Source of the DNA: Anaerolineae bacterium | GTDB taxonomy: Bacteria > Chloroflexota > Anaerolineae > Aggregatilineales > Phototrophicaceae | Direction: 5' to 3' | Assembly: GCA_014879665.1 (NCBI GenBank) | Contig: JACSRP010000114.1 | Span: 1 to 64,000 of the forward strand | Length of the DNA: 64,000 nucleotides | Part shown: one piece after another, positions 1 to 64,000 of the stretch | Position numbering within the stretch: the stretch's first letter is position 1 | Layout: the number at the start of each line of letters is the position of its first letter | The notes under the pieces: model-generated | Seen by the model: only the letters and a program-made list of their open reading frames with translations | Told to the model about the DNA's origin: nothing | Databases searched by the model: none | Position numbers and translations under genes: made by a program

Positions 1-191
1 GCGCTTTCAGGATCGCGCACCGCGTAGCGCCCGCCGCTGTGCAGCAGGCCGTGAAAACGCCCGCTGGTGCCGGTGGCTAAATCGCCCATTTCGGCCAGCA
101 CCACCCGTATCCCGCGCAGCGTCAGATCCCACGCTATTCCGCCGCCGGTTGCTCCCCCGCCAATGATGAGAACGTCGGTTTGCAGCTTCAT
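1..191 (-). CDS. glpA: FAD-dependent glycerol-3-phosphate dehydrogenase, GlpA type (N-terminal part; runs off the left edge)
   Basis: Too short for the supplied ORF track. The reverse strand from the ATG at 191 reads MKLQTDVLIIGGGATGGGIA, a dinucleotide-binding GxGxxG fold for FAD. It continues with GRFHGLLHSGGRYAV, which closely resembles the anaerobic subunit GlpA (GRNHGLLHSGARYAV from memory). The enzyme oxidises glycerol 3-phosphate to dihydroxyacetone phosphate and passes electrons to the membrane quinone pool. Only about 63 residues are present. It starts 3 bases after the glpK stop, so the two are almost certainly co-transcribed and translationally coupled. An aerobic GlpD assignment cannot be fully excluded from the N-terminus alone. 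Confidence 0.85.
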   Translation of the reverse strand, partial: MKLQTDVLIIGGGATGGGIAWDLTLRGIRVVLAEMGDLATGTSGRFHGLLHSGGRYAVRDPES

Positions 192-194
192 GCT

Positions 195-1670
195 CTACGC
201 CTGCACCTGCTTCACTGCATGTTTCCAGCCTGCATATAAGGCTTCTCGCTGATCACGGCTCATGGTTGGCTCAAATTCACGTTCAACTTTCCAATGGCTC
301 ATCAGTTGATCAATAGACTGTACAAATCCTGTGGACAGCCCTGCCAGATAAGCCGTGCCTAAGGCAGTAGTTTCGGTGATCATCGGGCGCTGCACCGGTA
401 CACCAAGCATATCGGCCTGAAACTGCATCAGAAAATTGTTGCGTACTACGCCGCCGTCTACCCGCAAGTTTTGCAGCACAATGCCCGAATCAGCCCCCAT
501 CGCTTCGGCCACATCACGAGTTTGATAGGCGATACTTTCCAACGCCGCGCGAACGATATGCGCCCGCTCGCTGCCGCGTGTCAGCCCAACGATAGCGCCG
601 CGCGCATCTGAGTTCCAGTAGGGCGCGCCCAACCCCACAAACGCCGGCACCATATACACGCCGCCAGTATCGGGAACTGATTCTGCCAGAGGCTCAACCT
701 CGGCCGCATCGTTAATCAGTTTGATGCCTTCGCGCAGCCACTGCACCGCTGCGCCAGCGATGAATACGCTGCCTTCAAGCGCATACTGCACTGGCGCATT
801 GCTAAGCTGCCACGCGATGGTGGTTAGCAGTCGGTTTTTGCTGACGACTGCTTCATTTCCAGTATTCATCAGCAGAAAACAGCCAGTGCCGTAAGTGTTT
901 TTCGCCATGCCAGCCTTCACGCACACCTGTCCGAAAGTGGCTGCCTGCTGGTCGCCGGCCATGCCGCCGATAGGTACGGTGCCGCCGAACAACGTTGTTT
1001 CGCCAAAAATGCCGCTGCTAGGGCGCACGTTCGGCAGCAGCGAACGCGGAATGTGCAGGTGTTCCAGAATCTCATCATCCCATTTCTGCGTATGGATGTT
1101 GAACAGCAGCGTGCGGCTGGCGTTGCTGACGTCTGTGGCGTGAACACGGCCTTCAGTGAGCCGCCACAGCAGAAATGTATCTATCGTGCCAAAGGCCAGT
1201 TCGCCGCGTTCTGCACGTTCGCGCGCGCCGGGGACGTTTTCCAGCAGCCACATCACTTTGGTGCCGCTGAAATACGGATCGGTGATCAGCCCCGTTTTTT
1301 CCTGCAAAACTTGATCGTAGCCTTCTGCCTTTAACTGCCCGCAAATATCGGCAGTGCGGCGGCACTGCCACACAACAGCGTTATAGATAGGCTCGCCGGT
1401 TTTTCTATCCCAGATAATCGTTGTTTCGCGCTGGTTAGTGATGCCAATCACCGCCACCTGATCAGCAGCGTCATATTCACTGATCGCCTGTTGGGCGGTT
1501 TGCAACTGCGATTCCCAGATGTCTTCAGGGTTATGCTCCACCCAACCGGGGCGGGGGAAAAGCTGCTGGAAAGGCTGCTGAGCAACCCCGACAATGCTAC
1601 CCGCGCCATCAAAGAGAATTGCCCGCGAAGAAGTGGTGCCCTGATCGAGTGCGAGTACGAATTTCCCCAT
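195..1670 (-). CDS. glpK: glycerol kinase
   Basis: Phosphorylates glycerol with ATP to give glycerol 3-phosphate, the substrate of the GlpA dehydrogenase encoded directly downstream. The protein has the FGGY-kinase N-terminal phosphate loop [13 protein letters not shown], the central [11 protein letters not shown] segment and the C-terminal [14 protein letters not shown] segment. It is 491 residues, a normal family length. The ORF track begins at a TTG at 1682. I prefer the ATG at 1670 because GAGG lies six bases upstream of it and the protein then begins [11 protein letters not shown] as in the family. It is transcribed leftward as the first gene of a glpK-glpA unit. Confidence 0.97.
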
Positions 1671-1807
1671 ATTACGCCTCAAAAATGAACTCTAAATCTG
1701 TGTCTCTGCTGAGTATAACAAGCGGCGAGGCTGCCCGCTGAAACAAAGGTTTATGCGATAGGTGAAAATATAAATTCATGTCATGTATCCAAAGTATACC
1801 AATTGGT

Positions 1808-1836
1808 TTGTCTTAAAGTTTAATTGATGTTAAAAT
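1808..1836 (+). promoter_or_regulatory. putative sigma-70-type promoter of the metal ATPase gene
   Basis: TTGTCT (1808-1813) and TAAAAT (1831-1836) are separated by 17 bases in an AT-rich stretch, 44 bases upstream of the ATPase start. The boxes match the consensus at 4 of 6 and 5 of 6 positions. The glpK/ATPase gap (1671-1880) holds no other clear feature; it is a divergent promoter region. Confidence 0.5.
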
Positions 1837-1880
1837 AGTGTCATATCACGTTTTATCATGGTATTTGTGGTGGTTATACA

Positions 1881-3836
1881 ATGGCCGTGAGCCGATCAAT
1901 CAATAGTGAACCTGTCGCCCCTCGTGAACCTTTTTGGGTTGAATATCAGCAGTGGCTTGCCCCGCGCTTAGTGGCGGTTACTTTCATTGCGCTGCTGTTG
2001 AGCGTGCTTGGTGATCGCTGGCTGGGCTTATCTGCCCCCGTAATCGTGCTGCTGAATCTCACTGCTTATGCTGCGGGTGGATTCTATGGCGCGATTGGCG
2101 CATGGGAGCATCTGAAGCAGCGCAAGGTAGATATTGACCTGCTGATGATATTAGCGGCGCTAGGCGCTGCGATGATCGGCCAGTGGGTGGAAGGCGCGCT
2201 GCTGCTGTTCCTGTTCTCGCTCAGCAACGTGCTGCAAGATTACGCTCTCAATCGCAGCCGCCGCGCTATTTCTGGCCTGATGAAGCTTTATCCGGCAGAA
2301 GCGCGGGTCGTGCGCGGCGATACCGTGCAAATGATTAAGATTGACCAGATTCGTGTGGGCGACATTTTGCAGATCGTACCCGGCGAGCGCATCCCTGTAG
2401 ACGGTATCGTGCGTTCCGGCCATTCGTGGATCGATCAAGCACCGATTACCGGCGAGTCTATCCCTGTTGAAAAACAGCATGGCGATAAAGTTTTTGCTGG
2501 CACGCTGAATCAGCAGGGAACTCTGGATATTCAGGCGACGCAGGCCGCGCAGGATACCATGCTCGCGCGCATCATCCGTATGGTTGAAGACGCACAGGAT
2601 TCGAAAGCTCCGACCCAGCGTTTTCTGGAAACTTTCGAGGAATATTACGCGGTGTTCATCATCGGTGCGGTGGCTTTGTTCATCATCGTTCCACCGATGT
2701 TGTTTAACGTTGATTTTCAAAGCAATTTCTATCGCGCGATGGTGCTGATGACGGTAGCATCGCCTTGTGCGCTGGTGATCAGCACTCCTGCCGCCTTCCT
2801 CTCTGCGATTGCCTCAGCCGCCCGTCACGGCGTGCTGTTCAAGGGTGGGGCGCATCTGGAAACGCTGGCCGGGGTGAAAGTGATCGCCTTTGATAAAACT
2901 GGCACGCTAACGCAGGGTAAGCCCGCGGTGACGTATGTTGTCCCGATGCAGGACGTGAGGGAAGAAGATTTATTGGCTCTAACGGCATCGGTTGAGGCGC
3001 GCTCGGAGCACCCATTAGCGCAGGCAGTGGTACAGGCGGCGCAGGAACGTGGAATCGCCCTTGAAGCAGTAGATGGGTTTGTAGCAGAAACCGGCAGAGG
3101 CGTTCGTGGCATCGTGGGCGATCATGAGATTGTGGTGGGCAACCCTGAAAGTTTTGCTGTCGTATTGCCGCAAGATTTGAGCGATACCGTATTGAGACTG
3201 CGCGGCGAGGGTAATACTGTGATGCTGGCGCAGCGCGATGGTCAATGGTTGGGCGCGATTGCACTGGCCGATCAACTGCGCCCGAAGGCGAAACAGGTCG
3301 TCGCTGATCTTCAGAAATTGGGGCTGACCACGGTGATGCTGACCGGCGACAGCCGCGAAACCGGCGAGCATATCGGTGGGCAAATTGGCATTCAGCAGGT
3401 CAAAGCGCACTTGCTGCCGCCGGAAAAATTGGAAGCCATCCAGCAGCTTCAGAGGCAGCATGGCACGGTTGCCATGATTGGCGATGGCGTGAATGACGCG
3501 CCTGCGCTGGCTTCAGCGGATATTGGTATCGCCATGGGCGGTGCTGGCTCGGATGTGGCGCTGGAAACTGCCGATGTGGTGCTGATGGGCGACCGTCTGG
3601 AGCTGATCCCTTATGCCATCGCCATGAGTAAGAAGGCGCGGCGGGTGGTATGGCAAAACATCATTTTCTCATTGGCGGTGATTGTTATGCTCGTGCTCGG
3701 CGCGTTCATCATTTCCCTTCCGCTGCCGTTGGGCGTTTTGGGGCATGAAGGCAGCACCGTGATTGTGGTCTTAAACGGGTTAATTCAACTGCTGCTGCTG
3801 CCGGAAATTGCAAGGCAGAGGGCGGCAAGGGTGTAG
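1881..3836 (+). CDS. P1B-4-type transition-metal-exporting ATPase
   Basis: Membrane pump that uses ATP to expel a divalent metal from the cytoplasm. Visible motifs are the actuator TGES, the SPC metal-site motif in the membrane helix near residues 294-296, the phosphorylation motif DKTGTLTQG with Asp338, SEHPLA in the nucleotide domain, and GDGVNDAPALASADIG in the hinge. SPC instead of CPC, together with HEGST near residue 622 in a late membrane helix, is the known signature of the P1B-4 class (CoaT, CtpD, PfeT), whose substrates are Co2+, Fe2+ or sometimes Zn2+. There is no N-terminal cysteine-bearing HMA domain, also typical of that class. No metal-sensor gene lies next to it. The exact metal cannot be read from sequence. 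Confidence 0.93.
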   Translation: MAVSRSINSEPVAPREPFWVEYQQWLAPRLVAVTFIALLLSVLGDRWLGLSAPVIVLLNLTAYAAGGFYGAIGAWEHLKQRKVDIDLLMILAALGAAMIGQWVEGALLLFLFSLSNVLQDYALNRSRRAISGLMKLYPAEARVVRGDTVQMIKIDQIRVGDILQIVPGERIPVDGIVRSGHSWIDQAPITGESIPVEKQHGDKVFAGTLNQQGTLDIQATQAAQDTMLARIIRMVEDAQDSKAPTQRFLETFEEYYAVFIIGAVALFIIVPPMLFNVDFQSNFYRAMVLMTVASPCALVISTPAAFLSAIASAARHGVLFKGGAHLETLAGVKVIAFDKTGTLTQGKPAVTYVVPMQDVREEDLLALTASVEARSEHPLAQAVVQAAQERGIALEAVDGFVAETGRGVRGIVGDHEIVVGNPESFAVVLPQDLSDTVLRLRGEGNTVMLAQRDGQWLGAIALADQLRPKAKQVVADLQKLGLTTVMLTGDSRETGEHIGGQIGIQQVKAHLLPPEKLEAIQQLQRQHGTVAMIGDGVNDAPALASADIGIAMGGAGSDVALETADVVLMGDRLELIPYAIAMSKKARRVVWQNIIFSLAVIVMLVLGAFIISLPLPLGVLGHEGSTVIVVLNGLIQLLLLPEIARQRAARV

Positions 3837-3926
3837 GCTTCTAACCCGATCTCGTGTTCAGGTTTTCGGAAGATGGGACGTGCCGGGGCGCATCTAAAAG
3901 CCTGGCAGTTGAGGGGACGGAGTCAT

Positions 3927-3958
3927 TAAAACAAAAAGGGCGCAAATCACTGCGCCCT
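3927..3958 (-). terminator. Rho-independent terminator of the DUF883-like gene
   Basis: AGGGCGCA and TGCGCCCT form an 8-bp stem with a 6-base loop (3937-3958). On the reverse strand the stem is followed by TTTTTGTTTT. It lies 25 bases past the stop of the leftward gene at 3983. On the forward strand no T tract follows, so the metal ATPase gene may rely on another signal. Confidence 0.85.
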
Positions 3959-3982
3959 AGTTCAATACCGCTGCAGCATAAC

Positions 3983-4399
3983 CTAACGACGATTGCCACC
4001 GCCGCGTAGGATCAACCCCACTACTAGACCAACCACAAGCGCAACGCCAATGATCATGAAGGTGTTTTCCTTGACCTGCTCTGTAACATCCTCGCGGATG
4101 TCTTCATAGGAATTCTTCTTCAGATATTGTGCCGCTTTTTCCAGGTTGACTGCCACTTGATCGGCGTTCTTAAGGGCAGACTCATCAGCGCCGCCTTCAC
4201 GTGCTTCGCGGCGGATGGTATCGGCGATGTTGTTCAGCCCTTTTACGGCCTCGCTTTTCGCATCATCTGCCTTCTTACGCGCCTGCCGGCCAAACTCATT
4301 CAACTGCTCATTGACTTGATCGGCGGCACCGTCCAATGCTTGCTTGACGTCCTCAAGCGGTTGTTCAGCAGCCTTTCCATTCACATTTTTCTCGGCCAT
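3983..4399 (-). CDS. DUF883/YqjD-like tail-anchored membrane protein
   Basis: A 138-residue protein. Most of it is a hydrophilic, Ala/Lys/Glu-rich helical region (about residues 1-110) that looks amphipathic or coiled-coil. It ends with one membrane helix, FMIIGVALVVGLVVGLILRG, and a short basic tail. This layout matches the YqjD/ElaB/CsbD-like stress proteins (DUF883), some of which bind ribosomes through the soluble part while anchored in the membrane. The family link is by layout, not by a strong motif. It has its own promoter and terminator, so it is probably monocistronic. Confidence 0.6.
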   Translation of the reverse strand: MAEKNVNGKAAEQPLEDVKQALDGAADQVNEQLNEFGRQARKKADDAKSEAVKGLNNIADTIRREAREGGADESALKNADQVAVNLEKAAQYLKKNSYEDIREDVTEQVKENTFMIIGVALVVGLVVGLILRGGGNRR

Positions 4400-4434
4400 A
4401 GTCCAATACCTCTAATCAATACGGGTTACAATTA

Positions 4435-4463
4435 GTATAACGTGAATTGTCAGGGGAGTAAAC
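4435..4463 (-). promoter_or_regulatory. putative promoter of the DUF883-like gene, overlapping a palindrome
   Basis: Read on the reverse strand, TTTACT and TATACT are separated by 17 bases (CCCCTGACAATTCACGT), about 35 bases before the ATG at 4399. The -35 box lies inside the perfect inverted repeat GGGGAGT-AA-ACTCCCC (4453-4468), so a protein binding that repeat could control transcription. Confidence 0.4.
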
Positions 4464-4478
4464 TCCCCCTATTTAGGG
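4453..4478. repeat. two overlapping inverted repeats (possible operator or hairpins)
   Basis: GGGGAGTAAACTCCCC (4453-4468) is a perfect inverted repeat with 7-base arms and a 2-base centre. It overlaps CCCTATTTAGGG (4467-4478), with 5-base arms and a 2-base centre. They sit between the stop at 4494 of the upstream leftward gene and the start of the DUF883-like gene. Centres this short favour protein-binding sites over RNA hairpins. Confidence 0.5.
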
Positions 4479-4493
4479 TGATGAACTCGCTGT

Positions 4494-5408
4494 TTACCCG
4501 GTGGTTGGCGTTGCGCTCTGACGCGGGTCTGGTGTATTGGCGGGTGATTGCACAGGTGCAAGCGTGTTTGAAGGCTGTGTCGCGTTCGGGGACGGCGTCA
4601 GCATTGAGAGAAAACTCTGGCGTGTGCCGGTGGGCGTCGGCCCGCCGTTCAGAACATCCACAATCTGATTAAGATCATTGTTTACTGCGAAGCGTACCAG
4701 AGTGTCCATCTGGCTCAAAAGCAGCGCTGCCTGAAGGCTGCCAACTTCCCCGCGTGACGCCGCTTCCCGCAAACCCGCGCTCAGAATCACCGTTAGCCGG
4801 TCAACGACGTAGCTCAAGTCCCCCCCGTTATCTTCAATAAGGTGTGCCAGAGGTACGCCTTCATCCAATAATCGGAATACTTCTTCTACGTTAACTTCAA
4901 TCTCGTTAGCTACGATCTCCCGAATCGCCTTAAACAACCGTTCAACCGTGCTTTCGACTCTGGCTTCTTCGGTGGCTTCAGGGTCGCTAGTGGTGAGTGT
5001 AGGCGTGTTTTCCATCACTACTAGTTCGCCTTCATTGCGTAACTCAATATAGGCGCTTAAAAACGGCACCGCAAAGGTTGCGATCACGATCAAAATTGAG
5101 CAGAAGATCGCAAGCAGCGCCTCTTTGCCGCGCAAACGCCGTGACTGAAAAAGCGCAGCGATGAAGATCATCAGGCTGATGGCGAAAAGGACAATTGCAA
5201 CCCACCGTACAGCCTGATCAAGGTAGGGATCCGGCGTTTCAGAAATGATATTAGCGATCAGCGCGGCTATTAGCAGCAGCGTCGTCAGAAATGCCAGCAG
5301 CGCGTCAGCGAAACGCGCTTTTTTGCCGTGCGAGAAGGCTTTTATCAGGTTATTCAGAAGCAGCAGCAGGCCAAAAAACAGGCCAGTTGCAAAAAGTATG
5401 ACAGGCAC
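4494..5408 (-). CDS. polytopic membrane protein of unknown function with a Pro/Thr-rich tail
   Basis: I do not recognise a family. The 304-residue protein shows four predicted membrane helices in its first 120 residues (roughly 3-22, 35-56, 66-86, 97-118). A soluble acidic region of about 140 residues follows, with heptad-like Leu/Val spacing, and then a low-complexity Pro/Thr/Ser/Asn tail of about 45 residues. The tail resembles linkers on other extracytoplasmic proteins in this window, which suggests the C-terminal part is outside the membrane. It precedes the DUF883-like gene in the same direction, but palindromes and a promoter separate them. Confidence 0.7.
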   Translation of the reverse strand: MPVILFATGLFFGLLLLLNNLIKAFSHGKKARFADALLAFLTTLLLIAALIANIISETPDPYLDQAVRWVAIVLFAISLMIFIAALFQSRRLRGKEALLAIFCSILIVIATFAVPFLSAYIELRNEGELVVMENTPTLTTSDPEATEEARVESTVERLFKAIREIVANEIEVNVEEVFRLLDEGVPLAHLIEDNGGDLSYVVDRLTVILSAGLREAASRGEVGSLQAALLLSQMDTLVRFAVNNDLNQIVDVLNGGPTPTGTRQSFLSMLTPSPNATQPSNTLAPVQSPANTPDPRQSATPTTG

Positions 5409-5431
5409 AGGCCAACCTGTATTTCATTAGG

Positions 5432-5472
5432 CCGGGTTTTTAGCGCAAACGATGTTTGCTCAACATACCCGG
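5432..5472. terminator. nested hairpin between two leftward genes
   Basis: CCGGGT (5432-5437) pairs with ACCCGG (5467-5472), and inside it GCAAAC-gat-GTTTGC (5445-5459) makes a second 6-bp hairpin. It lies about 45 bases past the stop of the leftward glutaminyl cyclase gene. There is no strong T tract on the reverse strand, so it may be a weak terminator or a leader structure for the membrane-protein gene. Confidence 0.4.
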
Positions 5473-5515
5473 GCTTATAAAGTAGATTAACGGCGTTACG
5501 CTGGTTATTGAGGAA

Positions 5516-6376
5516 TCAACCGCCCTCATTTAGCACTAGCGATCCCGCTTCCTCAAGCTCAACTTCGAAGATTGTGGGCCACAATTTGCCGGTCAGCAGG
5601 AAAGTATCGCGCTCAGGAATGTAGGCGATTCCGTTCAACACCGCGCCGCTGTCCATTTGCATACGCGCTTCGGCGGGCAGCAGCTGCCGGGCATCAATCA
5701 GGCCAATCGCCATACCCGTTTCTGGATCAATCTGTACGATGTAATCTTGAAACCAGATATTGGCGTATACGCTTCCATCCACGCATTCCAGCTCATTCAA
5801 GTTTGTCACTGGCGAGCCGAGCAGCGTAACCGGAACGGTTTCCAGCAGCTCAAAAGTCTCTGCATCGCGCTTGAACAGGTTGGGCGAACCATCGCTCATC
5901 CATAGCACCTCGCCATCGTAGCATAGCCCCCAGCCTTCACCTTCATAACTGTACGTGTCTAACACCTCAAACGTGTCAACATCGTACACGAAGGCAGTGC
6001 CTTCTTGCCACGTAATCTGAATTAGGCGATCTTCCACCAGCGCCAGCCCTTCAGCGAAATATTCGGCATCCAGCGCCGCGCTCTGGATCACGTCACCGGT
6101 TTCAAGATCGTTTTCTAGCAGCTGAGATTCGCCATATTGACCGGCGCTTTGAAACAATCTTCCGTCAGACCACACCAGCCCCTGCGTGAAAGTTTCCGGA
6201 TCACGCGGGTATGTTTCCAGAATATTGGGAATATAGTAGGGAATAGCGATAGCCGGATCAAACTCAGAAGTAGATTCAGGGGTTGCTTCCGGTGTGTTTT
6301 CCTGTGCCAGTACAGTGCCGGAAATGCCCAGTGCCAGAATTAAACTGATTGCCAAGATCGAATATTTCATCTTCAT
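5516..6376 (-). CDS. secreted glutaminyl-peptide cyclotransferase, Glu_cyclase_2 type
   Basis: Predicted to convert N-terminal glutamine of peptides to pyroglutamate outside the cytoplasm. The protein begins with a clear signal peptide (MKMKYSILAISLILALGISG) ending near VLAQE. A Thr/Pro/Glu/Ser linker and then a five-bladed-propeller-like domain follow. Features typical of the plant/bacterial QC family are PETFTQGLVW near the start of the domain, LNELEC in the middle and the late LNGIAY...FLLTGKLWP segment. The ORF track starts at 6391; I chose the ATG at 6376 because it leaves a clean signal peptide, but neither start has a strong ribosome site. No partner gene is evident. Confidence 0.85.
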   Translation of the reverse strand: MKMKYSILAISLILALGISGTVLAQENTPEATPESTSEFDPAIAIPYYIPNILETYPRDPETFTQGLVWSDGRLFQSAGQYGESQLLENDLETGDVIQSAALDAEYFAEGLALVEDRLIQITWQEGTAFVYDVDTFEVLDTYSYEGEGWGLCYDGEVLWMSDGSPNLFKRDAETFELLETVPVTLLGSPVTNLNELECVDGSVYANIWFQDYIVQIDPETGMAIGLIDARQLLPAEARMQMDSGAVLNGIAYIPERDTFLLTGKLWPTIFEVELEEAGSLVLNEGG

Positions 6377-6505
6377 CTCACTGAATCCCATTCGATTCCA
6401 TCATCTCGAGCAATTGTATATAACGCTTCGCCATTATACCCCTGCCCGAATACGGCTGAGAGGGTAGGTTGACGGCGGTTGCATGCCATAGGCAGGGTGG
6501 CGCGC

Positions 6506-6511
6506 TATAAT
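6506..6511 (+). promoter_or_regulatory. putative -10 box upstream of tkt
   Basis: A perfect TATAAT lies 9 bases before the ATG of the small upstream ORF and about 150 bases before tkt. No convincing -35 box is seen at 16-18 bases. Transcription from here would begin almost on the ATG at 6520, giving a nearly leaderless message. Confidence 0.35.
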
Positions 6512-6519
6512 CCGTATCA

Positions 6520-6666
6520 ATGATGGTTGATAATTTTGAGCGCGGAATTTCGCTGCATGGAGGTGTACCCGCCCCGTGGCGTGCCTTTTCCGGGCTGGCC
6601 GGGGCGGAAACGAAAGTGATGCTCATCCCAAACCGGAATCAGGAAAATATTGGAGGTAAAACTTGA
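6520..6666 (+). CDS. possible 48-residue ORF upstream of and overlapping tkt
   Basis: Too short for the ORF track. ATG at 6520 opens [20 protein letters not shown] and runs without stop to TGA at 6664-6666. That stop overlaps the TTG start of transketolase (TTGA), the arrangement seen in translationally coupled genes. The tkt ribosome site lies inside its last codons. No homology is recognised and no ribosome site precedes it, but a TATAAT box ends 8 bases upstream. It could be a leader ORF controlling tkt translation or chance. Confidence 0.3.
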
Positions 6667-8669
6667 CCAACAATCTAGAACTTCAAGCGATTAATGCGAT
6701 CCGCACTCTCTCCATAGACGCCGTGCAGAAAGCCAATAGCGGCCATCCCGGGCTGCCGATGGGCGCAGCGGCAATGGCTTTCACGCTGTGGACGCGGCAT
6801 TTAAGGCATAACCCGCGTGATCCGCATTGGGCAAACCGGGATCGCTTTGTGCTGAGTGCAGGGCATGGCTCGATGTTGTTGTACTCTTTGCTTTATCTAA
6901 CCGGCTATGACGTGACGTTGGATGATCTCAAGAATTTCCGGCAGTGGGGCAGCAACACTCCCGGCCATCCTGAGTATGCTGTGACGCCCGGTGTGGAAGC
7001 TACGACTGGCCCGTTAGGGCAGGGGGCGGCGAACGCGGTGGGCATGGCCCTGGCCGAAGCATTTCTAGCACATACTTTCAACCGCTCCGGGTATGAACTG
7101 GTTAATCATTACACCTATGCGCTGGTGAGCGATGGCGACGTGATGGAGGGCGTGAGCGGAGAGGCGGCTTCGTTGGCCGGAACGTGGGGATTAGGCAAGC
7201 TGATCTATCTCTACGATAGCAACCATATCACCTTAGATGGTAAAGCCGAGATGACTTTCACCGAAGATGTGGCAGCGAGATATCGCGCTTATGGCTGGCA
7301 TACTGTAGAAGTGGCCGATGGCAATGATGTAGAGGCCCTCAATCAAGCGATCAACGAAGCTAAAGAGGTGACCGCGCGGCCTTCGTTCATCACCATTCGT
7401 ACGATTATCGGCTATGGCAGTCCGAATAAAGGCGATAGCAGCGAAGCGCATGGTTCGCCTTTAGGTGTTGATGAAATCAAACTGGTCAAAGAATTCTACG
7501 ACTGGCCGCAAGAAGATTTCTATGTGCCCGGCGAATCGCTTGAACTATTTCGTTCGGCACTTGAAAGCGGTGCGCGGCTTGAAAATGATTGGAATGAATT
7601 ATTCCTGAATTATCGTAAGGAATACCCTGAACTGGCCGCGCAGTGGGATCAGGCGATAGCTGGCGAACTGCCAGAGGGTTGGGACAGCGAAATTCCGACT
7701 TTTGGTACGGAAAAGAAGATCGCAACCCGCAATGCTGGCGGCGCTGTGCTGAACGCCATTGCTAAAAACATTCCCACGATGATTGGCGGCGATGCCGACC
7801 TTGCCGGAAGCACCAAAACACTGATCAAGGGCGAGGGCAACACCGGCCCCAATCATCCTGCTGCCCGCAATGTGCGTTACGGCGTCCGTGAACACGCGAT
7901 GGGTTCAATCACTAACGGACTGGCGCTGCATGGTGGCATCATTAAACCCTATACCGCCACTTTCCTGACCTTCAGCGATTATATGCGCCCCGCGATTCGG
8001 CTTGCTGCACTCTCTGAACTTGCGCCGGTCTTTGTGTTCACCCACGACAGCATCGGTTTGGGCGAGGATGGCCCGACTCATCAGCCGGTTGAGCATTTCA
8101 TGGCGCTGCGCGTGATTCCGCATCTGTATTTCTTCCGCCCGGCAGATGCCAATGAAACAGCCGCCGCATGGCGAACGGTGATGACTCTGAATCGCCCCGC
8201 CGCATTTGCCTTGTCACGGCAGGACTTACCGGTGTTAACCGGCGAAGAAATTGGCGGCGTGGAAGCGATTCATGCTGGTGTGGCGCGTGGTGGCTATGTA
8301 TTGGCGGGTGCGCATGGCACGCCGGATGTCATTTTAATGGGAACTGGCAGTGAAATTTCTATCGCCTATGAGGCCTATGAAATCTTGAAGGCAGAAGGCA
8401 TTAATGCCCGTCTGGTTTCGCTGCCATGTTGGGAGTTATTTGACCAGCAGGATGCCGAGTATCGCGAAAGTGTGCTGCCATCATCGGTCGAAGCGCGGGT
8501 CAGCATCGAGGCCGGCGTTACGTTGGGTTGGGGACATTATGTTTGGGGCGGTACTGCCATTGGCGTGAATAAATTTGGCGCCAGTGCACCCTATCAGCGC
8601 ATTTATGAAGAGTATGGGCTGACTGCGGCTCATATGGTTGAAGCGGCAAAGCAGCAGTTAGGTGTTTGA
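6663..8669 (+). CDS. tkt: transketolase
   Basis: Thiamine-diphosphate enzyme that transfers two-carbon ketol units between sugar phosphates in the non-oxidative pentose phosphate pathway. The 668-residue protein has the N-terminal [10 protein letters not shown] segment, the cofactor motif SDGDVMEG...DSN, the GVREHAMG segment of the pyrimidine domain and the C-terminal transketolase domain. The start codon is TTG at 6663, chosen because GGAGGT lies five bases upstream. It stands directly upstream of the transaldolase/isomerase fusion, so the two genes together interconvert pentose, triose and hexose phosphates. Confidence 0.98.
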
Positions 8670-8702
8670 AGGGGCAGTCTAAAGGTCAAAATGTAATCAG
8701 CG

Positions 8703-8722
8703 CAGGGCGGTTAGCCGCCCTG
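8703..8722. terminator. GC-rich hairpin between tkt and tal-pgi
   Basis: CAGGGCGG-TTAG-CCGCCCTG is a perfect 8-bp stem with a four-base loop, 33 bases past the tkt stop. Only TTCGC follows, so it is a weak terminator at best and may attenuate or stabilise the message between the two sugar-phosphate genes. Confidence 0.55.
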
Positions 8723-8778
8723 TTCGCTACAATAGACGTTAAGTTTTTAGGTATGAGTGGTTTTTAGGAGCTATTTTC

Positions 8779-11640
8779 ATGGCTGGAAATCCTCCGGTCG
8801 ATGTACAGCGATACGGGCAAAGTATCTGGTACGACAATATTCACCGCTCCATGCTAAAAAACGGCGAATTGCAGGGGCTTATTGATCAAAGCGGCGTTCT
8901 AGGTATCACCTCCAACCCCACCATTTTTCAAAAGGCTATCAGCAGTTCCGATGATTACAATGAGGCAATTGCTTCAATGTTGGAACTGAATGCTGAAGCT
9001 ATCTACGAACAACTTGCGCTGGATGATATTCGTGCCGCGCTGGATATGCTGCGCCCAATTTATGATCGCACCGGCGGGCGCGATGGCTATGTCAGTCTTG
9101 AAGTATCCCCGCTGATCGCTAACGACTCAGAGACGACCTTTGCCGAGGCGAAGCGGCTGTTTGCGGCGCTGGCTAGGCCAAACGCCATGATCAAAATTCC
9201 TGCGACGAAAGCGGGCATTCCTGCTATTGAAGAAGCGATTGCCGCTGGAATCAATATCAATGTGACGCTGATCTTTGGGCTGGAAAATTATGGTGACGTG
9301 GCTGAGGCCTACGTGCGCGGGTTGGAGCGCCGCCGCGCCGCAGGTGGAGATGTTACCGGAATTGCTTCTGTCGCCAGCTTCTTTTTAAGCCGTATTGACG
9401 CCATGGTAGATAAGATGCTGGACAATAACATTCGCGCTGCTCAGGGTCGTGATCTGGCGCGAGTTGCCTTGAACAATAAGCTTAAGGGCAAGACTGCGAT
9501 TGCCAGTGCCAGAGTCGCATATGCGCAGTTCAAATCCGTGTTTTACGGTCAGCGATTCTCCGCGCTAAAGGCTGAAGGCGCCATGCTCCAGCAGTTGCTA
9601 TGGGCCAGCACTGGCGTGAAAAACCCGGCGTATCCCGATACCCTATACGTGGATAACTTGATCGGGCGGGATACGATCAATACCGTGCCGCCGGAAACCC
9701 TCGCAGCTTTCAAAGATCATGGTACGGTTGCCGCGACGCTCGAAGAGAACATTGGTGATGCGATAACCACGCTGGATATGCTGGCGGAAGTCGGCATTGA
9801 TCTGGCACAGATCACCTCCCGTTTACAGCAAGATGGCGTAGAAGCTTTTGTTGACTCCTTCAAGGCATTGATTGATCAGATTGAGGCGCGCCGTAATGTG
9901 TTGCAAACAGGCGTGATCCATGAGCAGGAAAGTGTGATCAGCGGGCGTCACGCCGATGTTGAAGCTGCCATTCACGATCTTGAATCAGAGCATACAAACG
10001 CACGGCTTTGGAACCGTGATGGTACGCTCTGGCGAGATCACCCGGTTGTATCCACTAAGATTGGCGGCGCATTGGGTTGGCTAGACCCTCTAACGCCGAT
10101 TGATTTCGCCCGCTTGCAGCAGCTTAGCGCGGCGGTGAAAGATAACTATGACGCTGTTATATGGATGGGTATGGGCGGCAGCGCACAACCGGCGGCGGTG
10201 TATTCGCAGGCTTTTGGCGCTCAACCCGGCTTTCCGGTGTTTTATTTGCTCAACACCACCGATCCCGATGAAATCACGCGCATAGAATCCGCTGTAGATC
10301 TTAAACGCACGCTCTTTGTGGTTGCCAGCAAGTCTGGCGAAACTTTTGAAACGCTGGCGCTGTATCGTTATTTCTTTGAAAAAGCCGGGCGGGAAGGTAG
10401 CCAGTTTGTAGCGGTGACCACGGCCGGATCACGGCTAGATCAACTTGCAGGAGAGGGCAATTTCCGCGAGGTTTTTCATGAGTCGCCAGACAGCCTTGGC
10501 AGTTACAGCGCGTTGGGATATGTCGGGTGGGTGCCAGCCGCGCTGCTTGGCATAGACTTTGATCGCCTGCGTACCAGCGTTGAGCGTATGTTAAAGGCCA
10601 GCAGCGCACAGATTATTGCCGCTTCGCATCCGGGTATTTCTCTGGGCGCAGTGCTCGGCGCAGTCAGTGCCAATGGGCAGGACAAGCTCACGGTATTCAC
10701 TAGCCCCTCAATCGCCGCGTTCACGCCGTGGGTTGAACACTTGATTGCCGAAAGTACCGGCAAAGAAGGCCGCAGCATTTTACCGATCACCGGCGGCACT
10801 GTGGGCAAGCCCCATGATTACTCCACAGACCGGTTGTTCATCTATATTCGGGTTGAGAATGACAATAACGCCGAAATAGACAGTGAAATTTTAGCCATGC
10901 AGGGGGCGGGACATCCAGTAGTTACCCTGCGTCTGCGCGACGAATATGCGCTTCCCGGCGAATTTTTCCGCTGGATGTATGCGGCTGCGATTGCAGCAAA
11001 GCTGTTTCAGGTCAACCCGTTTGATTCCCCCAACATCAATGAAGGGCGACAAATATTTGAGCGTCTGCTTGCAGATTTGCGACAGGATGGCAAGGTTCCA
11101 GAGCAAGCCCCGCTTGTTGCAGAATCGCAAGTTTCCTTATTTGCTTCGCCTCAGATTTCGACTGCTTTACGCGATCTTGCGGGTGATCAGGGGTTTGATG
11201 CGAATACCGCGGTTGGCCTGCTGGCCGCACAGCTAAACGCGACGACTACCGGTGAGTTTTTTGCTATTCTGACCTACTTGCCGCCAACAGATTCCCTGAA
11301 AACGGCGTTGGAAGACCTGCGCCGCCGTTTACGTCACTCGACCCGTCGTGCCATCGCGCTCAGCTTTGGGCCAGAATATCTGCACAATACCGGGCAGCTG
11401 TACAAGGGCAGCGGCAAAAATGGCGTCTTTATCGTCATCACCGCCGATAATGCCAGCTATCTACCCGTACCCGGCGAGCCGTTTAGCTTCGGCGATGCGC
11501 ATCGGGCGCTGGCGCTTTCAGATGTTGAAGCCCTGCAATCACAGGGATACCGCGTCCTTCGCCTGCATGGTGCTGCGCCAGAGGCGGCGGTGAAGCTGTT
11601 GAGCGACGCTGTCAATGTGGTCATGAAGCGGCGGGCCTAG
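8779..11640 (+). CDS. bifunctional transaldolase / glucose-6-phosphate isomerase
   Basis: A 953-residue fusion. Residues about 1-370 are a transaldolase: early SNPTIFQKAI, the Schiff-base lysine in IKIPATK (Lys139) and VASFFLSRID. Residues about 395-953 are a phosphoglucose isomerase, with the sugar-phosphate loop SKSGET (517-522) and a diverged C-terminal part. Transaldolase moves a three-carbon unit between sugar phosphates; the isomerase interconverts glucose 6-phosphate and fructose 6-phosphate. The same fusion is known from other bacteria, so it is not a sequencing artefact. GGAG lies 8 bases before the ATG. It follows tkt and probably shares its transcript. Confidence 0.95.
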   Translation: MAGNPPVDVQRYGQSIWYDNIHRSMLKNGELQGLIDQSGVLGITSNPTIFQKAISSSDDYNEAIASMLELNAEAIYEQLALDDIRAALDMLRPIYDRTGGRDGYVSLEVSPLIANDSETTFAEAKRLFAALARPNAMIKIPATKAGIPAIEEAIAAGININVTLIFGLENYGDVAEAYVRGLERRRAAGGDVTGIASVASFFLSRIDAMVDKMLDNNIRAAQGRDLARVALNNKLKGKTAIASARVAYAQFKSVFYGQRFSALKAEGAMLQQLLWASTGVKNPAYPDTLYVDNLIGRDTINTVPPETLAAFKDHGTVAATLEENIGDAITTLDMLAEVGIDLAQITSRLQQDGVEAFVDSFKALIDQIEARRNVLQTGVIHEQESVISGRHADVEAAIHDLESEHTNARLWNRDGTLWRDHPVVSTKIGGALGWLDPLTPIDFARLQQLSAAVKDNYDAVIWMGMGGSAQPAAVYSQAFGAQPGFPVFYLLNTTDPDEITRIESAVDLKRTLFVVASKSGETFETLALYRYFFEKAGREGSQFVAVTTAGSRLDQLAGEGNFREVFHESPDSLGSYSALGYVGWVPAALLGIDFDRLRTSVERMLKASSAQIIAASHPGISLGAVLGAVSANGQDKLTVFTSPSIAAFTPWVEHLIAESTGKEGRSILPITGGTVGKPHDYSTDRLFIYIRVENDNNAEIDSEILAMQGAGHPVVTLRLRDEYALPGEFFRWMYAAAIAAKLFQVNPFDSPNINEGRQIFERLLADLRQDGKVPEQAPLVAESQVSLFASPQISTALRDLAGDQGFDANTAVGLLAAQLNATTTGEFFAILTYLPPTDSLKTALEDLRRRLRHSTRRAIALSFGPEYLHNTGQLYKGSGKNGVFIVITADNASYLPVPGEPFSFGDAHRALALSDVEALQSQGYRVLRLHGAAPEAAVKLLSDAVNVVMKRRA

Positions 11641-11699
11641 CGACCGCAAAATTGTATTCAATTGTGCATAAATATTTCGTCAGAATTAAGTGCGGGCTG

Positions 11700-11728
11700 T
11701 TTACAAGCTGGCACTCTTAGCGTATGAT
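11700..11728 (+). promoter_or_regulatory. putative promoter of the FmdB-like gene
   Basis: TTTACA (11700-11705) and TATGAT (11723-11728) are exactly 17 bases apart, each matching 5 of 6 consensus positions. They lie 48 bases upstream of the start at 11777. The gene also has an AGGGGAAT ribosome site. Confidence 0.65.
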
Positions 11729-11776
11729 TGCTAACTGGTGATTTCGATCACAATGATCTTTCTGAGGTAGGGGAAT

Positions 11777-12112
11777 ATGCCAGTTTATACGTACCGTCGT
11801 GAAGATGGGACGACGTTTGATTACCGCCAGAAATTTAGTGATGCTTCGCTGACGGTTGATCCTGAAACGGGAGAGCCAGTGACGCGCATTGTGCAGGCGG
11901 CTGGCATCATTTTCAAAGGCAGCGGGTTCTATATCAACGATAGTAAGGGCGCTTCAAAAACCAGCACGACCGCGCCTGCTGCATCTAAAAATGGCAGCAA
12001 AGACAGTAAAGAAGCTAAAGATAGCAAGGAAACCAAAGCCGAACCAGCGCCAGCAAAGGAGAAGACGCCAGCGCCGGCTAGTACCAGCACATCATCGGCG
12101 GCTGCCGATTAA
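11777..12112 (+). CDS. FmdB-family small protein lacking the zinc-ribbon cysteines
   Basis: Residues 1-57 follow the FmdB/CxxC_CXXC_SSSS pattern: MPVYTYR at the start, QKFSDASL in the middle and IIFKGSGFYINDSK at the end. The family normally has two CxxC knuckles; here the matching positions read RREDG and VDPETG, and the whole protein contains no cysteine. It therefore should not bind zinc the usual way. A Lys/Glu/Ala/Pro/Ser-rich tail of about 50 residues follows, likely disordered. The family's role is poorly known; it is often called a regulator. It has its own promoter and a strong terminator. Confidence 0.8.
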   Translation: MPVYTYRREDGTTFDYRQKFSDASLTVDPETGEPVTRIVQAAGIIFKGSGFYINDSKGASKTSTTAPAASKNGSKDSKEAKDSKETKAEPAPAKEKTPAPASTSTSSAAAD

Positions 12113-12133
12113 ATCGGCCATGCTTGAAAATAT

Positions 12134-12162
12134 AAACGGGAAAGATTAGCTTTCCCGTTTTT
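12134..12162 (+). terminator. Rho-independent terminator after the FmdB-like gene
   Basis: AAACGGGAAAG-attag-CTTTCCCGTTT gives an 11-bp perfect stem with a 5-base loop followed by more Ts. A-rich sequence on the other side means it may also stop the convergent HEAT-repeat transcript, which ends at 12183. Confidence 0.92.
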
Positions 12163-12182
12163 GATTCCCGGGATTTTTAGGT

Positions 12183-12977
12183 TCAGCCGCTCAATTTTTT
12201 GATGGCTTCAACTGCTGCTTCCTGTACTAAGGTGCTTTCGTCCCCTAGAGCCTGCGTCAGCGCATCAACCACCGTCTGATCTCCAAACTCACCCAGTGCA
12301 ACAGCGGAAGCGCGGCGCACCCATTCATTGCTGTCGGTCAGCACGGTTACCAGTACAGGGATAGCCTGCGGCTCACCAATCCGTCCCAGCGCCTCCGCCG
12401 CGACCTCACGCGCTGCGCTTTCAAGGGGCAGTTTTTCCAACGCGATTATAAGTGCCGGTACTGCGCGCGCATCGCCAATCCAACCCAGCGCATCAGCAGC
12501 CGCGCTCTGCATCAGTTCGCTATCTTCCCTGAGGATGGTGAGCAAACTTTCCACGGCGCGCCTATCACCGGTGCGGCCTAGAAGATGCAGCAGATACACC
12601 GTTTGATACGGATCGAAATGTTCACGCTTAAGGGCATCCGTTAGCTTATCGGCAGTTTCAATATCCCCGCGCTGTATCATCTTCAGCAGCCCTGCACGCA
12701 GGCGCAGCCCCAGATTCAGCTTCAGCAGCCCCCATATGCGGTTGTTCGGCTCTTGAATCAAGGTTTCAACCATCTTTGGCGCTGCTGCGGCTGCGCCGAT
12801 TTTCACCAGCGCCGAAAATGCCGCATACTGGAGTTTTGCATCTCCATGCTGTAAGCTGTTTAACAGCGCATCAACCGCAGCCGGATCGCGCAAATCACCC
12901 AGCGCCTTTGCCGCTTCGGAGCGAGTAGAGATATCCTCATTAGTCAAGGCTTCTAAATATTGTTCAATCATAACCAT
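12183..12977 (-). CDS. HEAT-repeat protein (PBS-lyase-like repeats)
   Basis: A 264-residue cytoplasmic-type protein made of repeated helical pairs of about 30 residues. Examples are SEAAKALGDLRDPAAVDALL, AAADALGWIGDARAVPALI, VAAEALGRIGEPQAIPVLV and ASAVALGEFGDQTVVDAL. Such repeats form a curved scaffold for protein binding; in phycobilisome lyases they bind chromophore proteins, but nothing here suggests that role. Partner unknown. It starts 6 bases after the dtd stop, so the two are co-transcribed. Confidence 0.88.
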   Translation of the reverse strand: MVMIEQYLEALTNEDISTRSEAAKALGDLRDPAAVDALLNSLQHGDAKLQYAAFSALVKIGAAAAAPKMVETLIQEPNNRIWGLLKLNLGLRLRAGLLKMIQRGDIETADKLTDALKREHFDPYQTVYLLHLLGRTGDRRAVESLLTILREDSELMQSAAADALGWIGDARAVPALIIALEKLPLESAAREVAAEALGRIGEPQAIPVLVTVLTDSNEWVRRASAVALGEFGDQTVVDALTQALGDESTLVQEAAVEAIKKLSG

Positions 12978-12983
12978 CTCGTG

Positions 12984-13445
12984 TTAATTCCCAGAACTTA
13001 GCTCGTCTGAATCCAGCAGAATAGTGACCGGCCCGTCGTTGAAGATTTCAACGCGCATATTCGCCCCAAAAATACCAGTTTCTACCCGTTGAATTCCTTC
13101 GGCTTTTAACGCATTAGCGAAGGCATCCACCAGCGGTGATGCAGCATCGGGCAGCGCGGCATTGATGAAACTTGGACGCCGGCCTTTACGGGCATCGGCA
13201 TACAGCGTAAACTGCGACACGACCAGTACCCCTGCGCCAGTATCCAGAGCAGACAGGTTCATCTTGCCCTGTTCGTCTTCAAATACGCGGAGGTGAGCCG
13301 CTTTCCGTGCCATCAATGCTGCATGTGCAAGGGTATCGGAATGGGTAATGCCTACAAGTGCCACAAAGCCTTGTTCGATGCTGCCAACGATATTTTCTTC
13401 GATGAGCACGTGGCCTTGAGTGACCCGTTGAAGTAAAACGCGCAT
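12984..13445 (-). CDS. dtd: D-aminoacyl-tRNA deacylase
   Basis: Removes D-amino acids wrongly attached to tRNA. The 153-residue protein carries the two conserved motifs: SQFTLYAD, and NDGPVTI, which holds the Gly-cis-Pro element that enforces chirality. The ORF track starts 40 residues earlier; I chose the ATG at 13445 because the family begins MRVLLQRV and a promoter sits inside the extra stretch. First gene of a leftward pair with the HEAT-repeat gene. Confidence 0.95.
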   Translation of the reverse strand: MRVLLQRVTQGHVLIEENIVGSIEQGFVALVGITHSDTLAHAALMARKAAHLRVFEDEQGKMNLSALDTGAGVLVVSQFTLYADARKGRRPSFINAALPDAASPLVDAFANALKAEGIQRVETGIFGANMRVEIFNDGPVTILLDSDELSSGN

Positions 13446-13478
13446 AGGTGTACGGCCTTCATCTGCTAGGATAGCGCG

Positions 13479-13507
13479 ATCATACGAGAGCCGGAGAATT
13501 AGATCAA
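13479..13507 (-). promoter_or_regulatory. putative promoter of dtd
   Basis: On the reverse strand TTGATC and TATGAT are separated by 17 bases, 34 bases upstream of the chosen dtd ATG. This supports the shorter dtd start. Confidence 0.55.
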
Positions 13508-13590
13508 TCTGACGCCGTTTTGCACAGGCCATCTGCTGGCGTACAATTAAGACGCTAATATGCAAAATATTCTTTCACAGCTTATGAAGT

Positions 13591-13612
13591 AGACATAATT
13601 CGCTTTATGTCT
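13591..13612. repeat. inverted repeat upstream of the kinase-like gene
   Basis: AGACATAA-ttcgct-TTATGTCT is a perfect 8-base inverted repeat with a 6-base centre, ending 24 bases before the ATG at 13637. With no T tract it is more likely an operator or a translation-initiation hairpin than a terminator. Confidence 0.45.
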
Positions 13613-13636
13613 ATCGCGATTGATTGAGACCAGTTA

Positions 13637-16600
13637 ATGGCCGAAGGCTTATTCGATAACCGTTACCGCTATGACTACATCTATCCGCGGGGGCGCAGTG
13701 GTGAAACCCTGCGCGCGGTAGATATAAATGAAAACGATCGCCTCGTTGTCATCAAGCGCCCCGCGCCGCAAGACGCGCCACCCATTCGCGCCGGGCAGGA
13801 AGTCAGTATCCTCGCCGAGCGCAGGGCGTTACAAAAGCTCGCCGGTCAGCCCGCCTTAACCGCGCTGTTGGGCAGCGGTCAGTTCAACGTGGGCGGCGTT
13901 GCCCATCAGTACATCGTCATCGAACGCGCCGAAGGCTATATCGTCGAAGACCTTGTGATCGAGCTGGCATCAGCAGGCGAGCGCATGCCAGAGCTGGAAA
14001 TGCTGGTGGTGATTGACCGGCTGCTTGAACTTCTTGAAGCTGCCCACACGAACGATATTGTTTATAACGATGTTGATACCAAGCATCTTTTCTGGAATCG
14101 CGATCAGTATCGCCTGAAAGTGATTGACTGGGGCAACGCCGTCTTTTTGGAAGGCGAGGAGAGTACGCCGCAGGGCGTCAGCCGCCTTTCGGATGTCTAT
14201 CAATTAGGCGAACTGCTGTATTTCATCGTGACTGGCGGCGGGCGGGTGGAAGTGCCGCGAAATATGAATGCCACCGATGATTTCCGGCTCAACTTTAGCG
14301 AAGATACTGAGCGCCTGCATTCGCGTTTACAGGCGATTATCAGCCGCGCTGTGCACCCGAATCCGCGCTACCGCTATCAGTCTATTTCCGAGCTGCGCAA
14401 AGACCTCTCCGACTATCGCACCCCGGTGGAGCGTGATCGCGGTGCGATTTTGAATCGCATCACTGAGCGTATGCGTCGTGAATTAAGCCGTGATGAGCTT
14501 CTGGCGCAGCTGCGCACGCTGGAGCCGGTGCGTCTTGCCGATCCCGGTTTTCCACAGGTGCGCCAGATCGAGATGGAAATTGAATCTCGCCTTTCCGATC
14601 TGCAGGTCTCTGCCGATCTGGACGCTGCGCGGATTTATCTCGAAAGTGGCAACTGGTCGCGCGCGCTTACAGTTCTTGATGAACTTCGCCCTCGCGCACG
14701 GGGTGAAACTGCGACATTGATCAACTTACTTTTAGATTGGACGACACTTTCCAGCGAAACCCCAATTTCATCGGCGGTTCCGCGTGCTGCCGTGCAGGAA
14801 GCTGTCTCGCTGATGTTTGAAGACGATGCCGCCGAAGCCGCACGCATTCTCGTGACTCAAACCGAAGGTGATGACCGCGCTTTAGCCTTCCAATGGCTTC
14901 TGGCAGAGCGAATCTCCGCGCACATTCCGGAAATCATGCTGCTGCGCCCGAACCTGTATCGTTTACAGGTGGCGCTAGCCGAGCTTTCGCATGATGGACT
15001 GCCTGTCGGTGAGCCGCGCGCCTTGCTTAATGAAATCAATGCTTCGCTAGATCAATTGACTGGCTCCACCAGTAACACCGTGATTGAACTCCGTGACGGT
15101 TTCCGCCTAGTGGTAGAACAGCTCAAAACGCTGGAACAGATGCTTGAGGTTTCCAATAGTAGTTATCACCTGCCAAATAAGCTGCTGCCAATCACCGCGC
15201 TAACGAGGGCGATTAATGCGGCGATGGCGCTGGCAGACAACATGCACGTGATTGGCAAACAGGCGATCTCCAGCCCGCGCGAGGCGCTTGGCGCCGTGGA
15301 TCATTCTCGCCAGATTGTGCCTGCTGCTCCGGCATGGGACGCAGTAGCGCATGAATTGGATGGCCTGTATCAGGTGCTCAGTGGCATGGAGACCTACATT
15401 CCCGCAGCCGATGGTCTGGATATTTTCGAATGGTTGCAAGGCGCTCACGCCGACCTCGAACCATTTAACGCCGGGCTGTTCGATGAAAGCCTTGCTGGTA
15501 TGGTGGATCGCCTAGGGCAGGCGCAGTTGCACTGGGAACAATATGAGGTGGCGGTGGTGCATGGCCGCAAGGGCGATTGTGTCGTGCTCCTGCAATCAAT
15601 GGAAGAGTCATTGCGGCGGATTGCGCCTGCGCTGGCGTCGTGGTTGGGGCAGCTGCGGTCAGTGGTGCGTAATACCGGCTACGTTGAACGCAACGCGCTC
15701 TTTGGCGCGTTAGGCCGCGCGCTTGCCGATGGCTGGGAAAATTTTGACCGCGGTCGGTTGCCGGATGCCGAGCGGTTGGGCATACAAGCCGCAGAGGCCG
15801 CGCGAACTGAAAGCGAGCGAGCCGCTGCACAGCGCCTGCGCGAACTTTCCCGGCACATGCGCGAATGGGTAGAGCGGGGCGGCATCACTGATCTACGCCG
15901 TACGCAGGAAACCCTGACTGCGGTTGAACTGCTTTATTCGCCTGATGAGATTGGATTGCGAGACAATTTTGCTGCGCAAATGCCCAGCAAAGAGATCTAT
16001 CTCAAATCCATGAGTAAGGGGTTGGCCGAGCCGCTGACCGAGCTGGGAACTGCCCCTGTGCGTATCTTCTTCGCCAATGTGGTGCTTTATGGCGCGCTGG
16101 ATGCCCGCGAAAATCGCATGGATGATGCTATGTTCTGGCACGATGCTGCCGCACGTGTATTGGGCGATTCTGGCGCCCGGCATACTGTCGTTCGTGTGTT
16201 AGAAGAATATATGCAGCAGCGGCGCGATCTTGAGGACGCGCAGACTCTCATCTCGACGGTCAATTCGTCATCTGTTTTGCAAAACCTCGAAAAGACGCGG
16301 CGTTCACTTGAAGAGAATGCACAATCAAAATTGATGTCGCCGGCTGTTCACAGCTTGCGTGAAGTGGAAGCAGCTGTGCGCGATTGGGCGGATGGTGAAT
16401 TTCGCGCCGCTGGAAATAAACTTGAAAATGCCGTAAAGTCGGTAGATGAAATTGAGCAGTCAGCACAAATCACGCTGACCCCGTATCGCGCGTGGTTGAT
16501 GAATTTGCTGATGGTTTCGGCTGAATTACATTCCAACGCCCGCAAGCTTGCGCAAATGGTGGAACGCTTGCCCGCCCATCCAACCGATGAGCTTTTGCAG

Positions 16601-17986
16601 GCGCATCTCTTCCTTGAAGAGACGACGGTGCGAGTGCTTGGTGAGCAGTACGCTGTCACGCTGCGCCAGTGGCGCGAGATGTATGAGATGTTTTCGGGCG
16701 TCTTTGCTGATCGCAGCCTGCGCAGAAGCTCCAAGCTGAACCGTCTGAACGACTTTTTTCGGGCGATGTTTATTGATCGGCACCCTGCCTATCCGTTGTA
16801 TCAGCACTGGTATGCCTTAACCGAGCAAACGCCGGAGTTTCCGGCGCCGCCAACCTCCGAGCCGATTCCCCGCATCTCTGAAGCTGATGATTTTGTGGAG
16901 ACGCCGGCACTCGCATCAGAGTCGCTGCCGCCGCTCTATGCGCGCTCGCGCCGCCGTTCTAGTCGCTGGATTGTTATGATCGGCCTGCTGGGTGGAATAG
17001 CTCTGATTGCTGCGGCGCTGGCGCTGTCTAATAATCAACCGGGTGGTGTAGATATTCCGCTCACCCGCACCATAGAAATTGCTGCGACGGACGGGCAAAT
17101 TGCGCTGGTTGGCACACCCGAAATAACTGCTGAGATTACGTTCGAACACACCCCCACTGGCGAAGCGACTGCTGCGCCAACGCGCCTGCCAACTGGAATT
17201 GGCTTGAACTTGACATCAATACCCGTGCTGGCAACCATTGGCGAGCGTCAAACTGAGACGGTTGCGCCGACACGAACCCCTTCCCAAACGCCAACTACAT
17301 CGAATACGCCCAGTCCCACATCATCGGCCACCTTTACGGCGACGAACACTTATACGCCTACATTGACGCCGTCACCTACACTGCCGCCCGGCGGGCTTCG
17401 TGGAACACAGGATTTACTCGCCTTGAGCGCAGAGCAGCGCCTGTTTGATGAAAATATCTTCTCTCAAAACTTTGAAGATGAGACATGGCGGCTTGGCAGT
17501 GGTTCCTCGCAGGGCGGGGGCACCCTGACGATTGCGCCTTCTGCATCCGTGCTGAATGAAACCTTTGGCGGGGATGCCTCAAGCAGAATTTTACAGATGG
17601 AAGCCGCGTTAGTTCTGCAATCTTATAACCCGCCGCTGCTATTGGATGGTGACGTTTTTTATGGCGTACTGCTGCGCAGCGCTGACGATCCCGATCAAGC
17701 TGTGGGCGTGCAAATCGATCTAACTTCGTCAGAAATTATGCGTATCAGCCAGTATGCAAACGGCATCACCACGCCTATTAGTCAGCGTGCGATCCCGAAT
17801 GTCCCGCTGCGTATTCGCCTGACTCGTAATCTGAATGACAATACCGTGAGCGTGTTCATCAACGATCAGCCGTTAGGTCAGGCGATCCCCTTCGTGGATC
17901 GAGACACACCGGTTGAGCCTATGTTATTTGTGCATGATGGCGGCGTGATCCTGTACGTCAACGACTGGGATATAAATTTGCGTTAA
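13637..17986 (+). CDS. giant kinase-like membrane protein with an extracytoplasmic lectin-like domain
   Basis: 1449 residues. Residues 1-270 have a eukaryote-type protein kinase fold: VVIK (Lys40), a catalytic loop YNDVDTKHLFW (Asp145) and IDWG in place of DFG (Asp164). The loop lacks the usual HRD histidine, the Lys two after Asp and the metal-binding Asn, so activity is uncertain. About 830 residues of helical, repeat-like sequence follow. One membrane helix lies near 1111-1133 (WIVMIGLLGGIALIAAALAL). A Thr/Pro/Ser linker and a C-terminal region of about 200 residues come next, resembling the concanavalin-like LamG/DUF1080 fold. Likely a surface sensor with a cytoplasmic kinase module. No partner phosphatase is adjacent. 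Confidence 0.8.
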   Translation: MAEGLFDNRYRYDYIYPRGRSGETLRAVDINENDRLVVIKRPAPQDAPPIRAGQEVSILAERRALQKLAGQPALTALLGSGQFNVGGVAHQYIVIERAEGYIVEDLVIELASAGERMPELEMLVVIDRLLELLEAAHTNDIVYNDVDTKHLFWNRDQYRLKVIDWGNAVFLEGEESTPQGVSRLSDVYQLGELLYFIVTGGGRVEVPRNMNATDDFRLNFSEDTERLHSRLQAIISRAVHPNPRYRYQSISELRKDLSDYRTPVERDRGAILNRITERMRRELSRDELLAQLRTLEPVRLADPGFPQVRQIEMEIESRLSDLQVSADLDAARIYLESGNWSRALTVLDELRPRARGETATLINLLLDWTTLSSETPISSAVPRAAVQEAVSLMFEDDAAEAARILVTQTEGDDRALAFQWLLAERISAHIPEIMLLRPNLYRLQVALAELSHDGLPVGEPRALLNEINASLDQLTGSTSNTVIELRDGFRLVVEQLKTLEQMLEVSNSSYHLPNKLLPITALTRAINAAMALADNMHVIGKQAISSPREALGAVDHSRQIVPAAPAWDAVAHELDGLYQVLSGMETYIPAADGLDIFEWLQGAHADLEPFNAGLFDESLAGMVDRLGQAQLHWEQYEVAVVHGRKGDCVVLLQSMEESLRRIAPALASWLGQLRSVVRNTGYVERNALFGALGRALADGWENFDRGRLPDAERLGIQAAEAARTESERAAAQRLRELSRHMREWVERGGITDLRRTQETLTAVELLYSPDEIGLRDNFAAQMPSKEIYLKSMSKGLAEPLTELGTAPVRIFFANVVLYGALDARENRMDDAMFWHDAAARVLGDSGARHTVVRVLEEYMQQRRDLEDAQTLISTVNSSSVLQNLEKTRRSLEENAQSKLMSPAVHSLREVEAAVRDWADGEFRAAGNKLENAVKSVDEIEQSAQITLTPYRAWLMNLLMVSAELHSNARKLAQMVERLPAHPTDELLQAHLFLEETTVRVLGEQYAVTLRQWREMYEMFSGVFADRSLRRSSKLNRLNDFFRAMFIDRHPAYPLYQHWYALTEQTPEFPAPPTSEPIPRISEADDFVETPALASESLPPLYARSRRRSSRWIVMIGLLGGIALIAAALALSNNQPGGVDIPLTRTIEIAATDGQIALVGTPEITAEITFEHTPTGEATAAPTRLPTGIGLNLTSIPVLATIGERQTETVAPTRTPSQTPTTSNTPSPTSSATFTATNTYTPTLTPSPTLPPGGLRGTQDLLALSAEQRLFDENIFSQNFEDETWRLGSGSSQGGGTLTIAPSASVLNETFGGDASSRILQMEAALVLQSYNPPLLLDGDVFYGVLLRSADDPDQAVGVQIDLTSSEIMRISQYANGITTPISQRAIPNVPLRIRLTRNLNDNTVSVFINDQPLGQAIPFVDRDTPVEPMLFVHDGGVILYVNDWDINLR

Positions 17987-18001
17987 TGATTCATGAATCA
18001 T
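17986..18001. repeat. 16-bp perfect palindrome
   Basis: ATGATTCATGAATCAT begins on the last base of the kinase-gene stop codon. It has no loop, so it is better explained as a protein-binding site than as a terminator. It lies about 105 bases upstream of the receiver/histidine-kinase gene. Confidence 0.5.
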
Positions 18002-18106
18002 CATGAGCGAAATTCGTCGTAAAGCGGCGAAGAATAAAGAAATTTAATGCAATAACAATGTTACACTCAGTTTACAAACGTACGTATAAGCCAGCAAACG
18101 TCAACG

Positions 18107-19249
18107 ATGCCCCAAAGCTCTCTGCCGGCTGCGCACGTCAACCTGACTATTCCACGGTTGCTGATCGTTGACGATGACCCCGGAAGCTTAACGCTTTTCG
18201 CCCGCGCATTAGGCCGCGACTGTGAAGTTACGACTGCCAGCAGCGGAGAAGCCGCGCTCGACCTCCTTCGAACGTGTTTATTCGATGTTGTTCTGCTCGA
18301 TATTATGATGCCCGGCAGCACCGGGATGGATGTTCTGCAAACGATTCGCAGTTCCGAAGCGTTAGCTGATCTGCCGGTTATCCTCATTTCCGGGCGGCAG
18401 GACAGTCAAGATGTGGTACATGGGCTTCAGCACGGCGCCAATGATTACATCTCCAAGCCGGTGAATCTCGCCGTGCTGAAAGCGCGAGTACACAATCAGC
18501 TTGCGTTGAAGCAGCTTAATGACGCCTATAAGTTGAAAATTGAAGAACTGCACGAAGCGAAAGAAATGCAGGAACGCTTTTTGCGAATTGTTTCGCACGA
18601 CCTGAAAGGGCCGTTGACCAACTTGCGCATGGCGCAGTACCTGCTGCGCGAAATTGCAGGGGATCGTCCTCAGGTTTCCTCGATTCTAGATAATATTGAT
18701 ACGACCTTGAACGATATGCATGAGTTGATACGCATTTTTCTGGATGCTTCTGCCTATCAACCGACCCGGCTCACACCGGCGCTGCAAACATTTGACGCTT
18801 CACAGGTTCTCCATAAAGTCGTAGAACAGTATTCACTAGCGGCAAATAACAAGGGAACGCAAATCCAGTACGATGATTCACCGCTGCCTGTTTACGCCGA
18901 TCCACGATTCTTCTCGCAAATTGCCAGCAACCTGATCAGCAATGCTATTAAGTACGGCCCGGTGCGTTCAACCGTGACGGTATGGTGCGAATTAAAAGAT
19001 GAATTCGCGCAGTTATGTGTTGCCGATCAGGGGCCGGGCATACCGGCGTCCGAGCGGGGCCGCCTGTTCCAGATGTTTAGCCGCCTGAGCACGAGGCCAA
19101 CGGCGGGAGAAAACAGCTCAGGATTAGGCCTGTGGATTGTGAAGATGTTGGCTGAAGCACAGGGCGGTACCGTCGGTGTAGATTGCCCGCCAGAGGGCGG
19201 CTCTATCTTCTATGCCAGAGTGCTGCGCGAGGTCGCGCGTGGGGCATAA
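18107..19249 (+). CDS. receiver-domain/histidine-kinase protein
   Basis: 380 residues: an N-terminal receiver domain (residues 12-130; acidic pocket VDDD and phospho-acceptor Asp65 in LLDIMMPG), a short coiled linker, a HisKA dimerisation domain (phospho-His164 in FLRIVSHDLKG), and a HATPase domain (NLISNAIKYGP, DQGPGIP, GLGLWIVK). No membrane helix, so it is cytoplasmic. The receiver placed first means it is probably switched by an upstream kinase and then signals through its own kinase domain. No cognate response regulator is adjacent. The start codon lacks a clear ribosome site. Confidence 0.95.
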   Translation: MPQSSLPAAHVNLTIPRLLIVDDDPGSLTLFARALGRDCEVTTASSGEAALDLLRTCLFDVVLLDIMMPGSTGMDVLQTIRSSEALADLPVILISGRQDSQDVVHGLQHGANDYISKPVNLAVLKARVHNQLALKQLNDAYKLKIEELHEAKEMQERFLRIVSHDLKGPLTNLRMAQYLLREIAGDRPQVSSILDNIDTTLNDMHELIRIFLDASAYQPTRLTPALQTFDASQVLHKVVEQYSLAANNKGTQIQYDDSPLPVYADPRFFSQIASNLISNAIKYGPVRSTVTVWCELKDEFAQLCVADQGPGIPASERGRLFQMFSRLSTRPTAGENSSGLGLWIVKMLAEAQGGTVGVDCPPEGGSIFYARVLREVARGA

Positions 19250-19275
19250 AACAATGGCTGTCCTATAGTGCGTAT

Positions 19276-19665
19276 CTATTTTCCGCCGGTATCAGAATCA
19301 ACTGGCGGCGGTGCATCAATCCAAATAGGTGTAGGCGTGATCGTATCTGCAGGGCGGGGGCCGGCATCTTCAACATCGCTGTTTGAGATGCGGTTGACCG
19401 GCACAACAGTCATATCGTGGTCGCACAGAATCTGGCAGCTTAAGCGTACTTCACCAAGCAGCCCCCGCGCTTCCAGCCGTTCTTTTTCGGCTTCAGTCAT
19501 GCGGGTTGGCTCGCCACGAATAAACTGAACCCGGCAGGTGGTGCATTTTGCGTTCCCCCCGCAGCGATGCAGAATATCAATCCCGTTGTCTTCAAGCGCC
19601 AGTACCAGCCGCCTGCCTTCAGGCACGCGAAAACTGCCATCATCTTTGAGCGTAATTTCCGGCAT
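19276..19665 (-). CDS. plant-type [2Fe-2S] ferredoxin domain protein
   Basis: 129 residues. The cluster-binding pattern is CGGNAKCTTC followed by a last Cys in LSCQILCDHD, as in chloroplast/adrenodoxin-like ferredoxins, so it should carry a [2Fe-2S] cluster and act as an electron carrier in the cytoplasm. After the fold there is a Pro/Asp/Thr-rich tail of about 35 residues of unknown use. It lies 25 bases after the MaoC dehydratase gene in the same direction and is probably co-transcribed. Its redox partner is not evident. Confidence 0.9.
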   Translation of the reverse strand: MPEITLKDDGSFRVPEGRRLVLALEDNGIDILHRCGGNAKCTTCRVQFIRGEPTRMTEAEKERLEARGLLGEVRLSCQILCDHDMTVVPVNRISNSDVEDAGPRPADTITPTPIWIDAPPPVDSDTGGK

Positions 19666-19690
19666 TTAGCAGAATCTCTTTTTTGATAAT

Positions 19691-20152
19691 TCAGGATGTC
19701 ATGTTTGGGCGTTTAAGAAACAGCGCTGTGCGCGTCACCTCAATGACTACTTCGCCATGCTGGTTGCGTCCGGTATGCTTGATCGTCACAATGCCCGCCT
19801 TCGGCCTTGAACGGCTGTCCCGTTTAGAGATAACTTCGCTCTCTACATAGACCGTGTCGCCGTGAAACACTGGGCGTGGGTGGGTGACATGTTCATAAGA
19901 TAGATTGCCGACAATCGTCCCCTGCGTCAAATCGTTGACGCTGATTCCGACAACTACGCCCAGCGTGAAAATACCATTCACGATGCGCTGTCCAAATTCA
20001 GTTTTTGCCGCAAAATCCTCGTTTAAATGCAATGGTTGGTTGTTCATCGTCAAAGTGCTGAATAGCACATTGTCGGTTTCGGTAATCGTCCGCCCGATTT
20101 CGTGCTTATAAACGGCTCCAATGACAAGATCTTCGAAGAATTTTCCAGCCAT
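19691..20152 (-). CDS. MaoC-family (hot-dog fold) dehydratase
   Basis: A 153-residue single hot-dog protein related to (R)-specific enoyl-CoA hydratases and mesaconyl-CoA-type hydratases. The hydratase motif region reads TMNNQPLHLNEDFA, followed by FGQRIVNGIFTLG; the motif Asp of classical enoyl-CoA hydratases is replaced by Asn. The substrate is likely an acyl-CoA thioester but cannot be named. First gene of a leftward pair with the ferredoxin. Confidence 0.88.
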   Translation of the reverse strand: MAGKFFEDLVIGAVYKHEIGRTITETDNVLFSTLTMNNQPLHLNEDFAAKTEFGQRIVNGIFTLGVVVGISVNDLTQGTIVGNLSYEHVTHPRPVFHGDTVYVESEVISKRDSRSRPKAGIVTIKHTGRNQHGEVVIEVTRTALFLKRPNMTS

Positions 20153-20470
20153 GCCGTACCCCGCTATGGAAAGCCAAATGACTGCGCGCGTCAGGTTGGA
20201 TTGTATCGCCTATAGAATGAATCACGAAACTGCCTGATATGAGGGGGGCATATCAGGCAGTTCGTGGGGAAAGGGCACAGGATTCAATGTCCTACGCCTA
20301 AGAGCCTATCCGTTGAATTGACAGTAAATCGCGGTCTTGTTTTTACAGTACCCGTTTGGATAGACAGGCTCACTATCCTAAATTTAACGGGCTGCCCTGA
20401 ATTTATGGTTAAGCACAAATAAGCAGTGGATGAGAGGCGCAACATTTTGGCGAATAGCAAATGCGTAATC
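20153..20470. other. 318-bp noncoding gap with a long hairpin
   Basis: No gene is supported here; the 71-residue reverse ORF at 20284-20499 has no family features and overlaps the start of the next gene region. The gap holds the long inverted repeat at 20223-20266. It also has a looser one: GAGCC-TATCC near 20300 facing GGATA-gacAGGCTC near 20360. Confidence 0.6.
20223..20266. repeat. long imperfect hairpin with a G-rich loop
   Basis: CACGAaACTGCCTGATATG (20223-20241) faces CATATCAGGCAGTTCGTG (20249-20266): 18 paired bases with one bulged A, and a 7-base loop AGGGGGG. No T tract follows on either strand. It could be a REP-like element or the end of a structured RNA. Confidence 0.7.
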
Positions 20471-21613
20471 TTACGTCCCCGGCACGCCAATGGGCGCAAC
20501 GCCCTCGATGGTGGCCGCTGGATCGCCGCCCTGCGGCGTCGCTTGCGCGCACATCATCTCAGCCTGGCTCAACTTGCTGCTGGCTTCACCGCCGCCGCTT
20601 AAACGCAGCGCGTTCTGATATTGCGCCACCGCCGGGCAGTAACCATAATTCGGGTCAAAAGCCAGCGCATCGCCATAGCCAACATACTGCCGGTAAAGCA
20701 GATCTACAGCCTGCTGGTAGTAGCGCCCCTGCCCGAATGCTAGCAGGCGTTCCAGCGCGCTGATCGCTTGTGGGAAGCTGATGCCGATGTTGCTCATCGC
20801 ATTCAAATAGACTTCGCCAACTGTGCGCTCATAGCCAAGCTCGCCCGTTGGGATGCCCAGCGCCTCCATTTGTCCGACGATCCGGCTGCCGGCTGCCGGC
20901 TGCATGGCGTTGTAATAGTTGCGCGCTTGTGCCGCCAGCGAATCACCCAGAATCGTGCGTATGGTCACGCCCTCGAAACCCGGATCGATGGCATTGATGG
21001 CTTCAGCAAGTTCGGCTGCGTCGTTGTAATTGCCACTGGCGTATGCTGCCTGCGCCTCGCCAAGCAGCGCCGCCAGATCATAGGCCGCCCCCGGCGTTGG
21101 TGAAGGCTGTGCTGGATCAAGGGTCGCGGTAGGCGGCGGAGTTTCTGTTGCCGTGGCTGTTTGGGTTGCGGTAGCTGTCGCTGTCGGCTGGTTGGTCATA
21201 TATAACGCTGTTGCTGTTTGCGCATATTCGCCAATGCCGGGAATACCGGGTGTGATCGTCGCCAGAAATTGCAGCCGTGCATTTAATAACACCAGATTAC
21301 CGGTGGCGACATCGTTAGGAATGCGAGAAATTTGATCGCTAATCGCTGCGTTTTGCGTGGCCGTCTCGTTCACGCCAGCTTGCCGCTGCCCGCTGACCCA
21401 ACCCGCTGCTCCCGAAAGGGTGACAATCATCAGCGAGAAAAAGACTAGCACTGCAAAAATTAGCGTGGTTATGCCGCAGCCACCCTTTTCCTGCCTTTGC
21501 AGAAATGGCGGATCGTCGTCATCCGGCATGATTTCCTTTGCCGCTGAAATCGGGCGATCATCATACGGGGTGCGTGGCGAGGTATCGTCCAGCATATTTT
21601 CAGGTTCAATCAT
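20471..21613 (-). CDS. single-pass membrane protein with TPR-like extracytoplasmic region
   Basis: 380 residues. An acidic cytoplasmic N-terminus (about 45 residues) leads into one membrane helix, GITTLIFAVLVFFSLMIVTL. A Thr/Pro/Ala linker (TATATATQTATATETPPPTA) and about 180 residues with TPR/Sel1-like helical pattern follow, for example AQAAYASGNYNDAAELAEAI. The function is unknown; such repeats bind other proteins. The linker type is shared with several exported proteins in this window. It follows coaBC in the same direction after 88 bases. Confidence 0.75.
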   Translation of the reverse strand: MIEPENMLDDTSPRTPYDDRPISAAKEIMPDDDDPPFLQRQEKGGCGITTLIFAVLVFFSLMIVTLSGAAGWVSGQRQAGVNETATQNAAISDQISRIPNDVATGNLVLLNARLQFLATITPGIPGIGEYAQTATALYMTNQPTATATATQTATATETPPPTATLDPAQPSPTPGAAYDLAALLGEAQAAYASGNYNDAAELAEAINAIDPGFEGVTIRTILGDSLAAQARNYYNAMQPAAGSRIVGQMEALGIPTGELGYERTVGEVYLNAMSNIGISFPQAISALERLLAFGQGRYYQQAVDLLYRQYVGYGDALAFDPNYGYCPAVAQYQNALRLSGGGEASSKLSQAEMMCAQATPQGGDPAATIEGVAPIGVPGT

Positions 21614-21701
21614 CGCAAAATCATCGTGATTATGAGCAGTTTACCCGGCTGATTATACAGGCGGCGGCGAAAGCCTGTACAGCGCCGCTTCCCCTACGGC
21701 C

Positions 21702-22946
21702 TTACCCTGAAACGATCATCCCTGCCGCCCGTTCAACCACAATTTCGGCAACTTGCGCCTTGCTCATCAGGTCAAGCTGCTCATCGCTATCTTTAGTGAG
21801 CAGCGTCACGCGGTTGGTGTCCACGCTAAAGCCGGCATCGCTGGCGCTAATATCATTCGCAACCAGCAGGTCTACGCCTTTGCGTTCTAGCTTCGCGCGG
21901 GCGTTCGCCAGTAAATTCTCACTCTCAGCCGCAAACCCGATCACGACACGCGGAAACCCGCTTTTCTGCCGTGCCACTTTCACCGCTTCCAGAATATCTT
22001 CGTTATGCGTCAAAGGGAGCGAAAGGCTGTCCACATTGGCTGCCGTTTTTTTGATCTTCTGATCGGCAGTTGTTTGCGGGCGAAAGTCTGCTACCGCTGC
22101 CGCCATAATCAGTAAATCTGCATCGGCGCTGGCGGCCATTACCGCATCCAGCAGGCCGCGCATGGTTTCAATAGGTATAATTTTCGCACCATAGGGCGGC
22201 GGCAGGTGAACCGAGCTGATCAGCGTCACTTCCGCGCCCGCGTCCAGCGCTGCCTGCGCCAGCGCATAACCCTGCTTGCCGCTGGAGCGATTGCCGATAT
22301 AACGCACCGGATCAATCGGTTCGCGGGTGCCGCCAGCAGTGATCACCACTCTCTTGCCGGCCAGTCCTCCATTTTTGCTAAATGCCCACCTGATCGCACC
22401 GATGATCGTGCCCGTTTCTGGCAGTCGCCCGCGTCCGCTAAGCCCGCTGGCAAAGCGGCCTTCTTCCGGCTCGATGATGATCGCCCCGCGCTGCCTTAGC
22501 TTTTCGACATTTTCCTGTGTGGCAGGATGTTCATACATGCCCCCATCCATCGCCGGGGCAATCACCAGAGGGCAGCGCGCTGCCAGCGCCGTGATCGCCA
22601 CCAGATCGCTGGCAAAGCCGCCGGCCAGACGCGCCAGTGTATCCGCAGTTGCCGGGGCAATCACCACCAGATCGGCGGCTTCAGCCAACCCCACATGGGC
22701 GATATGTGTGGCTAATCCTAACGTGTTTGCTGCCCATAGATCGGTATAAACCGGACGCCCCGTGATCGCTTGAAAGGTGAGCGGCGTCACAAATTTTTGA
22801 GCGGCTTCCGTCATGATCGTATTTACTTCCGCGCCGTTCTGGGTCAGCTTGCTGGCAAGGTCTACCGCTTTATAGGCGGCCACGCTGCCAGTAACGCCAA
22901 GCACCACCCGTTTGTTCCTAAGCAGCGCAATCGCTTCCACGCTCAT
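21702..22946 (-). CDS. coaBC: bifunctional phosphopantothenoylcysteine decarboxylase / phosphopantothenate-cysteine ligase
   Basis: Carries out two steps of coenzyme A synthesis: joining cysteine to 4-phosphopantothenate, then decarboxylating the product. The N-terminal flavoprotein half (about 1-185) begins GVTGSVAAYKAVDLA and carries PAMDGGMYEHPATQ, where the family usually has Asn rather than Asp after PAM. It also has SGLSGRGRLPE in the substrate flap. The C-terminal ligase half has GGTREPIDPVRYIGNRSSGKQG. Length 414 is normal. It is divergently oriented to the SDR gene, sharing a 93-base intergenic region. Confidence 0.96.
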   Translation of the reverse strand: MSVEAIALLRNKRVVLGVTGSVAAYKAVDLASKLTQNGAEVNTIMTEAAQKFVTPLTFQAITGRPVYTDLWAANTLGLATHIAHVGLAEAADLVVIAPATADTLARLAGGFASDLVAITALAARCPLVIAPAMDGGMYEHPATQENVEKLRQRGAIIIEPEEGRFASGLSGRGRLPETGTIIGAIRWAFSKNGGLAGKRVVITAGGTREPIDPVRYIGNRSSGKQGYALAQAALDAGAEVTLISSVHLPPPYGAKIIPIETMRGLLDAVMAASADADLLIMAAAVADFRPQTTADQKIKKTAANVDSLSLPLTHNEDILEAVKVARQKSGFPRVVIGFAAESENLLANARAKLERKGVDLLVANDISASDAGFSVDTNRVTLLTKDSDEQLDLMSKAQVAEIVVERAAGMIVSG

Positions 22947-23039
22947 GTTCTATTCCCATTTCACAGGCAAAACACATTCGCACAGTATACTATTAGCCAG
23001 TCTGTAAATGAACAGAATGCCATTCTGTGGAGCGGAAAG

Positions 23040-23822
23040 ATGACATTTCGTGAAGATGCTTTAGCCGGGCAGCATATCGTGATCAGCGGTGGCGCCGGCG
23101 CTATCGGCGTAGCGGTGACTAAAGCGCTGAGTGATCACGGTGCGCGAGTGACCGTGAATGATATTCTGCCACGTGAAGAAGCAGTTCTCCGTTTAGAAGC
23201 AGCTGGCGTTCTGAAAGATCGTGTTCAGTATATACACGCTGATTTGACGAATCATGAGAACGTAGATCAACTGCTGGAACAAGCACGGGTAAATTTTGGC
23301 CCCGCGCATACCCTATGCTGCCATGCAGGCATGGTGCAGGCCGCGCCGATTATCGAATTTGACGATGGTCTATGGGATCAAATTATGGATGTGAACCTGA
23401 AAGCTGCCTATTTACTGGCGAAGGCCGGCGCGCGGGCCATGTTGAGTGACAGCGTGCGGGGGCAGATCATCTTTACTACGTCATGGGTCGGCGCTGTGCC
23501 GTGGCCGGATATTGCCGCCTACAGCGCCAGCAAAGCTGCCATGAACATGCTCATGCGCTCGTTTTCCCGTGAGCTTGCGGCGCAAGGTATCCGCGCAAAT
23601 GCTGTTGCCCCCGGCATCGTCGGCGCGGGGATGGCGCTGCGTCAGTGGGAAACTGAACCCGATTATCGCGCCCGTGCGAGTAAGGCAATCCCGCTGGGCT
23701 ACTTGCAGCCCGTTGAATCAGTCGCGGACGCCTTTCTATTCTTATGCAGCCCTGCCGCCAGCTATATGACCGGTTCAATTCTGCTGGTAGACGGCGGATG
23801 CAGCCTCTATCCGATGGATTAA
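23040..23822 (+). CDS. short-chain dehydrogenase/reductase
   Basis: 260 residues of the classical SDR fold. The nucleotide-binding loop is GGAGAIG, the active-site Tyr-Lys pair is YSASK, and an upstream Ser (TTSWVG) completes the triad. The ending YMTGSILLVDGG is typical of the FabG-like group. It oxidises or reduces an alcohol/ketone with NAD(P)H; the substrate is unknown. The ORF track starts at 22770, but the first 90 residues lie antisense to coaBC. I chose the ATG at 23040, with GGAG seven to ten bases upstream. Confidence 0.92.
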   Translation: MTFREDALAGQHIVISGGAGAIGVAVTKALSDHGARVTVNDILPREEAVLRLEAAGVLKDRVQYIHADLTNHENVDQLLEQARVNFGPAHTLCCHAGMVQAAPIIEFDDGLWDQIMDVNLKAAYLLAKAGARAMLSDSVRGQIIFTTSWVGAVPWPDIAAYSASKAAMNMLMRSFSRELAAQGIRANAVAPGIVGAGMALRQWETEPDYRARASKAIPLGYLQPVESVADAFLFLCSPAASYMTGSILLVDGGCSLYPMD

Positions 23823-23925
23823 GATAATCCCTCACCCGCTGTACTTCGGCTAACCATCCTCTCCAGTTTAGTTAGGAGCGGGCACGCCCGTTAGGTGCGG
23901 GTGGCGGTCAAAAATGCTATCACTT

Positions 23926-24858
23926 TTAACGAAGCTGATGGAAATGCGGCAGAACTTCTTTTGCCAGAAGTTCAATGCCCGCTAAATCTTCCTGATCCTG
24001 CCACATCAGTATCAGTCGGTACGCGCCGGCTTCCTGATACTTGCTGATATGCTCGACTATCTGTGAAGGCGTGCCGATGATCTTTTTCCGCTCTAGCAGC
24101 GAATCGCTTGGTGCCATCTCGCCGCCCGACCTTGTTCGTAGATCGGCATCATCTTTGCCGATGATGCACGGCAGCATCACCGAACGTTTAACCGCCGCTT
24201 TGTCGCGTCCATTTTTCTCTAGAAGCTCGTCTAGCAGTGCGCCCCGTTCTTTGAACATATTGACGTTGATGTGTACGCCATTCCATTCATCGGCATATTT
24301 CGCGGCCAGCGGTAGAGTGCGTTTTGGCCCGTTCCCGCCGATCAAAATAGGCGGCCCGCCAGCGCGAGAGGGACGAGGTAGTAATACTGCGCCGTCCAGC
24401 GAGTAATGCGTGCCTCCGTAGTTCACCGGCTCATCAGCGTGGTACAGCCTCGTGGTAATTTCCAGCGCGTCTTCCAGCATCTCATAGCGCGCCAGCTGAT
24501 CGTAGAAAGGGATACCAAACTGTTTGTGTTCACGTTCGTGCCAGCCTGTGCCCAATCCTAATACCATTCGCCCGCCGCTCAGGTCATCAATTTGTGAGGC
24601 CATACGCGCAGTCAGCGCCGGATGCCGGAATGTGGTTGGCGCAACCAGCGGGCCAAATTCAATATGTTTTGTATGGTCTGCCGCATAGGTGAGCGAAATG
24701 AAGGTTTCCAGCGAGTCATCATCCGGCGGGCCGATGGTATAGTGATCCGAGCGAAACACACATTGATAGCCCATCGTGTCAGCGGCCTCAATCAGCCTGC
24801 GCCAGCGCTCCCATGTCAGTCCCCATTGGCCTTCGATCATCAATCCGATGAAAGTCAT
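23926..24858 (-). CDS. LLM-class F420-dependent oxidoreductase
   Basis: A 310-residue TIM-barrel protein of the luciferase-like monooxygenase family, F420 branch. Typical segments are WRRLIEAADTMGYQCVFRSDH near the N-terminus, GRMVLGLGTGWHEREHKQFG in the middle and PPILIGGNGPKRTLPLAA after it. Such enzymes use coenzyme F420 (sometimes FMN) to reduce or oxidise varied substrates; the actual one is not predictable here. If truly F420-dependent, F420 biosynthesis genes should exist elsewhere in the genome. It stands alone, convergent with the SDR gene. Confidence 0.92.
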   Translation of the reverse strand: MTFIGLMIEGQWGLTWERWRRLIEAADTMGYQCVFRSDHYTIGPPDDDSLETFISLTYAADHTKHIEFGPLVAPTTFRHPALTARMASQIDDLSGGRMVLGLGTGWHEREHKQFGIPFYDQLARYEMLEDALEITTRLYHADEPVNYGGTHYSLDGAVLLPRPSRAGGPPILIGGNGPKRTLPLAAKYADEWNGVHINVNMFKERGALLDELLEKNGRDKAAVKRSVMLPCIIGKDDADLRTRSGGEMAPSDSLLERKKIIGTPSQIVEHISKYQEAGAYRLILMWQDQEDLAGIELLAKEVLPHFHQLR

Positions 24859-24927
24859 GCCTTATGCCCTTTAACTAAACGTCGTATCGTTTGGGAATTG
24901 TAGCCCGATGCAAAATTCGCACCGCGT

Positions 24928-25767
24928 TCACCCCGCCGGCTTTCGCAACCGCCAGCGAATCGCCCATTCCAGCGGGCGCGAAAGCAGCCATATCAACGCC
25001 GCTCGAATCCGTCCGTGATGCAGCGTGCAGTAGGTGATCAGATCGCGGAAATAGAGACGTGTGGCGGCGGCGCTGCGCGTCACTGATTTTTCCCGGTGTT
25101 CTATGGGTGGGGCTGCCAGAAAACGAAACTTGCGACCTCTAAATCGCCGCGCTAAATCATCTTCATTGAAATACAGCAGCAGATGATCGCTCAATCGCAA
25201 ATCTTCTCGCCGCATCAGCGTACAAGACCCCGGAATCGCCTCAACATCAAAATCTGTTGTGCGATCCCATCCCTCGTCATAGTACCAGTGATGGTTTTCG
25301 GCCCTTTTCCGCGCAGATTGAAACATAAATTGCAGCACGGTTTGCGTGAGCAGCAGATAGGTGTAGGTTGGAATCCGCGAGCAGGTGCGCTGAATATCGC
25401 CGTTCGGGTAACGCAGCTGCATCGTTGCGCCCGCGTAATCCGGGTGACTGTCCATGAAATTGACCAGCGTTTCCAGCGCATCGGGCGGTGGCACTGTATC
25501 CGGGTTCAGCAGCAGCGCATATTCTCCGCTGGCTTTCTCCACACCGTAATTATTTCCGGCACAGAAATATAGATTTTTGCCGGGTTCCAGCAGCGTTATT
25601 TCGGAAAATTCGGCGCTCACCATACCCGCACTGCCATCGCTGGAGGCATTATCTACGACGATCACTTCAGCAAGGATTGTTGCCGCCCGTAATGCGGTCA
25701 AACATCGGCGCAGATCATCTCTGCCGTTGTAGTTCACAATGATCACGGAAATTCGTGCGGCGGTCAC
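24928..25767 (-). CDS. family 2 glycosyltransferase (WbbL-like)
   Basis: 279 residues of a GT-A fold. It has ISVIIVNYNGRDDLRRCL at the start, the DNASSDGS loop, LLLNPDT with the acidic metal-binding position, and GSCTLMRRED. It probably adds rhamnose or a similar sugar to a surface glycan. I chose the GTG at 25767 over the tracked start at 25806. The GTG overlaps the TGA of the preceding methyltransferase (GTGA), a sign of translational coupling, and it directly precedes the conserved core. Last gene of the leftward four-gene glycan unit. Confidence 0.9.
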   Translation of the reverse strand: MTAARISVIIVNYNGRDDLRRCLTALRAATILAEVIVVDNASSDGSAGMVSAEFSEITLLEPGKNLYFCAGNNYGVEKASGEYALLLNPDTVPPPDALETLVNFMDSHPDYAGATMQLRYPNGDIQRTCSRIPTYTYLLLTQTVLQFMFQSARKRAENHHWYYDEGWDRTTDFDVEAIPGSCTLMRREDLRLSDHLLLYFNEDDLARRFRGRKFRFLAAPPIEHREKSVTRSAAATRLYFRDLITYCTLHHGRIRAALIWLLSRPLEWAIRWRLRKPAG

Positions 25768-26522
25768 TTCCGGGCAACGACCAGCGTCATATAGTTGAAC
25801 GCCCATGGCGCAGCAATTTTCACCACCCGCCCCATGCCCTCTGCCAGTGCGCTGGTCTTGTAATATCCCGGCGACTGAAAAACGCCGCCCAACCCGCGCA
25901 GTGTGAAAGCATGGCTCGTGGGTGAGACATGCTCAACCGTGAACCCAGCCGCTTTGACATTGCCCGCCAGCGCGCCGCGCGTGTACGTACTTTCATAAAA
26001 CGAGTCGTCGGTGAGGGAGCTTTTCCCGCTTGAGCGCCGCTTCCACGCCACCGCTTTATTCACAATATTCGGGTAGGGAATGGTCAGCACCAGCACGCCT
26101 TCAGGCTGTAACACGCGATACGCTTCATCTAGCGCGGGCATCATGCCCTGCTCAAAGTGCTCCAGCACGCCGAAGCTGAGATATGCGCCGAGGCTGTTTT
26201 CAGCAAAGGGTAGTTTATGCACATCTCCGCCAATCAGCGGCAGGGATGGGTCGTAGCGCCGCGAAATTTCCAGCGCGTTGACCGCATAATCCAGCCCGTA
26301 AACCGGATAACCCATCTGACGCAGGGTGATCACCACCGCGCTTAAGCCGCTGCCAGCTTCGATGATCGGCTTATCTTTGGGCAGAAATGGAATATATTTG
26401 TGAATGGTTTCCATCGAACGTGCTGAAGCCACCGCCTCAAGCTCAATTTCGACGGATGCGCCGTCCCAGATATTTTCCCATGTTTCGCGAGTGCTGTCGT
26501 AGCGGGTAGGTTCGCTCGTCAT
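25764..26522 (-). CDS. class I SAM-dependent methyltransferase
   Basis: 252 residues. The SAM-binding glycine loop is IIEAGSGLS, followed by YGLDYA (acidic end of beta-2) and LPFAENSLGAYLSFGVLEHF. This is the Methyltransf_11/25 pattern. Neighbouring glycosyltransferases suggest it methylates a sugar or glycan precursor, but this is only inferred from context. It lies 7 bases after another methyltransferase gene and overlaps the GT2 gene by four bases. Confidence 0.9.
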   Translation of the reverse strand: MTSEPTRYDSTRETWENIWDGASVEIELEAVASARSMETIHKYIPFLPKDKPIIEAGSGLSAVVITLRQMGYPVYGLDYAVNALEISRRYDPSLPLIGGDVHKLPFAENSLGAYLSFGVLEHFEQGMMPALDEAYRVLQPEGVLVLTIPYPNIVNKAVAWKRRSSGKSSLTDDSFYESTYTRGALAGNVKAAGFTVEHVSPTSHAFTLRGLGGVFQSPGYYKTSALAEGMGRVVKIAAPWAFNYMTLVVARK

Positions 26523-26529
26523 TTTAGGT

Positions 26530-27234
26530 TCAATGTGTAGTTATCTTGGGCCGGGCGATAAAAATCAATTCATAAGCCGATAAATTTGGCATGATAGCCG
26601 GTGGCGGGTTGCGATGCAGCTTTCGAGCTGCCGCATTGGCAATATTTTGAAAAAGACTACCCGCAGTGAAAAGTTTTTCTACCCGGTATCCTGCTGATTC
26701 AAGCAGCTCACGTCCAGTTTTGACAGTGTATAAGTGCAGGTGCGTCCTGTCCATCACGCCGTAATCCACATAATCGAATTTACCCGCGAGATGTTTTAGT
26801 CTAAACGCCCAATACGCAATGTTGGGCAGTGAAACTATAACGATTGCATTTGGCGCAAGCAATGTGTGGGCTTGCTTAAGTAAATTTTCTGGATACTTAA
26901 GGTGCTCTAAAACGGCCGCTGCAAGTAAAACATCATACGGGGCGCCAGATTCTGCGATCTTTAGCGCATCCAGCATATCCAAATCTACATGATGAACTTC
27001 TTTACAACGCGTTTGCGCTATGGCTACTGCCGTGGAATCTGCCTCAAGGCCGGTGACTGTGCAGCCAAGCATTTTTTCCATGTACCCCGAAAGGTAGCCA
27101 CTGGCACAACCTAATTCCAGTACGCGGCTTTTTTCAGGGATCAGGCGCATCAATACGCTGTGTGCTTCATCAGGGTGCGCATGTTCAGGATTATAGATTT
27201 GCTCAAGGTGATATTTGGGTGCACTATCGGTCAT
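26530..27234 (-). CDS. class I SAM-dependent methyltransferase
   Basis: 234 residues. Motif I is VLELGCASGYLSGYME, followed by TGLEADSTAV and a VLEHLKYPENLL segment. It is of the Methyltransf_23 type often found in O-antigen and capsule clusters. The target is unknown; the operon context suggests a glycan. Second gene in the leftward unit, starting 23 bases after the CgeB-like gene. Confidence 0.9.
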   Translation of the reverse strand: MTDSAPKYHLEQIYNPEHAHPDEAHSVLMRLIPEKSRVLELGCASGYLSGYMEKMLGCTVTGLEADSTAVAIAQTRCKEVHHVDLDMLDALKIAESGAPYDVLLAAAVLEHLKYPENLLKQAHTLLAPNAIVIVSLPNIAYWAFRLKHLAGKFDYVDYGVMDRTHLHLYTVKTGRELLESAGYRVEKLFTAGSLFQNIANAAARKLHRNPPPAIMPNLSAYELIFIARPKITTH

Positions 27235-27257
27235 CTATGGGTCATTTCCGGCGCTTG

Positions 27258-28403
27258 TCAGCGGATAATCTTAGCGATCAGCGTTTCAACTTGCTCCACG
27301 CGCTGATCATACGTGTGATAGGTATAAGCATGGCGCTGCCCGTTTGCGGCAATCGCCTCGCGTTCAGTGTCGTGAGCGAGATAATAGGCGACTTTTTCCT
27401 TCAATTCAGCCTCTGTATTGTACGTTACCAGCGCCGGCTTGCCATCTACTTCTGGAAACCACAGCCGCGTGCCCGGCAGATCGTCAGTAATCTGGAACAC
27501 TTTTGCCCCCGCTGCCTCGAAAAGCCGCAAATTCCCCCCGTAGCGCATGAAATCGCCATGCGTATTCACGCTAATTTTCGCCGCCGAAACGATCCGTTCC
27601 ATCTCTTCGCCCAATGCCTGCCCGCGCACGAAACGGCGCAAACTGGCAGGCACATCATGTACGCTCCAGATGCCGAGATCAAAATCGCTCAGGGCTTCTA
27701 ATGCTTTCACCCGCCGGTTGTATAGGTGATTCGGCACCAGCGTTCCCACAAATGCGATATCGCAGGTGAGTTTTTTTTGCTCTGCTTCAGTCAGCAGGTA
27801 GGGATGATGAAATTCCGGATCACACGCGGAAATAGGCAGGCATTCCATGTGCTTTGCGCCAAGCTCCAGCCATTGAATTCCGTGATAATAATCATTGACC
27901 AGTACCAGATCATAGAGTGGCATCGCCTGACGATCAATGGCCTTTGAAAACACAATCGGAGATGTGCCGGAGGCGTAAACGAGCAGTGCGCCAGTTTCGC
28001 GCTGAATCTGTTTTAGCGTTTCAGGAAAGATAACCGTGTTATCACCCGTCATCCACAGAATGTCGGGATGAAATGCCCGCGTTTTTGCCAGTAGTTCGGC
28101 ATTCCGCTTGCGTAAATCTGGCCGGATTGCCGCCGGAATCCGGTGGTTGATGGCCGCCACCACTTTTGCCGGAGTGATGCCTTCGCTGTGTTTTTCCCGA
28201 TGTGCCGACTCGTTCAGTATTCCGTCCGGCAAATTTCGGTAGAACACATCCAGCGTATATCCGCGCTTACGCATCGCCTTCTCCCAGAAGTGCTGTGACA
28301 TGCTCGGCGGGAACAGCGGCGGGTTTTCCGGTGTTTGCGTCTGCGCCGCGCGCAGCGCTTCCGGGTGATGCAGCGAACTTACGAAGAGAATATGATGTGG
28401 CAT
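27258..28403 (-). CDS. CgeB-like glycosyltransferase (GT-B fold)
   Basis: 381 residues. The C-terminal third carries the hallmark of the CgeB/Glyco_trans_1_2 group: ISVNTHGDFMRYGGNLRLFE, then GAKVFQITDDLPGTRLWF, then the closing helices. Named after a Bacillus spore-crust protein, the family is widespread as surface-glycan glycosyltransferases. No spore genes occur here. First gene of the leftward unit that also contains two methyltransferases and a GT2, so its product is likely a methylated surface saccharide. Confidence 0.87.
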   Translation of the reverse strand: MPHHILFVSSLHHPEALRAAQTQTPENPPLFPPSMSQHFWEKAMRKRGYTLDVFYRNLPDGILNESAHREKHSEGITPAKVVAAINHRIPAAIRPDLRKRNAELLAKTRAFHPDILWMTGDNTVIFPETLKQIQRETGALLVYASGTSPIVFSKAIDRQAMPLYDLVLVNDYYHGIQWLELGAKHMECLPISACDPEFHHPYLLTEAEQKKLTCDIAFVGTLVPNHLYNRRVKALEALSDFDLGIWSVHDVPASLRRFVRGQALGEEMERIVSAAKISVNTHGDFMRYGGNLRLFEAAGAKVFQITDDLPGTRLWFPEVDGKPALVTYNTEAELKEKVAYYLAHDTEREAIAANGQRHAYTYHTYDQRVEQVETLIAKIIR

Positions 28404-28477
28404 AAGAATTTTCGCAGGCTACTTTAGCGTGCCAGATAATTTACGGTTCGGTAACGGCCGTAAACCTGTTATACCGC

Positions 28478-29848
28478 TTAACAGGCCGTCAGTTCCGTCA
28501 GATCAACCAACCACAGCCCGCTGTTTGTGCCAGTAGCTGCAATAGCTATAATGCTGCCATCCGGCGAAAGCCACATGCCAGATCGATCCCCGTCGGCAAG
28601 CGCCAGCGGCACTGATGTCAGATCAACCAGCCTGCCTTCGCCCCGGTTGAAGCATTGTAACCGGTTTTCGCCGTTGACCGGGCGCAATATATAGATATAT
28701 GAAACAACGTCCTCTTCAGCGTCCACAATCGGTATAGGCTGAGGGTAATTCAAGCCCGGCGGCGCGGCCTCGAATAAAAGTTCAAAGAAGCCGTTCGTCA
28801 GTACGTGAATATAGTAACCGGTAATGTCTTCGCCTGCTTCAGTGTCAAATGCCCCCGCAATGATCACCCGCCGTCCATCACGCGATGCGCCGGGCAGGAT
28901 AACCGACGGCGGATTATTGGCTGGCGCCGGGCTGATCGCGAGGCCTTCAGCATTGGCGGTGAAATACAGCACCGGATCGCCAAATGCCCCGAAATAGCGC
29001 GCGATGAAGCGATCATCATCCAGCCACTCAATCGTTTGCAGGGAGCGGTTATTCAGACTGCCGTGAATTTGCCGCTGAAAACGACCATCAGTCGCTGCCG
29101 TGTAAAAACGGTTGACGCGATCCTGATAGACCAGTCGAGTTCCACTTGGCGCGAAAGATAGCCGCGAATTTTGATAGATCAGTGGCTCGCTCAAATCGAG
29201 TATTTCCAGCAGTTCCGGTGTCACCACCTCCGCCGACGCATATGCAACCGCCTGATCGCGCTGGTTCATCCGGTTGTAGCGATGCCACGCCCACTCACTT
29301 TCCATATCCCGCGGGCATCCAACAGCATAATCCAGTGAGCGCGGGCCATTCCAGATCACATCAACCACTTCAGCTTCGCTAATGCGTGTGATGCCCGCGA
29401 TTTCTGCAGCGGTTTCCTCAATGGATACTTGCTGCCCCTCAGCGGCCACTTGAACAGTCTCAATTTCGAGTCCAGCTTCATATAATTCCAGCGGAATATA
29501 GAATCGCTGGGCGCGTGCAGGCAGCAGCACATAATCGGGCAGCAGCCCCGCGTCGCAAATATCCACTAGATACCCGTAACCTTCGCCGATTTGCTCGCCC
29601 TCAGCATCAAAGACCTGCGCCGAAAGGGATATATTGGCATAGGGTAATTCGCTGTTATTTAGAACCTCACCAACCGCAACCTGAATATTTTGCCCGTAAA
29701 TATCCTGCTGTTCATGCGAGGTGATATTGATCGCCTGCAAGCCCTCAGGCAGTGGTTCCGGCGCCGCTTCCTGTGCCATGACCGCATAGCTCATGAGTAG
29801 CATCAGGAATAAATACGGCAAGCCACGAAGAGTATTCAAAGATCTCAT
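28478..29848 (-). CDS. secreted FxLYD-domain / propeller-like protein
   Basis: About 456 residues. A signal peptide (RGLPYLFLMLLMSYAVMAQE) is followed by a domain near residues 38-140 of the FxLYD type (VGEVLNNSELPYANISLSAQVFD). The rest has WD40/PD40-like strands such as LSFAPSGTRLVYQD and GMWLSPDGSIIAIAA, suggesting a beta-propeller outside the membrane. Substrate or ligand unknown. The ORF track uses GTG at 29857; I chose ATG 29848, which gives a more regular signal peptide. It follows the C39-like protease gene closely, so the two are probably co-transcribed. Confidence 0.78.
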   Translation of the reverse strand: MRSLNTLRGLPYLFLMLLMSYAVMAQEAAPEPLPEGLQAINITSHEQQDIYGQNIQVAVGEVLNNSELPYANISLSAQVFDAEGEQIGEGYGYLVDICDAGLLPDYVLLPARAQRFYIPLELYEAGLEIETVQVAAEGQQVSIEETAAEIAGITRISEAEVVDVIWNGPRSLDYAVGCPRDMESEWAWHRYNRMNQRDQAVAYASAEVVTPELLEILDLSEPLIYQNSRLSFAPSGTRLVYQDRVNRFYTAATDGRFQRQIHGSLNNRSLQTIEWLDDDRFIARYFGAFGDPVLYFTANAEGLAISPAPANNPPSVILPGASRDGRRVIIAGAFDTEAGEDITGYYIHVLTNGFFELLFEAAPPGLNYPQPIPIVDAEEDVVSYIYILRPVNGENRLQCFNRGEGRLVDLTSVPLALADGDRSGMWLSPDGSIIAIAATGTNSGLWLVDLTELTAC

Positions 29849-29866
29849 GCTGCTCACTTATCGGTA

Positions 29867-30973
29867 TTATGGGGCTGGCGTGCCCATAGCTTCACGTATC
29901 CGCGCCAATGCTTCGACGGCGTCGGGATAGCTCGTATTACGAAAAACGGCAACCTCAAGGTTGGCTTCCGCGCGCTGCATGTCCCCCATGCCTTCGGCGG
30001 CCATCGCCACATAGTAATAGGCTTCTTCCACACCGGGCGTTGTGCTGATTACCCGCGCGGCTTCTGCGATCACATCCTCATAGCGCCCCACACGCAGAAA
30101 TGCTTCCAACGGCCCGTACTGATACCACAGCATGCGCCACGGCAGCCCGTTGGCAATCGCCGTATCGAACGCTTCGGCAGCTTCTTCGTTACGATTCAGC
30201 AGCAGCAGCGCCGTGCCGATATTGAACCATGTGAAACTGTCTTCTTGAGGAGTGTTTAGCTCAGCCTGCGAAAGTTCCAGTGCTGTTTCGGCATTAGCCG
30301 CCACATCCCACTGGTTGCCCATCACCTGCTGAAGCAGAACTTCCTGCTCTGGGCGATAAAGTATCAGAAAGTCGCGGTTGAACGGCTTCCACCGTTCATC
30401 AATGTCTGCATAAGGGATCGGACGGCCAGTATTGTCCGGCCCGTTGCCCAACAGCGAGTCAAATGTGAGCAGTACACCCTGAGCATCGTCATAGCCCATG
30501 ACCACCCGATTATGACCCATCCAATCATTGAAGCCGCCCGGGCCGTCGTAGTAAGAGTTCTCAATCAGCACCGGAAAACCCGCCGCGACCAGCCGCTTCA
30601 ACAGGTCAAGCGTCCCACCGATGCGTTCGATGCCCTCCAACCCGTAGCCATTCGCAAACCGGATCATCTCGTCAAGCCGTACCGCCACATCTTCAGCATG
30701 GGGGTTCAACCCGTGAATCGTATCTGTATACGTACCGCCCCAGTCGTAATACGATAACTGAATGCTCAAAGCCGCCGCTGAGCAGCGATTTACATCCTGA
30801 TAAACTGGCGTCAGCCCTTCCAGTCGCACCAGCGGGGGTAGGGTGTCCAGCGCAGCAATTGAAATAGATTCAGGAGTGCTTTCCGGCGTCGTTTCTGCAT
30901 CCTGCGCAAGGGTGAGATGGCTTGTGACCAGCGCGCATAGCAGGCCAGCGGCGAAAAGGATTCTCAATTTCAT
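29867..30973 (-). CDS. secreted C39-like cysteine protease with TPR region
   Basis: 368 residues. A signal peptide (1-23, ending LAQD) and a Thr/Pro/Glu/Ser linker lead into a papain-like Peptidase_C39_2 domain. It has Cys64 in NRCSAAAL, His154 in WMGHNRVVMGYD and Asp172 in LTFDS as the plausible triad. Residues about 235-360 contain TPR-like repeats (FNIGTALLLLNRNEEAAEAF; YYYVAMAAEGMGDMQRAEANL). Likely an extracytoplasmic protease or peptide-binding protein; the substrate is unknown. Upstream of the FxLYD protein in one leftward unit. Confidence 0.85.
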   Translation of the reverse strand: MKLRILFAAGLLCALVTSHLTLAQDAETTPESTPESISIAALDTLPPLVRLEGLTPVYQDVNRCSAAALSIQLSYYDWGGTYTDTIHGLNPHAEDVAVRLDEMIRFANGYGLEGIERIGGTLDLLKRLVAAGFPVLIENSYYDGPGGFNDWMGHNRVVMGYDDAQGVLLTFDSLLGNGPDNTGRPIPYADIDERWKPFNRDFLILYRPEQEVLLQQVMGNQWDVAANAETALELSQAELNTPQEDSFTWFNIGTALLLLNRNEEAAEAFDTAIANGLPWRMLWYQYGPLEAFLRVGRYEDVIAEAARVISTTPGVEEAYYYVAMAAEGMGDMQRAEANLEVAVFRNTSYPDAVEALARIREAMGTPAP

Positions 30974-31091
30974 AGGTTATTTCACCAGATTGCAGAACAG
31001 CATTTCGTAGGATAACCGGAGTGAATTTTATCGTAAAAGATGATAGCAAGATGAGAATAGAGGGAAATCGTCGGCGGGACGTATGTACTGT

Positions 31092-31103
31092 ATACTTAAG
31101 TAT
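31092..31103. repeat. 12-bp palindrome in the divergent region
   Basis: ATACTTAAGTAT lies in the 233-base gap between the leftward C39-like gene and the rightward FHA-receiver gene, where promoters for both must lie. It could be an operator; no firm promoter boxes were identified. Confidence 0.3.
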
Positions 31104-31206
31104 CGCGTTTCTATTTAAATCTCTGTATGCACGAAACCGTGAAAACAGTGTAAGGTTATACGTAAATAGACGCAAAGTTTAACTGTTCAGCTAACAAGGT
31201 TTCTTG

Positions 31207-32097
31207 ATGATGCCCGAAGGCGCTCTCAATCACACTGGCAACATCGGCACCAGACATCTCAAAATGAGCGTTCCGGCAGATAAGCGGGTTGGGGTCACTG
31301 GCCCACTAGATCGCAAACTGCCATATGTCATTGAATTACGGGTCGTGGGTACGGCTTCCACTATTCAAAAGCAGGTTCAGACCGAAATGGTTTTGGGACG
31401 GCTGGATACAGAGAAGAAAATTACCCCCGAAATCGATCTTTCGCCCTATGATGGTTTCCAGACCGGCGTTTCCCGCAAACATGCCATCATTCTTGTGCGT
31501 GATGAACGGCTGTTTCTCAAAGATTTGAACAGCACGAACGGCACGCGCTTAAACGGCCTGATTTGTGAACCAGATAAGGAGTACCGCCTGCGCCATGGCG
31601 ATGAGATCTTGCTTGGTCGCCTGCGCTTGCAGCTCTTGTTCGCGGTCACCCCTATGGTTGAAGGCGGCACGCCGCTTCATGGCACGCTTGAACCAGTGAA
31701 TATCCCCCGTGTGGGCAAAGGCCAGCATATTCTGGTGGTTGAAGACGATAAAGAAGTTGGCTCAGTCTTTCGCATGGCATTGGAGTTGGGTGGCTACAAA
31801 GTGACGCTGGTGGATACTGTCACCAAGGCGCTCAACATCGTTTTCCAGATCATGCCGGATGCAATCGTGATGGATTTAATGCTCCCGGACATGAATGGCA
31901 TTGACCTGCTGCATTATCTGAAGAAGCAAACTATCCCCCGCCGCATCCCGATTCTCGTGGTCAGCGGCGCAACCGGCGGCTTCCAGATGAATCAGGCATT
32001 AGAGGCCGGCGCAGAGCGCTTTTTGGGCAAGCCTATCGCCGTAGATAAGCTGGTTGGCGCGGTTTCAGAAGTATTGAAACTGAACGTTGCTACCTGA
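31207..32097 (+). CDS. FHA domain fused to a response-regulator receiver
   Basis: 296 residues with no membrane helix. An FHA phosphopeptide-binding domain (about 55-150) shows SRKHAIILV and LKDLNSTNGTRLNG. A receiver domain (about 175-295) shows ILVVEDD, phospho-acceptor Asp223 in VMDLMLPDMNG, the conserved Ser in VVSGA, and Lys in LGKPI. The protein thus reads Ser/Thr phosphorylation and Asp phosphorylation, joining the two signalling systems, but has no DNA-binding or enzymatic output domain. I chose the first ATG (31207), with AAGG upstream. The kinase-like protein at 13637 is a conceivable but unproven partner. Confidence 0.93.
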   Translation: MMPEGALNHTGNIGTRHLKMSVPADKRVGVTGPLDRKLPYVIELRVVGTASTIQKQVQTEMVLGRLDTEKKITPEIDLSPYDGFQTGVSRKHAIILVRDERLFLKDLNSTNGTRLNGLICEPDKEYRLRHGDEILLGRLRLQLLFAVTPMVEGGTPLHGTLEPVNIPRVGKGQHILVVEDDKEVGSVFRMALELGGYKVTLVDTVTKALNIVFQIMPDAIVMDLMLPDMNGIDLLHYLKKQTIPRRIPILVVSGATGGFQMNQALEAGAERFLGKPIAVDKLVGAVSEVLKLNVAT

Positions 32098-32114
32098 GAA
32101 TATAGAGAAAAACT

Positions 32115-32140
32115 AAAAGCAGCCGCCCGGCTGCTTTTTT
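32115..32140 (+). terminator. Rho-independent terminator after the FHA-receiver gene
   Basis: AAAAGCAGCC-gccc-GGCTGCTTTT forms a 10-bp stem with a four-base loop ending in a run of six Ts, 17 bases past the stop. Confidence 0.95.
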
Positions 32141-32228
32141 ATTGCCGAATTGTCATTTTCACAACTTCTAAAACGCCACTTTATTCCCCGCATGTGCGCC
32201 CGAATCGTAGAATTATGGATTTGTTCCA

Positions 32229-32234
32229 TATAAT
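32229..32234 (+). promoter_or_regulatory. putative -10 box of the LuxR-family regulator
   Basis: TATAAT lies 42 bases upstream of the ATG at 32277. The -35 region at 17 bases is weak (CGTAGA), so this promoter may need an activator. Confidence 0.35.
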
Positions 32235-32276
32235 GTAATGGTAAGAATCATTGTTTGAGTTCTGGAAGCTGCGTGG

Positions 32277-34847
32277 ATGACTACCCCGACACACCTTACC
32301 GCATTAATCGGTAGAGATTCTGAGCTTGCTGAAATTGCTCATCTGCTTGGTATGCCTGAGTGCCGCCTGATCACCCTCACGGGCTCGGGCGGTATTGGCA
32401 AAACCCGCCTTGCGCTGGAAGCCATTCATCAAAACGCATTGCCCGATGGCGCATATTTCGTCCCGCTGCAATCGTATTCGTCCGCAGACGCGATTGTGCC
32501 AGCTATTGCAGATGAGCTGAAATTTGTGTTTTTCGGAGAACACGACGCTAGGACCCAGTTGTTGTATTACTTACGTGAAAAACAACTACTGTTGGTGCTG
32601 GATAATTTCGAACACTTACTCGATGGCGCTGATTTTCTGCCTGAAATTCTGGATGCTGCGCCGGGTATCAAAATATTAGTGACATCACGCGAACGCCTGA
32701 ACCTGCTTGAAGAGTGGGTATTGGATATTCGCGGTTTACGCTTTCCAGAACAGGAGCCGAACCAACCGCTCAGCAGCTATTCTTCTGTACTGCTGTTCAC
32801 ACAAAGCGCAAGGCGTGCGGGATACATGCCGCAGGAAAAAGATGCTGCCGCCATCATTCGCATTTGCCAATCTTTAGAAGGTGTTCCGCTGGCGATTGAG
32901 CTTGCCGCTGGTTGGGCGCGCGCCATGCCCTGCCAGCAGATTGCCGATGAGATTGAACATAACCTTGATATTTTGAGCAGCAATTTGCGCAACATGCCTG
33001 AACGTCACCGCAGTATGCGTGCCGCTTTTGATCACTCGTGGACGCTGCTTTCAGATGACGAGAAAAATGCATTCATGAAATTATCAGTGTTTCGTGGTGG
33101 TTTTACGCGGGAAGCTGCCGAAGCAGTTGCCAGCGCTTCACTGCCTGTACTGGTTTCGCTGGTGAATAAGTCGCTGGCGCGTGTGACTATGAATGGGCGC
33201 TATGATCTTCATGAACTGCTGCGGCAATTTGGGGCAGAGCAGCTTGAGGGAGCAGGCGTTATGGCACTCACGCAGGATGGCCACAACGCCTATTACGCCG
33301 ATTTTATTGCTGAACGCGAAAGTGACCTGAAGGGACGCAGGCAGCTTGAAGCAGTGGCTGAAATCAATGCTGACTTCGAGAATATAAGAACCGCGTGGAA
33401 CCAACAAGCCGCGCGTCGACAAGAAGAATTTATTGCAAAAATGATTGAAGGGCTTCATGTATTTGGCTGGATCAGCCATCAAGAAGAGAAGCGCTATCTA
33501 TTATTCAGAGATGCTGAACCTTACTTTGCGCCGATACAAGATGAACCCGACAGTCAATTATGGGGACGACTATTGGCACGTGCATGGGATGAAAGAATCC
33601 CGGGTGACTTTACAGCTCAGATTGAGCGCGCGCTTCAGATTGCGCGCCAGTATGGCGATCATGGAGAAATTGGTTACTGTCTATGGGCATTGGGTTGGTG
33701 TGAAGCTGCAGATTCTGATATTTCACGAGCATTGCTGGAGCAAAGCCTGATTTACTTTCGACAGGCACAAGATCGTTTCGCCACAGCATGGGTTCTGATT
33801 GATCTTGCGGGGCTTAACTACCCCGGTTCATGGGAAGATAGGAAAAGATACGGCGAAGAAAGCCTTCAATTGAACCGCGAAATAGGCAGTCGTATTGGCA
33901 TCGCATATTCCTTGTACATCGCTGCACTTTCGAAAATACGTGAAGGGAATTTTGCAGAGGCCGAAAAATTGTGGCTAGAAAGGATCGCAGTAGCAAGGGA
34001 GTCCGCTAATCGCGCGCTTGAGGCTGCGAGCCTAATTTATCTTTGTGAGAAGAATTATCTTATTCAGGGTGAGATAGGGAAGGCGCGCGCGGCTGTTGAA
34101 GAAGCGCTGCAAATATTTTACGTGATAGACTTCGGGCTTTATCGAGGCTTGGCATTAGCTTCTCTTGGTCTTTTAGAGTGTGTGGATGAACATTACGAGC
34201 AGGGTTTGGCTTTGTTTAGGCAGGCTGCAAGCCATAATACTGTTACCTATAAATGGATCCCTGATTTTATCTCGTGGGGATTGGCAATTGCGGCATGTGG
34301 TCGGGGGGATTATGAGGCGGCCAGAGGCTATTTCCCGGCAGCATACAGGTATTATGAGAATGTATTTGGGAAACTTGGTATGCTGGTATGCTTGCCCGTA
34401 CCCGCCATCCTTCATGCTCATTCAGGCAACCCGACCCGCGCGGTTGAACTGCTGGCTTTAGCCTACACCCATCCCCTAAACGCCAGCGGTTGGATGAAAA
34501 AATGGCCGCTGCTCACCCGCTTGAAAGCCGAACTTGAAGAGACACTGGGCAAAGAGGGTTATGCCGCCGTATGGGAGCGTGGCAAGCGGCTGGATGCTGA
34601 AACCATGATGACAGGGTTGCTGGCTGAATTGGAAAAGCCTTCAGGTAATGCGCAGCTCCTGAACAGCGATTTACTCAGCAATCGCGAGCAGGAAATCGTT
34701 CGGCTTGCTGTAAATGGATTATCCAACCGTGAAATCGCGGATAAGCTTTTCCTGAGTCTTGAGACCATTCGCTGGTATCTGAAAGAGATTTACAGCAAAC
34801 TTGATATACACAGCAGGGAAGAATTGATTAGTCGTTTCGGGTTATGA
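32277..34847 (+). CDS. large ATP-binding LuxR-family transcriptional regulator
   Basis: 856 residues. An NB-ARC-like ATPase module carries a Walker A GSGGIGKTRLA and a Walker B LLLVLDNFEHLL, followed by GVPLAIELAAGWA. A middle of about 450 residues has TPR-like helices (for example FRQAQDRFATAWVLIDLAGL). The C-terminal LuxR helix-turn-helix reads LSNREQEIVRLAVNGLSNRE. This is the LAL/MalT-like architecture, in which ligand and ATP binding drive DNA binding. Targets and ligand are unknown. It follows a strong terminator, so it is transcribed independently. Confidence 0.94.
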   Translation: MTTPTHLTALIGRDSELAEIAHLLGMPECRLITLTGSGGIGKTRLALEAIHQNALPDGAYFVPLQSYSSADAIVPAIADELKFVFFGEHDARTQLLYYLREKQLLLVLDNFEHLLDGADFLPEILDAAPGIKILVTSRERLNLLEEWVLDIRGLRFPEQEPNQPLSSYSSVLLFTQSARRAGYMPQEKDAAAIIRICQSLEGVPLAIELAAGWARAMPCQQIADEIEHNLDILSSNLRNMPERHRSMRAAFDHSWTLLSDDEKNAFMKLSVFRGGFTREAAEAVASASLPVLVSLVNKSLARVTMNGRYDLHELLRQFGAEQLEGAGVMALTQDGHNAYYADFIAERESDLKGRRQLEAVAEINADFENIRTAWNQQAARRQEEFIAKMIEGLHVFGWISHQEEKRYLLFRDAEPYFAPIQDEPDSQLWGRLLARAWDERIPGDFTAQIERALQIARQYGDHGEIGYCLWALGWCEAADSDISRALLEQSLIYFRQAQDRFATAWVLIDLAGLNYPGSWEDRKRYGEESLQLNREIGSRIGIAYSLYIAALSKIREGNFAEAEKLWLERIAVARESANRALEAASLIYLCEKNYLIQGEIGKARAAVEEALQIFYVIDFGLYRGLALASLGLLECVDEHYEQGLALFRQAASHNTVTYKWIPDFISWGLAIAACGRGDYEAARGYFPAAYRYYENVFGKLGMLVCLPVPAILHAHSGNPTRAVELLALAYTHPLNASGWMKKWPLLTRLKAELEETLGKEGYAAVWERGKRLDAETMMTGLLAELEKPSGNAQLLNSDLLSNREQEIVRLAVNGLSNREIADKLFLSLETIRWYLKEIYSKLDIHSREELISRFGL

Positions 34848-34921
34848 ATACTCATGTGATGCTTATCACAATCGTCTATGATCCGCCTAATTAAGCGATG
34901 TAGAGAAGATGGATAAGACAG

Positions 34922-35416
34922 ATGACCCAGACACAGGCACAAACAGAACGCAAAATGCTGGTTGGCGCTGGCGAAACTGCACCGGATTTTGCGCTCAAAG
35001 ATCAGGAAGGTAAGACCACCCGCTTGAGCGATTTTCACGGTAAAACACTGGTGTTGTATTTTTATCCACAATCGTTCACGGGTGGTTGCACCAAAGAAGC
35101 CTGCCAGTTCCGCGATAGCTATGAAGATTTCAAACAGGTGGGCGCAGAGGTGATTGGCGTCAGCAGCGATTCCGTAGAAACCCAAAATGAGTTCGCATCT
35201 CAATACAAACTACCATTTGTTTTGCTGAGTGATCCCGGTGATGAAGTTGGCAAAATGTATGGCGTGAAAAATAAGCTGATCGTTTTTAAGGGCAGGGCGA
35301 CCTTTATTATTGATTCCGAAGGGATTGTCCGCCATTCTTTTGAGAGTATCAATTACAACGCGCATATGGCTGAAGCCTTGCGTATTGTCAGGAAATTAGC
35401 CGCTAAAGGCGGTTGA
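34922..35416 (+). CDS. bcp: thioredoxin-dependent peroxiredoxin, Bcp/PrxQ type
   Basis: 164 residues of the PrxQ group. The peroxidatic Cys lies in YPQSFTGGCTKEACQFRD; the Px3Tx2C pattern is kept although the usual TPGC reads TGGC. The resolving Cys is five residues later, as in atypical two-Cys members. It reduces hydrogen peroxide and organic peroxides using thioredoxin. The N-terminus has a short Gln/Thr-rich extension before the fold. It ends about 70 bases before the promoter of the ribosomal cluster. Confidence 0.96.
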   Translation: MTQTQAQTERKMLVGAGETAPDFALKDQEGKTTRLSDFHGKTLVLYFYPQSFTGGCTKEACQFRDSYEDFKQVGAEVIGVSSDSVETQNEFASQYKLPFVLLSDPGDEVGKMYGVKNKLIVFKGRATFIIDSEGIVRHSFESINYNAHMAEALRIVRKLAAKGG

Positions 35417-35485
35417 TCCCCTGTTTCAATCTTTTGGGTAATTTATACGAATCTTGAAAATTACGATTCTATAGGCCTCCTACCC

Positions 35486-35514
35486 TTGACGTAGAGTAAT
35501 CCCTCCTGTAGTAT
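35486..35514 (+). promoter_or_regulatory. promoter of the str/S10 ribosomal cluster
   Basis: TTGACG (35486-35491) and TAGTAT (35509-35514) are separated by 17 bases; the -35 box matches 5 of 6. It lies about 210 bases upstream of rpsL, directly after the peroxiredoxin gene. Confidence 0.75.
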
Positions 35515-35629
35515 TTTCCGACGCATAGCCAGCACAGTAATCCTCTACGGAGGCAAGGCGGTGCTGAACTGAGCGAGGTGGCGATAGCGTTCCGCACGGC
35601 GGATTGGCTCGTCACGGTCAGCATCATAT

Positions 35630-35663
35630 GGCGTTCCTTCGCATAATCGAAGTGCGCCTTTTT
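35630..35663 (+). promoter_or_regulatory. attenuator-like hairpin with T5 tract in the rpsL leader
   Basis: GGCG-ttc-CTTCG-cataat-CGAAG-tg-CGCC is followed by TTTTT. It has the form of a Rho-independent terminator but sits between the promoter and the first gene of an essential operon, so it must be read through at least part of the time. That is the arrangement of an attenuator. The alternative antiterminator pairing was not determined. Confidence 0.5.
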
Positions 35664-35722
35664 GCATGCCTGTACCGAGAGACCGCGAAAGATTTTGCGA
35701 GCAGCGTTGTTTGGAGAAGTTT

Positions 35723-36169
35723 ATGCCAACCATTAATCAGTTGGTGCGCAAGGGTCGCAAGGCGAAAAAGAGCAAAAGTAAATCGCCGGCGCTTCAGTAT
35801 TCGCTGAACGTCTATGACCAGAAACGTACCCGCACTAGGAAGGGTTCGCCGCAGAAACGCGGCGTGTGCACCGTCGTTAAGACGATGACCCCCAAGAAAC
35901 CGAATTCGGCGCTGCGTAAAGTGGCGCGTGTGCGTTTGTCCAACCAGATCGAAGTGACAGCGTACATCCCCGGTGAGGGGCACAGCCTTCAAGAACATAG
36001 CGTGGTGTTGGTGCGCGGCGGTCGTGTTAAAGACCTTCCCGGTGTTCGCTACCACATCGTGCGCGGCACGCTGGATACCGATGGCGTGAAGAATCGTATG
36101 CAGTCTCGCAGCAAGTATGGCGCTAAAGTGCCTAAGGCAGGCGCTCCTGCTGCCAAAGGTAAGAGGTAA
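35723..36169 (+). CDS. rpsL: 30S ribosomal protein S12
   Basis: Decoding-centre protein. It has [20 protein letters not shown] at the start, [12 protein letters not shown] and the [17 protein letters not shown] segment that contacts the A site. At 148 residues it is longer than the usual 124 or so, mainly because of an insertion around [14 protein letters not shown] before GSPQKRG and a basic Ala/Lys tail. The ORF track starts 19 codons upstream; the ATG at 35723 is chosen for GGAG seven bases before it and the conserved MPTINQL start. First gene of the cluster. Confidence 0.98.
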
Positions 36170-36181
36170 AGGTAGAGACCA

Positions 36182-36649
36182 ATGCCGAGAAGAAAAAGCC
36201 CTCCGAAGCGCCAGACGCCACCGGATAACAAGTACAACAGCTTGTATGTGTCCATGATCATCAATCGCATGATGTACGGCGGTAAGAAAAGCACCGCCCA
36301 GCACATTATGTACACCGCGATGGATCTCATGGAAGAGAAAACCAAGCGTAGCCCGCTGGAAGTGCTGGAGCAGGCGCTGCGTAATGTGACCCCCGCTATC
36401 GAAGTGAAGCCAATGCGTGTTGGTGGTGCAACTTATCAGGTTCCTGTAGAAGTTGCCCATGAGCGCGGCGTGACACTGGCGATGCGCTGGTTGTTGGAAA
36501 ATTCTCGTTCGCGCGGTGGTCGTAACATGGCCGAAAAACTGGCGAATGAATTGATGGACGCTGCCAACGGGCAGGGGAATTCCATCAAGAAGAAAGATGA
36601 TACTCATCGTATGGCGGAAGCGAACCGCGCATTCGCTCACTTCCGCTAA
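36182..36649 (+). CDS. rpsG: 30S ribosomal protein S7
   Basis: Nucleates assembly of the 30S head and contacts the E-site tRNA. It has [10 protein letters not shown] at the start, [16 protein letters not shown], and the conserved [12 protein letters not shown]-type segment (here [12 protein letters not shown]). The length of 155 is normal. It starts 12 bases after rpsL. Confidence 0.98.
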
Positions 36650-36673
36650 CCATAAGCGAGTTAAACGAGACTC

Positions 36674-38776
<2,103 letters not shown>

Positions 38777-38824
38777 TAGTTGGGTTTGGTCCCGAACGTC
38801 AGTGGGGTTCCCGCCTCGCTGATG

Positions 38825-38836
38825 ACGAAATTTCGT
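38825..38836. repeat. 12-bp palindrome between fusA and tuf
   Basis: ACGAAATTTCGT is a perfect palindrome 42 bases before the tuf ATG, in the 101-base fusA-tuf gap. Its significance is unknown. Confidence 0.3.
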
Positions 38837-38877
38837 AGGGATAGTGAACTAGCGATAAGCAAGAGGAACTAAGGGAA

Positions 38878-40077
38878 ATGGCTAAACAAAAGTTTGAGCG
38901 CAGCAAGCCTCACGTAAATATTGGCACTATCGGCCACGTAGACCATGGCAAGACCACCCTCACCGCCGCGATCACCAAGACGCTGGCGCTCAAGGGTAAG
39001 GCTGAAGCGATGGCTTACGGCGACATTGATAACGCGCCTGAAGAACGCGCGCGCGGTATCACCATCAACATCCGTCACGTGGAATACGAAACTGATGCGC
39101 GTCACTATGCGCACGTGGACTGTCCCGGACATCGTGACTATATCAAGAACATGATCACCGGTGCGGCGCAGATGGACGGCGCTATTCTCGTCGTCAGCGC
39201 GCCCGATGGCCCCATGCCCCAGACCCGTGAGCACGTGCTGCTTGCCCGTCAGGTGGAAGTGCCTGCCATGGTCGTGTTCCTCAATAAGGTTGATCAGCTC
39301 GATGACCCCGAACTGCTTGAACTGGTAGAGATGGAACTTCACGAGCTGCTGTCTGGTTACAGCTTCTCAGAAGATACCCCTATCGTTCGTGGTTCTGCGC
39401 TGGCTGCCAATGAAAGCACTAGCAAAGACATTGACGCGCCTGAATACGCGCCAATTCTTCAGTTGATGGACGCCGTTGACGCATGGATCCCCACGCCTAC
39501 CCGTGAAAAGGACAAGCCGTTCTTGATGCCCGTGGAAGACGTGTTCTCGATCAAGGGTCGTGGCACTGTCGTGACTGGTCGCGTTGAGCGTGGCGCCCTG
39601 AAGAAGGGTGAAGATATCGAAATCATCGGCCTGCGCGAAGAAACTGCGCGCACCACCGTGACCGGTATCGAAATGTTCCACAAGGAACTGGACAACGCTG
39701 AAGCTGGTGACAACGCAGGTATTCTGCTGCGCGGTACCACGCGCGAAGAAGTGGAACGTGGTATGGTGCTTGCCAAGCCCGGCAGCATCAAGCCGCAGAA
39801 GAAGTTCCGCGCTCAGGTCTACATCCTCAAGAAGGATGAAGGCGGCCGTCACAAGGCATTCTTCAACGGCTATCGCCCGCAGTTCTACATCCGTACCATG
39901 GACGTTACCGGTACGGTGCAGCTGCCCGAAGGCGTTGAGATGGTGATGCCTGGCGACGACGTTAATCTGGAAGTGGAACTGATCACTCCAGTGGCGCTGG
40001 AAAAGGGTTCGAAGTTCGCTATTCGTGAAGGCGGCCTGACCGTCGGCGCGGGTTCAATCACTGAGATCCTCGGCTAA
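38878..40077 (+). CDS. tuf: elongation factor Tu
   Basis: Delivers aminoacyl-tRNA to the ribosome as a GTP complex. It has [20 protein letters not shown], the P loop [32 protein letters not shown] and NKVD, with the three-domain length of 399. The only tuf copy in the window. It is separated from rpsJ by a strong hairpin, so tuf mRNA ends may be produced there. Confidence 0.99.
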
Positions 40078-40115
40078 TTTCTGCCCCGGATTCCGTAAGG
40101 TAGTGCTTTTCCGCG

Positions 40116-40153
40116 ATGCCGGGAGTGCGTAATAAAACTCCCGGCATTGTTTC
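40116..40153 (+). terminator. strong hairpin between tuf and rpsJ (terminator or attenuator)
   Basis: ATGCCGGGAGT-gcgtaataaa-ACTCCCGGCAT is an 11-bp perfect stem with a 10-base loop followed by TGTTTCCC. Directly after it CCTCGCAAA/TTTGTGAGG (40154-40171) forms another near-palindrome with one G-T pair. The site could split the str part from the S10 part of the cluster or tune read-through. Confidence 0.7.
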
Positions 40154-40193
40154 CCTCGCAAATTTGTGAGGTTAGCGCGACGAAGGAACGTAT

Positions 40194-40502
40194 ATGTTCA
40201 AGAGTAAGATACGCATCCGCCTGAAGGCGTATGATCACCGCGTACTTGACCAGTCTGCTCAGCGGATTGTCGAGACGGCGGAACGTACCGGTGCGCGGGT
40301 GGTAGGGCCAGTGCCGCTGCCGACCCGGATTGAAAAATTCACCGTGATTCGCTCGTCGTTTATTGACAAAGACTCGCAGGAACACTTCGAGATCCGCACC
40401 CATAAGCGTCTGATCGATGTGTTAGACCCGGATAGCAAAACCATTGACACCTTGATGCGCCTGAACCTCCCGGCCGGTGTTGATATCGAAATCAAGATTT
40501 AG
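40194..40502 (+). CDS. rpsJ: 30S ribosomal protein S10
   Basis: 102 residues: [20 protein letters not shown] and [19 protein letters not shown] are family signatures. Part of the 30S head; it is also the NusE partner in antitermination. First gene after the tuf hairpin. Confidence 0.98.
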
Positions 40503-40588
40503 TTGAAGGGCGTATGCGGGCAAATGCCGTCCGCCGCTGCGTAGAGAAATAGAGGAAAGGCGTTTGAAGCGTCTTTCGGGAGTAAAGA

Positions 40589-41224
40589 ATGAAGGGCATT
40601 ATCGGTAAGAAGGTAGGCATGACTCAGGTCTTTGACGAGCACGGGAACGTAGTTCCTGTGACCGTTCTGCAGGCCGGGCCGTGCTATGTCACCCAGATTC
40701 GTACAGCCGACAAGGATGGCTACAGCGCCATTCAGCTCGGTTTCGGGGAAATCAAGCCGCAGCGCCTCACAAAAGGCCAGCTTGGTCATCTCCAGAAAAA
40801 TAACCTGCCTGCGGTGCGTCACCTGCGCGAATTTCGTATTCAGGGCGACGTTGATCTTTCCGAAGGCTCAACCATTAAGGCTGATGTGTTTGCTAAGGGC
40901 GAACGTGTTGATGTCATCGGCGTCAGCAAGGGTCGTGGTTTTGCCGGCACCATCAAGCGCCATAATTTTCACCGGCAGCCAAAGACCCACGGTCAGTCGG
41001 ACCGCGAACGCGCACCCGGTTCAGTTGGTGGCACCACCAATCCCGGTCGTACGTTTAAGGGCCAGCGTATGGCGGGACGTATGGGCAACGACCGTGTAAC
41101 GGCTCAGAACCTTGAAGTCGTCGTGGTTGATGCTGATCGCAACCTGCTCGCCGTCAGAGGTTCCGTTCCCGGCGCAAACGGCGGCATCGTCGTCGTTAAG
41201 CCGACTACGCGGGTACGCCGCTAA
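40589..41224 (+). CDS. rplC: 50S ribosomal protein L3
   Basis: 211 residues beginning MKGIIGKKVGMTQVFDEHG, with the loop that reaches the peptidyl-transferase centre (KTHGQSDRERAPGSVGGTTN). Ends in a short basic tail. An 86-base gap separates it from rpsJ. Confidence 0.98.
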   Translation: MKGIIGKKVGMTQVFDEHGNVVPVTVLQAGPCYVTQIRTADKDGYSAIQLGFGEIKPQRLTKGQLGHLQKNNLPAVRHLREFRIQGDVDLSEGSTIKADVFAKGERVDVIGVSKGRGFAGTIKRHNFHRQPKTHGQSDRERAPGSVGGTTNPGRTFKGQRMAGRMGNDRVTAQNLEVVVVDADRNLLAVRGSVPGANGGIVVVKPTTRVRR

Positions 41225-41245
41225 AAGCGAGAGGGAGTTGACGTC

Positions 41246-41872
41246 ATGCAAGTTCCAGTGCTGGATATAAACGGTAAGCAGATTAAGACGATTGATCTGC
41301 CCGCCGATATTTTTGAAGCCAGGATTAACAAGCCTTTGATGCATCAGGCTTACGTTCGCCAGATGGCGAATGCCCGTCTTGGAACGCATAAAGTGCAGCG
41401 CCGTGCCGATGTTAGCCGCACGACTGCCAAGATGTACCGCCAGAAGGGCACCGGTCGCGCCCGTCACGGTTCGCGCTCCGCCACTCAGTTTATCGGCGGC
41501 GGCCGCCCGATGGGCCCTCAGCCGCGGGATTATTCGCTCGCTATGCCGAAGAAAATGCGTCAGGGTGCCATTCGCAGCGCGTTAAGCGCGCTGGCAGCAG
41601 ATGGACAGCTCGTATTCGTGGATACGCTGTCAGTTAAAGATGCCAAAACCAAGGAAGCCGGTCGTATTCTCAAGGCCCTTGCTGGTGAGAATAAGAAGCT
41701 CGTTTTGGTGACTGGCACGGAAGAAGATGTCAAACGCAGCGTCAACAACCTGCCGGATGCTAAGACGCTCAATTGTCGCTATCTGAATGTGCGCGATTTG
41801 CTCACCTTTGATCGCGTGATTGTGCCGCTGGCTGCCCTAGACATCATCACCGAAATCTGGGGTAAGGAGTAA
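41246..41872 (+). CDS. rplD: 50S ribosomal protein L4
   Basis: 208 residues with the long exit-tunnel loop KMYRQKGTGRARHGSRSATQ and GGRPMGPQPRDYS. Lies 21 bases after rplC; L4 is an autoregulator of the S10 operon in Escherichia coli, though regulation here is unknown. Confidence 0.98.
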   Translation: MQVPVLDINGKQIKTIDLPADIFEARINKPLMHQAYVRQMANARLGTHKVQRRADVSRTTAKMYRQKGTGRARHGSRSATQFIGGGRPMGPQPRDYSLAMPKKMRQGAIRSALSALAADGQLVFVDTLSVKDAKTKEAGRILKALAGENKKLVLVTGTEEDVKRSVNNLPDAKTLNCRYLNVRDLLTFDRVIVPLAALDIITEIWGKE

Positions 41873-41877
41873 CAACA

Positions 41878-42174
41878 ATGGCAGATTTGCATCTATACGA
41901 CATCATCATGCGCCCGGTTGTAACTGAACACTCTACTCGCCTGGTCGAAGGCAAGAATCAGTATGTGTTTGAAGTGCACCGCGATGCGACTAAGCCGCAA
42001 ATCAAGACGGCAGTCGAGACCATCTTCGATAAGAAAGTGGTCAAAGTAAACACGATGATCATGCCTGCCAAGCGCGGGCTGCGTGGCCGACGTGCCTACT
42101 GGCGCTCAAAAGAGTGGAAGAAGGCGATTGTTACCCTTTCGCCCGGCGACAAAATCGATCTTTTTGAAGTATAA
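41878..42174 (+). CDS. rplW: 50S ribosomal protein L23
   Basis: 98 residues: RPVVTEHSTRLVEGKNQYVFEV and MPAKRGLRGRRAYWRS. It lies at the tunnel exit and docks trigger factor and the signal recognition particle. Starts 5 bases after rplD with GGAG upstream. Confidence 0.98.
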   Translation: MADLHLYDIIMRPVVTEHSTRLVEGKNQYVFEVHRDATKPQIKTAVETIFDKKVVKVNTMIMPAKRGLRGRRAYWRSKEWKKAIVTLSPGDKIDLFEV

Positions 42175-42189
42175 CGGGGCGAGAGAAAC

Positions 42190-43023
42190 ATGCCGGTCAA
42201 AGCATATAAGCCCACCTCGGCAGGTCGTCGTGGCATGACGGGCTTTACATTTTCAGAAATTACCCGCTCGAAGCCGGAACGGTCCCTGACCGAAGCCCTT
42301 CGCAAGCGGGGCGGGCGCAACAACGTTGGGCGCATTACGGTGCGTCATCGCGGTGGTGGCCACAAACGTCGCTATCGTCTGATTGACTTCCGTCGCAACA
42401 AGTTTGATTGCGCAGCATCGGTCGTCTCAATCGAGTACGATCCCAATCGCTCGGCTCGTATTGCCCTGTTGGAATATGCGGACGGCGAGAAGCGCTACAT
42501 CATTGCGCCGCTGGGACTGAAGGTCGGAGATCGCGTCGCTAATGGCGAGCTTGCCGAACTTCGCCCCGGTAATGCAATGTTCATTCGTGACATTCCGGTG
42601 GGTACGCAGATTCACAATATCGAACTGCTGCCCGGCGATGGTGGGCAGCTAGCACGTTCCGCTGGTGTCTCAGCGCAGCTGCTGGCAAAAGAAGGCATCT
42701 ATGCTCAGGTTCGCTTGCCAAGCGGTGAAGTTCGCCTGATCCATGAGCGCTGTATGGCCACCATCGGGCAGGTGGGTAATACCGAACATGGCAACATCAA
42801 GTTGGGTAAAGCCGGTCGTAATCGCTGGTTGGGCTGGCGCCCGTCCGTTCGCGGTATCGCAATGGACCCCGGCGGTCACCCTCATGGTGGTGGTGAAGGC
42901 CGTTCTGGTATCGGTATGCCCGGGCCGAAAACGCCATGGGGTAAGCCAGCTTTAGGTAAGCGTACGCGCAACAATAAGCGTACTAATCGCTTCATTGTGC
43001 GCCGTCGTGGTACGGGCCGTTAG
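42190..43023 (+). CDS. rplB: 50S ribosomal protein L2
   Basis: 277 residues; [20 protein letters not shown] near the N-terminus and the C-terminal [20 protein letters not shown], whose His contributes to the peptidyl-transferase region. Needed for subunit joining. Confidence 0.99.
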
Positions 43024-43043
43024 TCGGTGAGGGAAAACAAATT

Positions 43044-43316
43044 ATGAGTCGTTCACTGAAAAAGGGCCCATTCATAAGCCCGAAGCTGCTCAAGAAAATT
43101 GAGAAGCTGAATACCGAAAATAAGAAGACTGTAGTGCGGACTTGGAGCCGCGCCAGCACCATCTTCCCGCAAATGGTCGGTCACACCATCGCTGTACATG
43201 ATGGCCGTCGCCATGTTCCAATTTATGTTACTGAGAACATGGTCGGCCATAAGTTGGGCGAATTTGCGCCCACCCGCACTTATCGCGGACATCTGGTCGA
43301 GAAGAAGAAGAAATAG
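43044..43316 (+). CDS. rpsS: 30S ribosomal protein S19
   Basis: 90 residues: [40 protein letters not shown] and [15 protein letters not shown]. Part of the 30S head, near the A-site finger bridge. Confidence 0.98.
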
Positions 43317-43327
43317 GAAGCGCAGAC

Positions 43328-43669
43328 ATGGAAGTGAAAGCAAGCACCACTTACGCGTCGATCAGCGCCCAGAAACTGCGACTGGTTTGCGATACAGTCC
43401 GTGGTATGAGTGCCGACAAGGCATTGGCGGTTCTGGAGTTCACGCCGAAGAAGGGCGCGGGCATCATTCATAAGACGCTGATCAGCGCCATTGCCAACGC
43501 GGTGAATAATTTCGACCTTGATCGTGAAACGCTGGTGATCAAGACGATCTATGCCGATGGTGGGCCAATGCTGAAGCGTTTCAAAGCTGGAGCGCGTGGC
43601 CGTTATAAGCCGCGTCTGCGCCGCACAGCGCACCTGACTATCGTTCTGTCAGACAGCACGGCGCAGTAG
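43328..43669 (+). CDS. rplV: 50S ribosomal protein L22
   Basis: 113 residues; SAQKLRLVCDTVRGMSADKA at the start and the tunnel-lining beta-hairpin RFKAGARGRYKPRLRRTAHL at the end. Contacts all domains of 23S rRNA. Confidence 0.97.
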   Translation: MEVKASTTYASISAQKLRLVCDTVRGMSADKALAVLEFTPKKGAGIIHKTLISAIANAVNNFDLDRETLVIKTIYADGGPMLKRFKAGARGRYKPRLRRTAHLTIVLSDSTAQ

Positions 43670-43682
43670 GAGAGGAAAGAGC

Positions 43683-44384
43683 ATGGGTCGTAAAGTACAT
43701 CCAGTCGGTTTCCGCCTGAAGGTAAATCGTGATTGGGATGCACGTTGGTTCGCTACTGGCGAACAATATGTGCAGCAGCTTCAGCAAGATTTCGCTATTC
43801 GCCGTCTGGTCAAAAAAGAAGGCGCAAAGGCAGGGGTTTCTCGCATCGAAGTTGAGCGTTTCCCCAATCTGCTGCAGGTGACCATTCACACCGCGCGCCC
43901 CGGCATCCTGATCGGGCAAAAGGGTGCTGCGGTCAAGAAAATTCGTACTGCGCTCGAAGAGCTGTATGGCGCAACTAAAGATAATGGCCGTAAGGTCAAA
44001 GTCGAAGTCGCCGAAATTGAGAAGCCAGATACCGATGCGCTGCTGATCGCAGAAAATATCGCCGGTCAGTTGGAGCGCCGCATTGGCCACAGTCGTGCCA
44101 TGAAGCGCGCCGTCAGTCAGGCGATGCGCCAGGGCGCACAGGGTATCAAGATTGAAGTAAGCGGCCGCCTTGCAGGTTCCGATATGGCACGCCGTGAGTG
44201 GGTAGCAGAAGGTCGCATCCCGCGCAATACGTTGCGTGCCAACATTGACTTCAACCGCGCGGAAGCGCTGACCACCTTTGGCCGAATCGGGATCAAGGTG
44301 TGGGTCTACAAGGGCGAAGTTTATGGCGTCGAGCAGAAGCCGGAACAGCAGCAGAACAAGTCGGACGTGTACGTAACGCCCTAA
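43683..44384 (+). CDS. rpsC: 30S ribosomal protein S3
   Basis: 233 residues: MGRKVHPVGFRLKVNRDWDA, the KH motif ILIGQKGAAVKKIR and the C-terminal GRLAGSDMARREWVAEGRIP. Sits at the mRNA entry with helicase function. A Gln-rich tail (EQKPEQQQNKSD) ends the protein. The 311-residue reverse-strand ORF across it is a shadow. Confidence 0.98.
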   Translation: MGRKVHPVGFRLKVNRDWDARWFATGEQYVQQLQQDFAIRRLVKKEGAKAGVSRIEVERFPNLLQVTIHTARPGILIGQKGAAVKKIRTALEELYGATKDNGRKVKVEVAEIEKPDTDALLIAENIAGQLERRIGHSRAMKRAVSQAMRQGAQGIKIEVSGRLAGSDMARREWVAEGRIPRNTLRANIDFNRAEALTTFGRIGIKVWVYKGEVYGVEQKPEQQQNKSDVYVTP

Positions 44385-44422
44385 GGCGTTCGGCGCGAAT
44401 CGGTTGAGGAGTATCGAAAAAG

Positions 44423-44857
44423 ATGTTAATGCCGAAGCGTGTGAAATACCGCAAGCAAATGCGCGGGCGCATGACGGGTAAATCGTATCGCGGTTCGACG
44501 GTTTCATTTGGCGAATTTGGTTTGCAGGCGCTGGAGCCAATCTGGTTGACCAGCCGGCAAATCGAAGCAGCACGTCGAACGATGGTGCGCTATATCAAGC
44601 GTCGTGGCAAAGTGTGGATTCGCGTGTTCCCTGATAAACCGTTCACCAAACGTGCTGCTGAAACACGTATGGGTACCGGTAAGGGGCCTGTCGAATATTG
44701 GGTAGCAGTTGTTCGCCCCGGTCGTGTGCTCTTCGAAATGGGTGGCATTCCTGAAGAGGAAGCCAAAGAAGCCCTTCGTCTTGCCGCGATGAAGCTGCCC
44801 ATCAAAACCAAGATCGTCAAGCGTATTGACCCGATTTCCGGGCAGGAGCTTGTCTGA
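44423..44857 (+). CDS. rplP: 50S ribosomal protein L16
   Basis: 144 residues: [29 protein letters not shown]-type segment (here [17 protein letters not shown]) and [19 protein letters not shown]. Helps organise the A-site region. The stop overlaps the rpmC start (TGATG). Confidence 0.98.
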
Positions 44858-45066
44858 TGGACATTCGCGAAATTCGTGGACTATCCGACGAAAAGCTGCG
44901 CGATCAGCTTGAAGATCTGAAGGAAGCGTTATTTAATCTCCGCTTCCAGAAGGCATTCGGTCAGCTTGAAGACCCGAATGCAATCCGTAGGGCACGCAAA
45001 GATGTAGCCCGTGTAGAAACGGTGCTGCGCGAGCGTCAGACACAGAAGGAAGGCACCAATGGCTAA
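44857..45066 (+). CDS. rpmC: 50S ribosomal protein L29
   Basis: 69 residues: IRGLSDEKLRDQLEDLKEAL, FNLRFQKAFGQLEDPNAIRR. Located near the tunnel exit. It overlaps rplP by one base and rpsQ by eight, so L16, L29 and S17 are translationally coupled. Confidence 0.97.
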   Translation: MDIREIRGLSDEKLRDQLEDLKEALFNLRFQKAFGQLEDPNAIRRARKDVARVETVLRERQTQKEGTNG

Positions 45067-45391
45067 TAAACGCCGCCGTCTGGTCGGGCGCGTGGTCAGC
45101 GACAAGATGGAAAAGACGGTTGTCGTCGCCATCGAACGCCAGAAACTGCACCCGATCTACAAGAAGGTCATCAAGACCACCAAGAAGGTGATGGCACACG
45201 ACGAAAGCAATGCCGTTCAGGTAGGCGCGTTGGTTCGTGTGGTCGAAAGCCAGCCGATGAGCAAGAACAAGCGCTGGGTCGTTGAAGAAGTTCTGGAAAC
45301 AATGGGCAAGGAAGAGCTGCAAACTTTGCCGGATGAGAAGATCCTTCAGAACGATGAAGCGGGTGAAGTTGTTGAGGAGGCCGCAGAATGA
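45059..45391 (+). CDS. rpsQ: 30S ribosomal protein S17 with an acidic C-terminal extension
   Basis: 110 residues. The normal S17 core ([39 protein letters not shown]) is followed by a tail of about 25 residues, [16 protein letters not shown] at its end. S17 is usually 80-90 residues. Binds 16S rRNA early in assembly. ATGA overlap with rplN. Confidence 0.96.
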
Positions 45392-45759
45392 TTCAAACTG
45401 AATCACGCATCAAGGTGGCTGATAACACCGGTGCTCAGGAACTACTCGTCATCCGCGTTCTGGGAGGCTCATTCCGTCGCTACGGGGGCATTGGCGATAT
45501 CGTCGTCGGTACCGTCAAGCAGGCGCAGCCGCAGGGCAGCGTCAAGAAAAGCGACGTCGTGAAAGCCGTCATCGTGCGTGTGGCGAAAGAATACCGCCGT
45601 GACGATGGCTCCTATATCCGCTTTGACGATAATGCAGCAGTCATCCTCGCGGACGACCTGCAAAACCCGCGTGGTACACGCGTGTTTGGGCCAGTAGCGC
45701 GTGAACTGCGCGATAAAGGCTTTCTCAAGATCGTTTCGCTCGCCCCAGAAACTCTGTAG
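45388..45759 (+). CDS. rplN: 50S ribosomal protein L14
   Basis: 123 residues: [32 protein letters not shown] and [20 protein letters not shown]. Forms an intersubunit bridge and is the docking site of silencing factor RsfS. Start overlaps the rpsQ stop. Confidence 0.98.
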
Positions 45760-45776
45760 GGAGAGGAAGATCGAAG

Positions 45777-46106
45777 ATGCAGCGTGTGAAAACGGGCGAT
45801 ACCGTTGAAGTGAAAGCAGGGAAGGACCTCGGCGAACGCGGCGAAGTTCTGGCGGTATACCCCAGGGAAGATCGCGTGGTCGTTCAGGGCGTGAACATGC
45901 TCAAGCGCCATCGTAAGGCGCAGCAAGCGGGAGATCGTCAGGTTCCGGCTCAGATTGTGGACTTTGAAGGTAAACTTCACCTGTCCAATGTGATGGTTGT
46001 GTGTCCCTCTTGCGACAAGGCCACCCGTGTGGGTTACCGCGTTCGTGATGATGGCAGCAAAGTGCGCTTCTGCAAGAAGTGCAATGCTGAGATTGATAAG
46101 GTTTAG
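45777..46106 (+). CDS. rplX: 50S ribosomal protein L24, zinc-ligand form
   Basis: 109 residues: KOW-type core KTGDTVEVKAGKDLGERGEV and a C-terminal four-cysteine site VVCPSCDKATRVGYRV...FCKKCNAEID. The paired CxxC motifs suggest zinc binding, as in Thermus-type L24. An assembly initiator of the 50S subunit. Confidence 0.97.
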   Translation: MQRVKTGDTVEVKAGKDLGERGEVLAVYPREDRVVVQGVNMLKRHRKAQQAGDRQVPAQIVDFEGKLHLSNVMVVCPSCDKATRVGYRVRDDGSKVRFCKKCNAEIDKV

Positions 46107-46123
46107 GTCGAGGACGATAAGCA

Positions 46124-46672
46124 ATGGCGAATTACGCTATTCAAGAACGCTATAAAGAAAAGGTCGTCCCGGCGCTGATGCAGGAGTTTCAATTCAAGAA
46201 CATCATGCAAGTGCCCCGTATCGAGAAGATTGTTCTCAATATTGGTGCTGGTGATGCCGTTGACAACCCGAAAACGCTGGACGGTGCCGTAACTGATGTG
46301 CGCACAATTACCGGGCAGCAGCCCGTAATTACCAAGGCGCGCAAAAGCATCGCCACCTTCAAACTGCGTGAAGGCCGCGCCATCGGCGTGAAGGTGACTC
46401 TTCGCGGCGAGCGTATGTGGGCGCTGCTGGATCGGTTGATGAATGTTGCCCTGCCGCGTATTCGTGACTTCCGGGGTGTTTCACCGGATACCTTTGATGG
46501 TCGTGGAAACTACACCATCGGTTTGCGGGAACAATTGATGTTCCCTGAGATTCAGTACGACAAGATTGACAAGGTGCGTGGGATGGAGATTACCATCGTC
46601 ACCACCGCGAAGAACGACGAAGAAGGGCGTCGTCTTCTGAAGCTGCTGGGAATGCCCTTCCGTGAGCGTTAG
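46124..46672 (+). CDS. rplE: 50S ribosomal protein L5
   Basis: 182 residues: [40 protein letters not shown] and [14 protein letters not shown]. Binds 5S rRNA and contacts P-site tRNA. Confidence 0.98.
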
Positions 46673-46691
46673 CTAAAGGTGGAATAGAGCA

Positions 46692-46898
46692 ATGGCGAAA
46701 CGATCAGTTACTGCCCGCGAGGGCCGCCGTAAATTCAAGGTGCGTGTACACAATCGCTGCCAGTTTGTGGACGTTAATTCGGGCAAGATTTGTGGCCGCC
46801 CACGCGGTTACATTCGGCGTTTTGGTCTATGCCGTATCCATTTCCGCGAACTTGCGCTTGAGGGAAAAATTCCCGGCGTGGTGAAGTCGAGTTGGTAA
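46692..46898 (+). CDS. rpsN: 30S ribosomal protein S14 (type Z) with altered zinc site
   Basis: 68 residues; the family is normally about 61. The core [20 protein letters not shown] and the ending GVVKSSW are clear. The zinc-ribbon pattern of type-Z S14 is Cx2C-x12-Cx2C. Here the first knuckle is enlarged to Cx10C ([13 protein letters not shown], eight extra residues) and the last Cys is His (CRIH). The x12 spacing between knuckles is kept, so a Cys3His site is possible. It lies between rplE and rpsH as usual, with no sign of frameshift. Confidence 0.96.
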
Positions 46899-46920
46899 GC
46901 TACCAGAGGACTACCGAGCC

Positions 46921-47325
46921 ATGATGAGTGATCCCATCGCAGATATGCTGACGCGTGTTCGAAATGCGCTGATGGCGGGAAAAGCGACGGTTGATATTCC
47001 GTCGAGCAAAATTAAGGTCGAGATTGCCCGTATTCTCAAGGAAGAGGGCTACATCGAAGCGTTTGAGGTGCTAGAGCAAAAGCCATACCCGGTTTTGCAA
47101 GTCACCCTCAAGTATCATGGTGCGCGTCGTGAACGCCGCCCCGTGATCACTAATATTACGCGCATCAGCAAGCCCGGTCGCCGCGTTTATCGTGGCCGCA
47201 TGGACCTGCCTCGCGTAATGAGTGGTATCGGAATCGCCATCGTCACCACTCCAAAAGGTGTGATGACGGCTGCTCAGGCTCGTCGCGAACGTGTTGGCGG
47301 CGAAGTCCTGTGCTACGTGTGGTAA
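46921..47325 (+). CDS. rpsH: 30S ribosomal protein S8
   Basis: 134 residues: [40 protein letters not shown] and [20 protein letters not shown]. Central-domain assembly protein and, in Escherichia coli, the spc-operon repressor. Two ATGs in tandem (46921, 46924); the first is used. Confidence 0.98.
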
Positions 47326-47340
47326 ACGGGAGTTGATGAT

Positions 47341-47889
47341 ATGTCTCGTATTGGCAAAATGCCGATCAATATTCCCGCAAAAGTGACAGTTGCGGTGGAT
47401 GGTCAAACCGTGACCGTAAAAGGTCCCAAAGGGGAGCTGTCACAGGTTGTTAGCCCTGTCATTGATATTGCGCAGGAAGATGGCATCATCAATGTCTCCC
47501 GGCAGAACGAAGAACGCCAGTCACGTGCTTTGCACGGCCTTACTCGCTCACTCATCAATAACATGGTGATGGGCGTATCCACAGGTTTTCAGAAAAGCCT
47601 GACGGTTGAAGGCGTTGGCTATTCGGGTGAGCTTCGTGGCAAAGACCTGGTGATGAAGCTAGGCTATTCGCATGAGATCGTCGTGCACCCTCCCGAAAAC
47701 GTCTCGTTTGAGGTTGAGGGTAAGAACCCGACAACTGTGCGCGTGAATGGCATTGACAAGCAGGTCGTTGGGCAGGTCGCTGCTGAAATTCGTCGCCTGC
47801 GTCCGCCGGAACCCTATCTGGGCAAGGGCGTTCGCTACTCCAATGAAGTGATTCGCCGTAAAGCTGGTAAAGCGGGCAAGAGCAAGTAA
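47341..47889 (+). CDS. rplF: 50S ribosomal protein L6
   Basis: 182 residues: [40 protein letters not shown] and [20 protein letters not shown]. Near the factor-binding site of the 50S subunit. Confidence 0.98.
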
Positions 47890-47898
47890 GGGACGGCT

Positions 47899-48270
47899 AT
47901 GACTAAGAAAGCAATTCAGAAGCGCGAATCGCGCATTCGCCGTCACCTGCGCGTGCGTGGTACAGTAAACGGCACGCAGGAACGCCCGCGTTTGAACGTG
48001 TTCCGCAGCCTGACCAATATCTATGTTCAGGTGATTGACGATACGGCTGGCCGGACGTTGGTTTCAGCGTCCACCATTGATAACGAAGTTGCCAGCCAGA
48101 TCGAAGGCAAGAACAAGACGGAAGCTGCCAAAATTGTCGGGCAGGTCGTGGCGCAGCGCGCTAAAGCCGCCGGCATCGAAAAAGTGGTGTTTGACCGGGG
48201 TGGCTATCGCTATCAAGGGCGTGTCGCGGCAGTTGCCGAAGGCGCCCGTGAAGGCGGGTTGGAATTCTAA
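47899..48270 (+). CDS. rplR: 50S ribosomal protein L18
   Basis: 123 residues: [20 protein letters not shown] and [21 protein letters not shown]. Binds 5S rRNA in the central protuberance. Confidence 0.98.
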
Positions 48271-48284
48271 GATCGGGGTGAAGC

Positions 48285-48914
48285 ATGCCAGGAAAACCAG
48301 ACAACCGCGAGAAGAGCGACAACCGCGACGAGCGTCAGCCACGCAATCGGCGTGACCGCGGTGATCGTGATAATCGCGACAATCGCGACCGCGAAGAGCG
48401 TGAACCGCTCGAAGAGCGTGTCGTTGATATCAAGCGTGTTGCCAAAGTGATCAAGGGTGGTCGGCGCTTCGCCTTCCGTACCGTGGTCGTCGTTGGTGAT
48501 ACAAACGGACGTGTTGGCATTGGCATCGGCAAGGCGCGCGGCGTTCCAGATAGTATCCGCAAGGGTACGGATCGCGCCCGCCGTGTCATGGTCAAGGTCA
48601 ATCTCTCAGGGACAACCATCCCGCATCCAGTCGTTGCCCGCTATGGCGGCGCGCAGGTTTTGCTGCGCCCTGCTGCCCCCGGTACTGGCGTCATTGCCGG
48701 TGGTGGTGTGCGTGCTGTATTGGAAGCCGCTGGCGTCCGCGACATTGTGACCAAGAGCCAGGGCAGCTCAAACCTGTTGAACGTGGCAATGGCAACGTTG
48801 CTCGCGCTTCAGCAGCTACGAAGCGGCGAAGAAATCGCCACCATGCGTGGCAAGCCGATTGAAACGGTGCGTCCGTTCTTCGAACGTAAAAAGATAGTGA
48901 CGGAGGCGCAGTAG
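48285..48914 (+). CDS. rpsE: 30S ribosomal protein S5 with an Arg/Asp repeat N-terminus
   Basis: 209 residues. The first 45 or so form a highly charged low-complexity extension ([20 protein letters not shown]). The standard S5 core follows: [39 protein letters not shown] and [14 protein letters not shown]. Needed for decoding accuracy and mRNA unwinding at the entry. Starts 14 bases after rplR. Confidence 0.98.
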
Positions 48915-48918
48915 GGCC

Positions 48919-49119
48919 ATGGCTAACGATACAGCCAAAGCAAAGACAATTCGCATAACGCTGGTGAAAAGCCCGATTGGTTATGAAAAAAGTCAGGGTG
49001 CTACCGCGCGTGCGTTAGGTCTCACCAAACTGCACAAGTCGGTTGAAAAGCCAGACAATGACGCTGTACGTGGAATGATCTACAAGATCAACCACCTCGT
49101 GCGCGTGGAAGAGGCATAA
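48919..49119 (+). CDS. rpmD: 50S ribosomal protein L30
   Basis: 66 residues: [20 protein letters not shown] and [15 protein letters not shown]. Starts 4 bases after rpsE and ends 2 bases before rplO, so the three are tightly coupled. Confidence 0.97.
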
Positions 49120-49121
49120 GT

Positions 49122-49646
49122 ATGAAGCTAAATGATCTTCAACCCGCTGAGGGATCAAAGACCAAGAAGACCCGCGTTGGCCGTGGTATCTCCGCTGGCA
49201 AAGGTAAAACTGCCGGTCGCGGTACCAAAGGCGCCGGTGCCCGTGGTCGTCATGCTCGCAAAGGCCCGTTCTTTGAAGGCGGTCAGCTTCCCCTCATTCG
49301 GCGTTTGCCATTCAAGCGTGGTTTCACTAATATCTTCCGTGTTGAATATCAGGAAGTGAACGTCGCAGATCTCGATGTCTTTGATGCCGGCACAGTGATC
49401 ACCGCTGCTTTGCTGGCCGACAAGGGCTTCATCCGTGATGCTAAGGATCCGGTGGTGGTACTCGGCAATGGCGATCTCACCAAGAAATTCACGGTGAAAG
49501 CCCACCGCTTTACCAAGACCGCGCAGAGCAAAATCGAAGCCGCCGGCGGCAGCATTGAAAAACTGGAACTGCTGGTGACTGGTGCTCGCGCAACGGTCAA
49601 GAAGCTTCCACAGGAGCAGCTTGCCAAACTGCAAGGCAAACAATAG
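49122..49646 (+). CDS. rplO: 50S ribosomal protein L15
   Basis: 174 residues: MKLNDLQPAEGSKTKKTRVG, the Gly-rich GISAGKGKTAGRGTKGAGAR, and FEGGQLPLIRRLPFKRGF. Late assembly protein of the 50S subunit. It is followed by an unusual structured gap before secY. Confidence 0.98.
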   Translation: MKLNDLQPAEGSKTKKTRVGRGISAGKGKTAGRGTKGAGARGRHARKGPFFEGGQLPLIRRLPFKRGFTNIFRVEYQEVNVADLDVFDAGTVITAALLADKGFIRDAKDPVVVLGNGDLTKKFTVKAHRFTKTAQSKIEAAGGSIEKLELLVTGARATVKKLPQEQLAKLQGKQ

Positions 49647-49661
49647 CATGATTTCTTTAGA

Positions 49662-49748
49662 GCGAGGGTTTCGGCTTGGCTAACGCAGCCAGTCGAAAGT
49701 GAGAGGGGTAATTTTGCCTCACATCACGCCCTCGCGCTTTGCTTTTTT
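49662..49748 (+). ncRNA. predicted three-way-junction RNA element with T6 tract between rplO and secY
   Basis: Read as RNA, GCGAGGG (49662-49668) pairs with CCCTCGC (49729-49735). Inside it are two hairpins placed end to end. TTTCGGCTtGGCT-aacgc-AGCCAGTCGAAA (49669-49698) has 12 pairs with one bulge. GTGAG...CTCAC (49699-49722) has at least 5 pairs. After the closing stem comes GCTTTGC and then six Ts (49743-49748). The ATG of secY follows at 49775. The fold resembles a regulatory leader ending in a terminator. No known family is recognised; the class is unknown. Confidence 0.6.
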
Positions 49749-49774
49749 CTGACGTTAGCACTAAGGACTCTGGC

Positions 49775-51088
49775 ATGATTGAAGGGCTTCGTAACGCCTT
49801 CCGCCTACCGGACTTGCGCAATAAACTGTTATTTACAGGGCTAATCCTGATTATCTACCAGTTTGCAGCGCATGTTCCCGTGGTCGGCGTTGATCGTAAC
49901 GCACTTTCCTCGCTGATCGAAGGCCAAAGTGGCGGCATCATTGGCGTTCTCAACCTGCTTTCCGGCGGCGCAGTTTCCAACTTCTCCGTCATCGCCAACG
50001 GGGTATACCCGTATATCACGGCCAACATCATCATCACCGTGTTGACCCCCGTTATTCCCCGGCTGGAAGAACTCAGCAAGGAACCGGGTGGCCGCGAAAC
50101 CATTGAACGCTACACCTATTATCTGGCTGTGCCGATGGCGATTATTCAATCCGTCAGCCAGATCCAGATTTTTAACTCCCTTGGGGGTCGCCCCATCATC
50201 CCCGGTTTCGGAACCGATCTGCTGCTGACGATTACCGTCATCGCAACCATGACCGCCGGCACATTGTTCGCCGTCTGGATGGGTAATTTGATCACCGAAC
50301 AGGGTATCGGTAACGGCGTCTCCATCATCATCTTCGCCGGTATCGTGGCACGCGCACCCACTGGCATCGCCCAACTGCTCGGCAGCTCCACGCAGCCCGC
50401 GTTTAACCTGATCCAGTTCATCTTGATCACCTTGATCAGTATTGTCGTGATCGTGATCATTCAAGAGGGCATCAGGCGAATACCCGTCCAGTATGGCAAG
50501 CGGGTTAGGGGGCGCAAACAATACGGCGGCGCCAGCACGCATATACCGCTCAAGGTCAATCCGGTAGGCATGATCCCGCTAATTTTCGCGCAGAGCATCA
50601 TTACCTTCCCGGCCTTGATCGTCAGCCTTTTCCCTGATGGCGGCTTAAAAGACACCATCAATATAACTTTCGGCTCGCAGTCCGGGTTCATCTACTGGGC
50701 GACGCTCTTTGCGCTGGTGTTCGGGTTTACCTTCATTTACTCGGATATTCTGGTCAGTAATCAGAATCTCGCCGAAAACCTACAGCGTAACGGCGGGTTT
50801 ATCCCCGGCATCCGTCCCGGTAAGAAGACGCAGGAATATATCCTGAGGGTAACGCGGCGTATCACGCTGATCGGCGCGGTATTCCTCGGCATGATCGCGG
50901 TATTCCCCGGCGTCATCGAGTTTATCAATCGTCTGCTCTTCCCCAGCGAGGTGATCAGCGGTAGCAATAATCCGGCGCTTGTGCTGGGCGGTTCCGCTTT
51001 GATCATCGTGGTTGGTGTGGTCATTGATACGATGCGCCAGCTTGAAGCGCAGTTGGTCATGCGCAATTACGACCGTTTCATCCGCTAA
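49775..51088 (+). CDS. secY: preprotein translocase subunit SecY
   Basis: Channel-forming subunit of the Sec translocon. About 437 residues with ten membrane helices. Family segments: GVYPYITANIIITVLTPVIP, LGGRPIIPGFGTDL, TEQGIGNGVSIIIFAGIVAR and LKVNPVGMIPLIFAQSI. The ORF track begins at a TTG at 49739; I chose the ATG at 49775 because AAGGA lies about eight bases before it and the protein then begins MIEGLRNAFRLPDLRNK. Confidence 0.97.
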   Translation: MIEGLRNAFRLPDLRNKLLFTGLILIIYQFAAHVPVVGVDRNALSSLIEGQSGGIIGVLNLLSGGAVSNFSVIANGVYPYITANIIITVLTPVIPRLEELSKEPGGRETIERYTYYLAVPMAIIQSVSQIQIFNSLGGRPIIPGFGTDLLLTITVIATMTAGTLFAVWMGNLITEQGIGNGVSIIIFAGIVARAPTGIAQLLGSSTQPAFNLIQFILITLISIVVIVIIQEGIRRIPVQYGKRVRGRKQYGGASTHIPLKVNPVGMIPLIFAQSIITFPALIVSLFPDGGLKDTINITFGSQSGFIYWATLFALVFGFTFIYSDILVSNQNLAENLQRNGGFIPGIRPGKKTQEYILRVTRRITLIGAVFLGMIAVFPGVIEFINRLLFPSEVISGSNNPALVLGGSALIIVVGVVIDTMRQLEAQLVMRNYDRFIR

Positions 51089-51127
51089 GCGGAGAGGGTC
51101 GTTCATAGGGTCATCGTTGTACTATTT

Positions 51128-51153
51128 CAAGAGCGCAGCATGCTGCGCTCTTG
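51128..51153 (+). terminator. 26-bp perfect palindrome between secY and adk
   Basis: CAAGAGCGCAGCATGCTGCGCTCTTG is self-complementary over 26 bases. As RNA it makes an 11-bp stem with a CATG loop, followed by CTATTATTT, a modest T-rich run. It may end part of the secY transcripts ahead of adk. Confidence 0.6.
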
Positions 51154-51194
51154 CTATTATTTACACTGTTACAAGCTAACTTATGGAGTGCGCA

Positions 51195-51893
51195 ATGAGT
51201 TTGTTTGTTCTCTTAATGGGTGTTCAAGGCGCGGGCAAGGGTGAGCAGGCTCGCTTTATTACGCAAAAATATGGTATCCCGCAGCTTTCAACTGGTGATT
51301 TGTTCAGGGCGATGAAAACCCGTCAGGATGAATTTGCCCGTAAAATTCAGCAGCTTATGGCTGAAGGTCACTTGATTGATGATGCCACCACCTGTGAAGT
51401 CGTGCGTGAACGGCTGGCAATGCCCGATGCCCGGAACGGTGTGATTTTCGACGGCTTCCCCCGCACGCCCGCACAGGCCGAATGGCTGGATAATTACCTG
51501 AGCAATCATGATGCTGGCCTGAAGGCGGTTATCCTCCTAAAACTTGATCTCTATACAGCATTCAAACGTGCATTTGGGCGCGTATCCGCAAAAGACGGCA
51601 AAACCTATAATCTTTATTCCAATAATGAAGGTGTCGAATTCGTCTTTGAGCCGCACCCTGAAGGGCAGTACCCTCCGCGCTTAAAAGCTGTCGTGAAAGT
51701 GACCGGTGACGAGTTGATCCGTCGCCCAGATGATGCTCACGCCCACGCTATCATCAAGCGTATTGATACTTACGTTGCTGAAACTGAGCCGTTAATCGAG
51801 TATTATGAACGTGAAGGCTTGCTGCGACGAATTGAAGCTTCAAAATCTATCGCGGCGGTAAGCAGTGAAATCGAGTCTATTCTCGACTCTTAA
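51195..51893 (+). CDS. adk: adenylate kinase (diverged)
   Basis: Interconverts ATP plus AMP with two ADP. 232 residues. The P loop reads GVQGAGKGEQA where the family usually has GPPGAGKGTQ, so the Thr after GKG is Glu. The NMP site is LSTGDLFR, then DGFPRTPAQAEWL. The LID region (FGRVSAKDGKTYNLY...VTGDELIRRPDD) is long and lacks zinc cysteines. The ATG at 51195 is chosen over the tracked ATG at 51183 because GGAG lies seven bases before it. Usual position between secY and map. Confidence 0.9.
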   Translation: MSLFVLLMGVQGAGKGEQARFITQKYGIPQLSTGDLFRAMKTRQDEFARKIQQLMAEGHLIDDATTCEVVRERLAMPDARNGVIFDGFPRTPAQAEWLDNYLSNHDAGLKAVILLKLDLYTAFKRAFGRVSAKDGKTYNLYSNNEGVEFVFEPHPEGQYPPRLKAVVKVTGDELIRRPDDAHAHAIIKRIDTYVAETEPLIEYYEREGLLRRIEASKSIAAVSSEIESILDS

Positions 51894-51900
51894 GCCATAA

Positions 51901-52010
51901 ATGCGGAAGTTGTGACTATCGAGGATGTTTTTCGCAGGGACTCTGCATGTTGGGTTTGCTAGCAAAAACACTCTTTATGCTAATCTGCCGGTCATTCGCA
52001 ATTTCCGCAT
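51901..52010 (+). promoter_or_regulatory. long-range inverted repeat enclosing an 82-base domain upstream of map
   Basis: ATGCGGAAGTTGTG (51901-51914) pairs with CGCAATTTCCGCAT (51997-52010) over 14 positions, counting two G-U pairs. The loop domain contains GCAG-ggact-CTGC and TTTGCTAGCAAA. It fills most of the 143-base adk-map gap and ends 26 bases before the map start, so it is well placed to control map translation. Confidence 0.5.
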
Positions 52011-52036
52011 CTAGACTATAGAAATGGGTGATATAG

Positions 52037-52849
52037 GTGTCTAACACAGCAGCGCGAAGCCGTGAAGCGCCCATTCTCAAAACCGCTGATGAAATCGCCA
52101 TCATGCGTGAGGCTGGCCGAATCGTCGCTAGAGCTCATCAAGCGATGCGCGAAGCCGTCAAACCCGGCATTTCGACGGCCTTGCTCGATGAGATTGCCGA
52201 ATCAGTTCTGCGCGATCACGGCGCGATCCCTGTTTTTAAGGGCTATCCCAAACCTGATTCGCCTGATTACCCCGCCACCATCAATGCATCCATCAATAGC
52301 GAATTAGTGCATGGCATCCCCACCCCGAATCGCATTCTGAAAGAGGGCGACATCATCAGCTTGGATGTCGGCTGCACCTATAACGGCTTTGTTGGTGACG
52401 CCGCCTTTACCATGGGCGTAGGCGAGATCAAGCCCGCCGTTCAGCGGCTTCTGGATGTGACCGAGCAATCGTTATATATAGGCATCAATGCTTCTATTGT
52501 CGGCAACGAGACCGCAGACGTAGCCATTGCCATCCAAACATTCGTCATGAAACATGGCTACAGCGTTGCCCGTGAATATACCGGGCATGGGGTAGGCCGT
52601 GACATGCACGAAGAGCCGCAGATTCCCAATTGGTGGCCGCGGGGTAAATTGCAGCGCGGATGGAAAAGTTACCCTGTCGTCGCCGGCATGACCTATGCCA
52701 TCGAGCCGATGGTCATTGCTGGCCGCCCTGATCTGGTGGAACTCGATGACCACTGGACCGTCGCCACCAAAGATCGCTCCCTTTGCGCGCACTTTGAACA
52801 TACCATCGCCGTCACCGATGGCGCACCAATTATCCTAACGCTGCCATGA
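52037..52849 (+). CDS. map: methionine aminopeptidase, type I
   Basis: Removes the initiator methionine from new proteins. 270 residues. The metal ligands are visible in LDVGCTYNGFVGDAAFT (two Asp), YTGHGVGRDMHEEP (His), AIEPM (Glu) and the final HFEHTIAV (Glu), and the earlier substrate-pocket His is in ELVHGIP. The start codon is GTG at 52037, with GGGTGA about eight bases upstream. Standard position after adk. Confidence 0.96.
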   Translation: MSNTAARSREAPILKTADEIAIMREAGRIVARAHQAMREAVKPGISTALLDEIAESVLRDHGAIPVFKGYPKPDSPDYPATINASINSELVHGIPTPNRILKEGDIISLDVGCTYNGFVGDAAFTMGVGEIKPAVQRLLDVTEQSLYIGINASIVGNETADVAIAIQTFVMKHGYSVAREYTGHGVGRDMHEEPQIPNWWPRGKLQRGWKSYPVVAGMTYAIEPMVIAGRPDLVELDDHWTVATKDRSLCAHFEHTIAVTDGAPIILTLP

Positions 52850-52860
52850 TGAGGTACCAT

Positions 52861-52877
52861 ACAGGTTGTCAACCTGT
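52861..52877. repeat. 17-bp palindrome upstream of the rpmJ promoter
   Basis: ACAGGTTG-T-CAACCTGT has perfect 8-base arms and a single central base, a typical form for a dimeric repressor site. It lies 12 bases past the map stop and about 50 bases before the -35 box at 52929. Just after it, CTGAG-GATTAATCCGG-CTCAG contains the further palindrome GGATTAATCC. Confidence 0.5.
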
Positions 52878-52928
52878 GCTGAGGATTAATCCGGCTCAGT
52901 TGGCGAACTAATCATCGAAAACTCACCG

Positions 52929-52957
52929 TAGACGGGGAAACATTTGGCATTTATAAT
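52929..52957 (+). promoter_or_regulatory. putative promoter of the rpmJ-rpsM-rpsK-rpoA segment
   Basis: TAGACG (52929-52934), 17 bases, then a perfect TATAAT (52952-52957), 44 bases upstream of the rpmJ ATG. The -10 box sits in the small inverted repeat GGCAT-ttata-ATGCC. It suggests the alpha part of the cluster can be transcribed on its own. Confidence 0.65.
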
Positions 52958-53001
52958 GCCTCCTCTGTTATTTGGAAACCAAAGTAAGTTAGGAACTGGT
53001 T

Positions 53002-53115
53002 ATGCGCGTGAGAGCATCTGTCAAGCGGCGCTGCCCGAAGTGCCGCGTGATCAAGCGCCATGGTAACGTCATGGTGATCTGCGATAACCCCAAGCACAAA
53101 CAGCGTCAGGGTTAA
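53002..53115 (+). CDS. rpmJ: 50S ribosomal protein L36
   Basis: Too short for the ORF track. 37 residues: [20 protein letters not shown] followed by [17 protein letters not shown]. The zinc pattern Cx2C-x12-C-x4-H is intact, so this is the zinc-bearing form. infA, which usually precedes it, is absent from the map-rpmJ gap. It starts 22 bases before rpsM. Confidence 0.98.
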
Positions 53116-53137
53116 AATCGGGCGGAGAGAAGAACCA

Positions 53138-53524
53138 ATGGCACGTATTGAAGGGGTAGACCTGCCCCGTGATAAACGAATTGAAATTGCGCTGACGTAC
53201 ATTTACGGCGTTGGTCGCCCTACGAGCCGCAATCTGCTGGCTCAAACCGGCGTCAACCCGAATACGCGCGTCAAAGACCTGACCGAAGCTGAGCTTCAGT
53301 CACTGCGCGATGCGCTGAACCCGTTTACGCTTGAAGGCGATCTGCGCCGTGAAGTGCAGCTCAATATTAAGCGTCTTTCGGAAATCGGCGCGTATCGTGG
53401 CCTGCGTCACCGTCGTAATCTGCCGGTGCGTGGCCAACGTACTCGTACCAACGCCCGTACCCGCAAGGGGCCGAAAAAGACGGTACCAGGGCGTGGTCGT
53501 CGTCGTGGCGCAACGAAGAAGTAA
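53138..53524 (+). CDS. rpsM: 30S ribosomal protein S13
   Basis: 128 residues: [36 protein letters not shown] and the basic tail [20 protein letters not shown]. Contacts P-site tRNA and bridges to the 50S subunit. Confidence 0.98.
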
Positions 53525-53607
53525 TTCATCTCGTATCGCGCTGTTTTGATGGCTGGCGAGCGCCTCCCGGCACCGCCGCCGTGATCATCTCATTGTCGGA
53601 AACGAAG

Positions 53608-53642
53608 GCGCCCTCTCTCAATTTTGAGATTGGGCGCTTCTT
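53608..53642 (+). terminator. two-part hairpin between rpsM and rpsK
   Basis: GCGCCC (53608-53613) pairs with GGGCGC (53632-53637), and inside it TCTCA-attt-TGAGA adds five more pairs. TTCTTACC follows. It fills the middle of an unusually wide (150-base) rpsM-rpsK gap and could attenuate or protect the downstream message. Confidence 0.5.
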
Positions 53643-53674
53643 ACCGCAAGGAAGTCAGAGAGGACAACTGAGGA

Positions 53675-54088
53675 ATGCCACGTACACCGGCAAAAAAGGG
53701 TGGTACCGCGCGCCGCGCAACCACCAAGAAGATAACAAAGAACATCCCTTACGGGCAGGCGCACATTTTTGCAACCTTCAATAACACCATCGTTTCCTTA
53801 ACGGATCAGTCCGGTAATGTCGTTTCGTGGGCCAGCGCGGGCACGAGCGGTTTCAAGGGCAGCCGTAAAAGCACCCCCTATGCAGCGCGCGTTGCGGCAC
53901 AAACCGCTTCTGAAACTGCGCAGCAGCACGGTATGCAGGAAGTGGATGTGTTTGTGAAGGGGCCGGGGCCCGGTCGTGAAGCGGCCATTCGTGCCATCCA
54001 GTCCAGCGGCGTAAAAGTGCGTTCCATCACCGATGTGACGCCAATCCCGCACAATGGCGTGCGTCCGCCGAAGAAACGCCGCGTCTAA
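53675..54088 (+). CDS. rpsK: 30S ribosomal protein S11
   Basis: 137 residues: [40 protein letters not shown] and [15 protein letters not shown]. Forms part of the mRNA exit channel. rpsD, which usually follows, is missing; rpoA starts only 58 bases later. Confidence 0.98.
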
Positions 54089-54146
54089 TAGATGAACAGT
54101 TTTCGGACGATAGTATTGATCCGATGGTCGGAATTGGAGGCGCGGA

Positions 54147-55130
54147 TTGTCAATGAATAATATGGTGCTGCCGCACAAGGTTGAAAGCGACGCCACGACT
54201 CGTAGTTATGGCCGTTTTGTCATTAGTCCGCTGGAAAGCGGCTATGGCCTAACGCTGGGTACGGCGCTTCGCCGCGTGCTGCTTTCGTCACTTTCCGGCG
54301 CGGCTGTGACGAGTATACGTATTTCTGACGTGCATCACGAATTTAGCGCCATTCCCAACGTGCGCGAAGACATGACCCAGCTTATTTTGCAGGTCAAGCA
54401 GCTTCGCTTGCGCGTATTTGATGTGGAACAGGGGCGGTTGCGCCTTGAACATCGTGGCGAAGGTACAGTGACGGCAGCAGATATCATTTGCCCGCCGGAA
54501 GTGGAGATCATCAATACCGATCTCTATCTGTTCACGGCTGATTCGCCTGATGCGCACATCGAAATGGAATTTGAGGTTCAGGCTGGCCGTGGCTACAGCC
54601 CGGCAGATGAGCGTGGCCGTTTACCAATTGGTGAACTTCCGGTAGATGCTATCTTTAGCCCGATTCGCCGTGTCAACTTTGACGTAGAACGTGCTCGTGT
54701 AGCCCAGCGCACCAACTATGACAAGCTGATCATTGAAATCTGGACGGATGGCACTATTCGCCCTGAAGATGCCCTGAGCCAGTCGGCGCAGATTATGATG
54801 AAGCATCTGACGCCTATTGCCGGGGTTGACTTTACGGGCTATGCCGCGCAAATCGAAATGGGCGGCGATGAAATTGAAAATGACCGCCAGAGCCAGCTTT
54901 ATGAAAAGCCGATTGAAGAACTTGACCTTAGCGTTCGAGTCTTTAATTCGCTGAAACGTACTGGGATTACCACTATTGGTGATGTCCTTGATATGTTGGA
55001 TCGCGGGCCAGATGCAATGTTGGCGATTCGCAACTTTGGCGAGAAATCGCTGGATGAGCTGGTCGTTAAGTTGAAAGAAAAGGGCTATCTGCCAGAAGAT
55101 GCGCAGATTCCCACAGAGATGAATGATTAA
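54147..55130 (+). CDS. rpoA: RNA polymerase subunit alpha
   Basis: 327 residues. The N-terminal dimerisation domain has YGLTLGTALRRVLLSSLSGA and the C-terminal DNA- and activator-binding domain has FNSLKRTGITTIGDVLDM. I kept the TTG start at 54147 because GGAGG ends six bases before it; the next ATG (54153) is twelve bases away. Assembles the polymerase core and binds UP elements. Confidence 0.98.
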   Translation: MSMNNMVLPHKVESDATTRSYGRFVISPLESGYGLTLGTALRRVLLSSLSGAAVTSIRISDVHHEFSAIPNVREDMTQLILQVKQLRLRVFDVEQGRLRLEHRGEGTVTAADIICPPEVEIINTDLYLFTADSPDAHIEMEFEVQAGRGYSPADERGRLPIGELPVDAIFSPIRRVNFDVERARVAQRTNYDKLIIEIWTDGTIRPEDALSQSAQIMMKHLTPIAGVDFTGYAAQIEMGGDEIENDRQSQLYEKPIEELDLSVRVFNSLKRTGITTIGDVLDMLDRGPDAMLAIRNFGEKSLDELVVKLKEKGYLPEDAQIPTEMND

Positions 55131-55151
55131 GGTCGAAACGAGGACGTTGCA

Positions 55152-55547
55152 ATGCGACACCGCGTAAAAGGTAAACACCTCAAACGGTCATCGGACAATC
55201 GCCGCCAACTGCGTTTGGCGCTGGCGACTGCGCTGCTTGAACATGAGCGGATTGAAACCACTCTGGCGAAAGCGCAGTTCATCCGTGATGATGTCGAGAA
55301 GATGGTCACAACGGCAAAGCATGGTCTGGCATCTGATGACCCTGCCGACGGCGTGCACGCCCGCCGTTTGGTCGCTTCCCAGTTGAATAATAATCGTGAG
55401 CTGGTCGGCAAGCTGTTCAACACCATTGCCCCGCGCTATGCTTCCCGTCAGGGCGGCTACACCCGTATCTACAAACTGGGGCCGCGCAAGGGTGATAATG
55501 CTGAAATGGTCTTGCTTGAGTTTGTTGATCGTACCGTCGAAAGTTAG
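55152..55547 (+). CDS. rplQ: 50S ribosomal protein L17
   Basis: 131 residues: RHRVKGKHLKRSSDNRRQLR and TTLAKAQFIRDDVEKMVTTA, ending GGYTRIYKLGPRKGDNAEMV. Lies at the subunit base near the tunnel exit. Followed 17 bases later by truA. Confidence 0.98.
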   Translation: MRHRVKGKHLKRSSDNRRQLRLALATALLEHERIETTLAKAQFIRDDVEKMVTTAKHGLASDDPADGVHARRLVASQLNNNRELVGKLFNTIAPRYASRQGGYTRIYKLGPRKGDNAEMVLLEFVDRTVES

Positions 55548-55564
55548 ACGGTCTTTATCCGGGC

Positions 55565-56320
55565 ATGGCCGTCCGGCGGTTTCGCGCACGACTAGCCTAT
55601 GATGGCACGGGTTACAGCGGCTTTCAGCGTCAAGCGAAAGCCATACCGACCATTCAGGCAGAAGTAGAAACCGCAATCGTGAAAGTCACCGCGCAAACGG
55701 TGACCGTGATCGGGGCCGGGCGAACCGATACCGGCGTACATGCCACCGGGCAGGTGATAGCGTTCGATGTTGAATGGGCGCATTCCGATCAGGCGCTGCT
55801 TGCAGCTCTGAACCAGGCGCTTCCTGAAGACATCGCGCTTCAAGATATCCGGCAGCAAGAAGGGTTTCATCCACGCTTCGATGCTGTCTCGCGCATTTAC
55901 AAATACTCGCTCTGCCAATCGCCGGTCAGGCAGCCGCTGCTGCGAAACCGCGCGTGGCATATTTATCACCCACTGAACGGTGACATCATGGCGTGCTGCG
56001 CCGCGCTGCTCATCGGACGGCAGAATTTTGCCGCATTAGGCAAGCCATCGCAGGGTGATAACACGGTACGCACGATCCATCGCGCCCAATGGGAGCGTTC
56101 TGCTGCTGCGAATGTAGAAAGCTGGACGTTTACTGTTGAGGCTGATGGTTTTTTGCAGCACATGGTTCGGCGTATGGTCAGCTGGATGGTTGCGGCAGGG
56201 TTGGGCAGACTTTCAGTCGAGCGATTTGCTGAAGCCGTGCAACAAAAAACGATGCTGCACATTGCGCTCGCGCCCCCGCAGGGGCTGGCGCTGGCGCAGG
56301 TCAAATATGTGGATGAATAG
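55565..56320 (+). CDS. truA: tRNA pseudouridine(38-40) synthase
   Basis: 251 residues. The catalytic Asp is in GAGRTDTGVHATGQVIAF; the start RARLAYDGTGYSGFQRQ and FLQHMVRRMVSWM are also conserved. Makes pseudouridine at positions 38-40 of the tRNA anticodon stem-loop. Often found between rplQ and rplM, as here. Confidence 0.97.
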   Translation: MAVRRFRARLAYDGTGYSGFQRQAKAIPTIQAEVETAIVKVTAQTVTVIGAGRTDTGVHATGQVIAFDVEWAHSDQALLAALNQALPEDIALQDIRQQEGFHPRFDAVSRIYKYSLCQSPVRQPLLRNRAWHIYHPLNGDIMACCAALLIGRQNFAALGKPSQGDNTVRTIHRAQWERSAAANVESWTFTVEADGFLQHMVRRMVSWMVAAGLGRLSVERFAEAVQQKTMLHIALAPPQGLALAQVKYVDE

Positions 56321-56395
56321 AATAACGGTCGCTGGCGATCTTGCGCTGGCTGACATATTGAAATGCGGGAGAGACGCCCGCGGAGGTTTGTGAGA

Positions 56396-56836
56396 ATGTA
56401 TAAGACATACACACCCAGTCCAACCGAGATTAACCGTAAGTGGTGGATTGTGGATGCTGAGGGTCAAACCTTGGGGCGTCTCGCCTCTCAAGTGGCATTG
56501 ATCCTGCGTGGCAAACACAAGCCCAGCTATACGCCTAATCTCGATACTGGCGACTTCGTCGTCATAGTGAACGCCGAAAAGATTTTGGTCACCGGCAGCC
56601 GCATGGACTCCAAAATCTATTACCGGCATTCAAAGTATCAGGGCGGTTTGACCGAAATCACGCTGCGCAGGCAGCTTGAAAGGTTCCCGACTCGCCCGAT
56701 TGAAGCTGCGATCAAGGGTATGCTTCCGAAGAATGCGCTAGGACGCCAGGTATTTTCAAAGCTGAAGGTCTATGCTGGCCCCGCGCACCCGCACGAAGCG
56801 CAAAAACCGCAGCCGCTGGAATTTAAAGGGGAGTAA
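56396..56836 (+). CDS. rplM: 50S ribosomal protein L13
   Basis: 146 residues: RKWWIVDAEGQTLGRLASQV, PNLDTGDFVVIVNAEKI and AAIKGMLPKNALGRQVFSKL. The ORF track starts at 56363; I chose the ATG at 56396 with GGAGG nine bases upstream and the conserved MYKTYTP start. An early 50S assembly protein. Confidence 0.97.
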   Translation: MYKTYTPSPTEINRKWWIVDAEGQTLGRLASQVALILRGKHKPSYTPNLDTGDFVVIVNAEKILVTGSRMDSKIYYRHSKYQGGLTEITLRRQLERFPTRPIEAAIKGMLPKNALGRQVFSKLKVYAGPAHPHEAQKPQPLEFKGE

Positions 56837-56840
56837 TTAG

Positions 56841-57236
56841 ATGTCTGCACAGTATTACGAAGGTATCGGACGCCGCAAAGAAGCTTCAGCGCGCGTTCGC
56901 ATATTTGCCGGCGGCACCGGGCGCGTGGTCATCAATGACCGTGAAGGCGCTGAATACATGAGCCGCGCGGGCGATCTGGAAATTCTGCTTCAGCCCTTGA
57001 CCGTGCTCGGTCAGGAACGCAGCTTTGATGTCTCGGTGCATGTCTACGGCGGCGGCATAAGCGGCCAACGCGATGCCATCCGCCTCGGTCTGGCGCGTGC
57101 TCTGCTGAAGCTCGATCCTGAAAACAAGCCCACGCTGCGCACCAACGGGCTGGTTTCGCGCGATAATCGCGTCAAGGAACGTAAAAAGCCAGGTCTCAAG
57201 CGCGCGCGCAAGGCACCAACCTACACCAAGCGTTAA
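56841..57236 (+). CDS. rpsI: 30S ribosomal protein S9
   Basis: 131 residues: YEGIGRRKEASARVRIFAGG and the C-terminal DNRVKERKKPGLKRARKAPT, whose last KR contacts the P-site tRNA. Starts 4 bases after rplM; end of the ribosomal cluster. Confidence 0.98.
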   Translation: MSAQYYEGIGRRKEASARVRIFAGGTGRVVINDREGAEYMSRAGDLEILLQPLTVLGQERSFDVSVHVYGGGISGQRDAIRLGLARALLKLDPENKPTLRTNGLVSRDNRVKERKKPGLKRARKAPTYTKR

Positions 57237-57264
57237 TCGCTTCGGGCAATATTTGTAACTTTTT

Positions 57265-57291
57265 AAGGCAAGACCATCCGCGTCTTGCCTT
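57265..57291 (+). terminator. terminator closing the ribosomal cluster
   Basis: AAGGCAAGAC-catccgc-GTCTTGCCTT is a 10-bp stem with a 7-base loop, 28 bases past the rpsI stop. Only a short T run follows (CTTTGC), but the A/T-rich flanks on both sides make it plausible. Confidence 0.75.
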
Positions 57292-57346
57292 TGCTGTTAT
57301 ACGGTGATGTCACCGCTAATCCAGCCAATTTCAACAGGGCGCTTCA

Positions 57347-58033
57347 ATGGGCACAATCGTCTATATGCTGTTCGATTTTGATAATTTGCGATTAGCAGAT
57401 CGTGGGCGTATTCTTTCCCTCATGGGCGCGCTTGCCGAAAACGACCAATATCGCTTCCTTAAAAAAGCTATTGTCTGCGACGATATGCCCGGCGAAATCT
57501 ACGTCCCCAACACGCCTGAACTGCTAGATCGCGCATGGTCAAATGCTGTTCGTGCTGCCCCGCGCTATAACGGCCAGTATTGGATGGAATTTGAAAATAG
57601 TTCCGGTCTGAAAATCAGCTTTGGCTTCGATCCGCGTAAGCTCAAGCGCCTGCATCTCAACATGGATAAAGATGCCTTGAAATTGCCGGGAAGTGCGCCT
57701 AATGCCGCTGAACTGGTGAAGGTGATCAGGATCATTAATAATACGCTTGCGCCATCTTACGGTTACGGCCTTTTTAACTATGACGTCCATGATCTACAGC
57801 CTGTTGGCGCTGGCCCACAGGGTATCTGGGATTACAATTTGTTCGGGGCAAAACTGGTGGAGCAGTGGAACCATGCTTTAGACGGCTTACCTGCTGCCGT
57901 CACCCGTTTTCAGAATGGCGGCGCGCTGGTAGCCCTATCTGATGAGCCATTTGCAGGCTACCGCGAAGCCGCGCCACACTATAAACAGGCCGCCGAATCA
58001 CTAGGGTTAAGCGCCGTCTTTCACGATGGGTAA
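57347..58033 (+). CDS. protein of unknown function
   Basis: I do not recognise a family. 228 residues, no signal peptide, no membrane helix, probably cytoplasmic. It has one Cys (IVCDDMP), many aromatic residues (YNGQYWMEFE, YGYGLFNYD) and a regular globular composition. It lies between the end of the ribosomal cluster and the TP-methylase/MazG gene, in the same direction as both. Codon usage looks like the neighbours, so it is likely a real gene. The ATG has only a weak ribosome site. Confidence 0.75.
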   Translation: MGTIVYMLFDFDNLRLADRGRILSLMGALAENDQYRFLKKAIVCDDMPGEIYVPNTPELLDRAWSNAVRAAPRYNGQYWMEFENSSGLKISFGFDPRKLKRLHLNMDKDALKLPGSAPNAAELVKVIRIINNTLAPSYGYGLFNYDVHDLQPVGAGPQGIWDYNLFGAKLVEQWNHALDGLPAAVTRFQNGGALVALSDEPFAGYREAAPHYKQAAESLGLSAVFHDG

Positions 58034-58141
58034 TTGAGAGGTGGCAATCGGACGCCCCATAGGGCATCCCTGCAAAAGGCTTCTTCAAGAGGCGCAATTT
58101 TAGCCGGGCGGCTTCAACCTCTGGCGAGATGAGGTTAATTC

Positions 58142-59590
58142 ATGACATTAACAATCGTTGGTTTAGGGCCGGGACGCGCGCAGGATTTAACCCGCCGCGC
58201 ATGGTCAGCGCTGGAAAATGCGCCCCGCGTCATTTTGCGCACTAAAGAACATCCCTGTGTACCCGAACTTCCCAACCGCGAAAATACCGAATCTTGCGAT
58301 GACGTATACGAATCCAGCGGCGATTTTGCCCTGATTTACAGCGCCATCGTCAATCGGGTGATGTCCGCGCTGGAGCAGGGCGATGTGGTTTACGCTGTTC
58401 CCGGCGATCCGCTGGTTGGCGAAGCGACTGTGCAAAGCCTGATTGCGCGTTGTGCGGAGGCGAATATCCCCTGCGAAATCGTCATGGGTATCAGCTTCAT
58501 TGAGCCGATGCTTAAGGCTGTCAGGCTGGATGCGCTGGACGGCGTGCAAATTTTCGATGCGCTCACCATCGCCATGATGTATCACCCGCCGCTTAACCCC
58601 GATCTTCCGGCGCTGCTAGCACAGGTTTACAGCCGGCAGGCTGCCTCTGAACTCAAACTTACCTTGATGAACCAGTATCCCGACGAGTTTGATGCTGCCC
58701 TCATTCACGCTGCCGGTACCGATGATGAGCGGGTTGAGTGGGTGAAACTCTATGAAATTGACCGCAGCCCGCATATTCAGCATCTCACCTCGCTCTATCT
58801 GCCGCCGTTAGGGACGCAGAACAGTTTTGAGACGCTTCAAGACAATATCGCGCATTTGCGTGCGCCTGAGGGCTGCCCCTGGGATCGCAAGCAGACCCAT
58901 CTTTCCCTGCGTAAATATCTCATTGAAGAAACCTATGAGGTGCTGGAGACGCTGGATCGTGAAGATCCTGCCGCGCTTCAGGAAGAAATGGGCGATCTGC
59001 TGCTGCAAATTATGCTGCACACGCAGATCGGCATTGATGACGGTGAATTTCGCATGGCCGATGTCATCCGAACGCTCAATGAAAAGCTGATTCGCCGCCA
59101 TCCCCACGTGTGGGGGGAAGTTTCGGTGAACGGCGCGGATCAGGTTGTGACCAATTGGGACGCTATCAAGCGGCAGGAAAAGGCCGGCAAACTAGAGAAA
59201 CCGGCTTCACTGCTTGATGGTGTGCCGCTGGAACTGCCCGCCCTGATGCGCGCCTATGAATACACCTCTCGCGCCGCTAAACCCGGCTTTGACTGGGAGC
59301 GCGTTGAAGATGTGATCGCCAAAGTACGCGAAGAAATTGAAGAAGTGCAGGCGGCATCCACGCCAGATGAGCAGGCATCTGAAATTGGCGATCTGCTGTT
59401 TGTCGTTGTTAATTGGGCGCGCTGGCTGAAGGTAGACCCTGAAACCGCGCTCCGTGAGTCCAGTCAGCGTTTTTATGGCCGCTTTAGCTATATCGAAGCG
59501 GAGCTGGCGAAGCAGGGCAAAGCGCTGGCCGACAGTCATTTACAGGAAATGGACGCATTGTGGAATCAGGCGAAGGCGCACGGCCTCTAA
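58142..59590 (+). CDS. tetrapyrrole-methylase-like / MazG nucleotide pyrophosphohydrolase fusion
   Basis: 482 residues, YabN-type architecture. Residues about 1-215 form a TP-methylase-like domain ([33 protein letters not shown]). Residues about 230-480 hold two MazG modules. The first has [20 protein letters not shown] and EETYEVLE...EEMGDLLLQ, the second EIEEVQA...[10 protein letters not shown]. MazG hydrolyses NTPs, possibly damaged or excess ones, to NMP and pyrophosphate. The methylase-like part's role in such fusions is unknown. It ends just before the rRNA methyltransferase gene. Confidence 0.94.
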
Positions 59591-59601
59591 ACCCTGAAAT
59601 C

Positions 59602-60324
59602 ATGCTCGAAGGCGTGATTTCAATTCAAGCGGCGCTGGAGAGTGGCAGTCGCCCGATTCACGAAATTCTCGTGCGCAGTCACCGCCGTGAGCGCGATCTT
59701 GATCGCTTGATTCGCCTTGCTCGTTCTCAGCAAATCCCGACTCGCGAGGTCAGCGCCGCCGATCTGGATGCGCTGGCTTCCGGGCGCAGTCATGGCGGGG
59801 TAATCGCCCGCGTAGGCGAGCGCCATTACGCTTCGTTGGATGCCTTGATGGCTGGCATAGATGCGCCTTTCATTGCCATGCTTGATGGCGTAGAAGACCC
59901 GTTCAACTTCGGGCAGGCGATACGCGCTTTGTACGCCGCGGGCGTGAATGGGCTGGTCTTGCGCCCGCGTTCGTGGGAGAATGCGGCTTCGGTGGTGGCG
60001 CGCGCATCGGCAGGCGCCAGCGAGCGCATCATAACCGCCATCGCTGAAACTGCCGAAGAAGCGGCTGAATTTTTCCGGAAAAATCGCTTCACTATTGCCG
60101 TCACCGACAAAGACCGCGCGGTGAGTATTTACGATGCCGACTTGAGCGGTAAACTCTTCCTGCTGATCGGCGGAGAACGGCGCGGCGTCACCCGTTCCTT
60201 TGCAGATGCTGCTGATATTCGGCTGAAAATTCCGTATGGGCGGGGATTTCCGATGTCTTTAGGCACAACATCGGCGGCGGCAGTGCTGGCATTTGAGGTC
60301 TTTCGTCAGCGGCAGGGGAAATAA
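59602..60324 (+). CDS. SpoU-type (TrmH/RlmB family) RNA 2'-O-methyltransferase
   Basis: 240 residues. The N-terminal part (LEGVISIQAALESGSRPIHE) resembles the substrate-binding domain of RlmB. The knotted SPOUT domain has DGVEDPFNFGQAIRALYAAG, LLIGGERRGVTRSF and IPYGRGFPMSLGTTSAAAVL. Likely methylates a ribose in 23S rRNA using SAM. The ORF track begins at GTG 59560 inside the mazG gene; the ATG at 59602 places the start right before the conserved region. A terminator begins immediately after the stop. Confidence 0.92.
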   Translation: MLEGVISIQAALESGSRPIHEILVRSHRRERDLDRLIRLARSQQIPTREVSAADLDALASGRSHGGVIARVGERHYASLDALMAGIDAPFIAMLDGVEDPFNFGQAIRALYAAGVNGLVLRPRSWENAASVVARASAGASERIITAIAETAEEAAEFFRKNRFTIAVTDKDRAVSIYDADLSGKLFLLIGGERRGVTRSFADAADIRLKIPYGRGFPMSLGTTSAAAVLAFEVFRQRQGK

Positions 60325-60353
60325 AAAACGGCCAGTCATTGACCAGCCGTTTT
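60325..60353. terminator. bidirectional terminator between the rRNA methyltransferase and tRNA-Pro
   Basis: AAAACGGC-ca-GTC-att-GAC-ca-GCCGTTTT starts on the base after the stop codon. On the forward strand it ends in TTTT; on the reverse strand it is followed by a run of six Ts, two bases past the tRNA 3' end. It therefore serves both convergent genes. Confidence 0.9.
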
Positions 60354-60354
60354 G

Positions 60355-60428
60355 TCGGGGTGGCGGGATTCGAACCCACGACCTCAGCGTCCCGATCGCT
60401 GCGCGCTACCAAGCTGCGCCACACCCCG
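60355..60428 (-). tRNA. tRNA-Pro (anticodon CGG)
   Basis: The reverse strand folds as a full cloverleaf: acceptor CGGGGTG/CACCCCG, D arm GCGC...GCGC, anticodon stem CAGCG/CGCTG with loop ATCGGGA (anticodon CGG), a five-base variable region, and T arm GTGGG-TTCGAAT-CCCGC. C1-G72 with discriminator A73 fits bacterial tRNA-Pro. CCA is not encoded (ACA follows), so it must be added by the CCA enzyme. Confidence 0.97.
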
Positions 60429-60502
60429 TAAACTGCTGCGAACTATACTGGAACTAATCTTGAACTGCAAGAGTAGACTTACGTAAACTGGAGCGATGCG
60501 CT

Positions 60503-61129
60503 ATGCCTGAACAAACGCCTTCATCCCCCTCACAACCCGTCCTTTCTGACCGCCTGCGGGCGATATTTGCTGGCGTTACCTCACGCGCTGGCGAAACCGT
60601 ACATGGTTGGGGTGTGCATCCCGACTGGATTACGATTGCTGGCCTGATCGTGGTCGGCGTCGGCGCGTTCTTCATCGCTCGCGGTGAATTTTTGCCCGCC
60701 GCCATCCTCTTGCTGATCAGCCTGCCGCTGGATGCGCTGGATGGCGCGGTTGCCCGTGCAATGAAGCGTAAAGATCGGCGTGGCGCGGTGCTAGATTCGA
60801 CGCTGGATCGTTATGCGGACAGCCTGATCTTCATCGGCTTTGCTTACTATTTCGCCTCAATTGGCAATCTGGGCTATATGATCGTGGCACTGGTCTCCCT
60901 GACCGGCACTTTTGCCGTCAGCTATACCCGCGCCCGCGCCGGTGAAGCTGACTTGAGCGTGAAGATCGGTATCTTTTCCCGTTTCGAGCGTATCGTCACC
61001 CTGCTGGTGATTTTATTCATTCCGCAGTTGATCGAATTGGGCATGTGGGTGCTGGCTATCGGCACTAATTTCACCGCTTTGCAGCGCCTCTGGTACGTTT
61101 ACAAGCATCTGGATAAAGACGTGACATAA
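60503..61129 (+). CDS. CDP-alcohol phosphatidyltransferase
   Basis: 208 residues with about six membrane helices. The catalytic motif DxxDGxxAR-x8-GxxxDxxxD reads DALDGAVARAMKRKDRRGAVLDSTLDRYAD. It joins a CDP-linked lipid to an alcohol such as glycerol 3-phosphate, inositol phosphate or a related polyol, in the cytoplasmic membrane. The substrate cannot be told from the motif; the sequence looks closer to the phosphatidylinositol-phosphate-synthase-like group than to PgsA. A Pro/Ser N-terminus of about 15 residues precedes the fold. Confidence 0.93.
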   Translation: MPEQTPSSPSQPVLSDRLRAIFAGVTSRAGETVHGWGVHPDWITIAGLIVVGVGAFFIARGEFLPAAILLLISLPLDALDGAVARAMKRKDRRGAVLDSTLDRYADSLIFIGFAYYFASIGNLGYMIVALVSLTGTFAVSYTRARAGEADLSVKIGIFSRFERIVTLLVILFIPQLIELGMWVLAIGTNFTALQRLWYVYKHLDKDVT

Positions 61130-61287
61130 AATACATTGGCTGCGCGTCCCACTTTCGTTGTGTATATATAGGGGGCGCTCGTTTGGGTGTTCACATATAA
61201 TAACCGGGTTTGTGGGGGATATAGCGCGTCTGCTGTGCTTAGCACCCACCCTCCATACATGGAGAGTGAATTGAGGATGAGGATTTT

Positions 61288-61313
61288 GAAGGGCGGTTCG
61301 CGAGCCGCCCTTC
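61288..61313. terminator. GC-rich hairpin in the 61130-61350 gap
   Basis: GAAGGGCGG-ttcgcgag-CCGCCCTTC has a 9-bp stem and stands between two convergent genes. No T tract follows on either side. A shorter palindrome, CTCCAT-AC-ATGGAG, lies just before it (61251-61264). Confidence 0.6.
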
Positions 61314-61350
61314 TCGCTTCCATTTATGTCTTGCTCAAGTGTTCTCGTGC

Positions 61351-61830
61351 CTAATTCTCGGTCGAATGTTCAACTACATGTTTACGAAACCTATCAGCAT
61401 CTGCTACCCAGTTGAAACGTTGTTTTGTACCTCCTGAGCCAGTAATTCTTAGATTTTTATACCCCATTATTCTGCCTATCAAGGATTCCTGAACCTGGAA
61501 ACTTTCAATTTTATTCAAATTTAGCTCTAGCGTTTGGCGTCGGATAAATCCAGACTTAATGAGTATTCTGCGGTTAGTCAAACCAAATTCCGAGGAAATG
61601 TAGTTCAGATAGCCCATGGCAGCAATAATTATTGCCATGACAATTCCTATGAAACCTAACAGGAAGCTTCCGCCGCCACTGCTGGTGGTACTTCCGCTAA
61701 ATACACATGCTCCAATAATAAGCAGAGCCACAATGAAATTTACAGCTGGCCCCACAATCGCCCACCAATGGAGTTTCGTTATATAAATGACCTCTTCCCC
61801 TTTAACAAGGTTGTTTTCGATGTAACCCAT
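61351..61830 (-). CDS. bacterial PH-domain (bPH2) membrane protein
   Basis: 159 residues. Two membrane helices (about 24-45 and 57-77) are followed by the bPH2 domain: FGLTNRRILIKSGFIRRQTL, NLNKIESFQVQESLIGRIMG and YKNLRITGSGG. This is the YdbS/YdbT-like group; the function is poorly defined, possibly membrane sensing. The gene is richer in A and T than its neighbours, which could reflect separate origin. Confidence 0.9.
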   Translation of the reverse strand: MGYIENNLVKGEEVIYITKLHWWAIVGPAVNFIVALLIIGACVFSGSTTSSGGGSFLLGFIGIVMAIIIAAMGYLNYISSEFGLTNRRILIKSGFIRRQTLELNLNKIESFQVQESLIGRIMGYKNLRITGSGGTKQRFNWVADADRFRKHVVEHSTEN

Positions 61831-62197
61831 TTTATCCTCGATGCCCCTATTTTAATCCGAGTCATTTGCCACAAGTCGGAAATATTAGTGAGGTTTTTTT
61901 TTTGCAAATTTTGTCGCTAATCGTGAATAAGAAATGGGTAGTGTCGGCGATTTCCTTATACAATCTCTCCATTAAGCGGAGTCGATCACCCAGAGGAAAT
62001 ATCAAATTTGTAGGTTAAAGCTGAATAAAGCGTTTTTGCCCGACCCCTAATCCCCGCGAAACAAAAACCCCTCTCCATGGGGGAGAGGGGTAGGGGTGAG
62101 GGCTTTACTTACTCTGGGACCGCGAAACTGAACACCCATGGCCCTCCTATGCGCGGTTGTAATTCAGCAAATAGCTCGCCAAACGCCGCATCTATAT
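61831..62197. other. 367-bp AT-rich gap without a supported gene
   Basis: Contains the promoter region of the leftward bPH2 gene, a run of ten Ts (61894-61903), the hairpin at 62067-62091, and the 3' part of a degenerate reverse-strand ORF. Nothing else is recognised. Confidence 0.6.
62059..62091 (-). terminator. terminator-like hairpin, also of repeat type
   Basis: ACCCCTCTCC-atggg-GGAGAGGGGT (62067-62091) is a perfect 10-bp stem; on the reverse strand it is followed by TTTTGTTT. It stands 18 bases past the end of the degenerate reverse ORF at 62109. The C-rich sequence (CCCCTAATCCCC, CCCCTCTCC, TAGGGGTGAGGG) is of a kind often repeated in intergenic regions. Confidence 0.6.
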
Positions 62198-62323
62198 CTA
62201 CACCTTCCGGCACGGATGCCGTATCGTAGTGCGCACAGCTTTTACCTGATACCGTTCTACTACAGCCGTCAGGCTGCGAATGTCCCCACGTTTCATGCGG
62301 AGAATGGCTTGGGCATCGTTCAT
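62109..62323 (-). pseudogene. remnant of an ECF sigma-factor gene (frameshifted or truncated)
   Basis: From the ATG at 62323 the reverse strand reads MNDAQAILRMKRGDIRSLTA then VVERYQVKAVRT, which matches the beginning of sigma-70 region 2 in ECF sigma factors (RxKRGD...LVxRYQxxAVR). It then becomes unrelated and stops at 62198. A different frame (the tracked ORF 62109-62357) continues with GVDIDAAFGELFAELQPRIG up to a stop at 62109. No region 2.2-4 sequence follows, so the gene is broken or deleted. A terminator-like hairpin still lies downstream. Confidence 0.6.
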
Positions 62324-62412
62324 TCAGGCTCTCTTTGTGGAAGTCCTTCCTGATCAATATAGCATTTCACCTCCGATTCTGTTGGAATTTGGGTTTTAAC
62401 CTATCATTACGC

Positions 62413-62442
62413 TTGAGAGGTTGCCTGTTTCAGCGGTATACT
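62413..62442 (+). promoter_or_regulatory. putative promoter of lgt
   Basis: TTGAGA (62413-62418) and TATACT (62437-62442), 18 bases apart, each match 5 of 6 consensus positions; they lie 62 bases upstream of the lgt ATG. Confidence 0.65.
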
Positions 62443-62504
62443 AATGCCCGTTTGTGACCAGCCCCGCTTGATGGGGATACAAAGAATTAGAGGAAGTACC
62501 CATT

Positions 62505-63368
62505 ATGGAGTTTCAGGCAGAATATATCGTCCTGTTTGACCGCCTTCAGATTCGCTATTACGGCATCATCATCGTCGCCGCCATGCTGATCGCCGCCTAT
62601 ATGGCCTCGCGCCTGGCGAAACGGGCTGGAATGAATTCTGAACATGTTTGGGGCGCCCTGACGTGGGCAATTATCCCCGCGATTATCGGTGCGCGTTTGT
62701 GGTACATCTTGTTTCCCCCGCAGTCAGCAGTTGCGCTGGGTCAGGATACAGCATGGTATTTCGAGAATTTCTTCAATCTGCAAAATGGCGCGATTGCTAT
62801 TTGGAGCGGCGGGCTGCATATCTTCGGCGCAGTGCTCGGCGGTTTCCTTGGCGCTTACATCTACATTCGCAAGAATAAGCTGCCGCTGCTGCCGTGGCTG
62901 GATATCGCCGGTATTGCGCTGCCGTTGGGGCAGGCGATTGGCCGTCTGGCAAATTTCGTGAATCAGGAATTGTACGGTGTGCCAACGTCGCTGCCTTGGG
63001 GCATCCCCATTGACGCCCGCCATCGGGTTGAGCCGTTCACCAGCATGGTGGACTATCCGGCAAATTCAACGCTGTTTCACCCGATGTTTCTTTATGAAGC
63101 GGTCTGGAATTTCGGCGCGTTCCTGATCTTGTCCTATCTATTTACCCGCAAGCGTGGCTCGTTCCTGAGCGGCGATTTCTTCCTGCTGTACGTGGCGCAG
63201 TATGCGTTCATCCGCTTCATGATGGAATTTATCCGCGTGGATGTGGCGCTGGTTGCCGGAATCAATCTGGTGCAGGTGTTATGCGCTGTGGGCTTCGTGG
63301 TCTGCGTCGTGATTTTCATCATGCGCCACCGCGCGACAACTTCCACCAGCCAGCCTGCGGCTGCCTAA
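62505..63368 (+). CDS. lgt: prolipoprotein diacylglyceryl transferase
   Basis: 287 residues with about seven membrane helices. The Lgt signature is GQAIGRLANFVNQELYG, preceded by the essential-His segment WSGGLHIFGAVLGG; IRYYGIIIVAAML near the N-terminus is also typical. It attaches diacylglycerol from phosphatidylglycerol to the lipobox Cys of prolipoproteins, the first step of lipoprotein maturation. It has its own promoter and is followed by REP-like palindromes. Confidence 0.97.
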   Translation: MEFQAEYIVLFDRLQIRYYGIIIVAAMLIAAYMASRLAKRAGMNSEHVWGALTWAIIPAIIGARLWYILFPPQSAVALGQDTAWYFENFFNLQNGAIAIWSGGLHIFGAVLGGFLGAYIYIRKNKLPLLPWLDIAGIALPLGQAIGRLANFVNQELYGVPTSLPWGIPIDARHRVEPFTSMVDYPANSTLFHPMFLYEAVWNFGAFLILSYLFTRKRGSFLSGDFFLLYVAQYAFIRFMMEFIRVDVALVAGINLVQVLCAVGFVVCVVIFIMRHRATTSTSQPAAA

Positions 63369-63392
63369 ACTTCCTCGTATTTAACCTCATCC

Positions 63393-63412
63393 GGACGCCG
63401 CATGCGGCGTCC
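63393..63412. repeat. REP-like 20-bp palindrome
   Basis: GGACGCCGCATGCGGCGTCC is perfectly self-complementary and followed by TACGG. It lies 24 bases past lgt. Confidence 0.75.
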
Positions 63413-63454
63413 TACGGCTTTCCCTTCAGTGTATTAAAGAGGGGATTGAGAGAC

Positions 63455-63474
63455 GGGCGCGCCGCGGCGCGCCC
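63455..63474. repeat. REP-like 20-bp palindrome
   Basis: GGGCGCGCCGCGGCGCGCCC is perfectly self-complementary and followed by CTACAGG, similar to the flank of the palindrome at 63393. Two GC-rich palindromes with related flanks 42 bases apart suggest a repeated extragenic element. Confidence 0.75.
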
Positions 63475-63595
63475 CTACAGGCACAGTGCGTAGTTTCTAA
63501 TCAAAACGCCATCCGCCCATTCATGATTTATTCACGCCATTCAATTGTAGGTTCGTGCGATAATCATAGGACGTTTGCTTACAGAGTAAGACGCT

Positions 63596-64000
63596 ATGAT
63601 TGAAGCGCATGAGCTGACGAAAGATTTTGATGGCTTTCGTGCGGTAGATACTGTTACTTTAGATGTCCCTGCGGGATCGGTGTTAGCAGTGCTTGGCCCT
63701 AACGGCGCTGGTAAAACGACGACCGTGCGGATGTTGACCTCGATTCTTCAACCCACTTCTGGCTGGGCAAAGGTCGCCGGTTATGATGTCGCTACACACC
63801 CCGAAGCCGTTCGCGCCAATGTGGGTGTCTTAACCGAACAGCACGGCCTTTACGAACGGATGAAAGCCATCGAATACCTCGATTTTTTCGGTCAGGTATA
63901 TCATCTTCCTGCAAGCGTGCGCCGTCAGCGCGCTTATGAACTGATGGAGCGTTTTGGCCTAACCTTTGCGCTCAGTAAGCAGCTTGGCGAATATTCCAAA
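63596..64000 (+). CDS. ABC transporter ATP-binding protein (N-terminal part; runs off the right edge)
   Basis: 135 residues are visible; it is not in the ORF track because the window cuts it. It begins MIEAHELTKDFDGFRAVDTV and has the Walker A LGPNGAGKTTTVRML and the Q-loop region VLTEQHGLYERM. It stops at GEYSK, just before the expected signature motif. This pattern (LTK-F--AVD; TSILQPTSG) is typical of ABC-2 export systems for drugs, lipids or polysaccharides. The partner permease would lie beyond the window. Confidence 0.92.
   Translation, partial: MIEAHELTKDFDGFRAVDTVTLDVPAGSVLAVLGPNGAGKTTTVRMLTSILQPTSGWAKVAGYDVATHPEAVRANVGVLTEQHGLYERMKAIEYLDFFGQVYHLPASVRRQRAYELMERFGLTFALSKQLGEYSK

Follow-up and report, generated by a model that had tools for sequence, protein, structure and literature searches.

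Ruc, encoded by Rv0991c of M. tuberculosis, is an FmdB-family, redox-regulated heat-shock chaperone that is HrcA-repressed and heat-induced (PMC7448276). Zinc bound to its Cys8, Cys11, Cys29, and Cys32 holds the protein inactive; oxidation releases the zinc, and Ruc in this state keeps luciferase from aggregating and assists Hsp70. The C8S/C11S and C29S/C32S variants are zinc-free and active without oxidant, and Ruc needs its disordered tail (PMC7448276). Ruc was found in 100% of 22 Chloroflexi genomes, where Hsp33 is rare or absent (PMC7448276). In our search, Hsp33 was found in none of 41 relatives, and therefore Ruc may fill the Hsp33 niche. Among ribosomal proteins, C-minus paralogues keep the ribbon fold without the zinc-binding Cys, and the C-plus and C-minus pairs are under Zur.

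The cysteine-free protein and its family

The DNA analyzed here, referred to as the window, is a stretch of 64,000 nucleotides from an Anaerolineae bacterium. At positions 11777–12112 (+ strand), an open reading frame with an ATG start and FmdB profile matches encodes a 111-aa FmdB/Ruc-family protein consisting of MPVYTYRREDGTTFDYRQKFSDASLTVDPETGEPVTRIVQAAGIIFKGSGFYINDSKG and a hydrophilic tail, with no Cys over its whole length. Residues 1–42 (11777–11902, +) form a three-stranded ribbon domain, in which the zinc-binding Cys are replaced by R8, D10, D28, and T31 and the first knuckle is shorter by one residue. This domain is followed by a conserved segment, G-[IV]-[IV]-FKGSGFY-[IV]-N-D (residues 43–56; 11903–11944, +), retained from the four-Cys family, and by a hydrophilic low-complexity tail (residues 57–111; 11945–12109, +), which is predicted to be disordered and ends in AAAD.

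Alignment of the protein with a profile of four-Cys homologues by hhalign gave a probability of 100% and an E-value of 2.4e-40. C8, C11, C29, and C32 corresponded to R8, D10, D28, and T31, respectively, one residue being deleted within the first CxxC, and none of the four CxxC...CxxC zinc ligands was present. The protein scored 30.2 bits against TIGR02605 (NCBIfam, FmdB zinc ribbon) over the full model length and 25.3 bits against PF09723 (Pfam), just under the curated cut-offs of 31.3 and 34.4 bits, respectively, because the defining CxxC...CxxC is absent. The TIGR02605 result is borderline: a second scoring of the same frame gave 31.1 bits, or 31.4 bits with neighbors, and this model matched all 61 aligned clade members. 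By homology, the window protein is a member of the FmdB family. It lacks the Cys cluster by which both the zinc-ribbon family and the redox-regulated Ruc group are defined, and is a Ruc-like variant that is not classed as a redox-regulated chaperone. A CxxU FmdB selenoprotein is known (PMC2398784); hidden selenocysteine (TGA) at the old Cys sites of the window protein was excluded, the codons there being sense codons for R, D, D, and T.

AlphaFold2, run with 60 clade homologues and with no metal placed, predicted ribbon strands at residues 3–8, 13–17, and 34–38 with pLDDT values of 93–94. Values for the tail were mostly below 55 and, from residue 61, mostly 44–52. The same strands were predicted for a four-Cys order-mate with pLDDT values of 89–91. 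In this model, the ribbon fold can accommodate the Cys-less sequence, which says nothing of stability. Of the claims of an earlier sequence-only reading, that of an FmdB frame kept with all four Cys replaced was confirmed, and that of a fold held without zinc was supported at the level of prediction. Aromatic, aliphatic, and Cys residues account for 3% of the tails. A search for a solved homologue yielded only chance zinc fingers by sequence, and the fold matches in the PDB, to the MCM N-terminal region and the RbpA ribbon, were weak and non-significant (E above 0.5).

To define the distribution of the gene, we used 154 genomes from the window's order, of which 98 fall within its GTDB-type family. 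Homologues were found in 91 of the 98 family genomes, 90 of them strong (59–100% identity) and one weak. Outside the family, 52 genomes of the order had matches, all lower-scoring and below about 60% identity, and every sequence read from these order-mates had four Cys. In four-Cys FmdB homologues, the Cys lie at exactly positions 8, 11, 29, and 32, as in Ruc. Among the 88 distinct proteins of the clade set, which includes one degenerate duplicate (L168), the domain contains no Cys in 43, one in 44, and two in one. Position 28 is Cys in 44 and Asp in 42, with no other residue. This single Cys, present in many family members, was overlooked in the sequence-only reading, as was the operator described below.

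Of the 15 invariant columns in the four-Cys set, four are the Cys; the remaining eleven are M1, P2, Y4, Y6, Q19, G44, F47, K48, G49, G51, and D56. In the Cys-less set, each of these eleven is either invariant or conserved to 90% or more. New invariants in this set are R7, R8, D10, G11, P29, and G32, and position 31 holds T or S. The dN/dS ratio (Nei-Gojobori) between the window gene and its nearest orthologues was 0.04–0.06 where dS was measurable, and the median over 1459 pairs was 0.13. The Cys loss is real and lineage-wide, and the gene is under purifying selection. Decay into a pseudogene was excluded on dN/dS and conservation. The sequence-only reading was, in its own terms, to be overturned if the gene proved to be a lone decaying copy accompanied by a normal FmdB; this fails against a gene carried by 90 of the 98 genomes with a dN/dS of about 0.06.

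In a tree built on 63 columns, the four-Cys state undergoes a single change (SH-aLRT 90), and one Cys persists in both of the deepest clade branches (L167 and L031). The pattern suggests that three Cys were lost first and that C28 was lost later and more than once. When the Cys columns were masked, the domain tree was poorly resolved owing to too few columns, and the best tree had three changes. This masked version of the proposed mapping of Cys loss on a tree is too poor to prove a single loss. Both the RRxDG motif and the deletion common to the clade suggest that the four-Cys state was lost once.

Three further observations were made in this set. L168 (G096:C73) is a degenerate duplicate in which YRR is kept and FKGSGFY is destroyed, a truly decaying copy alongside a normal one-Cys orthologue in the same genome. 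The hypervariable tail ends in AAD, often AAAD, in 36 of the 43 distinct zero-Cys proteins (12101–12109 in the window), compared with 5/44 one- or two-Cys proteins and 4/43 four-Cys proteins; a C-terminal end conserved in this way might act as a signal for docking or turnover. One record bearing the name of a cyanobacterium, 'Pleurocapsa minor', contains a clade gene (L043, 83% identity) with match coordinates equal to those of G011, a genome of the window's genus, and is probably a mislabelled MAG.

Upstream region and gene neighborhood

Upstream of the gene lie a sigma-70-type promoter, TTTACA-17-TATGAT (11700–11728, +; 10/12 match), and a GAGGT ribosome-binding site conserved in orthologues (11764–11768, +). 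A putative CIRCE, the HrcA operator, with the sequence CTGGCACTC-N9-GATTGCTAA (11708–11734; 15/18 matches), overlies the -10 box and the promoter spacer. Between the window, G010, and G011, the -35/CIRCE/-10 block differs very little, while its flanks have diverged. Downstream, a hairpin with an 11-bp stem (12134–12160, +; folding z = -2.5) is a probable (bidirectional) terminator; owing to the short T-run on the plus strand, a simple scan scored it as a terminator for the minus strand alone. Of the strong promoter and strong terminator previously read from the sequence, the former is credible, lying inside a block conserved in two other genomes, and the latter was somewhat overstated.

HrcA is encoded in the genome of the window, and CIRCE sites with up to three mismatches were found at three places in the whole genome: at this gene and at two positions upstream of groES-groEL. 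By our own estimate, about one 3-mismatch site per genome is expected by chance, and a reversed-pattern control gave one; therefore, position and conservation carry the argument. A PWM trained on the other CIRCE sites of the relatives, mostly paired and groESL-like, with the sites of this gene excluded, scored the window site at 22.4; the highest score among 3847 control windows (150 bp each) was 8.5. By sequence, the window gene is a putative HrcA-controlled gene.

Across the clade, 19 of 88 genes had a CIRCE above the 99.9% null level, comprising 16 of the 43 zero-Cys genes and 3 of the 45 genes with one or two Cys. At the same level, CIRCE was found in 7/7 four-Cys homologues of Actinomadura and in none of the sampled four-Cys genes from elsewhere in the order. 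Another subclade has CIRCE over the -35 region instead (TAGACA-16-TATGAT), and the two placements suggest, from the sequences, repeated recruitment. No recognizable CIRCE was found at about 69 of the 88 clade genes, although CIRCE-like matches occur in every one of 41 relatives; HrcA control is therefore lineage-variable, not general. No clear candidate for an HspR/HAIR operator was found upstream, the best sites mostly matching at 7–9 of 14 positions.

A second conserved upstream element, TAAATATTTCGTCAGAAT (11669–11686, +), with a consensus of about TAAAAATTnCRTCAGAAT, is located at approximately -90 to -120 in the majority of zero-Cys orthologues, many of which have no CIRCE. Matches of at least 9/11 were found at 26 of the 43 zero-Cys genes versus about 2% of control windows. 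The only genome match better than two mismatches was at this gene, and the element was rejected as a regulon motif, with no other genome match above the control level.

By eye, a transketolase gene (6663–8669) precedes a gene directly upstream (8779–11640) for a 953-aa protein, which is likely a transaldolase/glucose-6-phosphate isomerase fusion. Neighbors differ between subclades, with tkt and tal-pgi here and SixA-like, epimerase, and guaA genes elsewhere. A conserved chaperone neighborhood was excluded, no chaperone being present among the clusters inspected.

Explanations of the cysteine loss

The sequence-only reading took the Cys loss to suggest that the function of the family in this lineage is not metal binding. 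The loss of zinc ligands is indeed lineage-wide, but that reading misses the role of zinc as the off-switch in Ruc, and loss of zinc therefore predicts a gain of constitutive activity. We consider it moderately probable that the window protein is a natural zinc-free, redox-blind Ruc that is active as synthesized and whose amount is set by transcription, here through HrcA. It would be the Ruc orthologue of this lineage, an HrcA-controlled holdase-type chaperone with the zinc/thiol switch removed. The ribbon, predicted to fold without metal, would leave the tail and FKGSGFY permanently open to unfolded clients. In the genome of the window, the promoter would be blocked by HrcA bound to CIRCE and freed, together with groESL, under heat or proteotoxic stress. 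For the window system, computation shows the homology, the Cys loss, the selection, the CIRCE, and the predicted fold, and from these we infer the chaperone activity, the constitutive state, and HrcA binding. Set against this explanation are the documentation of chaperone activity in one relative only, the clade majority lacking a recognizable CIRCE, the chance expectation for a 3-mismatch CIRCE taken alone, and the poor resolution of the masked domain tree; moreover, zinc is not modelled by AlphaFold, which may return the family fold whatever the stability. More tentatively, the family as a whole may have exchanged a post-translational redox switch of the chaperone for transcriptional heat-shock control, with stepwise Cys loss and repeated CIRCE recruitment.

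The main rival, which we rate as unlikely, is that the protein is a scaffold or adaptor, for example for the ribosome, RNA polymerase, or Hsp70, with the ribbon serving as a docking module only, structural zinc replaced by polar contacts, and the activity state unchanged. The new invariants R8, D10, [T/S]31, and G32 at the old knuckles fit this proposal, as does a weak resemblance in fold to the RbpA ribbon and to the N-terminal region of MCM, but these fold matches are non-significant, and the Cys-to-Ser variants of Ruc, the one characterized member, show that zinc loss alters the activity state.

A zinc-sparing replacement, in which a Cys-free copy does the job of a zinc binder in zinc shortage like the C-minus ribosomal paralogues, would also explain four missing ligands with a fold predicted to stay. 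We regard it as improbable, given the paralogues and the operator of this genome. A protein search against the genome that contains the window returned one match, the Cys-less gene, and no C-plus partner with FKGSGFY. Two other four-Cys FmdB-like proteins (L001 and L002), above the Pfam cut-off, are retained in this genome; they have no FKGSGFY and belong to other subfamilies, and the operator found is CIRCE. In the relative G003, the Cys-less protein is the sole TIGR02605 match at E <= 0.001. On these grounds, too, the refuting condition named in the sequence-only reading fails.

A shade less probable still is a transcriptional regulator, as in the FmdB annotation (formamidase regulator), a reading that draws on the historical family name only, and against which stand the lack of a stable target-gene neighborhood across the clade, the absence of a recognized DNA-binding motif, and a CIRCE link that points to proteostasis. 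Relaxed selection on a gene heading for loss has almost no probability: the stepwise Cys loss (from four to one to zero) and the one truly degenerate duplicate, L168 in G096, are outweighed by the low dN/dS, the open frame in 90/98 family genomes, and the conservation of all non-Cys invariants and of the promoter block.

Comparison with known systems

The window gene shares with the C-minus ribosomal paralogues a Cys-less ribbon with its fold kept, here by prediction; those paralogues occur as C-plus/C-minus pairs under Zur, whereas the window gene is a single copy with CIRCE. Hsp33, a redox-activated chaperone with a zinc centre, follows a Ruc-like logic in which zinc loss activates, but its sequence and fold are unrelated (PMC7448276).

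The published description of Ruc is of a redox-regulated chaperone family whose defining feature is a zinc-binding Cys cluster. A large Chloroflexota clade drops this cluster and keeps the protein, and the presence of the family therefore does not imply redox regulation. This clade offers a natural experiment on what keeps Ruc off and which part binds clients; the ribbon surface, FKGSGFY, and the tail, still conserved without the Cys, are candidates for the working part. The window protein resembles Ruc in its ribbon, FKGSGFY, and hydrophilic disordered tail, and, by sequence, in a small stand-alone gene with an HrcA-type operator over the promoter. It differs in the absence of the four zinc/redox Cys and in having one residue fewer in the first knuckle, and is therefore without a zinc or disulfide switch; Ruc, for its part, has an additional SigH input. 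If the explanation as a zinc-free, redox-blind Ruc is true, the family is the natural, conserved counterpart of the laboratory Cys-to-Ser mutants of Ruc.

Follow-up and report, generated by a model that had tools for sequence, protein, structure and literature searches.

Structure of the rplO–secY intergenic region

The DNA analyzed here (a stretch of 64,000 nucleotides, termed the window) carries rplO (49122..49646), an open reading frame with similarity across relatives that encodes ribosomal protein uL15, and downstream of it secY (49775..51088). The rplO stop at 49646 and the secY start at 49775 leave a gap of 128 nt, and these genes and all features described below lie on the forward strand. 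The initial annotation had proposed a three-way-junction RNA fold with a terminal T6 tract at 49662–49748, and folding confirmed that 49662–49735 adopts such a structure. A GC-rich closing stem of 7 bp, formed by a 5′ arm GCGAGGG (49662..49668) and a 3′ arm CCCTCGC (49729..49735) with a pairing probability of approximately 1, or of 8 bp if a U-G pair between 49669 and 49728 is counted, encloses two hairpins. Hairpin 1 (49670..49697) has 11 pairs, with a 12th if T49669 pairs instead with A49698, and hairpin 2 (49699..49727) consists of a four-pair GTGA/TCAC base and six apical pairs flanking a 2 × 3 internal loop, compared with the 12 and at least 5 pairs originally claimed. The junction contains one unpaired base in all, in line with the near absence of unpaired junction bases noted at the outset. 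The T6 tract is present at 49743..49748 ahead of the secY ribosome-binding site, recognized from sequence and fold as AAGGA (49763..49767), but begins exactly 7 nt 3′ of the closing stem. A possible 11-codon open reading frame (MISLERGFRLG; 49648..49683), which is speculative, starts 1 nt past the rplO stop and runs to the hairpin 1 loop.

The predicted minimum free energy (MFE) of 49650–49780 (131 nt) was −45.5 kcal/mol with a z-score of −2.70, an equally good value being reached by 3 of 200 shuffled sequences, and the gap by itself gave a z-score of approximately −3. Among the 34 intergenic gaps of 60–350 nt in the 64-kb window the rplO–secY gap ranked second for structure. Since approximately 30% of the co-directional gaps in the window also had z-scores below −2, the element is best described as strong rather than unique.

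The GC-rich stem is stable in the RNA fold, as in an intrinsic terminator, and the fold as a whole is more elaborate than a plain terminator hairpin, as had been suggested. Unlike in a textbook terminator, however, the T6 tract does not abut the stem, and a simple terminator scan did not call the element in the window's own genome (G000; other G numbers denote genomes of relatives). Pairing of the intervening 7 nt is possible in G011 and barely so in G000 or G010. The MFE structure of G000 also pairs 49761–49767, containing the secY ribosome site, with 49654–49660. Comparison of the folds indicated that sequestration of this site is not common to the relatives with a similar structure, its unpaired probability being 0.06 in G000, 0.28 in G010, 0.06 in G011 and 0.64 in G004.

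Pair preservation and distribution among relatives

The arms were aligned by hand across three to five species, as MAFFT alignments misplaced hairpin 1. Between G000 and G010 (Chloroflexi bacterium OLB15, SecY 95% identical) there were 17 substitutions at aligned positions of the element, 10 of them at paired positions, plus one 1-nt indel. Despite these changes G010 retains 27 of the 29 pairs, pairing being preserved at two of them through a double and at four through a single change, and its MFE structure contains the closing stem; hairpin 1 shows such pair-preserving changes, and in hairpin 2 the apex varies with pairing mostly kept. When the same substitutions were placed randomly, approximately 21 pairs were kept (P = 0.0005) and the fold was much weaker (P = 0.001). 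These comparisons show that the predicted fold has been preserved in the closest relative through substitutions that keep the pairs; compensatory changes were found, but among close sisters only.

Beyond this pair, the closing stem and the GUGA/UCAC base are invariant across G000, G010 and G011, the last having a longer and otherwise different hairpin 1 and including a GC-to-AT pair change. G004 shares GCGAGG/CCTCGC and the overall topology, its hairpins being unrelated, and in G008 the closing stem is present as a simple hairpin, GCGAGG thus being common to G000, G010, G011, G004 and G008. No conservation was seen among these species in the loops, which are where one would look for a ligand pocket or a protein site. 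The T-run begins 7 nt past the stem in all four species with the three-way junction, and in G011 the stem can extend up to the T6 tract, producing a canonical terminator.

The genus was sampled by 15 members including G000. In G009 and G014 the contig begins past rplO, which leaves 13 members with a fully readable gap. Four of the 13 (G000, G010, G011 and G004) had the three-way junction and G008 the simple version; in G003 the rplO–secY gap is 4 nt and the element is absent, and the remaining seven had different, unrelated hairpins. A DNA search of 61 relatives matched the gap only in G010 and, partly, in G011, besides 25- and 35-nt matches in G006. In a pattern search of 101 relatives the arrangement was found at the rplO–secY locus only in G000, G010 and G004; the G011 element exceeded the allowed length, and other matches were chance-like, the reversed-pattern control also giving some. 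In a phylogenetic tree G000, G010 and G011 formed a clade with G008 (support 98/94), and G004 had no settled place.

The element had no Rfam match even at E ≤ 5, which rejects a known RNA family and agrees with the earlier statement that none is described at this position; nor was an RNA element in the rplO–secY gap found described in the literature consulted (mostly outside subscription journals). A repeat element of the REP or MITE type was also rejected, there being no second copy in the genome, where a partial 19-nt match had an E value of 0.19 and the closing-stem pattern occurred once. Alignment of the gap across relatives, proposed as a check on the element, thus revealed that it is not widely kept, and on these sequence comparisons it is lineage-specific and not a conserved leader.

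Spacers and signals around secY

Gap statistics were collected for the 64-kb window and for loci fetched from relatives. The rplO–secY gap was at least 60 nt long in 90% of 143 loci from order-level relatives, a set in which some genomes are counted twice because two collections were used and in which a few gaps are probably mis-measured (for example L028, with a frame break in rplO). The secY–adk gap was at least 60 nt in 85% of 94 cases, compared with 0–26% for the other spc gaps, whose medians were below 30 nt. Among 40 Chloroflexota outside the order, from other families of the class and from other classes, the median rplO–secY gap was 4 nt and 26 of the 40 gaps were 20 nt or shorter, a long gap also being found in a few groups. 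As the gap is generally short outside the order, the long gap was probably derived in this lineage.

Fold tests were performed on sets without similar gaps, the sister G010 being dropped from the z-score set as a near-duplicate. A hairpin below −15 kcal/mol, a threshold applied with no shuffle comparison, was present in 97% of 79 dissimilar rplO–secY gaps, and z-scores below −2 were obtained for 51% of dissimilar rplO–secY gaps versus 2% of secY coding segments; related gaps were counted as independent here and in the tests of directional signals below, so that such counts overstate certainty somewhat. The secY–adk gap had the same level of structure.

Directional signals differed between the two sides of secY. 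In 62 secY–adk gaps TTTTT occurred 31 times versus six for AAAAA, and terminator matches below −12 kcal/mol numbered 47 forward versus 18 reverse, so that this gap clearly carries predicted directional terminators in relatives; in the window it contains a perfect 11-bp hairpin with a T-rich tail (51128..51153), which is terminator-like. The polarity of the rplO–secY gap was mild (TTTTT 17 versus AAAAA 8; terminator matches 47 forward versus 34 reverse), and the flanks of its most stable hairpin had no T/A asymmetry (P = 0.89). Forward −10-like hexamers upstream of secY numbered 20 in relatives versus three in reverse, shuffled sequences giving a mean of 7.6 and a maximum of 13. TATAAT-type −10 sequences were observed in the rplO–secY gap of five loci (L036, L012, L139, L146 and L059), lying inside the hairpin in L036 and L012, and their presence suggests a separate secY promoter in these relatives. 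The G000 rplO–secY gap itself yielded no convincing promoter, promoter-like matches there being no commoner than in shuffles. The initial annotation had assumed that read-through into secY is needed, a premise weakened by the long gaps on both sides of the gene, the terminators behind it and the −10-like sequences before it in some relatives.

Three further observations concern the surrounding genes and the locus set. No infA was seen between map and rpsM (52850–53137), where only rpmJ was read, and the sole infA match in the genome lies on a different contig (G000:C2:793-999). A promoter-like TAGACG-17-TATAAT lies at 52929–52957 upstream of rpmJ and rpsM, in a region where such sites are no commoner than in shuffles. 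Locus L081 (JAHHHY010000003.1), from a metagenome-assembled genome titled 'Pleurocapsa minor', has an Aggregatilineales-like secY that is 86% identical to that of the window and matches genome G011; the organism name is thus probably wrong.

Discussion

We lean, by a small degree, towards regarding the element as one local form of a boundary hairpin that evolves fast and sets secY apart from the ribosomal protein genes. It would influence transcription or mRNA stability: in the nascent transcript it would be a leaky terminator or a pause, and/or in the finished mRNA a 3′-end or processing hairpin, and secY output would be separate from, and lower than, that of the ribosomal proteins. The presence of a stable stem, and not its sequence, would be the target of selection, which would explain why the hairpins turn over between species. 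This reading is favored by the fold and its z-score, the pair preservation in G010, the single copy, the closing stem shared with G011, G004 and G008, the length of the rplO–secY gap and its recurrent hairpins in order-level relatives, the directional terminators of the secY–adk gap and the excess of forward −10-like hexamers; counting against it are the weak terminator polarity, the 7 nt separating the T6 tract from the stem, the lack of a convincing promoter in G000 and the moderate structure present in other gaps of the window. A stable stem precedes secY in nearly all sampled relatives, with terminators behind the gene, so that position is kept and sequence is not, a pattern pointing to selection for the uncoupling of secY; on its own, this particular three-way junction is of little consequence.

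A purely post-transcriptional hairpin, which would shield the 3′ end of the ribosomal protein mRNA from exonucleases or provide an RNase cleavage site without any termination at the T6 tract, overlaps with the boundary-hairpin reading and is possible, if on the unlikely side. Most relatives have stable stems without T-runs, and the T6 tract does not adjoin the stem in G000 or G010, yet the identical T-run spacing in four species and the extendable stem of G011 count against it. A structure with no function, arising by drift in the spacer or left as debris of a small inserted element, would account for the fast turnover, the complete absence from G003 and the occurrence of other structured gaps in the genome; it is made quite improbable by the pair preservation between G000 and G010, the single copy, the absence of a repeat family and the recurrence of a stable hairpin in nearly all relatives.

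The original proposal of a leader responsive to a ribosomal protein or ligand and controlling secY–adk–map drew on the elaborate fold, and the pair-preserving changes, the invariant closing stem and GUGA/UCAC base of G000, G010 and G011, and the pairing of the G000 ribosome site with an upstream segment could be taken in its favor. For a leader RNA one expects a conserved fold with covariation in a broad range of species, always preceding the same gene, whereas here four or five species share the element (4 of the 13 readable genus members with the full junction), G003 lacks it, and it has no Rfam membership. A responsive leader of secY is consequently unsupported, conservation being absent from the element and its loops alike and the ribosome site being paired to differing extents among species, and we consider it improbable. 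Very improbable, in our view, is a translation-coupled attenuator in which ribosomes that have finished rplO start again at the ATG lying 1 nt on, read the short open reading frame into hairpin 1 and melt the junction, allowing transcription to continue into secY. A short frame does occur at this offset in G000, in G010 (MISLLRGFRRG) and, with a different peptide, in G011, but the peptide is not conserved, the start is absent in G004, and a frame so short, which has no regulatory codon run, could easily arise by chance. We would give as little credence to a combined reading in which secY of the order lies in a structured spacer cutting it off from the ribosomal protein operon and the version in G000, G010, G011 and G004 is a translation-sensitive attenuator, with ribosomes leaving rplO setting junction formation and hence the amount of SecY.

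The relevance of the element, on the boundary-hairpin reading, derives in part from the spc operon of E. coli, in which S8 binding at rplE regulates expression; how secY and rpmJ are controlled is described as unclear even in this organism (PMC10931766), and with it the way in which secY is kept distinct from the ribosomal proteins encoded in the same operon. The S8 operator is likewise a structured RNA within a ribosomal protein operon (PMC10931766), but the element described here differs in its position, its lack of an Rfam match and its very narrow distribution. REP and MITE palindromes also form stable intergenic stems, from which the present element is distinguished by its single copy. 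With intrinsic (Rho-independent) terminators and with leaky operon-internal terminators and attenuators it shares a GC-rich closing stem that precedes a T-run, and a location at a boundary within an operon past which less of the gene product is probably required. Unlike them it has a three-way junction in place of a simple hairpin, directional bias in relatives is weak, and the 7 nt between stem and T6 tract in G000 and G010 is longer than usual for an intrinsic terminator. Sites of the his type are hairpin-stabilized transcriptional pauses, and the element, as judged from its sequence alone, resembles them in that the base of its stem lies approximately 8–13 nt upstream of the Ts being transcribed.
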